From positions 1-34,921 of the forward strand of contig CATKZW010000033.1 of NCBI GenBank assembly GCA_949841465.1: a stretch of 34,921 bases of DNA. Reading direction: 5' to 3'. The position numbers were made by a program, and so were the translations under genes. The notes under the pieces were generated by a model. The model was not told where the DNA came from. It worked only from the letters and a program-made list of their open reading frames with translations, and did no database searches. Source of the DNA: an uncultured Oscillospiraceae bacterium (GTDB lineage Bacteria; Bacillota; Clostridia; Oscillospirales; Oscillospiraceae). Positions 1 through 34,921 of the stretch are shown piece by piece; the first letter of the stretch is position 1; each line of letters opens with the position of its first letter.

Positions 1-609
1 GCCCCGGGACAGCCGGACCATCCCCTCGTTCTGGAGGTAGCGGAGCATCCTGGTGATTACCTCCCGGTGCGTGCCCAAGTGGTTGGCAATGCTCTCATGG
101 GTGATGTGCAGACAGTCCGCGCCCTCAATGGACGCTTCCTCCAGCAGAAACGCGGCCACCCGTTTGTCCATGCTGTTCCACATGACCTGCTCCATCAGCC
201 ACATGACCTCGGAAAACCGGGAGGCCATAATCTCATTGGTGTAGTTCGCCACATAAGCGGACTGCTCCATGATCGGTCTATAGATATCCGAAGGAATGAT
301 CCACAGCTGCGTATCTTTTTCCGCCGAGATGACCACATCAAACTGGATGGAACGCATCATGCAGGAGGCGGAAAACAAGCAGATGTCCCGGTCGAACAGC
401 CGGTAGAGGGTGACCTCCCGTCCCTCCCTGGAGAGGATGAAGGCCCGAAGCTGGCCGGTTTTGATCAGCAGCAGACCGGTACAGTCCGCGCCGCCGCTGT
501 GGAGCATGGTCCCTTTTTTCACGCTTCGGCTGACCAGGCTGGCGGAAATCGCTTCCTGCTGCCGGGGCGTCATGCTGTCCCATACGGGAAAGTACTCTGA
601 AAACTCCAT
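1..609 (-). CDS. Crp/Fnr family transcriptional regulator (C-terminus cut by window edge)
   Basis: Reads leftward from ATG at 609; 203 residues are visible and the frame runs off position 1. The N-terminal two thirds is a cyclic-nucleotide-binding-like beta roll (about residues 20-120, including GLLLIKTGQLRAFILSREG), followed by a long helix and a winged helix-turn-helix whose recognition part HESIANHLGTHREVITRML is near the end. Cysteines at 43, 77 and 83, the last two in DICLFSASC, could be redox or metal ligands, but this is not a proven FNR cluster pattern. The RBS GGAGAG lies just upstream. It is transcribed divergently from the DUF134-NifX gene and shares with it a symmetrical promoter region. 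Autoregulation is an inference. The effector is unknown. Confidence 0.88.
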   Translation of the reverse strand, partial: MEFSEYFPVWDSMTPRQQEAISASLVSRSVKKGTMLHSGGADCTGLLLIKTGQLRAFILSREGREVTLYRLFDRDICLFSASCMMRSIQFDVVISAEKDTQLWIIPSDIYRPIMEQSAYVANYTNEIMASRFSEVMWLMEQVMWNSMDKRVAAFLLEEASIEGADCLHITHESIANHLGTHREVITRMLRYLQNEGMVRLSRG

Positions 610-639
610 TGTGCGCTCTCCTTACAAAAAGCTGTACAT

Positions 640-705
640 AGTATAAAACAATTAAGGGCATATGTCAATTTCGTTCTTGACATATGCCCTTAATCACTCT
701 ATAAT
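640..705. promoter_or_regulatory. Back-to-back consensus promoters inside a perfect 18-bp inverted repeat
   Basis: An 18-base arm at 651-668 is the exact reverse complement of 677-694, with an 8-base spacer. The rightward promoter is TTGACA (677-682), 17 bases, TATAAT (700-705). The leftward promoter on the minus strand is TTGACA (668-663), 17 bases, TATACT (645-640). The two -35 boxes therefore face each other and the repeat covers both -35 boxes and most of both spacers. A dimeric regulator bound here would control both genes. The Crp/Fnr protein encoded on the left is the obvious candidate, by inference. Confidence 0.85.
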
Positions 706-733
706 TCATGTATATCAATTGGGAGGAGTTTCT

Positions 734-1510
734 ATGCCAAGACCAGTAAAATGCAGAAAGGTCTGTCATTTCCCCAGGGTTTTGGAGTTTCTGCCTGCCC
801 ACGCGGAGGCGCAGCGCTCCCCGATTCTTTTGACAGTGGATGAGTATGAAACGATCCGGTTGATTGACAAAGAGGGGTTTTCCCAGGAAGCGTGCGGAGA
901 ACGGATGCAGGTAGCCCGGACGACGGTGCAGAAAATCTACGACAGCGCCCGGAAAAAGCTGGCAGAAGCGCTGGTGGAGGGGGCTCCGCTCCACATCGGA
1001 GGCGGCGAGTTCCAGCTCTGCGATGGAAAAGGCACCGGCTGTGGATGTACGGACTGCTTTAAGCGGCAGTACCGCCAGCAATATGAGAAACAAAAAGGAG
1101 ATGCTGTTATGAGAATTGCAGTAACCTATGAAAACGGCCAGATTTTTCAGCACTTTGGCCGTACAGAGCAATTTAAGGTTTATGATGTGCAGGATGGTAC
1201 GGTTGTGTCATCCGAGGTTGTCGGCACCAACGGAAGCGGACATGGTGCTTTGGCCGGCGTGCTCACCGCGCTGAAAGCGGACGCTTTGATTTGCGGCGGG
1301 ATTGGCGGCGGCGCTCAGGCGGCCCTAGCGGCGGCAGGCATCCAGCTGTACGGCGGTGTATCCGGCGAGGCTGACCGTGCGGTGCAGGCCCTGCTCAAAG
1401 GGGAGCTGAACTTTGAGCCTGATGCGTGCTGTGAACACCACGATCATCACCATGGAGCGGAACACACCTGCGCAGAGCATGGCTGCGGGACACATACTTG
1501 CGGCAGTTGA
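734..1510 (+). CDS. DUF134 DNA-binding domain fused to NifX/NifB-type iron-molybdenum cofactor domain
   Basis: A 258-residue protein. It starts at ATG 734, 6 bases after GGGAGGA; the frame is open further upstream, but that part lies in the promoter, and MPRPVKCRKVCHFPRV is the usual DUF134 start. Residues 1-about 120 are the DUF134 helix-turn-helix (DEYETIRLIDKEGFSQEACGE). From about 131 (MRIAVTYENGQIFQHFGRTEQF) follows a dinitrogenase iron-molybdenum cofactor biosynthesis fold with the GGIGGGAQAAL loop. The tail is very rich in His and Cys (CCEHHDHHHG, CAEHGCGTHTC), suggesting metal binding. No nitrogenase genes are nearby, so a metal or redox regulatory or carrier role is more likely than nitrogen fixation. 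The exact function is unknown. Confidence 0.85.
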   Translation: MPRPVKCRKVCHFPRVLEFLPAHAEAQRSPILLTVDEYETIRLIDKEGFSQEACGERMQVARTTVQKIYDSARKKLAEALVEGAPLHIGGGEFQLCDGKGTGCGCTDCFKRQYRQQYEKQKGDAVMRIAVTYENGQIFQHFGRTEQFKVYDVQDGTVVSSEVVGTNGSGHGALAGVLTALKADALICGGIGGGAQAALAAAGIQLYGGVSGEADRAVQALLKGELNFEPDACCEHHDHHHGAEHTCAEHGCGTHTCGS

Positions 1511-1760
1511 TGCTCTATATAGTGAAGCTTAAGGAAGAACTGATTCAATCGACAAGAGCAATGCGCCGCAGACGCAGTTAATCAGTGCTTTCCTAAGTTT
1601 GCCGCGGCCCGCTCGCTCGGCCCGAGATAGCGGAGTTTTCGGCCCATGTTCCCCGGCCTCCTTTCCCCAAAGCATAAAAAAATTGAAGTGCGTCGAGGTC
1701 TTTCGACCTTTCGCACTTCAATGGTAAATCAACAAAGATTGGGAAATTTGAAAAAACCAC
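1511..1760. other. Gene-free stretch with an imperfect long stem-loop and a leftward terminator
   Basis: No credible gene is seen between the NifX fusion and the rpmE promoter. The arms 1528-1545 and 1580-1597 match at 15 of 18 positions as an inverted repeat, with a small inner stem TGCG/CGCA (1562-1576). A second structure at 1683-1721 is listed separately. The stretch might be a decayed mobile repeat; no transposase remnant is visible. Confidence 0.5.
1676..1721 (-). terminator. Leftward intrinsic terminator without an obvious gene
   Basis: TTGAAGTGCG (1683-1692) pairs with CGCACTTCAA (1712-1721), with an inner stem AGGTC/GACCT that on the minus strand is closed by a GAAA tetraloop. On the minus strand the stem is followed directly by seven T residues (1682-1676). 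The polarity is therefore leftward, yet no minus-strand gene lies between here and rpmE. Confidence 0.6.
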
Positions 1761-1789
1761 TTGCAATTTTCCGGCGGACATGATAAGAT
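1761..1789 (+). promoter_or_regulatory. rpmE promoter
   Basis: TTGCAA at 1761-1766, a 17-base spacer, and TAAGAT at 1784-1789, about 65 bases before the rpmE start. Confidence 0.65.
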
Positions 1790-1855
1790 ACGGATTGCGT
1801 TTAAAAGGAGCCTATGCGCTCCCGGACTTTTGATCGACAGAAAGAGGTGAAACCC

Positions 1856-2056
1856 ATGAAGGAAGGCATCCATCCCAAGTATCAGCAGACCACCATTACG
1901 TGCGCCTGCGGCAACGTGATCGAGACTGGCTCGACCAAGAAGGACATCAAGGTGGAAGTCTGCTCCAAGTGTCACCCCTTCTACACCGGCAAGCAGAAGA
2001 TGGTGGATACCGGCGGACGCGTCAGCCGCTTCAATAAGAAGTTCGGTTTGGGCTAA
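1856..2056 (+). CDS. rpmE: 50S ribosomal protein L31, zinc-binding form
   Basis: 66 residues, the usual length of bacterial L31. [20 protein letters not shown] is the classic start; the open frame continues upstream to 1814, but AAAGAGGTGA sits at the right distance from ATG 1856. Cysteines 16, 18, 36 and 39 (CAC, CSKC) make this the C+ form, which holds zinc. Downstream are [23 protein letters not shown] and an intrinsic terminator. L31 bridges the ribosomal subunits. The gene is monocistronic, with a clear promoter. Confidence 0.97.
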
Positions 2057-2069
2057 AACCTGTCAGTTC

Positions 2070-2112
2070 AAAGACCCGTTGCAAGCAATTGCGGCGGGTC
2101 TTTCTCTTTTTC
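2070..2112 (+). terminator. rpmE terminator
   Basis: AAAGACCCG (2070-2078) pairs with CGGGTCTTT (2095-2103); T-rich CTCTTTTTC follows. The hflX -10 candidate TATACT (2125-2130) lies just beyond it. Confidence 0.8.
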
Positions 2113-2178
2113 GCATTAAGTGCATATACTAAGGCATAACGATCCAAAAGCAAAGGAAAACGAGGTGTTTTACCATAT

Positions 2179-3447
<1,269 letters not shown>

Positions 3448-3452
3448 GTTTT

Positions 3453-3497
3453 AAGCAGAAAAGGAAAGTCCAAAACCCGGGCTTTCCTTTTCTGCTT
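3453..3497 (+). terminator. hflX terminator overlapping the proB promoter region
   Basis: AAGCAGAAAAGGAAAG (3453-3468) is the exact reverse complement of 3482-3497. A TATAAT (3506-3511) begins only nine bases after the stem, so the -35 of the proB promoter must fall within the terminator stem. Confidence 0.75.
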
Positions 3498-3540
3498 TAG
3501 CGTGGTATAATGGCAAAAACCAGACGGAGAGGGAATGACG

Positions 3541-4329
3541 ATGAAGATTGTGGTCAAAGTGGGCACCTCCACCCTGGCACATTCCACCGGGCGGCTGAAT
3601 ATCCGCCGGGCGGAGGAGCTGGTGAAGGTGCTGTCCGACTTGAAAAACGCGGGGCATCAGCTCATCCTGGTGTCCTCCGGGGCCATCGGCATGGGGGTGG
3701 GCAAGCTGAACCTCCCCGGCCGCCCGGCGGATATGCCCACCAAGCAGGCCGCCGCCGCCGTGGGCCAGTGCGAGCTGATGTACACCTATGACAAGCTGTT
3801 CGCAGAGTATAACCACACCGTGGCCCAGCTGCTGCTGACGGCGGAGGATGTGAACTACCCCCAGCGGCGGCAGAACTTTGAAAACGCCATGAACCGCCTG
3901 CTGGAGCTCAACGCCCTGCCCATCGTCAACGAGAACGACGCGGTGGCCACCGACGAGGTGGGCGTGTCCACCACCATTGGAGAGAATGACACCCTGTCCG
4001 CCATCGTGGCCCGGTGCATGGGGGCGGACCTGCTGATTTTGCTCAGCGACATCGACGGGCTGTACACCGCCGACCCCCGGAAAAATGCGGACGCCGCCCT
4101 CATCCCGGAGGTGCGGGAAATCACACCGGAGCTGAAAGCGCTGGCCGGTGACCCCGGTTCCGCCCTGGGCACCGGCGGAATGGCCACCAAATTGAAGGCG
4201 GCGGAGATCGCCATGGCCTGCGGCTGCGACATGGTCATCGCCAACGGCCAGCGGCCGGAGCTGCTGTACGACATCGCGGCGGGCAGGCACACCGGCACCC
4301 GCTTCATCGGAAGGAGAGAGGGACAATGA
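3541..4329 (+). CDS. proB: Glutamate 5-kinase, short form without PUA domain
   Basis: 262 residues. It phosphorylates L-glutamate to gamma-glutamyl phosphate, the first step to proline. The amino acid kinase fold shows [12 protein letters not shown] at the start, SSGAIGMG, the glutamate-site [12 protein letters not shown] and the ATP-site [14 protein letters not shown]. The C-terminal PUA domain of the long E. coli-type enzyme is absent, as in many other bacteria. ATG 3541 is preferred over ATG 3535 because GGAGAGGG ends 7 bases before it and only 1 base before the other. It overlaps proA by four bases (ATGA), indicating translational coupling. Confidence 0.96.
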
Positions 4330-5582
4330 CCACACAGGAGCTGCTGCGGCGCGCCAAGGGCGCGAAAGGCGCTATGGCCCTGGCCGATTCCGCTGCTAAG
4401 AACCGCGCCCTGGCGGCCATGGCGGACGCGCTGCTGGACAATGCAAAAGTCATACTCACCGCCAACGGCCTGGACCTCATTGAGGCCAAGGGCACGGTGT
4501 CCACCGTGATGCTGGACCGGCTGGCCCTGAACGAGGAGCGGGTGTTCAGCATGGCCCAGGGCGTGCGGGAGGTGGCGGCGCTGCCCGATCCGGTGGGGCT
4601 GGTGCTCCGGCGGGAGGAGCGGCCCAACGGGCTGGTGATCGAAAAGACCGCCGTCCCCATGGGGGTGGTGGCCATCATCTATGAGAGCCGCCCCAACGTC
4701 ACCTCCGACGCGGCGGCGCTGGCGCTGAAGGCGGGCTCCGCCTGCGTGCTGCGCTGCGGCAAGGAGGCCCACCGCTCCGCCGCCGCCATCGTGGACGCCC
4801 TCCGGCAGGGGCTTGCCGCCGCCGGGCTGCCCCAGGACGCGCTGGGCCTGGTGGAGGACACCAGCCGGCAGTCCGCGGGGGAGCTGATGACCGCCTCCGG
4901 GCTGGTGGACCTGCTCATCCCCCGGGGGGGCGCGGGGCTCATCCGGGCCTGCGTGGACAACGCCACCGTCCCCGTAATCGAGACGGGCACCGGCATCTGC
5001 CACGTCTACGTGGACAGGGACGCGGACCTGGACATGGCGCTGAGCATCATGGAAAACGCCAAGTGCTCCCGGCCCAGCGTGTGCAACGCCGCCGAGGTCT
5101 GCCTGGTGCACCGGGATATCGCCGAGGCGTTCCTGCCCCGCTTGAGGCAGCTGCTGGTGGGCGAGCGGGCGGCCCAGGGCCTGCCCCCGGTGGAGCTGCG
5201 GCTGGACGAGAGGGCCGCGGCAGTCATCCCCGGTACGCCTGCCGGGGAAAATGACTTCGACACAGAATTTTTGGACTATATCCTGGCGGTGAAGGTGGTG
5301 GACGGCGTGGACGAGGCCGCCGCCCACATCGCCGCCCACTCCACCGGCCACTCCGAGGCCGTCGTCACCGCCAACGGGGATACCGCCCGCCGGTTCACCA
5401 CCCTGGTGGATTCCGCCGCCGTGTATTGGAACGCCTCCACCCGGTTCACCGACGGGGGCGTGTTCGGCCTGGGCTGCGAGATGGGCATATCCACCCAGCG
5501 GCTCCACGCCCGGGGGCCCATGGGGCTGGCGGAGCTGTGCGCCTATAAATACATCGTGCGCGGGACAGGGCAGACGCGGTAA
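4326..5582 (+). CDS. proA: Glutamate-5-semialdehyde dehydrogenase (gamma-glutamyl phosphate reductase)
   Basis: 418 residues, full length. It reduces the ProB product with NADPH to glutamate semialdehyde, which cyclises to pyrroline-5-carboxylate; proC for the last step lies elsewhere in this window (15463-16284). Visible motifs are [20 protein letters not shown], a segment with [12 protein letters not shown], the catalytic cysteine region [15 protein letters not shown] and the C-terminal [20 protein letters not shown]. The start overlaps the proB stop. It ends next to the convergent DUF6512 gene, with no room for a separate terminator. Confidence 0.97.
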
Positions 5583-5583
5583 T

Positions 5584-6105
5584 TCAGACGGGAATGGTCA
5601 AAAACGTCCGCACCGCCCCGCTCAGGTCGGCGAACAGCGCCGTCATGGGCGGGAAGAAGGTAAACCACACGATGAGCGCCCCCAGCAGGGCGGTGAGCGC
5701 CGCCGCGGCCTTGTCCGTCCCCGGCCATTCGCACAGCGGCCACAGCGCCCGGGGCAGCAGGAACCCCACCGCCAGCAGCACAAAGTACAGCGCCAGGTCT
5801 GCGTACAGGCTCTCCCCCCGCAGGGCGATGTGGTAGAGATATCCCGTCCCCAGCAGGGCGGCGCACACCGCAAGGGTGCTCAGCAGCCAGGGCGTGCGGC
5901 TGGCCGCCCCTCCCCGGCCAAGCAGCAGGGAGACGGCCAGCAGGGGGAAGTACAGCAGCTTTACGTGCTCCCAAACGCTCTCCCGCACCGGGGAGACAAG
6001 GGCTGAGATCGGGTTGGGGAACCAGCTGAAGAGAAAGTGGAGCAGCACCCCTGCCGCTGCCGCAGTCAGATAGTATAAAATCAGTTTTTTGCTTGATTTT
6101 TCCAT
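5584..6105 (-). CDS. DUF6512-like integral membrane protein
   Basis: 173 residues starting at ATG 6105, five bases after GAGGTG; an in-frame GTG at 6111 falls inside the RBS and is unlikely. About five hydrophobic segments are visible (ILYYLTAAAAGVLLHFLF, LLYFPLLAVSLLLG, LSTLAVCAALLGTGYLYHIAL, YFVLLAVGFLLP, LTALLGALIVWFTFFPP). SPVRESVWEHVKLLYFP is the most conserved-looking stretch and fits the clostridial DUF6512 family as I remember it. Function unknown. The upstream region holds three Spo0A-box-like sites, one overlapping a possible -35. Confidence 0.7.
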   Translation of the reverse strand: MEKSSKKLILYYLTAAAAGVLLHFLFSWFPNPISALVSPVRESVWEHVKLLYFPLLAVSLLLGRGGAASRTPWLLSTLAVCAALLGTGYLYHIALRGESLYADLALYFVLLAVGFLLPRALWPLCEWPGTDKAAAALTALLGALIVWFTFFPPMTALFADLSGAVRTFLTIPV

Positions 6106-6157
6106 GGTCACACCTCGCTTTATGGTACAAGGTATGACGCGGGCGGGGCAGACTATG

Positions 6158-6206
6158 TTTGTCCCAGATTCATTTTTTTATGCAGGCTTTGTCGAATTTT
6201 GTCCAA
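6158..6206. promoter_or_regulatory. Cluster of three Spo0A-box-like sites
   Basis: TTTGTCGAA at 6188-6196 contains a perfect 0A box (TGTCGAA). TTTGTCCAA at 6198-6206 differs in one position and TTTGTCCCA at 6158-6166 in two. The starts are 10 and 30 bases apart, so all sit on the same helical face. On the minus strand a weak promoter (TTGGAC 6206-6201, 18 bases, CATAAA 6182-6177) toward DUF6512 overlaps two of them. The sites could serve DUF6512, spoIVB or both. Confidence 0.55.
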
Positions 6207-6415
6207 ATTCATCCAGGAACTCCGGGATTTCCCAGCATCAAAACCGGAACGCCTGATGTTTCAACATCTGCCGCCCCGGGGCCTGTCAATCCCGCCTTAC
6301 TTTGCCACGGTGAAAATCCGCTTCCGCCGCCATATTAAAAGGGCGGGCGTTGGGGCGTCTGCGGAGGATTTTTCCGCGGCTGCCCAAACTTCCGCCAGTT
6401 TCAAAAAGGCGGTGA
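6207..6415. other. Intergenic stretch before spoIVB
   Basis: Beyond the 0A-like sites nothing else can be assigned. CATATTA at 6331-6337 resembles a forespore-sigma -10 element, but no -35 lies at a suitable distance. Confidence 0.4.
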
Positions 6416-7459
6416 ATGGATTTGAATGAAGAAGCCAGACCATTTTGGGGGGCGGCGGTCCTGCGGGGGCTGGGACTGCTGCTGGCGGCGGTGCTGACTA
6501 TGTGGCCCGCCGCGGCGTATGCCGCCGCGCCCACGGTGATTCCGGTGGGCAGGGCGGTGGGCATCAAGCTCTTTTCCGACGGCGTGGTGGTGGTGGGCAC
6601 CTCCGACATTGCCACCGACAGGGGCAATGTGAACCCGGCCAAGGCCTGCGGGCTGAAGGAGGGCGACATTATCACCCACATCAACGCCACCGAGGTGGAC
6701 TCCATTGAGGAGGTTTCCGCCCTGCTCCAGGAGCTGGAGGGGGAGACCATGAGCATCCGGGCCATTCGGGACGACAAGCAGGTGCAGCTCACCGCCACGG
6801 CGGCGCTGTGCTCCGCCGACGGGTCCTATAAGCTGGGGGCCTGGATCCGGGACTCCATGGCAGGCATCGGCACGGTGACCTTCTACTGCCCGGACACCGG
6901 GGCTTTCGGCGCCCTGGGCCACGGCATCAACGACGTGGACACGGCCCTGCTCATGCCCCTGGAGAGCGGCTCCATCCTGCCCGCCACCGTGGCGGGGGTG
7001 GAGAAGGGCCAGGCAGGGGACCCGGGACAGCTCAAGGGCGTGTTTGACACCGGCTCCACCCTGGGCCTGCTCCACGCCAACACCAGCGGCGGCGTGTTCG
7101 GCGTGATGGCGGACAGCGGCTGGGTGGAGGGCACACCCGTGGAGGCCGCCCAGCGGGACGAGGTGGAGACCGGGGAGGCTGTTATTCTGTGCAACATCTC
7201 CGGCGAGCAGGTGGATGAATACGCCGTCCGGATTGAGAAGGTGTTCCCGGAGAGCGCCGCAGACTGCCGGGACTACCTCATCAAGGTGACCGACCCGCGG
7301 CTGCTGGAAACCACCGGCGGCATCGTCCAGGGGATGAGCGGCAGCCCCATCCTGCAAAACGGGAAAATCGTCGGGGCGGTGACCCACGTGCTTATCGACG
7401 ATCCCACCAGCGGCTACGGCATTTGGGTGGGCCGAATGCTCCAGCAATGTGAATACTAG
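6416..7459 (+). CDS. spoIVB: SpoIVB peptidase (family S55)
   Basis: 347 residues. In Bacillus, SpoIVB is secreted by the forespore and triggers pro-sigma-K processing. An N-terminal membrane segment (residues about 17-37) leads to a PDZ domain (about 75-130, GLKEGDIITHINATEVDSIEE) and the S55 protease domain. The catalytic set is visible: His169 in ALGHGI, Asp293 in VTDPRLL and Ser308 in GMSGSP. The Asp-Ser spacing of 15 is the same as in the B. subtilis enzyme. The RBS is AGGCGGTG. It precedes spo0A, the conserved order in Firmicutes. Confidence 0.96.
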   Translation: MDLNEEARPFWGAAVLRGLGLLLAAVLTMWPAAAYAAAPTVIPVGRAVGIKLFSDGVVVVGTSDIATDRGNVNPAKACGLKEGDIITHINATEVDSIEEVSALLQELEGETMSIRAIRDDKQVQLTATAALCSADGSYKLGAWIRDSMAGIGTVTFYCPDTGAFGALGHGINDVDTALLMPLESGSILPATVAGVEKGQAGDPGQLKGVFDTGSTLGLLHANTSGGVFGVMADSGWVEGTPVEAAQRDEVETGEAVILCNISGEQVDEYAVRIEKVFPESAADCRDYLIKVTDPRLLETTGGIVQGMSGSPILQNGKIVGAVTHVLIDDPTSGYGIWVGRMLQQCEY

Positions 7460-7518
7460 ATGTAATTTGCAAACTTTTGATTCCTAAAACCGGGACTTGG
7501 CCGAGTTTTGGCAGACTA

Positions 7519-7584
7519 TGTCGAAGAAAACTTTGAAAAAACATGCAAAAATTCCTTGCCAACTGGGGGAATCTGTGGTATTTT
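7519..7584 (+). promoter_or_regulatory. spo0A promoter with an upstream 0A box
   Basis: TTGCCA (7556-7561), 17 bases, TATTTT (7579-7584) is a plausible vegetative promoter. A perfect 0A box TGTCGAA lies upstream at 7519-7525, suggesting autoregulation by Spo0A~P, as is known in Bacillus. No convincing sigma-H promoter was recognised. Confidence 0.55.
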
Positions 7585-7655
7585 AAGGATGCACCAAAAA
7601 TTGGAAAAAATGGAAATGAAATACCTCGGGTCACGGACCGGAAAGGAAGATGGAT

Positions 7656-8408
7656 ATGAGCGACAAGAAGAGGATTGTGCTGGCGGACGCCTCGGAGGAA
7701 TTTCGCCAGATGCTGGCTGATATGATCCAGGAGGAGGCGGATCTGTCCGTCTGCGCCCAGACGGACAGCGGCGAGGAGCTGCTGGAGCTGATTTCCCGGC
7801 ACAGGCCGGACGTTGTAATCATGGATCTGATGCTGGCCGGCATGGACGGACTCGAGGTGCTGGAGCAGCTGGGAGAGAACCGGCCCCATATGCTGGTGCT
7901 GTCCGCGTTCAGCAATCCGGCGGTGGCCCAGCAGGTCATAGCCAAGGGCGGCGATTACTGTATGTTGAAGCCCTGCCGGGCCCAGGCGGTGATGGGCAGG
8001 GCCCGGGAGCTGGTAGACGGCCCCCAGAGCCAGCTCCAGGAGGAGAGCAAGCCCCGGGACCTGGAGCGGCAGATCACCACCATCATCCACGAGATCGGCG
8101 TGCCCGCCCACATCAAGGGCTACCAGTATCTGCGGGAGGCCATCGGGCTGGCGGTGACGGACATGGAGATCATCAACGCCGTGACCAAGGTATTGTACCC
8201 GGCGGTGGCCAAGAAATTCGGCACCACGGCCAGCCGGGTGGAGCGGGCCATCCGCCACGCCATCGAGGTGGCCTGGGACCGGGGCGACCTGGAGACGCTG
8301 CAAAAGTATTTCGGCTATACGGTTTCCAACGCCAAGGGCAAGCCGACGAACAGCGAGTTCATCGCCATGATCGCCGACCGCATCTCCCTGGACGGAAGCC
8401 CTGCGTGA
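7656..8408 (+). CDS. spo0A: Sporulation response regulator Spo0A
   Basis: 250 residues, master regulator of sporulation entry. ATG 7656 is chosen because AAAGGAAG ends six bases before it; ATG 7650 directly abuts the RBS. The receiver domain has the acidic pocket at D11, phospho-acceptor D57 in [13 protein letters not shown] and conserved K105 in MLKP. The C-terminal effector domain (about 135-250) contains [21 protein letters not shown], the recognition segment [20 protein letters not shown] and [13 protein letters not shown]. It is followed by a terminator of a recurring type. Confidence 0.98.
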
Positions 8409-8416
8409 CGGGGGGT

Positions 8417-8470
8417 CTTCCTTTTTTCTTTGAAAAGAAAAAAGGAAGCGAAAAAAGAAACTTTTAGACT
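8417..8470 (+). terminator. spo0A terminator: hairpin plus conserved tail module, copy 1
   Basis: CTTCCTTTTTTCTT (8417-8430), loop TGAA, AAGAAAAAAGGAAG (8435-8448), then CG and the tail AAAAAAGAAACTTTTAGACT (8451-8470), which itself holds AAAAG/CTTTT. The same tail follows two other stop codons in this window, at 8620-8639 and 30604-30623 on the minus strand. Confidence 0.7.
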
Positions 8471-8619
8471 TCTATCTTGAAGATTTGCGACAGTTCGAGG
8501 CGGGGCAGAAACGATTCGGTTTCTGCCCCGCCCAAAATATGATTAATCAAATTTTTCTATAGAACTGCCTGCTTCCGTGGTCGAGCGGCAGCAAAACAGT
8601 TTCTGTCCCCATTCGTAAC
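8471..8619. other. Spacer between convergent spo0A and ahcY with a perfect 14-bp hairpin
   Basis: GGCGGGGCAGAAAC (8499-8512) pairs exactly with 8519-8532 around a six-base loop. No T tract follows on either strand. No gene was found. Confidence 0.6.
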
Positions 8620-8669
8620 AGTCTAAAAGTTTCTTTTTGCCTACTTTTTCTTTTCAAAGAAAAAGTAGG
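8620..8669 (-). terminator. ahcY terminator: hairpin plus conserved tail module, copy 2
   Basis: On the minus strand CCTACTTTTTCTT, loop TGAA, AAGAAAAAGTAGG (8669-8640), then AAAAAGAAACTTTTAGACT ending near 8620. The loop and tail match the spo0A copy while the stem sequence differs. Confidence 0.7.
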
Positions 8670-8676
8670 GGGGACC

Positions 8677-9921
8677 TTACGCGTTGGCGCTGTTGAGGTA
8701 TTCCTCCTGCTCGGGGGTCAGCTTGTCGATGGACAGGCCCAGCGCCGCCAGCTTGGCCCAGCCGATCTGGTCGTCGATCTCGGCGGGGATGTCGTACAGC
8801 TTCCGCTCCAGGCTGTCCCGGTGCTTGGCCACCCACTCCGCGGCCAGCGCCTGCACCGAGAAGGACATGTCCATGATCTCCGCCGGATGGCCGTTGCCCC
8901 CGGCCAGGTTCACCAGGCGGCCCTCCGCCAGCACGTTGAGCACCTTGCCGTCAGGCAGCTTATAGCCGGTGATGCCCTCGCGCTGCTCCCACTTCTCCAC
9001 CGCGTGCTCCTCCAGCCACTTCACGTCCACCTCGCAGTCGAAGTGGCCCGCGTTGCTCAGCAGGGCATTGGGCTTCATCGCCGCAAAATGGGCGGGGGTA
9101 ATCACGTCCTTGCAGCCGGTGACGCTGACGAAGACGTCGCCCAAGGGGGCGGCCTCCGCCATGGTCATCACCCGGAAGCCGTTCATGGTGGCGTCCAGCG
9201 CCTTGAAGGGGTCGATCTCCGTGACGATCACGCTGGCCCCCATGCCCTGGGCCCGCAGCGCCACGCCGGAGCCGCACCAGCCGTAGCCCGCCACAACCAC
9301 GGTCTTGCCCGCCACAACCAGATTGGTCATGTGCATGATGGCGTCCCAGACGGACTGGCCGGTGCCGTACTTGTTGTCGTAGTAGTGCTTGCACTTGGCG
9401 TCGTTCACCGCCATCATGGGGCAGGGCAGCGTTCCCTCCCGGTCACGGGCGCGGAGGCGCAGGATGCCGGTGGTGGTCTCCTCACAGCCGCCCAGCAGGC
9501 AGTCGGCGTACTCCCTGCAAGCGCCGCTGAGCAGGTTCACCAGGTCGCCGCCGTCGTCGATGATGATGTGGGGGTGGCATTTCAGGGTTTCCGTCAGATG
9601 GGTCTCGTACTCCTCGGGGGTGGAGCCGTGCCACGCGAACACGCTGACCCCGCGGGCTGCCACGGCGGCGGCCACATCGTCCTGGGTGGACAGGGGGTTG
9701 CTGCCGGTGAGGTATACCTCCGCCCCCCCTGCCTTCAGCACCAGGCCCAGGTTGGCGGTCTTGGCCTCCAGGTGGACGGAGACGGCCACGCGCAGGCCCG
9801 CAAAGGGCTGCTCCTTTTCAAAACGGGCCTCGATCTGGGACAGGGCGGGCATGAAATTGCGCACCCAGTCGATTTTGCGGTGGCCGGAGGGGGCCAGCGC
9901 GGGGTCGCGGATGATGCTCAT
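8677..9921 (-). CDS. ahcY: Adenosylhomocysteinase (SAH hydrolase)
   Basis: 414 residues. It cleaves S-adenosylhomocysteine to adenosine and homocysteine with bound NAD. Substrate-domain motifs are VSVHLEAKTANLGLVLKAGG, IIDDGGDLV, GGCEETTTGILRL and the DNKYGTGQS loop; the NAD fold is VVAGYGWCGSGVALRAQGMG. LLSNAGHFDCEVD and AGGNGHPAEIMDMSFSVQ follow. The protein ends in EEYLNSANA and lacks the C-terminal KPxxYRY tail of the common bacterial and eukaryotic enzyme. It therefore belongs to the shorter archaeal/Thermotoga-like group, some members of which prefer S-inosylhomocysteine. RBS AGGGAG; own promoter at 9961-9989. Confidence 0.92.
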   Translation of the reverse strand: MSIIRDPALAPSGHRKIDWVRNFMPALSQIEARFEKEQPFAGLRVAVSVHLEAKTANLGLVLKAGGAEVYLTGSNPLSTQDDVAAAVAARGVSVFAWHGSTPEEYETHLTETLKCHPHIIIDDGGDLVNLLSGACREYADCLLGGCEETTTGILRLRARDREGTLPCPMMAVNDAKCKHYYDNKYGTGQSVWDAIMHMTNLVVAGKTVVVAGYGWCGSGVALRAQGMGASVIVTEIDPFKALDATMNGFRVMTMAEAAPLGDVFVSVTGCKDVITPAHFAAMKPNALLSNAGHFDCEVDVKWLEEHAVEKWEQREGITGYKLPDGKVLNVLAEGRLVNLAGGNGHPAEIMDMSFSVQALAAEWVAKHRDSLERKLYDIPAEIDDQIGWAKLAALGLSIDKLTPEQEEYLNSANA

Positions 9922-9960
9922 AAGTATTACTCCCTTTCAGGTACAAATTTTAGTGAACCC

Positions 9961-9989
9961 AGTATACCACAGGGCGGAGGCGTTTTCAA
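9961..9989 (-). promoter_or_regulatory. ahcY promoter
   Basis: Minus strand TTGAAA (9989-9984), 17 bases, TATACT (9966-9961). The bases just after the -10 are GGGTTCACT, identical to those after the pncB -10. Confidence 0.75.
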
Positions 9990-10027
9990 GCTGTCTCGCA
10001 GCGCTCTTTTCAGCGTTCCGCATATAT

Positions 10028-10058
10028 TAAAAGGGGCCGCAGAACCTGTCTGCGGCCC
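10028..10058 (-). terminator. pncB terminator
   Basis: GGGCCGCAG (10034-10042) pairs with CTGCGGCCC (10050-10058); on the minus strand it is followed by CTTTTAAT. Confidence 0.8.
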
Positions 10059-10064
10059 GCCTTT

Positions 10065-11495
10065 TCAGTGTTTTTCGGCCAGCAGCCTGGCCCGCACGTC
10101 CCACAGCTTCTGGGACAGGTCCACATAGTAGTTGTGGGGGTACTCGAAGCGCTTCACCTCGTCCCACAGGCTGTCCACCTCCCGGATGCAGTTGGCCCTG
10201 GATTCCTGGATGGTGGGCACCTTGTACACCAGTCTGCCGCCCTGAAAGATGGGCACCAGCAGGGGGCGGGCGGTAAAGTCGGTGACGGTTTTGCGCTTCC
10301 AGGTGGCCTCCGGGTCGAACAGCTCCAGGGGCTTGGTGAAGTCGGGCTGCTCGTCGTGGACGCAGATATAGTCGGCCATAGCCTTGCCGTTGGCGTTCTC
10401 AAAGAGGCGGTATACCTTTTTAAAGTGGGGAATGGTGACCTTTCCGGCGTTTTCGCTGATCTTGATTTTTGGGATGACAGAGCCGTCGTCCCCCTCAATG
10501 GCGGCCAGCTTGTACACCCCGCCGAACACCGGCTCACTCTTGGAGGTGATGAGCCGTTCGCCCACGCCGAAAGCGTCGATGCGGGCTCCCTGGGTGATGA
10601 GATCCCGGATGATATACTCGTCCAGGGAGTTGGAGGCCACGATCTTGATGCCGGGCAGGCCGGCGTTATCCAGCATGGCCCGGGCCTTTTTGGACAAATA
10701 GGTCAAATCGCCGGAGTCGATGCGGATGCCGCCGCTGGTAATGCCCAGCTCCTGGAATACGCGGATGGCGTTGGGCACGCCGGAGTGGAGGACATTGTAG
10801 GTGTCCACCAGCAGGGTGGCGGCAGTGGGGTAGACCTGGCAGTAGGTCTTAAAAGCGGTGTACTCGTCGGGGAACATCTGCACCCAGGAATGGGCCATGG
10901 TTCCGGTGGCGGGAGTGCCGAACATCTCGTCCGCCATGGCGCAGGCGGTGCCCCCCGCCCCGGCGATGTAGCTGGCCCGGGCGCCCAGCAGAGCGCCGTC
11001 CGACCCCTGGGCCCGGCGGGAGCCAAATTCGGACACCGGGCGGCCCCCGGCGGCCCGGACGATGCGGTTGGACTTGGTGGCGATGAGGGACTGGTGGTTC
11101 AGGGCCAGCAGGATATAGGTTTCCACAAACTGGGCCTGGATGGCGGGGGCCCGGACGGTGAGGATGGGCTCCCGGGGAAAGATGGGGGTGCCCTCAGGGA
11201 TGGCCCAGATGTCGCCGGTGAAGCAGAAATCCCTCAAGTAGTCCAAAAACTCGGGGGCGAAGCAGCCCTTGCTCCGAAGATACGCAATGTCCTCCTCGTC
11301 AAAGCGGAGATCCTGGATGTATCGGATGACCTGCTCCAGCCCGGCGGCAATGGCGAAGCCGCCCCCGTCGGGGACATTGCGGAAGAACACGTCGAAGTAG
11401 CAGATGCGGTCCTTCATGCCGGTCTGGAAGTAGCCGTTGCCCATGGTGAGCTCGTAGAAGTCGAAGAGCATGGTGTAGTTGATTTCGTGTTTCAT
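10065..11495 (-). CDS. pncB: Nicotinate phosphoribosyltransferase
   Basis: 476 residues, normal for the long ATP-coupled enzyme that makes nicotinate mononucleotide in NAD salvage. It begins MKHEINYTMLFDFYELTMGNGYF-type, as in Firmicutes PncB. Further motifs are FGSRRAQGSDGALLGARASY, the TGTMAHSWVQMF segment holding the phosphorylated-His position, LLVDTYNVLHSG, GGIRIDSGDLTYLSK and the phosphate-binding FGVGERLITS. RBS AAGGAGGG is ten bases upstream. The promoter contains a palindrome that may be an NAD-repressor site. Confidence 0.95.
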   Translation of the reverse strand: MKHEINYTMLFDFYELTMGNGYFQTGMKDRICYFDVFFRNVPDGGGFAIAAGLEQVIRYIQDLRFDEEDIAYLRSKGCFAPEFLDYLRDFCFTGDIWAIPEGTPIFPREPILTVRAPAIQAQFVETYILLALNHQSLIATKSNRIVRAAGGRPVSEFGSRRAQGSDGALLGARASYIAGAGGTACAMADEMFGTPATGTMAHSWVQMFPDEYTAFKTYCQVYPTAATLLVDTYNVLHSGVPNAIRVFQELGITSGGIRIDSGDLTYLSKKARAMLDNAGLPGIKIVASNSLDEYIIRDLITQGARIDAFGVGERLITSKSEPVFGGVYKLAAIEGDDGSVIPKIKISENAGKVTIPHFKKVYRLFENANGKAMADYICVHDEQPDFTKPLELFDPEATWKRKTVTDFTARPLLVPIFQGGRLVYKVPTIQESRANCIREVDSLWDEVKRFEYPHNYYVDLSQKLWDVRARLLAEKH

Positions 11496-11527
11496 TTGGA
11501 GAATCCCTCCTTATCCTAAGTGAACCC

Positions 11528-11556
11528 ATTATAAGCTGTCTTGACAGTAAAATCAA
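11528..11556 (-). promoter_or_regulatory. pncB promoter with palindrome in the spacer
   Basis: Minus strand TTGATT (11556-11551), 17 bases, TATAAT (11533-11528). CTGTCTTGACAG at 11536-11547 is a near-complete dyad (CTGTC/GACAG) inside the spacer. From memory it resembles the core of NiaR (YrxA) niacin-repressor operators; that identification is inference. Confidence 0.65.
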
Positions 11557-11569
11557 TCCCCAAATGAGC

Positions 11570-11597
11570 AAAGGGGCCGCCTTCCGGCGGCCCCTTT
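11570..11597 (-). terminator. Rubrerythrin terminator
   Basis: AAAGGGGCCGCC (11570-11581) pairs with GGCGGCCCCTTT (11586-11597), a 12-bp stem with a TTCC loop. It is symmetric with A and T flanks and lies five bases after the rubrerythrin stop. Confidence 0.8.
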
Positions 11598-11601
11598 GGG
11601 T

Positions 11602-12237
11602 TTATTTGCCTGCGGTGTACGGGGCCCAGTCCAGGCGGACAAAGTAGTCCTGCCCATGCCGGCAGACGGGGCAGACCTGGGGGGCCAGGGAGGCCGTGAT
11701 GATCTCGCCGCAGTTCAGGCACATCCACACCGTCTGGCGGTTGTCCTCGCCGAACAGCGTCCCCTGCTCCAGCAGGTCGGCCAGCATGCCGAAGCGGTCG
11801 CCGTGGACCTTTTCGATCTGGGCGATGAGCTCGAACTGCCCGCCGATCAGGTCAAAACCCTCCTCGTGGGCGATTTTGGCGAACTGGGCGTAGTCGTGCT
11901 CAAACTCCTGGTACTCGTTGTGCCGGGCGGCCTTGAGCAGGTCCAGGGTCTTGTCGGACAGGTCGATGGGGTAGTTGCCGTCGATGGCGATATTCTGCCC
12001 CGCGGAGGGCAGCAGAAGGTCGTAGAACACCTTGGCGTGGGCCTTCTCCTGGTCGGCGGTGAACTCGAAGACCCGGGCCGCAACCTCCAGCTTTTCCTTC
12101 CGGGCGGCGGAGGCGGCGATGGTGTAGCGGTTGCGGGCCTGGCTCTCGCCGGCGAAGGAGCGCATCAGGTTTTCCCGGGTTTTGCTCTTCATGAAGTCCA
12201 GGCTGCCCTTGTGGTAGTTTTGATAGACGTTTGGCAT
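11602..12237 (-). CDS. rbr: Rubrerythrin (NADH peroxidase type)
   Basis: 211 residues. The ferritin-like di-iron domain (about 16-160) shows ENLMRSFAGESQARNRYT, FTADQEKAHAKVFYD and AQIEKVHGDRF. The C-terminal rubredoxin domain has MCLNCGEI and CPVCRHG cysteine pairs. It reduces hydrogen peroxide in anaerobes. The start at 12237 is supported by GGAGGG seven bases away; an internal ATG at 12192 (MKSKTRENL) matches the start of shorter relatives, so the first 15 residues are an extension. Flanked by dipicolinate genes but transcribed away from them. Confidence 0.95.
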   Translation of the reverse strand: MPNVYQNYHKGSLDFMKSKTRENLMRSFAGESQARNRYTIAASAARKEKLEVAARVFEFTADQEKAHAKVFYDLLLPSAGQNIAIDGNYPIDLSDKTLDLLKAARHNEYQEFEHDYAQFAKIAHEEGFDLIGGQFELIAQIEKVHGDRFGMLADLLEQGTLFGEDNRQTVWMCLNCGEIITASLAPQVCPVCRHGQDYFVRLDWAPYTAGK

Positions 12238-12312
12238 GTTTTTCCCTCCAAATGTATTGGTAAGCTCAGTATGCCCGCTTTTTTAAAAAACTTGCATGAT
12301 ATTTTGCCCTGT

Positions 12313-12341
12313 CACCTGCCCGCCCGCCGGGGAATACACTG
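12313..12341 (+). promoter_or_regulatory. Possible mother-cell (sigma-K-like) promoter for dpaAB
   Basis: CACC (12313-12316), 16 bases, then AATACACTG (12333-12341) resembles a sigma-K AC / CATAnnnTA arrangement with mismatches at both ends of the -10. The dipicolinate operon is sigma-K dependent in Bacillus. The match is weak. Confidence 0.3.
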
Positions 12342-12401
12342 GATTGATGACGAACAGGGCCGGGGCCGTTAAGGTCGAAAGCCCGGACAGGAGGTTTAAT
12401 C

Positions 12402-13265
12402 ATGCTGCGGGCAAAAAACATCTGGGTGACGGGGGGCGATCCCCGCCAGGCGGCACTGGCGGCACTGCTGGCCGACGACGGCCACAGCGTACATACCTAC
12501 GCCCTGGAGCTGGACGAGGGGACGAAGTGCGAGCCGTCCATGCAGGGGGCGGACCGGGCGGACTGCGTGGTGCTGCCCCTCCCGGCGGCGGGGCCGGATG
12601 GGAAGCTGAACGCTCCCCTGGCGGCGGAGCGCCACGAGCTGGACGAGATACTGGACGGACTGCGCCCCGGGCAGCTGGTGTGCGCCGGGATGGCGGGGGA
12701 CAGTCTGAAGGCAATGGCGGCGGAGCGGAAGCTGATCCTCCGGGACTACTTTGCACGGGAAGAGCTGGCGGTGCTCAACGCCATCCCCACCGCCGAGGGC
12801 GCCATCCAAATCGCCATGGAGGAGCTGCCCATCACCCTCCACGACGCGCGGGTGCTGGTCATCGGCTTTGGACGGCTGGGCCGGGCGCTGGCCCCCCGGC
12901 TGCGGGCGCTGGGGGCGCGGGTGTGGGTGTCCGCCCGGCGATATGAGCAGCGGGCCGCCGCCGAGTGCATGGGCCTGGGCAGCGAGGGCGTGGACCGCCT
13001 GCCCGACTGGCTGTGCAGCTACGACCTGGTGTTCAACACGGTGCCCGCCCCGGTGCTGGGGGTGGAGGAGCTGGCCGCCCTCAAGGAGCGGGCGCTGGTC
13101 ATCGACCTGGCCTCCCGACCCGGCGGGGTGGACATGGCCGCCGCCGCCACCCTGGGCGTGCGGGTGATCTGGGCCCTGTCCCTGCCGGGGAAGGTGGCCC
13201 CCGTCACCTCGGGGCGGTACATCAAAGACACCGTTTATCATATTATGGAGGAATCAAGCCTGTGA
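12402..13265 (+). CDS. dpaA: Dipicolinate synthase subunit A
   Basis: 287 residues (SpoVFA). With DpaB it oxidises the tetrahydrodipicolinate-derived precursor to dipicolinic acid, the calcium-chelating spore core compound. An N-terminal Rossmann-like segment (IWVTGGDPRQAALAALLADD) precedes the main NAD(P) fold at about 145 (VLVIGFGRLGRALAPRLRALG). VFNTVPAPVLG, DLASRPGGVD and the C-terminal LPGKVAPVTSGRYIKDT are typical. AGGAGG lies upstream with normal spacing. The TGA stop overlaps the GTG start of dpaB. Confidence 0.95.
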   Translation: MLRAKNIWVTGGDPRQAALAALLADDGHSVHTYALELDEGTKCEPSMQGADRADCVVLPLPAAGPDGKLNAPLAAERHELDEILDGLRPGQLVCAGMAGDSLKAMAAERKLILRDYFAREELAVLNAIPTAEGAIQIAMEELPITLHDARVLVIGFGRLGRALAPRLRALGARVWVSARRYEQRAAAECMGLGSEGVDRLPDWLCSYDLVFNTVPAPVLGVEELAALKERALVIDLASRPGGVDMAAAATLGVRVIWALSLPGKVAPVTSGRYIKDTVYHIMEESSL

Positions 13266-13849
13266 ATTATAAGGAATTGAGAGTGGGCTTCGCGTTCTGC
13301 GGGTCCTTCTGCACCATGTCCAAGGCGCTGGACGCTCTGGAACAGACGGCCGCCCGGTTCGGGCCGGTGACGCCCATCGTGTCCGAGACGGTGGCGTCCA
13401 CCGACACCCGGTTCGGCAAAGCTCACGATTTTATGCGGGAGATGGAGCGCTTGTGCGACCGGAGGGTCATCGACACCGTGGCTGGGGCGGAGCCAATCGG
13501 CCCGAAGGGGCTGCTGGACGTGCTGGTGATCTGTCCCTGCACAGGCAACACCCTGGCCAAGCTGGCCCATGGGGTGACGGACAGCTCCGTCACCATGGCT
13601 GCCAAGGCCCACCTGCGCAACGGCAAGCCCCTGGTGCTGGCCCTGGCCACCAACGACGGCCTGGCCGGGTCCGCCCCAAACCTGGGCACAATGCTGGGCC
13701 GGAAGAACGTCTACTTTGTCCCCTTCGGTCAGGACGACTACGCGGGCAAGCCCACCTCCCTGGTGGCCGACTTCACCCTGGTGCCCGACACCGTGGAGGC
13801 AGCCTGCCGGGGGGAACAGCTCCAGCCGGTTTTGCTGAGGATGCCCTAA
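13262..13849 (+). CDS. dpaB: Dipicolinate synthase subunit B
   Basis: 195 residues (SpoVFB), a flavoprotein-like fold. GTG 13262 overlaps the dpaA stop and has GGAGG ten bases upstream; no ATG gives the complete N-terminus LRVGFAFCGSFCTM. Visible are IVSETVASTDTRFG, VICPCTGNTLAKLAHGVTDS and LVLALATNDGLAGSAPNLG. It always accompanies dpaA. The downstream edge is where the AT-rich acetyltransferase islet begins. Confidence 0.95.
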   Translation: MNYKELRVGFAFCGSFCTMSKALDALEQTAARFGPVTPIVSETVASTDTRFGKAHDFMREMERLCDRRVIDTVAGAEPIGPKGLLDVLVICPCTGNTLAKLAHGVTDSSVTMAAKAHLRNGKPLVLALATNDGLAGSAPNLGTMLGRKNVYFVPFGQDDYAGKPTSLVADFTLVPDTVEAACRGEQLQPVLLRMP

Positions 13850-13925
13850 AAAGAGCTGTTCTCCCTTTTCAGATTAGTGCTGCTTAGCGCCGCATTGCAA
13901 AATCATTCGTCGAAATGCTGGAATG

Positions 13926-13952
13926 GGCAGTTATCCGCAACAGATAACTGCC
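13926..13952 (-). terminator. Hairpin downstream of the acetyltransferase
   Basis: GGCAGTTATC (13926-13935) pairs exactly with GATAACTGCC (13943-13952) around a seven-base loop, 27 bases after the acetyltransferase stop. No T tract follows. Confidence 0.45.
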
Positions 13953-13978
13953 TGGCAAACTCAAATTTATGCTGACCA

Positions 13979-14467
13979 TTATAAATTTTCAAATATAAAC
14001 CCACAATTATGGTTGCTTTCTGTTCCGCAGAGACGGTAATGTTCGTTTGTATATTCTTCAACCACCTTTTTCCAAAAGAGACCAGCCGAAACATTGTTTT
14101 TCCAATAGCAGACCTCCCACTGCCCTCTATGCAGATCAAACAGTTGTGTGGCTGCCTGTTTGCCTATCCCCATTCTTCGGTACTTCAACATAACAAAAAA
14201 TTCACCAACACACTTTGCGTCCGCTTCTTTCCGATAGTCACAATGGGGACAAATCAAAGCAAATCCTGCAATCTTTCCATCAACACGGATCAGATAAGGA
14301 AATCTTCCTTCCTCATTCCAATAGTCATCAATGTGATTATATCCATAGTATCCGTATTCATTGATATCATCATTGCTGAAAACTGAAAATTCATAATTGT
14401 ACAACTCCATCAACCGTATTAAGAGTGCTTTTTGATCAATAGACATAAGGTGCAGTGTAATATCCAT
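13979..14467 (-). CDS. GNAT family N-acetyltransferase
   Basis: 162 residues. The GNAT core is visible: beta strands around PYLIRVDGKIAGFALICP, GEFFVMLKYRRMGIGKQAA (the acetyl-CoA pyrophosphate-binding R-x-x-G-x-G motif) and the strand VCYWKNNVSAGLFWKKV, as in the YedL-like or predicted acetyltransferase COG3981-type group. The substrate is unknown. Base composition and codon use are much more AT-rich than the neighbours, which suggests recent transfer. RBS AAGGAG is about 11 bases upstream. A near-perfect promoter precedes it. Confidence 0.85.
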   Translation of the reverse strand: MDITLHLMSIDQKALLIRLMELYNYEFSVFSNDDINEYGYYGYNHIDDYWNEEGRFPYLIRVDGKIAGFALICPHCDYRKEADAKCVGEFFVMLKYRRMGIGKQAATQLFDLHRGQWEVCYWKNNVSAGLFWKKVVEEYTNEHYRLCGTESNHNCGFIFENL

Positions 14468-14505
14468 TTTCCCTGTTCTCCTTCAAGTTTCAATTTGACT
14501 TTTTC

Positions 14506-14534
14506 ATTATAATAAATCAAAATGTCTCTTGCAA
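14506..14534 (-). promoter_or_regulatory. Acetyltransferase promoter
   Basis: Minus strand TTGCAA (14534-14529), 17 bases, TATAAT (14511-14506). It lies inside the islet, so the gene travels with its own promoter. Confidence 0.75.
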
Positions 14535-14606
14535 TGGCATTGGTGAAATCGCCGGAGTTTCTTGTCAGCAGCACTTAGGTTAAAAAGGGACCTTTCACTC
14601 CGGCAC

Positions 14607-14635
14607 TTGCAATACCCAAAGAAGTGTGTTATATT
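14607..14635 (+). promoter_or_regulatory. yebC promoter
   Basis: TTGCAA (14607-14612), 17 bases, TATATT (14630-14635), just outside the right repeat of the islet. Confidence 0.7.
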
Positions 14636-14694
14636 AATGGGTGAATTTTCTGCCGATCAGGCTTATACTTCACAATGAAGGGAACGATATCACC

Positions 14695-15420
14695 ATGTCA
14701 GGACATTCCAAATGGCATAACATCCAGAAGACCAAGGGCGCGGCGGACGCCAAGCGCTCCCAGGCGTTCACCAAGATCGCCCGCGAGATCATCGTGGCCG
14801 TCAAAACCGGCGGCAGCGGCGACCCCAACAACAACTCCCGCCTGGCCACCGTCATCGCCAAGGCTCGGGCGGCCAACATGCCCAACGACAACATCAAGCG
14901 CACCATCGACAAGGCTGTGGGCTCCGGCAACGCCAACGACTACGAGGCCATCACCTACGAGGGGTACGGCCCCGGCGGCGTGGCCGTCATTGTGGAGACC
15001 CTCACCGACAACCGCAACCGCACTGCCTCCGACGTGCGCCACTACTTCGACAAGTTTGGCGGCAACCTGGGGGCCACCGGCTGCGTGTCCTGGTCCTTCG
15101 ACCAGAAGGGTGTGCTGGTCATCGAGCGGGAGGACCTGGATGAGGAAGTGACCATGATGGACGCCCTGGACTGCGGCGCGGCGGACTTTGAGGCCGACGA
15201 GGACTGCTTCACCGTCTACACCGACCCGGACGCCTTCGGCGCTGTGCTGGCCGCCATGGAGGAGAAGGGCTACGTGTTTGCCTCCGCCAAGGTGGAGATG
15301 GTGCCCCAGAACTATGTCACCCTGTCCGATGAGGGCGACATCAAGAACATGGAGAAGCTCATCGACATCATGGAGGACAACGACGACGTGCAGAACGTCT
15401 GGCACAACTGGGACAACTGA
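14695..15420 (+). CDS. yebC: YebC/PmpR family protein
   Basis: 241 residues. ATG 14695 is chosen because MSGHSKWHNIQKTKGAADAK is the invariant start of the family; the frame is open upstream, but that part overlaps the promoter. Further hallmarks are FTKIAREIIVAVKTGG, NNSRLATVIAKARAANMPNDNI and YEGYGPGGVAVIVETLTDNR. Members are DNA-binding regulators, and some YebC-type proteins (TACO1 group) relieve ribosome stalling at proline stretches. Which role applies here cannot be told from sequence. RBS AAGGGA is weak. It shares a terminator with convergent proC. Confidence 0.94.
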   Translation: MSGHSKWHNIQKTKGAADAKRSQAFTKIAREIIVAVKTGGSGDPNNNSRLATVIAKARAANMPNDNIKRTIDKAVGSGNANDYEAITYEGYGPGGVAVIVETLTDNRNRTASDVRHYFDKFGGNLGATGCVSWSFDQKGVLVIEREDLDEEVTMMDALDCGAADFEADEDCFTVYTDPDAFGAVLAAMEEKGYVFASAKVEMVPQNYVTLSDEGDIKNMEKLIDIMEDNDDVQNVWHNWDN

Positions 15421-15434
15421 TTTTGTGCAAAAAA

Positions 15435-15458
15435 GGCCGTCCGCATCTGCGGACGGCC
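15435..15458. terminator. Bidirectional terminator between yebC and proC
   Basis: GGCCGTCCGC (15435-15444) pairs with GCGGACGGCC (15449-15458); A-rich DNA precedes it and T-rich DNA (CTTCTTATTTT) follows. Confidence 0.85.
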
Positions 15459-15462
15459 CTTC

Positions 15463-16284
15463 TTATTTTCCCAGCTCCGTGCTCCGCTTATAGGCGGCCA
15501 GCACCGCGTTGATGGCCGCGGCCCGCAGGCCGCCCCGCTCCAGCTCCGCCACCCCGGCGATGGTGGAGCCTCCGGGGGAGCACACCTCATCCTTGAGCCG
15601 GCCGGGGTGTTTCCCCGACTCCAGCACCATAGCCGCAGCCCCCAGCACCATCTGAGCGGCGTACTCCATGGCTTGCTGCCGGGGCAGGCCGGCCATCACG
15701 CCGCCGTCCGCCAGCGCCTCAATATAGGGATAGACGAAGGCGGGGCCGCACCCCGCCACGGCGGAGAACTGGTCCATCAGCTCCTCGCTGATCCGCTCCA
15801 CCCTGCCCGTGGCGGATAAAATCTCCTCCACGCTCTGGACGTAGGGGTTCGCCCCCTCTCCGGCGCACAGGGCGGTCATGCCCTTGCCGACGGCCACGCA
15901 GGTGTTGGGCATGATCCGGACCACCGGCACATAGTACCCCGCCCCCGCCAGGTGGGGCCGCATATCCTTGATGCTCAGCCCAGCCGCCATGGACACCACC
16001 ACCTTGTCCTCGCCTACCCGGTGCCGGTCACGGATCTGAGGGGCCAGCTCCTCCAGCAGAGGCCGCATCCCGCAGGGCTTTACCCCAAGGAAAAGGCACT
16101 CCGCCGCCCAGGCCGCATCGGAGGCGCTGTCCACCACGGCGCAGCCCAGTTCCTCAGCCAGGGTCCGGGCCTTTTCCGGCGTGCGGTTGTACAGCACCAC
16201 CTGGTCCGGGCCTACGGCCAGGCAGGCCGCCCGAGCCAAAGCCCCGCCCATATTGCCCACACCGATAAATGCCGCTTTTTTCAT
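15463..16284 (-). CDS. proC: Pyrroline-5-carboxylate reductase
   Basis: 273 residues, full length. It catalyses the last step of proline synthesis and is unlinked here from proB-proA. The N-terminal NAD(P) fold is AAFIGVGNMGGALARAA; IRIMPNT-type VVRIMPNTCVAVGKGMTALC and the C-terminal dimerisation motif EVCSPGGSTIAGVAELERGGLR are clear. RBS AGGG is six bases before ATG 16284. Confidence 0.96.
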   Translation of the reverse strand: MKKAAFIGVGNMGGALARAACLAVGPDQVVLYNRTPEKARTLAEELGCAVVDSASDAAWAAECLFLGVKPCGMRPLLEELAPQIRDRHRVGEDKVVVSMAAGLSIKDMRPHLAGAGYYVPVVRIMPNTCVAVGKGMTALCAGEGANPYVQSVEEILSATGRVERISEELMDQFSAVAGCGPAFVYPYIEALADGGVMAGLPRQQAMEYAAQMVLGAAAMVLESGKHPGRLKDEVCSPGGSTIAGVAELERGGLRAAAINAVLAAYKRSTELGK

Positions 16285-16350
16285 GTGTTTCCCTACTTTC
16301 TAAAAATTTATTCTATTATAATCCCTGCTTCCCCAGGCCGCAAGATAAAA

Positions 16351-16379
16351 TTGACAAGCGGGGAAAATTCCTGTAGAAT
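16351..16379 (+). promoter_or_regulatory. Promoter of the 74-residue peptide gene
   Basis: TTGACA (16351-16356), 17 bases, TAGAAT (16374-16379): a near-consensus promoter serving only this small gene. Confidence 0.8.
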
Positions 16380-16407
16380 GGACAAAATCGAGAGAGGAGG
16401 AATTCTC

Positions 16408-16632
16408 ATGGATATCAAAAAAGCCATTGAGGACATCGTGGAGAAAATCAAAAACGATGAGGCCCTGCAAAAGCAGTTCCTCAGCGACCCCGCAGGTGCG
16501 CTGAAGAAGCTCACCGGCATCGACATTCCCGCCGACCAGATCGAAAGCGTGGTTGCCGGGGTGAAGGCCAAGCTCACCGCCGACAACGTGGGCGACGCCA
16601 TCAAGGGCCTGGGCAATCTATTCAAGAAGTGA
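16408..16632 (+). CDS. Small helical protein of unknown function, leader-peptide-like N-terminal part
   Basis: 74 residues, with AGGAGG eight bases before ATG 16408. The sequence is highly charged and helical. The centre, QKQFLSDPAGALKKLTGIDI followed by PADQIESVV, is reminiscent of the DP-x-x-AL-x-x-x-GI-x-(I/V)-P pattern of nitrile-hydratase-like and Nif11-type RiPP leader peptides. The C-terminal part (GVKAKLTADNVGDAIKGLGNLFKK, in two amphipathic stretches) has no Cys, and no maturation or export genes lie near. It may equally be a stand-alone cytosolic protein. It has its own strong promoter and terminator, so it is probably well expressed. No established function is known to me. Confidence 0.8.
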   Translation: MDIKKAIEDIVEKIKNDEALQKQFLSDPAGALKKLTGIDIPADQIESVVAGVKAKLTADNVGDAIKGLGNLFKK

Positions 16633-16637
16633 GGAAA

Positions 16638-16667
16638 GAAGTCCCGCCGTGAAAACGGCGGGACTTC
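16638..16667. terminator. Bidirectional terminator between the small peptide gene and leuA
   Basis: GAAGTCCCGCCGT (16638-16650), GAAA loop, ACGGCGGGACTTC (16655-16667), a perfect 13-bp stem. Confidence 0.8.
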
Positions 16668-16686
16668 CTGCGTTTGCCACGACCGA

Positions 16687-18390
16687 TTATTTCTCGTTGT
16701 AAATAGAGCGGTTGATAGCGCACAGAATGGCCCGCAGCGACGCCCGGCTGATGTTATGGCTCTTGCCCACGCCGAACACATCCTTGCCCTCAGGGTCTTT
16801 CAGGTGGATATAGCACACCGCCTGGGTGTCTGAGCCGGTGGAGATGGCATGCTCCTTGTAGTCCACGAACTGGTAGCCCTCGATGTGCCCCTCGGGCAGG
16901 TCGTGGAGGGCGTTAAAAAACGCGTCGATGGGGCCGTTGCCCTCGCCCCTGGCCCCCATCACCTTCCCGTGATACCCAACCTCGCCGTTGAACACCACCC
17001 AGCTGGCGTCGCCGTGGCGGGCGTCTTCCAGGAAGGAGTGGCGCTCCAGCTGGTAGGTCTTGGGGACAGACAGGTATTCCTGGTCGAACAGGGCAAAGAT
17101 CTGGTCGGGCTTCAACTCCTTGCCCACCCGGTCGGACTCCTTCTGCACCACCGCGCCGAACTCCGCGTGCATGGCCTTGGGCAGGTCGTAGCCGAAGCTC
17201 TGCATCATCACAAAGGCCGCGCCGCCCTTGCCGGACTGGGAGTTGATGCGGATGATGGGCTCGTACTGCCGCCCCACGTCGGCGGGGTCGATGGGCAGGT
17301 AAGGCACCTCCCACATGTCGGTGCCGCTCTCCTTCATGTAGTGCATGCCCTTGTTGATGGCGTCCTGGTGGCTGCCGGAAAAGGCGGTGAACACCAGCTC
17401 GCCCACGTAGGGCTGCCGCTCCCCCACCTTCATCTTGGTGCACCGCTCGTACATATCCCGGATTTTGTTGATGTCGCGGAAGTCCAGCTCTGGGTCCACC
17501 CCTTGGGTGTACATGTTCATGGCCAGGGTCACCATATCCACGTTGCCGGTGCGCTCGCCGTTGCCGAAGAGGGTGGCCTCCACCCGCTCGGCCCCCGCCA
17601 GCAGGCCCATCTCGGTGGTGGCCACACCGGTGCCCCGGTCATTGTGAGGGTGGAGGGAGATGACGGCCCGCTCCCGGCCGGGAAGGCTGCGGATGAAATA
17701 CTCCAGCATGTCGGCAAACTGGTTGGGCATGCAGTTCTCCACGGTGGTGGGCAGATTGAGGATGACGGGCTGCTCCGCCGTGGCGTGGAGGTGGTCCAAA
17801 ACAGCGGCGCAGATCTCCACGGCGTAGTCCATCTCGGTGCCCATGAATGATTCCGGAGAGTATTCGTAGCGCAGGTTCATACCTTCTGCAATCACCGGCT
17901 GGGCCATCTCGTAGATCAGGTCCGCCGCGTCGGTGGCGATTTTGGTGATGCCCGGACAGTCCATGTGGAAGACCACCTTGCGCTGGAGGGTGGAGGTGGA
18001 GTTGTAGAAGTGCAGGATAACGTTCTTGGCCCCCCTGATGGCCTCGAAGGTCTTGCGGATCAGGTGCTCCCGGGCCTGGACCAGCACCTGGATGGTCACG
18101 TCGTCGGGGATGTGGTGGCCCTCGATGAGCTCCCGGCAGATCTCATACTCCGTCTCGCTGGCGGAGGGGAAGCCGATCTCGATCTCCTTCACGCCGATGT
18201 CCACCAGGGTGTGGAAATACTCCAGCTTCTCCTCCAGGTTCATGGGGTCGATGAGGGCCTGGTTGCCGTCCCGCAGGTCCACGGAGCACCACACGGGCGC
18301 CTTGGTGATGACCTTGTCCGGCCAGGTCCGGCCCTGGATGGGCTGGGGTGTAAAGGGAATGTACTTCTCAAATCCGGGCTTCAGGTTCAT
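16687..18390 (-). CDS. leuA: 2-isopropylmalate synthase (long form)
   Basis: 567 residues. It condenses acetyl-CoA and 2-oxoisovalerate in the first committed step of leucine synthesis. It begins with the form-2 signature KYIPFTPQPIQGRTWPDK and DLRDGNQAL (metal and catalytic D41), then LHPHNDRGTGVATTE, GERTGNVDMVTLAMNMYTQG and the C-terminal leucine-binding LeuA_dimer region (about 430-567, HAISTGSDTQAVCYIHL). The start at 18390 has GGAGG at good distance; an upstream in-frame ATG at 18423 would overlap the T-box terminator. Expression is controlled by the T-box leader. Confidence 0.96.
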   Translation of the reverse strand: MNLKPGFEKYIPFTPQPIQGRTWPDKVITKAPVWCSVDLRDGNQALIDPMNLEEKLEYFHTLVDIGVKEIEIGFPSASETEYEICRELIEGHHIPDDVTIQVLVQAREHLIRKTFEAIRGAKNVILHFYNSTSTLQRKVVFHMDCPGITKIATDAADLIYEMAQPVIAEGMNLRYEYSPESFMGTEMDYAVEICAAVLDHLHATAEQPVILNLPTTVENCMPNQFADMLEYFIRSLPGRERAVISLHPHNDRGTGVATTEMGLLAGAERVEATLFGNGERTGNVDMVTLAMNMYTQGVDPELDFRDINKIRDMYERCTKMKVGERQPYVGELVFTAFSGSHQDAINKGMHYMKESGTDMWEVPYLPIDPADVGRQYEPIIRINSQSGKGGAAFVMMQSFGYDLPKAMHAEFGAVVQKESDRVGKELKPDQIFALFDQEYLSVPKTYQLERHSFLEDARHGDASWVVFNGEVGYHGKVMGARGEGNGPIDAFFNALHDLPEGHIEGYQFVDYKEHAISTGSDTQAVCYIHLKDPEGKDVFGVGKSHNISRASLRAILCAINRSIYNEK

Positions 18391-18423
18391 GGTTTTTCCT
18401 CCTTTGGATTTCCGGGGGAACAA

Positions 18424-18692
18424 AGAAAACGCCCCCGACGTTTCGTCAGGGGCGTAATTAAATACTACGCGGTACCACCCTAATTCCGCGCACGGTCACC
18501 CAATGCGCGCTCTCGGCCTCCAGCAAGGCCATGACCTGTAACGGGATCTCCCGTCCGGCCCTACTGCGGAAACGTTCAGGCCGGCGGCTCCGGGGCCAGT
18601 ATGCACGCGGCGTCTCGCGCCGGTTCGCACCAACCACCGGCTCTCTGAGCGAGGGGAAGCCGCGTCTTCTTCCCATCTGCGCCTTTTGCTTG
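18424..18692 (-). promoter_or_regulatory. T-box riboswitch controlling leuA
   Basis: On the minus strand the T-box AGGGTGGTACCGCG lies at 18481-18468. It is followed by a terminator: ACGCCCCTGACG (18455-18444) pairs with CGTCGGGGGCGT (18440-18429), then TTTTCTTTG. Stem I carries the typical AGAGAG bulge and GGTGGTTGGTGCGAACCGG apical region, and ACGCGGC/GCCGCGT helices. The specifier region is near 18596-18604 (GCATACTGG on the minus strand). CTG (Leu) is possible, but the codon register cannot be fixed by eye. Uncharged tRNA would stabilise the antiterminator and switch leuA on. Confidence 0.9.
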
Positions 18693-18698
18693 TCAGGT

Positions 18699-18728
18699 AT
18701 TATGCCGTGGGGAAAGGGGATTTGTCAA
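18699..18728 (-). promoter_or_regulatory. Promoter of the leuA T-box transcript
   Basis: Minus strand TTGACA (18728-18723), 18 bases, CATAAT (18704-18699). Confidence 0.7.
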
Positions 18729-18810
18729 GGCCCACTTTTCTCCGTCACTCCGTCTCTTTTATAAAAGAAGTGTTGTTGGAGTATGGCTCCGGCAATTTCA
18801 CGAAAACAGC

Positions 18811-18839
18811 TTGAGCTGGTTCAGGATAGATGCTATAAT
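18811..18839 (+). promoter_or_regulatory. Promoter of the carbon-nitrogen hydrolase gene
   Basis: TTGAGC (18811-18816), 17 bases, TATAAT (18834-18839). Its position rules out any start codon upstream of about 18846 and so supports the GTG start at 18880. Confidence 0.75.
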
Positions 18840-18879
18840 CAAGGCACGAAATCGAAGACGCAGAGGGGGAAGCATTACC

Positions 18880-19752
18880 GTGAAAATTGCTTTACTGCAA
18901 ATAGCAGCGCAGGATACACTTGACGGGACACTTAACAAAGGTATTTTATTTTGCCGCAGGGCGAAGGAGATGGGGGCAGACGTTGCGTTGTTCCCAGAAA
19001 TGTTCAGCAATGGATATAACATTTATGGACGTCCGGTGGCCGACTGGGTCAGGGAGGCAATTCCGGCAGACCATGAGTTTATTAAGGCATTTAAGGCGCT
19101 CTCAAATGAATTGAACATGGCTATTGGAATCACTTTGCTTGAAGAATACGAAACAGGTCCCCGAAATACATTGATCCTATTTGACCGTTTTGGAAAACAG
19201 GTCCTCAAATTTTCCAAAGTACATACTTGTGATTTTGATGTGGAGAGGAATCTGACGCCTGGAGATGGTTTCCATGTTGCAGACCTTGATACAGAATCTG
19301 GAATTGTGAAAGTCGGAGCTATGATATGCTTTGACCGTGAATTTCCTGAAAGTGCAAGGATTCTTATGCTAAAAGGCGCTGAGATCATACTTGTGCCAAA
19401 TGCCTGCCCAATGGAGATAAATCGCTTATCTCAGCTTCGGGCAAGGGCATATGAAAATATGCTTGGAATAGCAACCTGTAATTATCCCATAAGCGTTCCG
19501 GACTGCAACGGACATTCGAATGCTTTTGATGGCGTCGCATATCTTCCTGAGCTTTCAGATTCCAAGGATACTTGTATTCTGGAGGCAGATGAATCAGAGG
19601 GAGTATGGATTGCGGTTTTTGATATGGATATGATTCGGAACTACCGCCGCAAAGAGGTTCATGGGAATGCTTACAGGCATCCTCGCAAATATAAAATTCT
19701 TTGCTCAGAGGAAATCAACGAGCCCTTTGTCCGGGAGGATTACCGAGAATAA
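18880..19752 (+). CDS. Carbon-nitrogen hydrolase (nitrilase superfamily)
   Basis: 290 residues from GTG 18880, ten bases after GGGGA. The nitrilase catalytic triad is complete: Glu40 in FPEMFSNGY, Lys113 in FSKVHTC and Cys150 in GAMICFDREFPES. The enzyme should cleave an amide or nitrile C-N bond; the substrate (amide, carbamoyl or polyamine-derived) cannot be told. It is more AT-rich than surrounding genes and stands alone, which hints at acquisition. The last 13 bases overlap the stop end of the convergent DHFR-like gene. Confidence 0.9.
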   Translation: MKIALLQIAAQDTLDGTLNKGILFCRRAKEMGADVALFPEMFSNGYNIYGRPVADWVREAIPADHEFIKAFKALSNELNMAIGITLLEEYETGPRNTLILFDRFGKQVLKFSKVHTCDFDVERNLTPGDGFHVADLDTESGIVKVGAMICFDREFPESARILMLKGAEIILVPNACPMEINRLSQLRARAYENMLGIATCNYPISVPDCNGHSNAFDGVAYLPELSDSKDTCILEADESEGVWIAVFDMDMIRNYRRKEVHGNAYRHPRKYKILCSEEINEPFVREDYRE

Positions 19753-20267
19753 ACCAGCTCCACAATCCCATCATAGGCCTGTGTGCGGATCAATTTGAGT
19801 TTTACTGCGTCCGGCATCTCTTCAAACAGGCGAATGCCGGAACCCAAAATCGTCGGGATGACAGAAATATAGTATTCGTCAATCAGCCCAGCCCGCACCA
19901 GGGGCTGAATGACCGCCCCGCCGCCGCAGATCCATATTCCCCTGCCCTGCTCCTGCCGCAGTCTCCGCACGATGCTGCAGGGATCGTCCCCCACAAACTT
20001 GATGCTGTCCGTGGACGGCAAAGCCCGGTGGGTGATGACATAGCTTGTCAGCCCCGAATAAACCCATTCGTCCGGTGACAGCTCGGTCGTGATCTGATGA
20101 TAGGTGTTCCACCCCATAACGACAGTATCTATATCCTTCACAAAAGAGGAATACGTGTCGATCTGTTCGCCGTCGTCACCGTGGCCGTTCAGCCAATCCA
20201 CCTTTCCGCTGCGGTCCGCAATGTACCCGTCCAGGCTCATTGCAATATACAAAGTCACTTTTCGCAT
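19740..20267 (-). CDS. Dihydrofolate reductase family protein (RibD C-terminal-like)
   Basis: 175 residues. The fold of DHFR and the RibD reductase domain is visible: VTLYIAMSLDGYIADRSGKVDW at the start, DTVVMGWNTYHQI, YVITHRALP, IWICGGGAVIQPLVRAGLIDE and the C-terminal LVYSR. It resembles the YyaP/YwjB group of uncharacterised reductases rather than FolA, so a folate role should not be assumed. Two consecutive ATG codons exist; 20267 is six bases after AGGAGG and is preferred to 20270. It may be reached by readthrough from hpf. Confidence 0.85.
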   Translation of the reverse strand: MRKVTLYIAMSLDGYIADRSGKVDWLNGHGDDGEQIDTYSSFVKDIDTVVMGWNTYHQITTELSPDEWVYSGLTSYVITHRALPSTDSIKFVGDDPCSIVRRLRQEQGRGIWICGGGAVIQPLVRAGLIDEYYISVIPTILGSGIRLFEEMPDAVKLKLIRTQAYDGIVELVYSR

Positions 20268-20309
20268 CATGGTCCTCCTAATTCCGGCTTTATTGACATT
20301 CGTCCAAAA

Positions 20310-20341
20310 CAGCGGGCGGCGGAAATCTCCGCCGCCCGCTG
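20310..20341 (-). terminator. hpf terminator
   Basis: CAGCGGGCGGCGGA (20310-20323) pairs with TCCGCCGCCCGCTG (20328-20341); on the minus strand TTTTGG follows. Confidence 0.85.
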
Positions 20342-20354
20342 CATTTATCCGATC

Positions 20355-20894
20355 TCAGCCCTCGTCCTCAATAAGGCCGTAGCCGCCGTCGTTGCGGCGG
20401 TAGACCACGGCGAAGGCGTCGCTGTCCTCATTCTTGAAGGCATAGAAGCTGTGGCCCAGCAGGTTCATCTGGAGGATGGCCTCGTCCACCGTCATGGGCT
20501 TGATGGGGAACTTCTTGGTGCGCACCACCTGGAACTCGCCCTCCTCCGCGTCGGGGACGAAGGAGGTCTCCTCCGCGGCCTCGGGCGGGTTGAACGCGCC
20601 CTGGCGCAGGCGCTTCTCCAGGCGGGTCTTGTGCTTGCGCAGCTGGCGCTCCATAGAGGTGACCGCCGCGTCGACGGAGGCGAACATATCCGACGTGCTC
20701 TCCGCCACCCGGAGGATGGTGCCGCCGGAACGGATGGTGAGCTCCACCTTGTTCCGGTCCTTCTCCACAGAGAAGACCAGATTGGCCTCCGCCTCGTTCT
20801 TGAAGTAACGGTCCAGCTTGCCTACCTTCTTCTCGGCATAGTTGTGGAGGGATTTGGGCAGGTTGACCTTTTTGTCTGTGAACGTGAACTTCAT
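20355..20894 (-). CDS. hpf: Ribosome hibernation promoting factor, long form
   Basis: 179 residues. The N-terminal S30AE/HPF domain (MKFTFTDKKVNLPKSLHNYA, ELTIRSGGTILRVAESTSDMFASVD) binds the 30S decoding region. The C-terminal dimerisation domain (FPIKPMTVDEAILQMNLLGHSFYAFKN in two parts, DAFAVVYRRNDGGYGLIE) pairs ribosomes into 100S particles. Start 20894 has AGGAG eight bases away; the frame is open upstream across the promoter. A promoter lies at 20940-20968. Confidence 0.96.
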   Translation of the reverse strand: MKFTFTDKKVNLPKSLHNYAEKKVGKLDRYFKNEAEANLVFSVEKDRNKVELTIRSGGTILRVAESTSDMFASVDAAVTSMERQLRKHKTRLEKRLRQGAFNPPEAAEETSFVPDAEEGEFQVVRTKKFPIKPMTVDEAILQMNLLGHSFYAFKNEDSDAFAVVYRRNDGGYGLIEDEG

Positions 20895-20939
20895 GTGCTC
20901 AGCTCCTTTCGGTTGGGAGCGGCGCTCCCGGTAATTCAT

Positions 20940-20968
20940 ATTATACACAATTGCACGCAAATAGGCAA
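20940..20968 (-). promoter_or_regulatory. hpf promoter
   Basis: Minus strand TTGCCT (20968-20963), 17 bases, TATAAT (20945-20940). Confidence 0.7.
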
Positions 20969-21113
20969 TTCTTTTTTTGTATCTTTTTACCCTGCGAGCG
21001 GGTTTTTTGACAGGCCCCGGAATTGGACACGCACAGCGGCGGCGGGGGATACATAGCTGTGGCTGGGGGCCTCTTTTCCGAGACCCGCCCGACAAAAAAG
21101 AGAGGAGGATTAG

Positions 21114-21317
21114 ATGAAGGAACTGATTGCAAAACGGCTGGACCGGCTGCTGTGCGTCAAATCCCTGGTGACGCTGGTGCTGACGGCGGTGTTCGCCGTC
21201 ATGGCCCTGCGGGGCGAGGTCAGCCAGGACTTTATGACGGTGTATACCGTCATCATCGCCTTCTACTTCGGCACCCAGCTGGAGCGGACGGCACAGAAGG
21301 GAGGCGGCGGCACTTGA
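21114..21317 (+). CDS. Holin-like small membrane protein
   Basis: 67 residues with two hydrophobic stretches (SLVTLVLTAVFAVMAL and FMTVYTVIIAFYFGT), a short basic N-terminus and a polar Gly-rich tail. GAGGAGG lies five bases before ATG 21114. The TGA stop overlaps the TTG start of the amidase gene. This arrangement (small two-segment membrane protein then endolysin) is that of a phage lysis cassette, so a holin role is inferred from size, topology and neighbour only. Confidence 0.7.
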   Translation: MKELIAKRLDRLLCVKSLVTLVLTAVFAVMALRGEVSQDFMTVYTVIIAFYFGTQLERTAQKGGGGT

Positions 21318-22105
21318 AGCTGCTGAAGTGCATCCTCACGGAAAACGACTGCTGTCAGACCGGCCGGACCATCCGTCCCAAGGGGGTGATGGTCCACTCC
21401 ACCGGGGCCAACAACCCCCTGCTCCGGCGGTACGTCCAGCCCGTGGCGGCCACGCCGGGCCGGGAGGAGCTGCTGGCCCAGCTGGGGAGAAACACCAATG
21501 CCAACCACTGGAACCGCCCCGGCCTGAACGTGTGCGTCCACGGCTTCGTGGGCAGGCTGGCGGACGGCACGGTGGCGGCGGTGCAGACCCTGCCCTGGAA
21601 CCACCGGGGCTGGCATGCGGGCACCGGCGCCAGCGGCAGCAGCGCCAACGACACCCACATCTCCTTCGAAATCTGTGAGGACGATCTCACCGACCCGGCG
21701 TACTTCGGGCAGGCGTACCGGGCCGCCGCAGAGCTGACCGCCATGCTGTGCCAGCAGTACGGCCTGGACCCGCTGGCGGACGGCGTGGTGATCTGCCACC
21801 AGGACGGGTACAGGCGGGGGGTCGCCTCCAACCATGGGGACGTGTATAACTGGTTCCCGAAATTTGGCAGGAGTATGGACGATTTCCGGGCCGAGGTGGT
21901 CCGGGTCATGGACGGCGAAAGCCAGGAGGAGGACGAAATGATTTTCTACAAAAACCTGTCCGACGTGCCCGAGTACTACCAGGCCGCCGTGGGCAAGGCG
22001 GTGGACCGGGGCGCGCTGAACGGCACCGGAGACGGTGAGCTCAACGTGTCCGAGGACCTGTGCCGGACGCTGACGGTGCTGGACCGGCTGGGCAAGCTGG
22101 ACTGA
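21314..22105 (+). CDS. N-acetylmuramoyl-L-alanine amidase, phage endolysin type
   Basis: 263 residues from TTG 21314, which overlaps the previous stop and follows GGGAGGCGG. No ATG is near the domain start (KLLKCILTENDCCQTGR, IRPKGVMVHSTGANNP). Amidase_2 features are the zinc-ligand MVHSTG, NVCVHGFVG, WHAGTG, HISFEICEDD and the later VVICHQDGYRRG. The C-terminal 50 residues (DVPEYYQAAVGKAVDRGALNG, LNVSEDLCRTLTVLDRLG) match the small module seen at the end of clostridial phage endolysins. It cleaves the MurNAc-L-Ala bond of peptidoglycan. Confidence 0.92.
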   Translation: MKLLKCILTENDCCQTGRTIRPKGVMVHSTGANNPLLRRYVQPVAATPGREELLAQLGRNTNANHWNRPGLNVCVHGFVGRLADGTVAAVQTLPWNHRGWHAGTGASGSSANDTHISFEICEDDLTDPAYFGQAYRAAAELTAMLCQQYGLDPLADGVVICHQDGYRRGVASNHGDVYNWFPKFGRSMDDFRAEVVRVMDGESQEEDEMIFYKNLSDVPEYYQAAVGKAVDRGALNGTGDGELNVSEDLCRTLTVLDRLGKLD

Positions 22106-22112
22106 ACGCAGC

Positions 22113-22144
22113 AAGAGGACGCCTTGTAACTCAGGCGTCCTCTT
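22113..22144. terminator. Bidirectional terminator between the amidase and RHH genes
   Basis: AAGAGGACGCCT (22113-22124) pairs with AGGCGTCCTCTT (22133-22144). The stop codon of the minus-strand RHH gene (22131-22133) lies within the hairpin. Confidence 0.85.
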
Positions 22145-22322
22145 TTCTGCCCATTGCTTGGTCGATTGCTCCGTTTATGAATTTGTTGGTGCTCAAACCC
22201 TGCTGCTGAGCAAACTCCTTTATTATCTGTTTCTTGCCCTTGCGGACGAATATTTCAATGCGGTCGTAGGCCTTCTTATTATACCTGGCGGTCGCCTGCC
22301 TCTGAGCCTCGGTATATCCCAT
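22131..22322 (-). CDS. Arc-type ribbon-helix-helix DNA-binding protein
   Basis: 63 residues, with GGAGG before ATG 22322. MGYTEAQRQATARYNKKAYD is the start seen in small clostridial RHH proteins. It is followed by the short strand RIEIFVRKGKKQ, helix A (IIKEFAQQQGL) and helix B (STNKFINGAIDQAM). Such proteins bind short repeated half-sites as dimers. Three GGAAGTAT copies around its own promoter make autoregulation likely. No toxin gene is adjacent, so it is not clearly an antitoxin. Confidence 0.85.
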   Translation of the reverse strand: MGYTEAQRQATARYNKKAYDRIEIFVRKGKKQIIKEFAQQQGLSTNKFINGAIDQAMGRKEDA

Positions 22323-22360
22323 TACAGCACCTCCAGTTTAACTGTTTCAAAATTATAACT

Positions 22361-22436
22361 ATACTCCTGGAAGTATTGTATAATCTCGGAAGTATATTTT
22401 TGTCAAAGTTGCCAATTGTTATGCGTGCGGAAGTAT
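22361..22436 (-). promoter_or_regulatory. RHH promoter with three GGAAGTAT operator-like repeats
   Basis: Minus-strand promoter TTGACA (22406-22401), 18 bases, TATACA (22382-22377). GGAAGTAT occurs on the plus strand at 22369-22376, 22388-22395 and 22429-22436; the first is part of the dyad ATACTCCTGGAAGTAT (22361-22376). The sites flank the -10, sit in the spacer, and lie upstream of the -35. Confidence 0.65.
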
Positions 22437-22652
22437 GATAAGCTACAACTGCCGGGCGGGATTGACCCTCCTTTCCCGGCATGCTCCAGCGCGGCTAACG
22501 GCTATGGGGCGACCATATCACAGCCTGCCGTGAAGACGACTCCTTCTGCGGCAGACGGAACGCCCACCCACCCCTTCTCTTCCGGGGGTGGGCGTTTCCG
22601 TTTGCCCGCTTCCATTTGCGGCTTAACCGTTTGCCGCTTAAAAAATTTCCCC
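22437..22652 (+). ncRNA. Gene-free stretch with several stable stems, possible structured RNA
   Basis: No protein gene is credible here. Stems seen in order: GCCGGG/CCCGGC (22451-22480), ACGGC/GCCGT enclosing TATGG/CCATA (about 22498-22531), and AACGCCCACC (22559-22568) pairing with GGTGGGCGTT (22587-22596), followed by TCCGTTTG. The last may be a terminator. No known RNA family was recognised. It could be an unrecognised small RNA or simply GC-rich spacer. Confidence 0.3.
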
Positions 22653-22681
22653 TTGACTTTTTTGCTTGAAAGTGCTAAATT
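22653..22681 (+). promoter_or_regulatory. Promoter of the aroF-tyrA leader transcript
   Basis: TTGACT (22653-22658), 17 bases, TAAATT (22676-22681). Transcription would begin near 22688, about 25 bases before the leader peptide ATG. Confidence 0.7.
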
Positions 22682-22701
22682 ATCAAAAGCAAATAGAAGG
22701 G

Positions 22702-22830
22702 AGGACTGCGCATGAACCGCCGGAGCTATGGGTATGGCTATTACCGCTATTACGATAGCGGCTTTTTGTCATGCCCTTGAAGGTTCCCGCAGTCCTGTTG
22801 AGCGCGGCGGCCCCAGGGGGGCCGCTTTTT
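22702..22830 (+). promoter_or_regulatory. Attenuator structures: long-range stem, internal hairpin and terminator
   Basis: AGGACTGCG (22702-22710) pairs with CGCAGTCCT (22788-22796), and GAACC (22715-22719) with GGTTC (22782-22786), giving a 14-bp interrupted stem that encloses the leader ORF and hides part of its RBS and the ATG. Inside it CCGCTAT (22744-22750) and ATAGCGG (22755-22761) form a hairpin followed by CTTTTTG. Downstream GCGGCCCC (22807-22814) pairs with GGGGCCGC (22818-22825) and TTTTT follows: an intrinsic terminator before aroF. A competing pairing CCGCCG (22718-22723) with CGGCGG (22805-22810) could break it. Confidence 0.7.
22712..22780 (+). CDS. Tyrosine-rich leader peptide of the aroF-tyrA operon
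   Basis: 22 codons, ATG 22712 to TGA 22778-22780, with GGGAGG seven bases upstream. The peptide reads MNRRSYGYGYYRYYDSG and then a short FLSCP end. Six of residues 6-14 are Tyr, four of them encoded by TAT although the surrounding genes favour GC-ending codons. It is followed by a terminator and then by DAHP synthase and prephenate dehydrogenase genes, exactly the position and composition of an attenuation leader. Function as a Tyr-tRNA sensor is inferred. Confidence 0.8.
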   Translation: MNRRSYGYGYYRYYDSGFLSCP

Positions 22831-22866
22831 GTATGCCTGAAACAACCCTGAAGGAGACGATCAATC

Positions 22867-23883
22867 ATGGTAGTCATTATGAAGCACGATTTCACCCAGG
22901 CCCAGCTGGACGGGGCCGTCCAAGCCATGGAGGCGGGCGGCGTCCGGGTGATGGTGTCCAAGGGTGTGGAGACCACCATCCTGGGCGCGGAGGGCGACGC
23001 TGGGGCGCTGAGCCAGGAGGCGCTGGCCCAGCTGGACGGCGTGGAGCGGGTCATGCGGGTCAGCGAGCCCTATAAAAAAGCCAACCGCAAGTATCATCCC
23101 GATGACTCGGTCATCGACATGGGCCGGGGGGTGTCCATCGGCGGGAGCAAGCTGGTGGTCATCGCAGGTCCCTGCTCGGTGGAGAGCGAGGGGCAGATTC
23201 TGGAGGTGGCCAAATCGGTGCAGAGCTCCGGGGCGGCCGCCCTGCGGGGGGGCGCATACAAGCCCCGCACCTCCCCCTACGCCTTCCAGGGCAAGGGGGT
23301 GGAGGGCGTCATGCTGCTGAGCGAGGCCCGGAAGGCCACCGGCCTGCCCATCGTGTCCGAGCTGATGAGCGCCGACCAGCTGCCCCTGTTTGAGGAAGCG
23401 GTGGACGTGATCCAGATCGGCGCTCGGAACATGCAGAATTTCGACCTGCTGAAAAAGGTGGGCCACACCAACAAGCCCATCCTGCTCAAGCGGGGGCTGT
23501 CCTCCACCATTGAGGAGTGGCTGATGAGCGCGGAGTATATCATGGCGGGGGGCAACCCCAACGTGATTTTGTGCGAGCGGGGCATCCGCACCTTCGAGAC
23601 CTTCACCCGCAACACCCTGGACCTGTCCGCGGTGCTGGCGGTGAAGCGGCAGAGCCATCTGCCCGTGGTGGTGGACCCCTCCCACGCCTGCGGCAAGGCG
23701 TGGATGGTGGAGCGCATGGCCATGGCGGCGGTGGCCGCCGGGGCGGACGGCCTCATCATCGAGGTGCACAACGATCCCCCCCGCGCCCTGTGCGACGGGG
23801 CCCAGTCCGTCACCCCGGAGCAGTTCGGCGGCATCATGGACAAGCTGCGGGCGGTGGCCGCCTGCGTGGGCCGGGAAGTTTGA
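22867..23883 (+). CDS. aroF: 3-Deoxy-7-phosphoheptulonate synthase, type I-beta with regulatory N-domain
   Basis: 338 residues. It condenses phosphoenolpyruvate and erythrose 4-phosphate to DAHP, the entry to the shikimate pathway. Residues 1-about 70 form the ferredoxin-like regulatory domain (MVVIMKHDFTQAQLDGAVQA) that in Thermotoga-type enzymes mediates feedback by Tyr and Phe. The barrel has VVIAGPCSVESEGQI (GPCSVES at 101-107), YKPRTSPYAFQGKG, QIGARNMQNF and the metal-site DPSHACGK. GGAG is ten bases before ATG 22867. It lies after the attenuator and 17 bases before tyrA. Confidence 0.96.
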   Translation: MVVIMKHDFTQAQLDGAVQAMEAGGVRVMVSKGVETTILGAEGDAGALSQEALAQLDGVERVMRVSEPYKKANRKYHPDDSVIDMGRGVSIGGSKLVVIAGPCSVESEGQILEVAKSVQSSGAAALRGGAYKPRTSPYAFQGKGVEGVMLLSEARKATGLPIVSELMSADQLPLFEEAVDVIQIGARNMQNFDLLKKVGHTNKPILLKRGLSSTIEEWLMSAEYIMAGGNPNVILCERGIRTFETFTRNTLDLSAVLAVKRQSHLPVVVDPSHACGKAWMVERMAMAAVAAGADGLIIEVHNDPPRALCDGAQSVTPEQFGGIMDKLRAVAACVGREV

Positions 23884-23900
23884 ACGCGGGAGTGTTTGAC

Positions 23901-24773
23901 ATGAAGAAAATACTAGTGGTGGGCCTGGGGCTCATCGGTGCGTCCCTGTCCATGGCCCTCCAGGGCTTTGAGGACTATGAGGTGGTGGGGGCGGTGCGCT
24001 CCCAGGCCACCTACGACAAGGCCGTGGCCCGCAGGGCGGCGGACCGGCTCACCTTCGACCCCGCCGCCGAGCTGCCCGGGGCGGACGTGGTGGTGCTGTG
24101 CCAGGACCCGGCGGGCATCATCGGCTTCCTGCGGGAGCACAAAGACCGCTTCAAGCCAGGGGCCCTGGTGTGGGACGTGTGCGGCGTGAAGACCGCCGTC
24201 GCACAGGCGGCGGAGTGCCTCCCCCATGGGGTGGACTTCATCGGCTGCCACCCCATGGCGGGCAAGGAGGTGTCCGGCATCGACAACGCCGAGGGCACAC
24301 TGTTCCGCAACACCCACTTTATCGTCACCCCCGGTCCCCGGGCCACCCAGGAGCATTTGGACCTGCTCCACCGCATGGCGGACTGGTGCAAGTTCGGTGA
24401 TGTCATTGAGACGACGCCGGAGCGCCACGACGAGATGATCGCCTACACCAGCCAGCTCATGCACGTCATCGCCGTGTCGGTGTGCGACAACGAGGAGCTG
24501 TTTTCCTGCGTGGGCTTTGAGGGCGGCTCCTTCCGGGATTGCACCCGGGTGGCCGCGCTGGACCCGGCCATGTGGACCCAGCTGTTCACCCTCAACGCCC
24601 CCGCCCTGTCCAGGACGGTGGCCCGGCTGGAGGAGCGGATCCACCAGTACCGGGTGGCCATCGAGAACAACGACCGGGAGACCCTGCGGGCAATGCTGTC
24701 CAGCGCGTCGGACCGGAAGAAGCAGATCAACCTGGAGCGGGCCCGTGGCGACGACGTGCGGCCCAAATTCTGA
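23901..24773 (+). CDS. tyrA: Prephenate dehydrogenase
   Basis: 290 residues. It oxidatively decarboxylates prephenate to 4-hydroxyphenylpyruvate, the tyrosine-specific branch. The NAD fold opens with VVGLGLIGASLSMAL (GxGxxG at 8-13); GCHPMAGKEVSGIDNA and FIVTPGPRAT carry the catalytic His region. YTSQLMHVIAVSV and the helical C-terminal dimer domain follow. There is no ACT domain at the C-terminus, so feedback may rest on AroF and the attenuator. ATG 23901 has GGGAG nearby. The pairing with aroF explains a Tyr-rich leader. Confidence 0.95.
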   Translation: MKKILVVGLGLIGASLSMALQGFEDYEVVGAVRSQATYDKAVARRAADRLTFDPAAELPGADVVVLCQDPAGIIGFLREHKDRFKPGALVWDVCGVKTAVAQAAECLPHGVDFIGCHPMAGKEVSGIDNAEGTLFRNTHFIVTPGPRATQEHLDLLHRMADWCKFGDVIETTPERHDEMIAYTSQLMHVIAVSVCDNEELFSCVGFEGGSFRDCTRVAALDPAMWTQLFTLNAPALSRTVARLEERIHQYRVAIENNDRETLRAMLSSASDRKKQINLERARGDDVRPKF

Positions 24774-24806
24774 GGGAATTGACGGTGCGCACCCCCGCCG
24801 CACCAG

Positions 24807-24835
24807 TCATATTCCTGGGACAAACCCCATAGGAT
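24807..24835 (+). promoter_or_regulatory. Sigma-E-like promoter of yabP
   Basis: TCATATT (24807-24813), 14 bases, CATAGGAT (24828-24835) fits the sigma-E pattern (ATATT / CATACAnT) closely. yabP and yabQ belong to the sigma-E regulon in B. subtilis. Confidence 0.55.
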
Positions 24836-24863
24836 AGACCATCAAGGGTAAGGAGATGGTCCT

Positions 24864-25145
24864 ATGGCGTATGAAGGCGGCCTGTCCGCCCCCCACCACG
24901 TGGTGATCGAGGAGCGCAAGAGCCTCACCGTGTCCGGCGTGGAGGACGTGGAGCGGTTTGATGAGAATACCATCGTGCTGTCCACCTCCCTGGGCACCAT
25001 GGTGGTGACGGGGGAGGATCTGCACATCGAGAAGCTGTCCCTGGACGGCGGCGACCTGAAGGTGGAGGGCCAGGTGGACTCCGTCGCCTATGAGGACGAC
25101 GGGGGCGGGAGCCGGGGCGGCTTCCTGGCCCGGCTGCTGCGCTGA
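24864..25145 (+). CDS. yabP: Sporulation protein YabP
   Basis: 93 residues, typical of YabP, a mother-cell protein required for spore cortex and coat completion. It contains HHVVIEERKSLTVSGVEDVERF, TIVLSTSLGTMVVTGEDLHI and KLSLDGGDLKVEGQVDSVAY, the beta-rich core also found in YqfC. AAGGAG precedes ATG 24864. The order yabP-yabQ-divIC-yabR is the same as in B. subtilis. Confidence 0.94.
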   Translation: MAYEGGLSAPHHVVIEERKSLTVSGVEDVERFDENTIVLSTSLGTMVVTGEDLHIEKLSLDGGDLKVEGQVDSVAYEDDGGGSRGGFLARLLR

Positions 25146-25147
25146 CG

Positions 25148-25813
25148 ATGCACGTAGACGTGATGGGCCAGGCGCTGGTCTTCGGGCAGGGCTTCCTGCT
25201 GGGGGCGGCGCTGGGCCTGGTCTACGACGGGATGCGCACTTTGCGCCGGAGCCTGAAGCTGGCCGCGCTGGCCTTCCTGCTGGACCTGCTGTTCTGGCTG
25301 GGGACGGCGGCGTCCCTGTTCGCCCTCACCCTGCTCAGCGACGACGGGCAGGTGCGCATTTTCCACATCGCCGCGGTGGCGCTGGGGGGCGGGATCTACT
25401 TCTTTACCCTCAGCAAGCTGATTCTGCCCCTCTTTTACTGGCTGGCCGACAGGATCCGGGACCTTTTCCGGCTGCTGACCGCCCCGATCCGGCGGGCCGG
25501 GCGGGCGGGGAAAAAATTTTTTAAATTTCAAAAAAAACACTTCCAAAATTGGCTTGTCTGGTATAAAATAAATATACTATACCGTTTCACCCGAAACGGG
25601 GAGGAGGGAGCGGCAAGCCATGAAGCTGAAACGGGCCGGCATGGCCACAAAACTACTGGTACTGGTGCTGCTGGCCGTCGTGTCCGTGGCCCTGCTGTCC
25701 ACCAAGGCCAAGCTCAGCGCCGCCCAGGCCGACCGGGACGCGCTGACCCGCCAGGTGCAGCAGCAGCGGGAGGCAAACGCCGCGCTCCAAGACGGCATCG
25801 ACCGCAGCGATGA
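25148..25813 (+). CDS. yabQ: Spore cortex protein YabQ with a C-terminal extension overlapping divIC
   Basis: 221 residues from ATG 25148, two bases after the yabP stop and without a clear RBS. Three hydrophobic segments (QALVFGQGFLLGAALGLVYD, LAFLLDLLFWLGTAASLFAL, IAAVALGGGIYFFTL) and a basic segment KKFFKFQKKHFQNW are typical of YabQ, an integral membrane protein of the outer forespore membrane. The expected end would be near residue 150 (INILYRFTR). Instead the frame stays open for about 70 residues of Arg-, Gly- and Ala-rich sequence across divIC in another frame. That part looks like out-of-frame translation, not protein, so a lost stop codon or a sequencing error is likely. Confidence 0.8.
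   Translation: MHVDVMGQALVFGQGFLLGAALGLVYDGMRTLRRSLKLAALAFLLDLLFWLGTAASLFALTLLSDDGQVRIFHIAAVALGGGIYFFTLSKLILPLFYWLADRIRDLFRLLTAPIRRAGRAGKKFFKFQKKHFQNWLVWYKINILYRFTRNGEEGAASHEAETGRHGHKTTGTGAAGRRVRGPAVHQGQAQRRPGRPGRADPPGAAAAGGKRRAPRRHRPQR
25549..25578 (+). promoter_or_regulatory. Possible divIC promoter inside the yabQ end
   Basis: TTGGCT (25549-25554), 18 bases, TATACT (25573-25578), then a CCGTTTC/GAAACGG hairpin (25582-25599) next to the divIC RBS. It would give divIC vegetative expression apart from the sporulation genes. Confidence 0.5.
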
Positions 25814-25898
25814 CCCGGAGTATCTGGCCGACATCGCCAGAAGCCGCCTGGGCCTGGTGGAGCCGGGGGAGATCGAGTTCGTGGACTCCTCAAAGTAG
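25620..25898 (+). CDS. divIC: Septum formation initiator DivIC/FtsB family
   Basis: 92 residues: a short cytoplasmic start, one membrane segment (LLVLVLLAVVSVALLS), a coiled coil (KAKLSAAQADRDALTRQVQQ and on) and the C-terminal DDPEYLADIARSRLGLVEPGE, the hallmark of DivIC/FtsB. It acts in the divisome with FtsL and the DivIB/FtsQ protein. GGAGGAGGGAG lies about ten bases before ATG 25620. The first two thirds overlap the extended yabQ frame. Confidence 0.93.
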   Translation: MKLKRAGMATKLLVLVLLAVVSVALLSTKAKLSAAQADRDALTRQVQQQREANAALQDGIDRSDDPEYLADIARSRLGLVEPGEIEFVDSSK

Positions 25899-25943
25899 CA
25901 CCGCACATCTATTCTATCACAGGGAGAGGAAAAAGAGAGATTT

Positions 25944-26432
25944 ATGGGGATTGAAGTAGGTTCTATCTTGGAGGGCAAGGTGACGGGGATCACCAAATTT
26001 GGTGCGTTCGTGTCCTTGCCCGGCAATCGGTCCGGGCTGGTACATATCTCGGAGATCGCGTACTCCTATGTCAACGACGTACACGACCTGCTGGCCGAGG
26101 GGCAGGAGGTCAAGGTGAAGGTTATCGGGATCGACGATAACAACCGTATCAACCTGTCCATCAAACAGGCCCTGCCCCCGCCGCCCCGTCCGGAGCGCCG
26201 GTCCGGCCCCCGTTCCGGCGGGTCCGGCGACCGCCCCCGTTCCGAGGGCGACCGCCGCCCGGCCAGCCGCCGCTCGGCCCCCGGCCGCAGCTTCGCGCCG
26301 GAGCCCGCCCAGCCCAGAGGTCCTGCCAGCTTTGAGGACCAGCTGAAGCAGTTCATGGCCAGCTCCGACAGCAAGCTGTCCGAGCTCCACATGAACGAAA
26401 AGCGGGGCAGCCGCCGGGGCGGGAGAAAATAG
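25944..26432 (+). CDS. yabR: S1 RNA-binding domain protein (YabR-like)
   Basis: 162 residues. Residues 1-76 are one S1 domain (EVGSILEGKVTGITKFGAFV, SGLVHISEIAYSYV, DNNRINLSIKQA). The middle (77-130) is a disordered Pro-, Arg-, Ser- and Gly-rich linker. The end (SFEDQLKQFMASSDSKLSEL, then basic GSRRGGRK) resembles the tail of YabR-like and general-stress-13-like proteins. A ribosome- or RNA-associated role is likely but unproven. Synteny after divIC supports the YabR assignment. Confidence 0.88.
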   Translation: MGIEVGSILEGKVTGITKFGAFVSLPGNRSGLVHISEIAYSYVNDVHDLLAEGQEVKVKVIGIDDNNRINLSIKQALPPPPRPERRSGPRSGGSGDRPRSEGDRRPASRRSAPGRSFAPEPAQPRGPASFEDQLKQFMASSDSKLSELHMNEKRGSRRGGRK

Positions 26433-26437
26433 AAGAC

Positions 26438-26473
26438 AAAGGGGGGGGGGACGCTGGCGCGCCCCCCCCCTTT
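26438..26473 (+). terminator. Terminator with a G10/C9 homopolymer stem
   Basis: AAA plus ten G (26438-26450) can pair with nine C plus TTT (26462-26473); CCTTTGC follows. The homopolymer runs are prone to length error or slippage. Confidence 0.65.
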
Positions 26474-26537
26474 CCTTTGCACTGCCCGCGGCCGGGCCTT
26501 CTGAGGTCCCTTCACCTGCCGGACACACCGCGGCGGG

Positions 26538-26819
26538 TTAATTCCACGCGCACAGCGAGCCTAACCGCAGACCTATGGACAAGCCCTGGCTGAAAAGCAT
26601 CCTGCGCTCCGCGTCGGAGCAGTCCGCCTCCTCTTCCGCAAAACGCTGGAAAAGCTCCGCCTCCTCCCCAGTGAGCAGCTCCGTCAGGCGCGTGCGCACC
26701 GTTTCCGCCCGGTGCAGGTTCTTTTCGTACTCGCGGACCAGGTCTGGGTCGGTCAGCCGTTCCGTCAAGCCGGGCCGCTCAATTGATTTCATGTACAATA
26801 TCCCAAGTTCGGGAATCAT
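26538..26819 (-). CDS. DUF6809-like small helical protein
   Basis: 93 residues. MIPELGILYMKSIERPG at the start, LTELLTGEEAELFQRFAEEE and the final FSQGLSIGLRLGSLC fit the small DUF6809 family common in Clostridia (LYxGxI-P, then a GxxLG-type end). AGAAGG lies seven bases before ATG 26819. Function unknown; the family is often found on mobile elements and beside XRE regulators, as here. It is divergent from the XRE gene, with a consensus promoter between them. Confidence 0.7.
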   Translation of the reverse strand: MIPELGILYMKSIERPGLTERLTDPDLVREYEKNLHRAETVRTRLTELLTGEEAELFQRFAEEEADCSDAERRMLFSQGLSIGLRLGSLCAWN

Positions 26820-26859
26820 ATATGGAAGCCTTCTTTTCCGATTTGTTTTTCACGCTTTA

Positions 26860-26888
26860 ATTATAACACTTCATTTTTGAGTTGTCAA
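26860..26888 (-). promoter_or_regulatory. Consensus promoter of the DUF6809 gene
   Basis: Minus strand TTGACA (26888-26883), 17 bases, TATAAT (26865-26860): perfect consensus, so a repressor, perhaps the adjacent XRE protein, probably controls it. Confidence 0.8.
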
Positions 26889-26907
26889 TATGAGAGGAGC
26901 CCGCTCC

Positions 26908-27129
26908 ATGGAAAAGTTTAACGTGCGTTTACGTGCTTGCCGGATGCAGAAAGGATTGACGCAGGAAGATGTCGCCCATTTGCTAGGCTTTCGGTATTCC
27001 ACCTATTGTCGTTATGAACACGGCGGCACAGAGCCGGATATCTCCCAGGCGGCGCGGATCGCGGACTTTTTCGGCGTTTCGCTGGATTATCTGGCGGGCC
27101 GGACGGACGAGCCGCAGCCCCCCGCCTAA
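26908..27129 (+). CDS. XRE family helix-turn-helix regulator
   Basis: 73 residues, a single Cro/CI-type domain: VRLRACRMQKGLTQEDVAHLL, the recognition region FRYSTYCRYEHGGTEPDISQ and ARIADFFGVSLDYLAGRTDE. ATG 26908 has GAGAGGAG eight bases upstream; ATG 26890 lies before that RBS. It probably represses the divergent DUF6809 gene. It has no effector domain. Confidence 0.9.
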   Translation: MEKFNVRLRACRMQKGLTQEDVAHLLGFRYSTYCRYEHGGTEPDISQAARIADFFGVSLDYLAGRTDEPQPPA

Positions 27130-27303
27130 ATACGCCGCGCGAAAAAAAGCGGCCCTTCCTCTCCTGGAGGAAGAGCCCAAAGGTTATTGCGCGGGAGAAT
27201 GGAATGACAGCATGGGGCGTCCCCATGCCGCGGCCTGTGCCGCAGGTACAGCATATCACAGCGGCGGCCAAAAAACCGTCGAACCCTGACAGGAGGGACA
27301 ACT
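27130..27303. other. Intergenic region with two hairpins before the amidohydrolase
   Basis: CTTCCTCT/AGGAAGAG around 27155-27175 and a perfect GCATGGGG (27210-27217), CGT, CCCCATGC (27221-27228). The first may end the XRE transcript; the second has no T tract. No promoter for the amidohydrolase could be singled out. Confidence 0.4.
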
Positions 27304-28452
27304 ATGCTCATTGTCAACGGAACCGTCCACACCATGGAAACGGGAACCATACCCAACGGCTTTGTGCAGGTCAGGGGGAGCCGCATCACCCGGGTAGGGC
27401 CCATGTCCGCTCTCCCCGATGACACGGACCTGGACGGCCTGGTGGACGCCCAGGGCGGCCACATCCTCCCCGGCTTCATCGACGCCCACTGCCACGTGGG
27501 GCTGTACGGCTCCGCCCCCCAGGAGGACGACCTGAACGAGTCCCCCGCCCCCTGCACGCCCCAGCTCCGGGCGCTGGACGGCGTGGACCCCCTCAACCAA
27601 TACTTTGCCGAGGCCCGCCGGGCGGGGGTGACCTGCCTCCACACCGGCCCCGGCTCCGCCAACCCCATCGCGGGGCAGTCCATCCTGCTCAAAACTGCGG
27701 GCACGGTCGTCGATCAGATGGCGGTGCGCGCCCCCGCGGCCATGAAGTTTGCCCTGGGCGAGAACCCCAAGGGCGCTCACAAGGGCCACGGCCCCGCCAC
27801 CCGCATGGCCACCGCCGCCGTCATCCGGGACAAGCTGGCCCAGGCGCTGAACTACGACCTGAAATGGGTCCGTGCCCAGGCGGACGATCAGCTGGACGAC
27901 CCCGAGCTTGACGTCCAGCTGTACGCCCTGCGCCCGGTGGTGACGGGCCGTCTGCCCGCCCACTTCCACGCCCACCGGGCGGACGACATTGTCACCGCCG
28001 TGCGGCTCAGCAAGGAATTTGGGCTGGACTGCGTCATCGTCCACGGCACCGAGGGCCATCTCATTGCGGACTTTCTGGCCAAGGAGGGCGTGCCCGTCAT
28101 CACCGGGCCCTTCCTGATGGACCGCTGTAAGCCGGAGCTGGGCCGCCTCACCATGGAGAACACCGCCGTCCTGGCCCGGGCGGGGGTGCAGGTGGCCATC
28201 TGCACCGACCACCCGGAGACCCCCGTCAGCCTGCTCCCCTTCTGCGCCGCCCTGGCGGCCCGGGCGGGCATGGACGAGGAGGAGGCGCTGGCGGCCATCA
28301 CCATCAACGCCGCCTGCATCTGCGGGGTGGGGGACCGGCTGGGCTCCCTCTCCCCCGGAAAGGATGCGGACATCGTGGTCATGGACGGCCACCCCTTCCA
28401 CTGGCGCACCCGCGCCGCCCACGTATTCATCGACGGACAGGAGGTGGTTTAA
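27304..28452 (+). CDS. Metal-dependent amidohydrolase
   Basis: 382 residues, a urease-like amidohydrolase TIM barrel. The start LIVNGTVHTMETGTIPNGFV is the composite beta domain. Metal ligands are H62 and H64 in GFIDAHCHVG, then FHAHRAD, VIVHGTEG and CTDHPE (the catalytic Asp). The C-terminal TINAACICGVGDRLGSLSPG and DADIVVMDGHPF are standard. It resembles imidazolonepropionase-like hydrolases of unknown substrate. AGGAGG precedes ATG 27304. The TAA stop abuts the ATG of the fumarase subunit, so the two are cotranslated. Confidence 0.92.
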   Translation: MLIVNGTVHTMETGTIPNGFVQVRGSRITRVGPMSALPDDTDLDGLVDAQGGHILPGFIDAHCHVGLYGSAPQEDDLNESPAPCTPQLRALDGVDPLNQYFAEARRAGVTCLHTGPGSANPIAGQSILLKTAGTVVDQMAVRAPAAMKFALGENPKGAHKGHGPATRMATAAVIRDKLAQALNYDLKWVRAQADDQLDDPELDVQLYALRPVVTGRLPAHFHAHRADDIVTAVRLSKEFGLDCVIVHGTEGHLIADFLAKEGVPVITGPFLMDRCKPELGRLTMENTAVLARAGVQVAICTDHPETPVSLLPFCAALAARAGMDEEEALAAITINAACICGVGDRLGSLSPGKDADIVVMDGHPFHWRTRAAHVFIDGQEVV

Positions 28453-29298
28453 ATGGTACGGGAAATTGAGGCGAAAGCCCTGTCCGACGCCATCCGGGCG
28501 CTGTGCATTGAGGCGAACACCGTCCTGCCCCAGGACCTGCGGGAGGCGATCTGCGCGGCGCGAGCGGGTGAGCCCTCTCCGGTGGGACGGGCCATCCTGG
28601 GCGATCTGGTGGAAAATTATCAGTTTGCCGAATCCAAGGGCCTGCCCATCTGCCAGGACACCGGCATGGCCGTGGTTTTTCTGGACTGGGGGCAGGACTG
28701 CCATCTCACCGGCGGCTCCCTGGAGGACGCGGTCAACGACGGGGTGCGCCGGGGCTATCTGGACGGGCATCTGCGCCTGTCCGTGGTGGGCGACCCCCTG
28801 CGGCGGGTGAACACCAACGACAACACCCCTGCCATCCTCCATCTGCGGATGGTGCCGGGCGATCAGGTGGACGTCACCATCGCGCCCAAGGGCTTCGGCA
28901 GTGAAAATATGACCAGGCTGAAGATGTTCAACCCCTCCGTCACGGTGGAGCAGGTGGAGGACTTCGTTGTGGACTGCGTGTCCCAGGCCGGCTCCAACCC
29001 CTGCCCGCCGGTGGTGATCGGCGTGGGCTTGGGGGGGACGTCCGAGGCCGCGGCGGAGCTTGCCAAGCGCGCCCTGCTCCGCCCCGCCGGAGAGCGCCAC
29101 CCCGACCCCTTCTACGCTGCCATGGAGGCGCGGATTTTGGAGCGGGTCAACCGCCTGGGCATCGGCCCCCAGGGGTTGGGAGGAGCCGCCACTGCCCTGT
29201 CGGCTGCCATTCTCACCCAGGGCACCCACATCGCGGGGCTGCCCTGTGCGGTCAATCTGGGCTGCCACGTCACCCGGCACGCCCATGCTGTCTTGTAA
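28453..29298 (+). CDS. Class I fumarate hydratase, alpha subunit
   Basis: 281 residues, the size of the separate alpha subunit of the oxygen-sensitive 4Fe-4S fumarases; related tartrate dehydratase alpha subunits have the same fold. Likely cluster ligands are C67 in LPICQDTGMAV, Cys in AGSNPCPPVVIGVGLGG and Cys in NLGCHVTRH. EGTLP-type NDGVRRGYLDGHLRLSVV and NTNDNTPAILH are typical. GGAGG overlaps the end of the amidohydrolase gene. The beta subunit that normally follows is missing here: after the stop comes a terminator and the opposing DHHW gene. Confidence 0.88.
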   Translation: MVREIEAKALSDAIRALCIEANTVLPQDLREAICAARAGEPSPVGRAILGDLVENYQFAESKGLPICQDTGMAVVFLDWGQDCHLTGGSLEDAVNDGVRRGYLDGHLRLSVVGDPLRRVNTNDNTPAILHLRMVPGDQVDVTIAPKGFGSENMTRLKMFNPSVTVEQVEDFVVDCVSQAGSNPCPPVVIGVGLGGTSEAAAELAKRALLRPAGERHPDPFYAAMEARILERVNRLGIGPQGLGGAATALSAAILTQGTHIAGLPCAVNLGCHVTRHAHAVL

Positions 29299-29304
29299 TA
29301 TATT

Positions 29305-29345
29305 TTATGCGTGCAGTGCCCGCTGTGCGGGCACTGCACGCATAA
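29305..29345. terminator. Perfect 18-bp hairpin between convergent genes
   Basis: TTATGCGTGCAGTGCCCG (29305-29322) is the exact reverse complement of 29328-29345, with loop CTGTG. It serves both directions; there is no long T tract. Confidence 0.8.
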
Positions 29346-29362
29346 GCTGCCGCAGGCCGTTT

Positions 29363-30523
29363 TTACTGCCCCAATTTGAACAGGTTCCGGTCCGTATTGA
29401 AGTTGCTGCCTGAATAAAGCACCAACACCTGATCGATCTCATTGTCTGCCACATACTGCTTTAGGGACATGTTGTTATAGCGCAGGTCAAACAGGTGCAC
29501 CTCCTGAAATGCCTCCGCCAGGAAGGGGGCCAGGCTGTCGCAGTAGGAGTCCCGGACCACCAGCAGCTTTCCGCCCTCGGCGTCTGGATTCTGAATCACG
29601 CACAGAGGCTGGTTGCCGCCCAGGAAGTAGGCGTACTTGTCCTTCACTTCCAGCTTTTCCGGGTGGTACAGGGAGCTTTCGACGGGCGTGCCCTCGGGAT
29701 AGCCGGTGACGGTGACATGGCCCTGGGTGCCTCCCTCAGGGATTACGGTGCAGATGCTGTCCGGCTTGATCCAGCCAGCCCCGGAGGAGGACCAGGTGGT
29801 GCCGTAAAAGCTGTCGCTCACCTGGGTATAGGGCAGCCCTTGATAGGAGAGCCCGAGCAGATCCTCCGTCTCCATCGGGCGGGCAAGACCCATCTCCGAC
29901 ATCAGCCGCTGGAACGCGAGCTGGGCGCCCATGGTGGTCCAGTGGTGGTCGGTGCGGTAGAAAGCGCTGCTCTCCTCGGTCAGTATGGTCCGCAGGTCGA
30001 TATACGTCACATTATCCCCACACATCGCCTGGGCGTTCTCGATGGCAGAGCCATCGTCCACGTTGGGGGCGTTGGCGGGCAGAAGAGTCGCCCAGGCCCA
30101 GCTCTTGTCCGGGATGAGGGCAAAGTACACCGGCACGTCCACGTTGTCCGCCAGCTTGTTCACAAAGCCCACCCGCTGGGCCAGGTCCTCCTGGGTGGGG
30201 ATGGTGTACTGGGCAAACAGGGTCTGGCCGTCGGTGCCGAAGTAGACCTTGTTGTTCTCCTGCTTGCCCAGGGCCCGCTCGGCCAGGGCCTTGAGCTGAA
30301 TCCACCCGTCCCGCAGGGGGAACTGGTCGGTGACGTAGTCCTCAAAGTCCTCCATAAACTCCCCGGAGCGCAGGGTGTCCAGGGTGGGAGCCTTGAACTG
30401 GGCCAGAAAGCGGTTCTCCTGCTCGGAAAAATCCCGGCTGGGAGAGGCCAGCAAAACGATCCCGAACCCGAAAATAAAAACGCAGAACAGCACAGTGATA
30501 AAAACAGAATATTTATGTTTCAT
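29363..30523 (-). CDS. DHHW family extracytoplasmic protein (AlgJ/AlgX-like SGNH fold)
   Basis: 386 residues from ATG 30523, after a G-rich RBS; an in-frame ATG at 30553 would put the membrane anchor too far inside. The N-terminus is a signal anchor (VFITVLFCVFIFGFGIVLLA). The signature YRTDHHWTTMGA (D192-H193-H194-W195) and VVRDSYCDSLAPFLAEAF correspond to the SGNH-like catalytic pieces of AlgJ/AlgX. Such proteins work with an MBOAT partner to acetylate exported polysaccharide; the MBOAT gene is directly upstream. Confidence 0.9.
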   Translation of the reverse strand: MKHKYSVFITVLFCVFIFGFGIVLLASPSRDFSEQENRFLAQFKAPTLDTLRSGEFMEDFEDYVTDQFPLRDGWIQLKALAERALGKQENNKVYFGTDGQTLFAQYTIPTQEDLAQRVGFVNKLADNVDVPVYFALIPDKSWAWATLLPANAPNVDDGSAIENAQAMCGDNVTYIDLRTILTEESSAFYRTDHHWTTMGAQLAFQRLMSEMGLARPMETEDLLGLSYQGLPYTQVSDSFYGTTWSSSGAGWIKPDSICTVIPEGGTQGHVTVTGYPEGTPVESSLYHPEKLEVKDKYAYFLGGNQPLCVIQNPDAEGGKLLVVRDSYCDSLAPFLAEAFQEVHLFDLRYNNMSLKQYVADNEIDQVLVLYSGSNFNTDRNLFKLGQ

Positions 30524-30603
30524 AGAAATGCCCCCCATTTCTTCAAAAGGCATTGTTCCGCTGCCAGGCGGCCGCGATAAGGGCCTCTACCCAGGGCGTC
30601 AGC

Positions 30604-30651
30604 GGTCTAAAAGTTCTTTTTTAGTTGGTTTTTCTTACACGAAAAACCAAC
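30604..30651 (-). terminator. Hairpin plus conserved tail module, copy 3, after the MBOAT gene
   Basis: Minus strand GTTGGTTTTTC (30651-30641), loop GTGTAA, GAAAAACCAAC (30634-30624), then TAAAAAAGAACTTTTAGACC (30623-30604). The tail is nearly identical to those after spo0A and ahcY. It may attenuate transcription between MBOAT and DHHW. Confidence 0.65.
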
Positions 30652-30670
30652 ATTCTAATGCTCTTGACCA

Positions 30671-32104
30671 TTAGAAGCGGAAATACAAGAAGGGGTTGTA
30701 GGTGCCGTCCACCAGATAGGCGGTGGTGAGCACCAGCCCTGCCATCATCAGCACCGGGAAGGCGATTTGCCTTACCCGCTCCGGCAGCCTCCTCCAAATA
30801 CCCGCCGCCAGCGGCGTGGCCGCCACAATGGCAATGACCAGGATGGGCAGGTAATTGCGCAGGTAGTAAAGGAAGTCGGCGTCCAGCATACCCGCGCCGA
30901 ACCCAAACATGGCGGCCAGGTACGGCCCCATGGCGGAGAAGTCCTCCACCGCGAAGATGGCCCAGCCCACTACGGCGACGATGATGCCGTACACGTGGGT
31001 CAGCCAGCCGGGGACCTTATCCAGCCACTTACCCAAAAACAGCTTCTCCATGCCGATCCACACAAACCAGTACAGGCCCCACAGCAGGAAATTCCAGCTG
31101 GCCCCGTGCCAGATGCCCGTGGCCGCCCAGACCACCAGCAGGTTGAACACCATCCGGCCCTTCCCCACCCGGCTGCCGCCCAGGGGGAAGTAGAGATACT
31201 CCCGGAACCAGCTGCCCAGGGAGATGTGCCACCGCCGCCAGAACTCGCTGGCGGACTTGGAGATATAGGGATAGTTGAAGTTCTCCAAAAATTCAAAGCC
31301 AAGCATCCGTCCCAGGCCGATGGCCATATCGGAGTAACCGGAGAAGTCGAAATAAAGCTGGAGCGAAAAAGCCGCGATGCCCAGCCACGCGCCCAGCGTG
31401 GTGAGCTGCTCCCCCGGGGTGGCCAGATACACGTCCCACAGGGGGCCCAGGGCGTTGGCCAACAGCACCTTTTTGCACGCGCCGATGGTGAAGCGCTGCA
31501 CCCCGGAGGCAAACTTCTCAAAGGAGTGGTCCCGGTGCTCCAGCTGCTCGTCCAGGTCCTTGTATTTAATGATGGGCCCGGCGATGAGCTGGGGAAACAG
31601 GGTGACAAAGGTGCCGAAGGTGATGATGTTCTTCTGGCACTTGGCGTCGCCGCGGTACACGTCGATGGTGTAGCTCATGGTCTGGAAGGTGTAGAACGAG
31701 ATGCCGATGGGCAGGGTGAAGGGGATGGAATCTCCCCCCGGCATGGGCAGGCGCTCAATGACCGGCAGGAACCCCGCGCCCACGGCCGCCAGGCTCCCGG
31801 CGATGAAGTTCCAATACTTGAAGAACCCCAGCAAAAGCAGGTTGAACACCACCGACGAGGCCACCGCCATCCGGGCCCCCTTGTCGTTCCCCCTGTCCTT
31901 GCAGCGGGTGACCATCCGCCCGTGGCTGTAGTCGATGGCAATGGACAGGAACATGATGAGCACATACACCGGCTCGCCCCAGCCATAGAAGATGAGGTTG
32001 ACCACCAGCAGCACCAGATTGCGCCACTTCAGCGGGGAAATATAGTAAAGCAGTAATACCAAGGGGAAATAAAGGAATAAAAAATACGGGCTGGAAAAAA
32101 TCAC
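30671..32104 (-). CDS. MBOAT family O-acyltransferase (AlgI-like)
   Basis: 477 residues with about ten membrane segments. GTG 32104 is the start; GAGGTGAAG is six bases upstream and no suitable ATG exists. It begins IFSSPYFLFLYFPLVLLLYY, then NLIFYGWGEPVYVLIMFLSI, FTLPIGISFYTFQTMSYTID, LFPQLIAGPI and FWRRWHISLGSWFREYLYFP. The catalytic His is H333 in TGIWHGASWNF. It moves acyl (usually acetyl) groups across the membrane for an extracellular polymer. It is in a leftward operon with two DUF4358 lipoproteins upstream and DHHW downstream. Confidence 0.94.
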   Translation of the reverse strand: MIFSSPYFLFLYFPLVLLLYYISPLKWRNLVLLVVNLIFYGWGEPVYVLIMFLSIAIDYSHGRMVTRCKDRGNDKGARMAVASSVVFNLLLLGFFKYWNFIAGSLAAVGAGFLPVIERLPMPGGDSIPFTLPIGISFYTFQTMSYTIDVYRGDAKCQKNIITFGTFVTLFPQLIAGPIIKYKDLDEQLEHRDHSFEKFASGVQRFTIGACKKVLLANALGPLWDVYLATPGEQLTTLGAWLGIAAFSLQLYFDFSGYSDMAIGLGRMLGFEFLENFNYPYISKSASEFWRRWHISLGSWFREYLYFPLGGSRVGKGRMVFNLLVVWAATGIWHGASWNFLLWGLYWFVWIGMEKLFLGKWLDKVPGWLTHVYGIIVAVVGWAIFAVEDFSAMGPYLAAMFGFGAGMLDADFLYYLRNYLPILVIAIVAATPLAAGIWRRLPERVRQIAFPVLMMAGLVLTTAYLVDGTYNPFLYFRF

Positions 32105-32137
32105 AGGCCTTCACCTCGCAGGATCGTGTTCTGTGGG

Positions 32138-32168
32138 AAAAGGGAGCGGCGGGGGCCGCTCCCTTTTT
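32138..32168 (-). terminator. Terminator-like hairpin between the second DUF4358 gene and MBOAT
   Basis: GGGAGCGGC (32142-32150) pairs with GCCGCTCCC (32155-32163), with AAAA on one side and TTTTT on the other. On the minus strand TTTTCCC follows, so it may reduce readthrough into MBOAT. Confidence 0.7.
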
Positions 32169-32175
32169 ATACTAT

Positions 32176-32976
32176 TTAGAACAGCGCGTTGAACTGGGAC
32201 ACGATGTCGTCACAGTTTTCATGGATCACCATCATGACGTAATTCCCATTGGAGACGACGCGGGAGTAGTTGTCCCACATCTCGGTGGGCCCGGGATACC
32301 AGGCCCCGCCGGGGCCGTTCCCGTCGCCCACCATATAGTCGATCCGGGCCTGGAAGATGGCCTTGACCGCGTCCACGTCGGCGCTGTCGCTCACCTGCAC
32401 CAGGCCGAACTCGCCGTTGTTCATGGACATCATGGTGATATAAACCAAGCACTGCTTGGTATTGATTCCGGTCAGGCCGGTATAGTAGCCGTCCAGCAGC
32501 CCTTCGTCGGCCAGCTCCAGGAAGCCGAATTCATACTTGCCGGTCATGTCCTCATAGAACGCCGCCAGATCCACCCCGTCGGGCGCGGGCGCGGGATCAG
32601 GGGTGGCGTCGGGGGTGGGCTCGGGCGTAGGATCCGGCGTGGGTGCGGGGGTGGGCTTCGGCGTAGGGGCCGGCGTCGGGGTGGGGGAGGGAGTCGGCTT
32701 CGGCGTGGGAGAAGGCGTCGCCGCCGGGGCCTGGGAGGGCTCCGCAGTGGGGTCCGGCTCGGCGGACTGGGAGGGCTCCTCAGAGGGCTCGGCGCTGGGC
32801 TCCTCGGACGGTTCCAAAGTGGGCTCCGGGGACGGGGTATCCGTGGGCCGGACGGACTCGGTGGCCTCAGACGGGTCGGAGGGGATCACCGTCGTCTGGG
32901 AATCGGGGCTGCTGCATGAGCACAGCAGGGCCAGCGCCAGGGCAGCGGACAGGGTCGAAGCAAGAATATGTCTCAT
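32176..32976 (-). CDS. DUF4358 lipoprotein with a long Pro/Thr-rich linker
   Basis: 266 residues. The signal peptide (HILASTLSAALALALLCSCS) ends in a lipobox-like LCSC, with C21 the probable lipid anchor. Residues about 30-133 are low complexity: first acidic PSEEPSAEPSEEPS-type repeats, then PTPKPTPSPTPTPAPTPKP-type repeats, a likely wall-spanning spacer. The C-terminal DUF4358 domain (VDLAAFYEDMTGKYEFGFLE, YITMMSMNNGEFGLVQVSD, YVMMVIHENCDDIVSQFNAL) is like that of the next gene upstream. It should display the domain beyond the peptidoglycan. Function unknown, linked to polymer acylation by context. Confidence 0.85.
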   Translation of the reverse strand: MRHILASTLSAALALALLCSCSSPDSQTTVIPSDPSEATESVRPTDTPSPEPTLEPSEEPSAEPSEEPSQSAEPDPTAEPSQAPAATPSPTPKPTPSPTPTPAPTPKPTPAPTPDPTPEPTPDATPDPAPAPDGVDLAAFYEDMTGKYEFGFLELADEGLLDGYYTGLTGINTKQCLVYITMMSMNNGEFGLVQVSDSADVDAVKAIFQARIDYMVGDGNGPGGAWYPGPTEMWDNYSRVVSNGNYVMMVIHENCDDIVSQFNALF

Positions 32977-33007
32977 TTCTTTCTATACTCCTTATAATTT
33001 TATGTTT

Positions 33008-33511
33008 TTAGGAAAACAATGCGTCAAACTCGCTGACAATGGCGTCCACATCATCATGGCACACCAGCATGACATAGGTGCCGTGGTCCGCCACCTTGGC
33101 GGACTTGCTCCACAGCTCGATGGTATCCGGATAGTTCATGCCCTCCTCGGTCATGCCGTCGATGTGGGCCTGGAAAATCTCCTTCACCTTGGCCGCGTCG
33201 TCAGTGCTCTTGGCCTGCACCAGGGCGAACTCGCCGGTGCTGAAGGACACCATGCTCAGATAGATCTCCATCTGCTCCAAATCCAGATCCCCCAGCCCAG
33301 GATAGGAGTTGTCCAGCATGATGGCGCCGAACTCCTCGTCAGTGGGGTCCACCCGCTCCACAAAGTTGGAAAACTCGTGATTCTCCTGGAGGGTCTGGGC
33401 AAAGGCGGCCAGATCCACCTGCTTCTCCTCTTCCTTCGGCTTGCTCCCGCAGGCAGACAGCAGGGTCAGGCACAGCACCGCGGCGGTACATAAGGCAATC
33501 GTTCGTTTCAT
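33008..33511 (-). CDS. DUF4358 lipoprotein, short form
   Basis: 167 residues with AAGGAG before ATG 33511. The signal peptide ends in lipobox LLSAC (C21), and a short charged spacer KPKEEEKQ leads into the DUF4358 domain (VDLAAFAQTLQENHEFSNFV, YLSMVSFSTGEFALVQAKST, TYVMLVCHDDVDAIVSEFDA). It is a paralogue of the following gene and lacks the Pro/Thr spacer. Tandem duplication within an acylation operon is the simplest reading. Function unknown. Confidence 0.88.
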   Translation of the reverse strand: MKRTIALCTAAVLCLTLLSACGSKPKEEEKQVDLAAFAQTLQENHEFSNFVERVDPTDEEFGAIMLDNSYPGLGDLDLEQMEIYLSMVSFSTGEFALVQAKSTDDAAKVKEIFQAHIDGMTEEGMNYPDTIELWSKSAKVADHGTYVMLVCHDDVDAIVSEFDALFS

Positions 33512-33586
33512 GTTGAAGTTCTCCTTTTAATACAAATTGTGCGTTGATTCCAACAGCAGGTTTGCGGCCGGCTCGGCTGCACTTCC

Positions 33587-33706
33587 CTAATAGTTGTCGT
33601 GGTAGACCACGGACACATCCGCCCCAAACGCGTCCTGGAGCCTGCGGGTCAGTGTAGTCTTGCCCGAGCCGGTGCCCCCGGCGATGCCGATGATCATGGT
33701 GTCCAT
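33587..33706 (-). pseudogene. udk: Truncated uridine kinase (N-terminal 39 codons)
   Basis: Starts at ATG 33706, or at 33697, after GGGGAGGA. It reads MIIGIAGGTGSGKTTLTRRL with a complete Walker A motif, then ADVSVVYHDNY and a TAG stop. This is the N-terminus of uridine kinase, which normally continues for about 165 more residues. No remaining udk sequence is visible in the 75 bases before the first DUF4358 gene. Promoter and RBS are intact, so the stub is probably transcribed and translated as the first frame of the acylation operon. Confidence 0.8.
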
Positions 33707-33743
33707 CCGGTGTCCTCCCCTTTTGCCGCTCTGTCATGATTGG

Positions 33744-33772
33744 GGATATTCTAGCACACGCGGAAAAAAATC
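33744..33772 (-). promoter_or_regulatory. Promoter upstream of the udk stub and the acylation operon
   Basis: Minus strand TTGCGA, 17 bases, TAGAAT, about 40 bases before ATG 33706. No other promoter was found before the DUF4358 genes. Confidence 0.65.
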
Positions 33773-33971
33773 GCAACCATTTCACATCCTGCACACCGGT
33801 TCGTTTATCATACCCTGCCGGAGGGCAAAAGGTTGCATCGACGCAGGAATTTTTTGTCCCTGAGCCCGCGCCGATCCTGGAAGCGGCTGTAAAAAGCCGG
33901 TGAAAAGCCCTTACTTAGGCAAAGTGACAGCAAAAAAGGGTAAAATCTTGACAGCTTCGCCACATTTTCTC
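33773..33971. other. Spacer between the leftward acylation operon and trmL
   Basis: No gene or recognised riboswitch. An extra TTGACA near 33947 has no matching -10 at proper spacing. Confidence 0.4.
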
Positions 33972-34000
33972 TTGCTATTTTTTTGGCAAGCGTCTATAAT
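33972..34000 (+). promoter_or_regulatory. trmL promoter
   Basis: TTGCTA (33972-33977), 17 bases, TATAAT (33995-34000). Confidence 0.75.
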
Positions 34001-34033
34001 TGTGCATGATTGAGGAAGGGTTTTGGAGATAGT

Positions 34034-34519
34034 ATGGTCAATATCGTTTTAGTGGAACCGGAAATCCCGCAGAACTGCGGAAATATTGCCCGCACCTGCG
34101 CCGCCACCCGCAGCCGCCTCCACCTGGTGGAGCCCCTGGGCTTTGACATCAGCGAGAGGGCGGTGAAACGGGCCGGGCTGGACTATTGGCCTATGGTGGA
34201 CCTCACCGTCTACTCCTGCCTGGACGACCTCTTTCGCCGCGCACACCCTGACGACCTGTGGCTGGCCACCACCAAGGCGCCCCGGGACTATTCCCAGGCA
34301 GAGTTCCGGGACGGCTGCTGGCTGTTCTTCGGCAAGGAGACCGCCGGCCTGCCGGAGGCGTTCCGTCTGGCCCACGCCGGTCGCTGCGTCCGCATCCCTA
34401 TGCGCGCCGACGCACGCAGCCTCAACCTGTCCAACTCGGTGGCCGTCCTGGCCTACGAGGCCCTGAAACAGCAGGGCTTCCCCGGGCTGAGCGGGGCGGG
34501 GGAGATGGCATCGCTGTAA
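34034..34519 (+). CDS. trmL: tRNA (cytidine(34)-2'-O)-methyltransferase
   Basis: 161 residues, the short SpoU-class (SPOUT) form. [22 protein letters not shown] is the family start, at ATG 34034, six bases after GGAG. The knot residues are seen in [14 protein letters not shown] and [20 protein letters not shown], the AdoMet-binding trefoil. It methylates the wobble ribose of tRNA-Leu species. It is followed by pgk with a separate promoter. Confidence 0.93.
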
Positions 34520-34528
34520 AACTCGATT

Positions 34529-34558
34529 TTCTCATCCCAGATTCTTCGGCAGTATAAT
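34529..34558 (+). promoter_or_regulatory. pgk promoter
   Basis: TTCTCA (34529-34534), 18 bases, TATAAT (34553-34558), 20 bases before the start codon. Confidence 0.6.
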
Positions 34559-34577
34559 GATGAAAGGAGTTTTCCCC

Positions 34578-34921
34578 ATGAACTACAACAAGAAGACGGT
34601 CAAGGACATCGATGTGAAGGGCAAGAAGGTTCTCCTTCGCTGCGACTTCAACGTGCCCATGGCCAAGGACGGCAGCGGCGTCATCACCGATGACAAGCGC
34701 ATCCGCGCCGCCCTGCCCACCATTCAGTACCTGCTGGACCAGGGCGCGGCGGTCATCGCCTGCTCCCACATGGGCAAGCCGGTGGCCACCTTTGAGTCCT
34801 TTAAGAAGAAGCAGTTGGAAAAGGGCAAGGACGAGGCGTCCATCACCGAGGAGAAGTGGAAGAAGTCCCTGGCCGAGCTGCGCATGGAGCCCGTGGCCGC
34901 CCGCCTCAGCGAGCTGCTGGG
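34578..34921 (+). CDS. pgk: Phosphoglycerate kinase (C-terminus beyond window)
   Basis: 114 codons are visible. AAGGAG precedes ATG 34578. [20 protein letters not shown] and [20 protein letters not shown] and CSHMGKP are the N-terminal substrate-binding motifs. Between CSHMGKP and [11 protein letters not shown] is a Lys/Glu-rich insert of about 35 residues ([15 protein letters not shown] and on), where most bacterial enzymes have a short loop. Similar inserts are known to me in clostridial PGK. It transfers phosphate from 1,3-bisphosphoglycerate to ADP in glycolysis. Confidence 0.95.

Follow-up and report, generated by a model that had tools for sequence, protein, structure and literature searches.

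The genes for DAHP synthase (aroF, 22867–23883; Pfam PF00793 and PF18152) and prephenate dehydrogenase (tyrA, 23901–24773; Pfam PF02153 and PF20463) follow one another in a contig from an uncultured Oscillospiraceae bacterium, behind a leader region at 22653–22866, which raises the question of how their transcription might be tied to the supply of tyrosine. All positions are those of the window, i.e. the whole stretch of 34,921 nucleotides that was analysed, and all features are on the plus strand unless stated. A first-pass annotation had proposed that ribosomes stalling at tyrosine codons in a short leader ORF decide between alternative stems, and had not found the pairing that would break the terminator in front of aroF. 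We now regard Tyr-codon attenuation before aroF-tyrA as very probable, and the complete model, in which a ribosome-mediated transcription attenuator senses Tyr-tRNA through the wiring proposed below, as likely.

Elements of the leader

The promoter, ribosome binding site, 22-codon ORF and six tyrosine codons described in the first-pass annotation are all present as claimed. The promoter (22653–22681) consists of a −35 element TTGACT, a 17-nt spacer and a −10 element TAAATT, is kept together with the leader in relatives, and would place the transcript start near 22688; its pattern was found once, against a mean of 0.2 in shuffled sequences. A Shine-Dalgarno sequence read off the DNA (GGGAGGA, 22699–22705) precedes the leader ORF (22712–22780), which runs from an ATG at 22712 to a TGA at 22778–22780 and encodes MNRRSYGYGYYRYYDSGFLSCP. 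Its tyrosine codons are numbers 6, 8, 10, 11, 13 and 14 (four TAT, two TAC), spanning 22727–22753. The leader therefore holds a short translatable ORF with its own Shine-Dalgarno, as leader-peptide attenuators do, its translation being predicted. The Shine-Dalgarno of aroF itself (AAGGAG) lies at 22851–22856, outside the folds of the window leader.

The free leader RNA was predicted to fold into one long imperfect hairpin composed of three stems (P1, P2 and P3) and followed by the terminator, a fold better than those of 200 out of 200 shuffled sequences (z −3.8). P1 is the long-range stem that had been said to hide the start, and indeed joins the Shine-Dalgarno/start region (22702–22710) to 22788–22796 by 9 bp, its 3′ arm overlapping a post-stop segment that we call C (22782–22794); folding gave an additional helix between 22714–22718 and 22782–22786. 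P2, a stem added in this analysis, pairs Tyr and Gly codons at 22730–22738 with 22768–22776 (9 bp) and, in the folding model, is what turns the whole leader into one long hairpin. P3 lies within the ORF, pairing CCGCTAT (22744–22750) with ATAGCGG (22755–22761), and is followed by CTTTTTG. The GC-rich terminator with TTTTT before aroF (22806–22830) is also where it had been placed, with arms at 22806–22814 (D) and 22818–22826 (E) and the U-tract behind them.

Conservation and distribution

A search with AroF gave matches in 121 of 149 relatives. Of these matches, 41 reach 70% identity or more and are called the tyrA type; they comprise L001–L030 (the window being L001) and L032–L042; TyrA is encoded nearby in all 30 of L001–L030, the stretches of L032–L042 being too short for this check. 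The leader was kept in 38 of the 39 relatives with a complete region upstream of a tyrA-type aroF, and across the 39 resulting leaders (window plus 38 relatives) the number of tyrosine codons ranges from 2 (L030) to 7. Since the tyrosine ORF is kept in relatives, the leader is not a product of chance. L034, which has no leader, was dropped before all folding; L010, in which the contig breaks off within the leader, was left out of the ribosome scans.

In the window's genome a covariance model (R1) built from these 39 leaders found a single strong copy (E 1.3e-20); the second-ranking match (E 0.26) does not lie before aroF. Within the family Oscillospiraceae copies were detected in 47 of 300 genomes and 23 of 106 genera, with no match in the other 253 genomes under the strict search filters; part of these non-matches (G001, G011 and G018, of the same genus) is explained by the lack of a tyrA-type aroF above 70% identity, and some copies may be missed because the strict filters of large searches lose weak matches. 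Across the order 11 of 394 genomes had a copy, ten of them in the same family and one, weak, elsewhere (E 0.007). Judged by these searches, the leader is found almost only in one family. Among the relatives are records named as Flavonifractor, Intestinimonas, Papillibacter and uncultured Oscillospiraceae. All 29 examined R1 hits other than the window's own lie before aroF, 27 of them with tyrA within the short stretch examined. R1 also matched 17 of 19 named records (L092–L110; AroF identity 69–91%), several of which are the same contigs as G loci.

Absence of the ORF from orthologous leaders, which had been named as an observation that would count against the proposal, was confined to isolated relatives: L106, L108 and L034 gave no R1 match and have no leader. 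L034 and L108 retain the same promoter, which sits directly before aroF in both, and have lost the leader ORF and terminator, making them natural attenuator deletions. For the comparisons that follow, nine repeat or broken covariance-model loci were removed, and L030, with no terminator by a stricter rule and only two tyrosines, was left out, giving 58 of 59 leaders. The leader of L213, one of the nine loci removed, contains an in-frame TAG and N bases and is either broken or affected by a sequence error.

Sequence comparison establishes the tyrosine ORF. Tyrosine makes up 24% of the 1285 residues in the 58 leader peptides, with a mean of 5.3 (range 3 to 8) in each and at least four in 56. When the peptides were aligned on a conserved Arg, tyrosine stood at position −1 in 52, −2 in 41, −4 in 46 and −6 in 40 of the 58. 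Codons TAT and TAC are mixed at −4 (24 and 22 leaders, respectively) and −6 (26 and 14), indicating that the residue and not the base is selected there, whilst at −2, −1 and +1 of the Arg the codon is nearly fixed. Like other leader-peptide attenuators, this one carries conserved codons for the amino acid that its operon makes.

Other residues (D, S, G, C and P) are also conserved at their own positions in the peptide, as would be expected if the peptide itself (RY-DSG-SCP) stalled the ribosome in response to tyrosine. Nascent-peptide arrest of this kind is known from TnaC-type systems. The conserved residues are, however, encoded by strands of the stems (CGC TAT, GAT AGC GGC, GCCC), and in at least four leaders, with five more identified by eye, the ORF stops before the GCCC box and the box is still kept outside it, so that it is the RNA rather than the peptide that is conserved there; we consider arrest by the peptide quite improbable.

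The promoter is a second conserved element, all 58 leaders having TTGACTT[TC] ahead of their ATG. The extended promoter pattern occurs in the window's genome as one exact copy and two more with two mismatches. We also observed that the spacer region (22653–22682) is as conserved as the leader and partly dyadic, with the consensus TTGACTTTnaCgCctAAAAGTGcTAAAGTA across the 58 leaders. This spacer is a possible operator of a regulator, to judge by its sequence, and because the promoter is kept in L034 and L108 without a leader a DNA-binding regulator may act in addition to attenuation. The same two facts, spacer conservation and its persistence in two relatives that lack the leader, would fit a model in which a promoter repressor, a T-box or some other RNA that senses a tRNA or a metabolite is the actual sensor and the ORF is incidental. 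Against such a model, the ORF and its tyrosine codons are conserved across 28 clades and no Rfam family matches the leader at the gathering score, and we think it highly unlikely. At that score the sole Rfam match in the window is the T-box before leuA (RF00230, 18445–18688, minus strand), which confirms the earlier identification of that element; a lax scan of the leader gave weak, unrelated hits only (best E 0.46), in agreement with the statement that no named family was known for it. The T-box covariance model (RF00230) was tried on the aroF-tyrA leader and not matched there; in the window's genome it has 12 matches, four of which exceed the cut-off.

Folding, coevolution and a candidate antiterminator

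The stems were assessed by swap tests, in which the binding of each leader's own partners was compared with that of partners exchanged between clades; grouping at 70% identity divides the 58 leaders into 28 clades. A leader's own partner was the better binder for the terminator D:E in 27 of 28 clades (p = 1.5e-8), for P2 in 22 (p = 1.4e-4) and for P1, taken as the Shine-Dalgarno/start region against the whole post-stop segment, in 22 (p = 2.7e-4, but 0.13 when the post-stop segment is cut to its first 20 bases), these and the other p-values in this section being optimistic because segments were chosen after seeing the data and the clades share ancestry. Comparison across clades thus establishes the terminator, P2 and part of P1.

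Covariation was assessed in the 39 leaders. P2 and P3 together had 87.9% of cells paired and 15 doubly changed cells, against 6.1 in shuffled alignments (0 of 500 reached 15) and up to 11 in slid structures. All six doubly changed pairs fall in P2 (six of its nine pairs); P3 has about 95–96% of cells paired and no change on both sides. Further pair types in P2 and P3 did not exceed the shuffles (215 of 500 as high). The conserved tyrosine run with covarying stems, which it had been suggested to look for in related Oscillospiraceae, was thus for the most part found.

In 58 of 59 cases the leader is separated from aroF by a hairpin with a T-rich stretch, i.e. an intrinsic terminator stands between the ORF and the first gene, as in leader-peptide attenuators; the boundaries that a script set in the early folding analyses are doubtful, at least those of L022, L029 and L030. 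This nearly constant terminator argues against control at the level of translation, with a stalled ribosome exposing or coupling to the aroF start and no termination switch, and so does the variable distance between leader and aroF. Such control would agree with a long structured leader just before the gene and with the leader's own Shine-Dalgarno being hidden in P1, but we consider it very improbable. The strong coevolution of this downstream terminator also bears on the in-ORF hairpin with CTTTTTG, which the first-pass annotation had pointed out and which is present in the window, where it might be taken for the regulated terminator, with the downstream hairpin secondary or constitutive. The hairpin itself stood up and its role as a conserved terminator did not, since five or more T in a row occur in four of 57 leaders and the longest T-run after the stem is 2–4 in the remaining 53; this is the least probable of the alternatives that we weighed.

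A ribosome-mediated switch would operate as follows. When Tyr-tRNA is ample, the ribosome would reach the stop codon and, as this lies within a strand of the ORF's 3′ part termed S2 (22757–22779), would cover S2 and most of C; the terminator D:E would then form and transcription would end ahead of aroF. Under a shortage of Tyr-tRNA, the ribosome would stall on the tyrosine codons, most effectively at Tyr-Tyr before the conserved Arg, and would occlude the 5′ strands of P2 and P3. The 3′ strands of these two stems (S2), thereby freed, could pair with the terminator 3′ arm around an inner C:D hairpin, and since S2:E pairing would prevent the terminator, aroF-tyrA would be transcribed. In untranslated RNA, S2, C and the Shine-Dalgarno would be tied up in P1, P2 and P3, leaving the terminator to form. 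The nesting suggests an order of folding in which C:D forms first and E then zips onto S2, no displacement being needed.

The effect of ribosome position was calculated in a scan that folds the RNA at equilibrium, sets the ribosome front at a constant 13 bases and bars upstream RNA from pairing past the ribosome. The advantage of the terminator, averaged over the 58 leaders, was 12.1 kcal/mol when the RNA was free, 4.2 when the ribosome stood on tyrosine codons and 12.6 when it stood at the stop, part of the gap between stop and tyrosine codons being trivial because less RNA is free at the stop. It was lowest at the codon before the Arg (3.5) and at the Arg (3.2), and on tyrosine codons it lay below the value at the stop in 58 of 58 leaders and below that of free RNA in 57. 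For the window the values were 12.7 (free), −3.1 to 2.5 (tyrosine codons) and 6.3 (stop). The same scan of Escherichia coli leaders gave, for trpL, 10.5 free, 3.9 and 4.4 on the Trp codons and 12.8 at the stop; for pheL, 7.8 free, 16.7 at the stop and −5.2 to −1.4 on five of the seven Phe codons (1.5 and 10.0 on the others); and for hisL, 24.0 free, 17.3–22.7 on the His codons and 20.0 at the stop. In this model the leader resembles trpL and pheL. The scan is not a clean detector: the dip of hisL is small, and of the 58 leaders just 19, including that of the window, have a best stall position at which antitermination is outright preferred. Taken with the comparative evidence, these results support the earlier suggestion that ribosome stalling at tyrosine codons may decide between the stems.

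When the ribosome's A site was placed at codon 10 or codon 11, the window leader was predicted to fold into a nested antiterminator occupying both terminator arms. The outer pairs of S2, the predicted antiterminator strand, are 22757–22763 with 22820–22826 and 22774–22779 with 22814–22819. C, which in free RNA is predicted to pair upstream, would in the stalled state pair with D (22804–22812), the inner pairs being 22782–22785 with 22809–22812 and 22787–22790 with 22804–22807. The nested fold formed in eight of 13 leaders inspected (L001, L003, L008, L014, L015, L016, L018 and L033) and not in the other five.

Terminators were also compared with null versions that keep the same stem with its base pairs permuted. 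Real terminators paired better with S2 in 27 of 28 clades (p = 2.2e-8), and S2:E did so in 26 of 28 when strand flips were disallowed (p = 1e-7). In 24 of 28 clades the stalled state was less terminator-prone than with permuted stems (p = 5.7e-6; 3.5 versus 6.9 kcal/mol), while free RNA was more so (12.1 versus 10.7 kcal/mol, p = 0.003). Complementarity between S2 and the terminator is thus established by comparison of sequences. It is not the sole signal, since three other pairings exceed the null as well: that of E with the near post-stop segment Cn (p = 0.0011), that of E with C (p = 0.015) and that of D with P2a (p = 0.0014). S2 with D did not exceed it (p = 0.65), and pairing with the 5′ arm of the trp type gave p = 0.37 for C with D and p = 0.056 for Cn with D.

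Swap tests of the antiterminator gave p = 0.6 for S2:E with whole segments, p = 0.03 for the tail only, and p = 0.18 and 0.07 for C:D; that for S2:E is insensitive because S2 and E hardly vary. Chimeras of upstream and terminator parts from the first 39 leaders showed no difference in stalled energies (p = 1), and a pairing map of all windows recovered the terminator and P2 and not the antiterminator. The two bases after the GCCC box match the two before GGGC in the terminator loop (p = 0.003 against reassigned partners; 54 leaders in 25 clades, three without an anchor and one without the two-base context having been dropped and a few anchors, L040 among them, appearing misplaced), examples being UU/AA, AU/AU and GU/AC. 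An antiterminator made of C:D alone was tried and rejected, its energy being like that with shuffled spacers (two of 40 below 5%, mean z −0.23). A stall-favoured antiterminator, a further mark of a leader-peptide attenuator, is found in silico, with swap tests weak or negative. On balance we lean towards S2:E as the switch that had eluded the first-pass annotation; the inner C:D hairpin is its weakest step, with suggestive evidence.

Known systems and the second aroF

The leader has the general design of E. coli pheL-pheA and trpL-trp, namely a short ORF with cognate codons, a terminator and, in the folding scan, a stall-dependent drop in terminator advantage. It differs from them in its tyrosine codons, in the predicted capture of the terminator 3′ arm with a nested inner hairpin, and in having the leader Shine-Dalgarno in the same hairpin. 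The trp switch uses the other arm of the terminator, the 5′ one, which pairs with strand 2. The same two genes, aroF and tyrA, also lie side by side in E. coli, where they are under control of the TyrR protein. A Leu-rich leader has reportedly been seen in Staphylococcus aureus. Six of the leader peptides were compared with known families of leader-peptide proteins, with no match in NCBIfam and one below threshold in Pfam (E 0.12).

The nearest published case, compared by description only, is AroR of Corynebacterium glutamicum, in which a leader peptide with Phe-Tyr-Phe precedes aroF and expression is described as enhanced by stalling under Phe limitation and as unaffected by Tyr availability (PMC11802643); a leader peptide at this gene is also described in PMC4046766. 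AroR likewise places an aromatic leader peptide before a DAHP synthase gene and is reported to use stalling attenuation, but it responds to Phe, belongs to the Actinobacteria, has three aromatic residues as opposed to a tyrosine run and, as far as described, does not precede tyrA. In Acholeplasma, uORFC-13-1 combines a uORF and a terminator before aroF, with at least one Phe codon and 24 representatives, and attenuation has been proposed (PMC8632094); what it shares with our leader is this arrangement ahead of a DAHP synthase gene, and the description gives no tyrosine run. Leader-peptide systems outside Proteobacteria and Actinobacteria had, to the knowledge of the authors concerned, not been shown before the His leaders of bacilli (PMC2965389), and His attenuators are described from the Bacillus cereus group, Eubacteriales and Erysipelotrichales (PMC9413887). 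As described, these Firmicutes attenuators likewise use leader peptides in places of T-boxes, for other amino acids and other genes. Tyrosine is listed under T-boxes and phenylalanine under attenuators in PMC1262725, and a T-box precedes a tyrosine operon in the B. cereus group (PMC2494555). As presented there, such a T-box would share with our leader the signal (uncharged tRNA-Tyr) and the target pathway, and differs in that the RNA reads the tRNA directly and has no ORF. No tyrosine-responsive leader peptide was among the matches listed in open-access PMC (e.g. the best 20 of 413 and the best 10 of 179), which is weak evidence of absence.

The window's genome has a second aroF (L031/L184), 62% identical to the first. 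It heads a run of ORFs that, from their translations, we take to be aroB, aroA, a small ORF and aroC. Its leader, MALSHTHSFTFTYGWTRFNVSGYFGVEKRGA, is Phe-rich and followed by a terminator-like hairpin. Such a hairpin lies within 60 bases of the stop in 17 of 18 second-aroF leaders of this kind tested, the hairpin of L065 being far off and doubtful. A simple rule (a short ORF preceded by a Shine-Dalgarno, with at least five aromatic residues making up at least 18%) called an aromatic leader in 35 of 50 regions upstream of second-paralog or single-copy aroF, and these 35 consist of 16.6% Phe, 7.6% Tyr and 2.1% Trp. Adding 60 named records, the same rule found aromatic leaders in 61 of 110 other aroF upstream regions, some records being repeated (L058/L114, L059/L138, L066/L140), against one on the reverse strand and a mean of 1.95 in mononucleotide shuffles. 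Examples are the Phe-rich or Phe/Tyr-rich ORFs before aroF in Clostridium, Sporomusa and Synergistaceae records (L112, L119, L129, L136, L152, L162, L166, L122 and others). An Rfam scan of 40 of 80 aroF loci found a T-box in four; in an Erysipelotrichaceae locus (L161, 1232–1465) it lies directly before aroF on the same strand.

These observations allow one joint reading, which we offer tentatively, as plausible rather than favoured. In it, DAHP synthase would since long ago, and generally, be controlled by leader-peptide attenuation across Clostridia and their neighbours; once the gene had been duplicated in Oscillospiraceae, the paralogs would have acquired separate codes, Tyr for aroF-tyrA versus Phe-rich for the shikimate aroF; and the switch of the Tyr leader would be turned inside out, the terminator 3′ arm being captured by 3′ strands of the ORF itself.

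If the model is true, it would add a tyrosine-specific case to the leader-peptide attenuators; AroR, the single aroF leader in print that contains a Tyr codon, is by contrast described as having no tyrosine response (PMC11802643). It would provide an antiterminator geometry to set against that of trp, and a pair of DAHP synthase paralogs in one genome read by two codon codes. For many gut-type anaerobes it would explain the stretch before aroF-tyrA.
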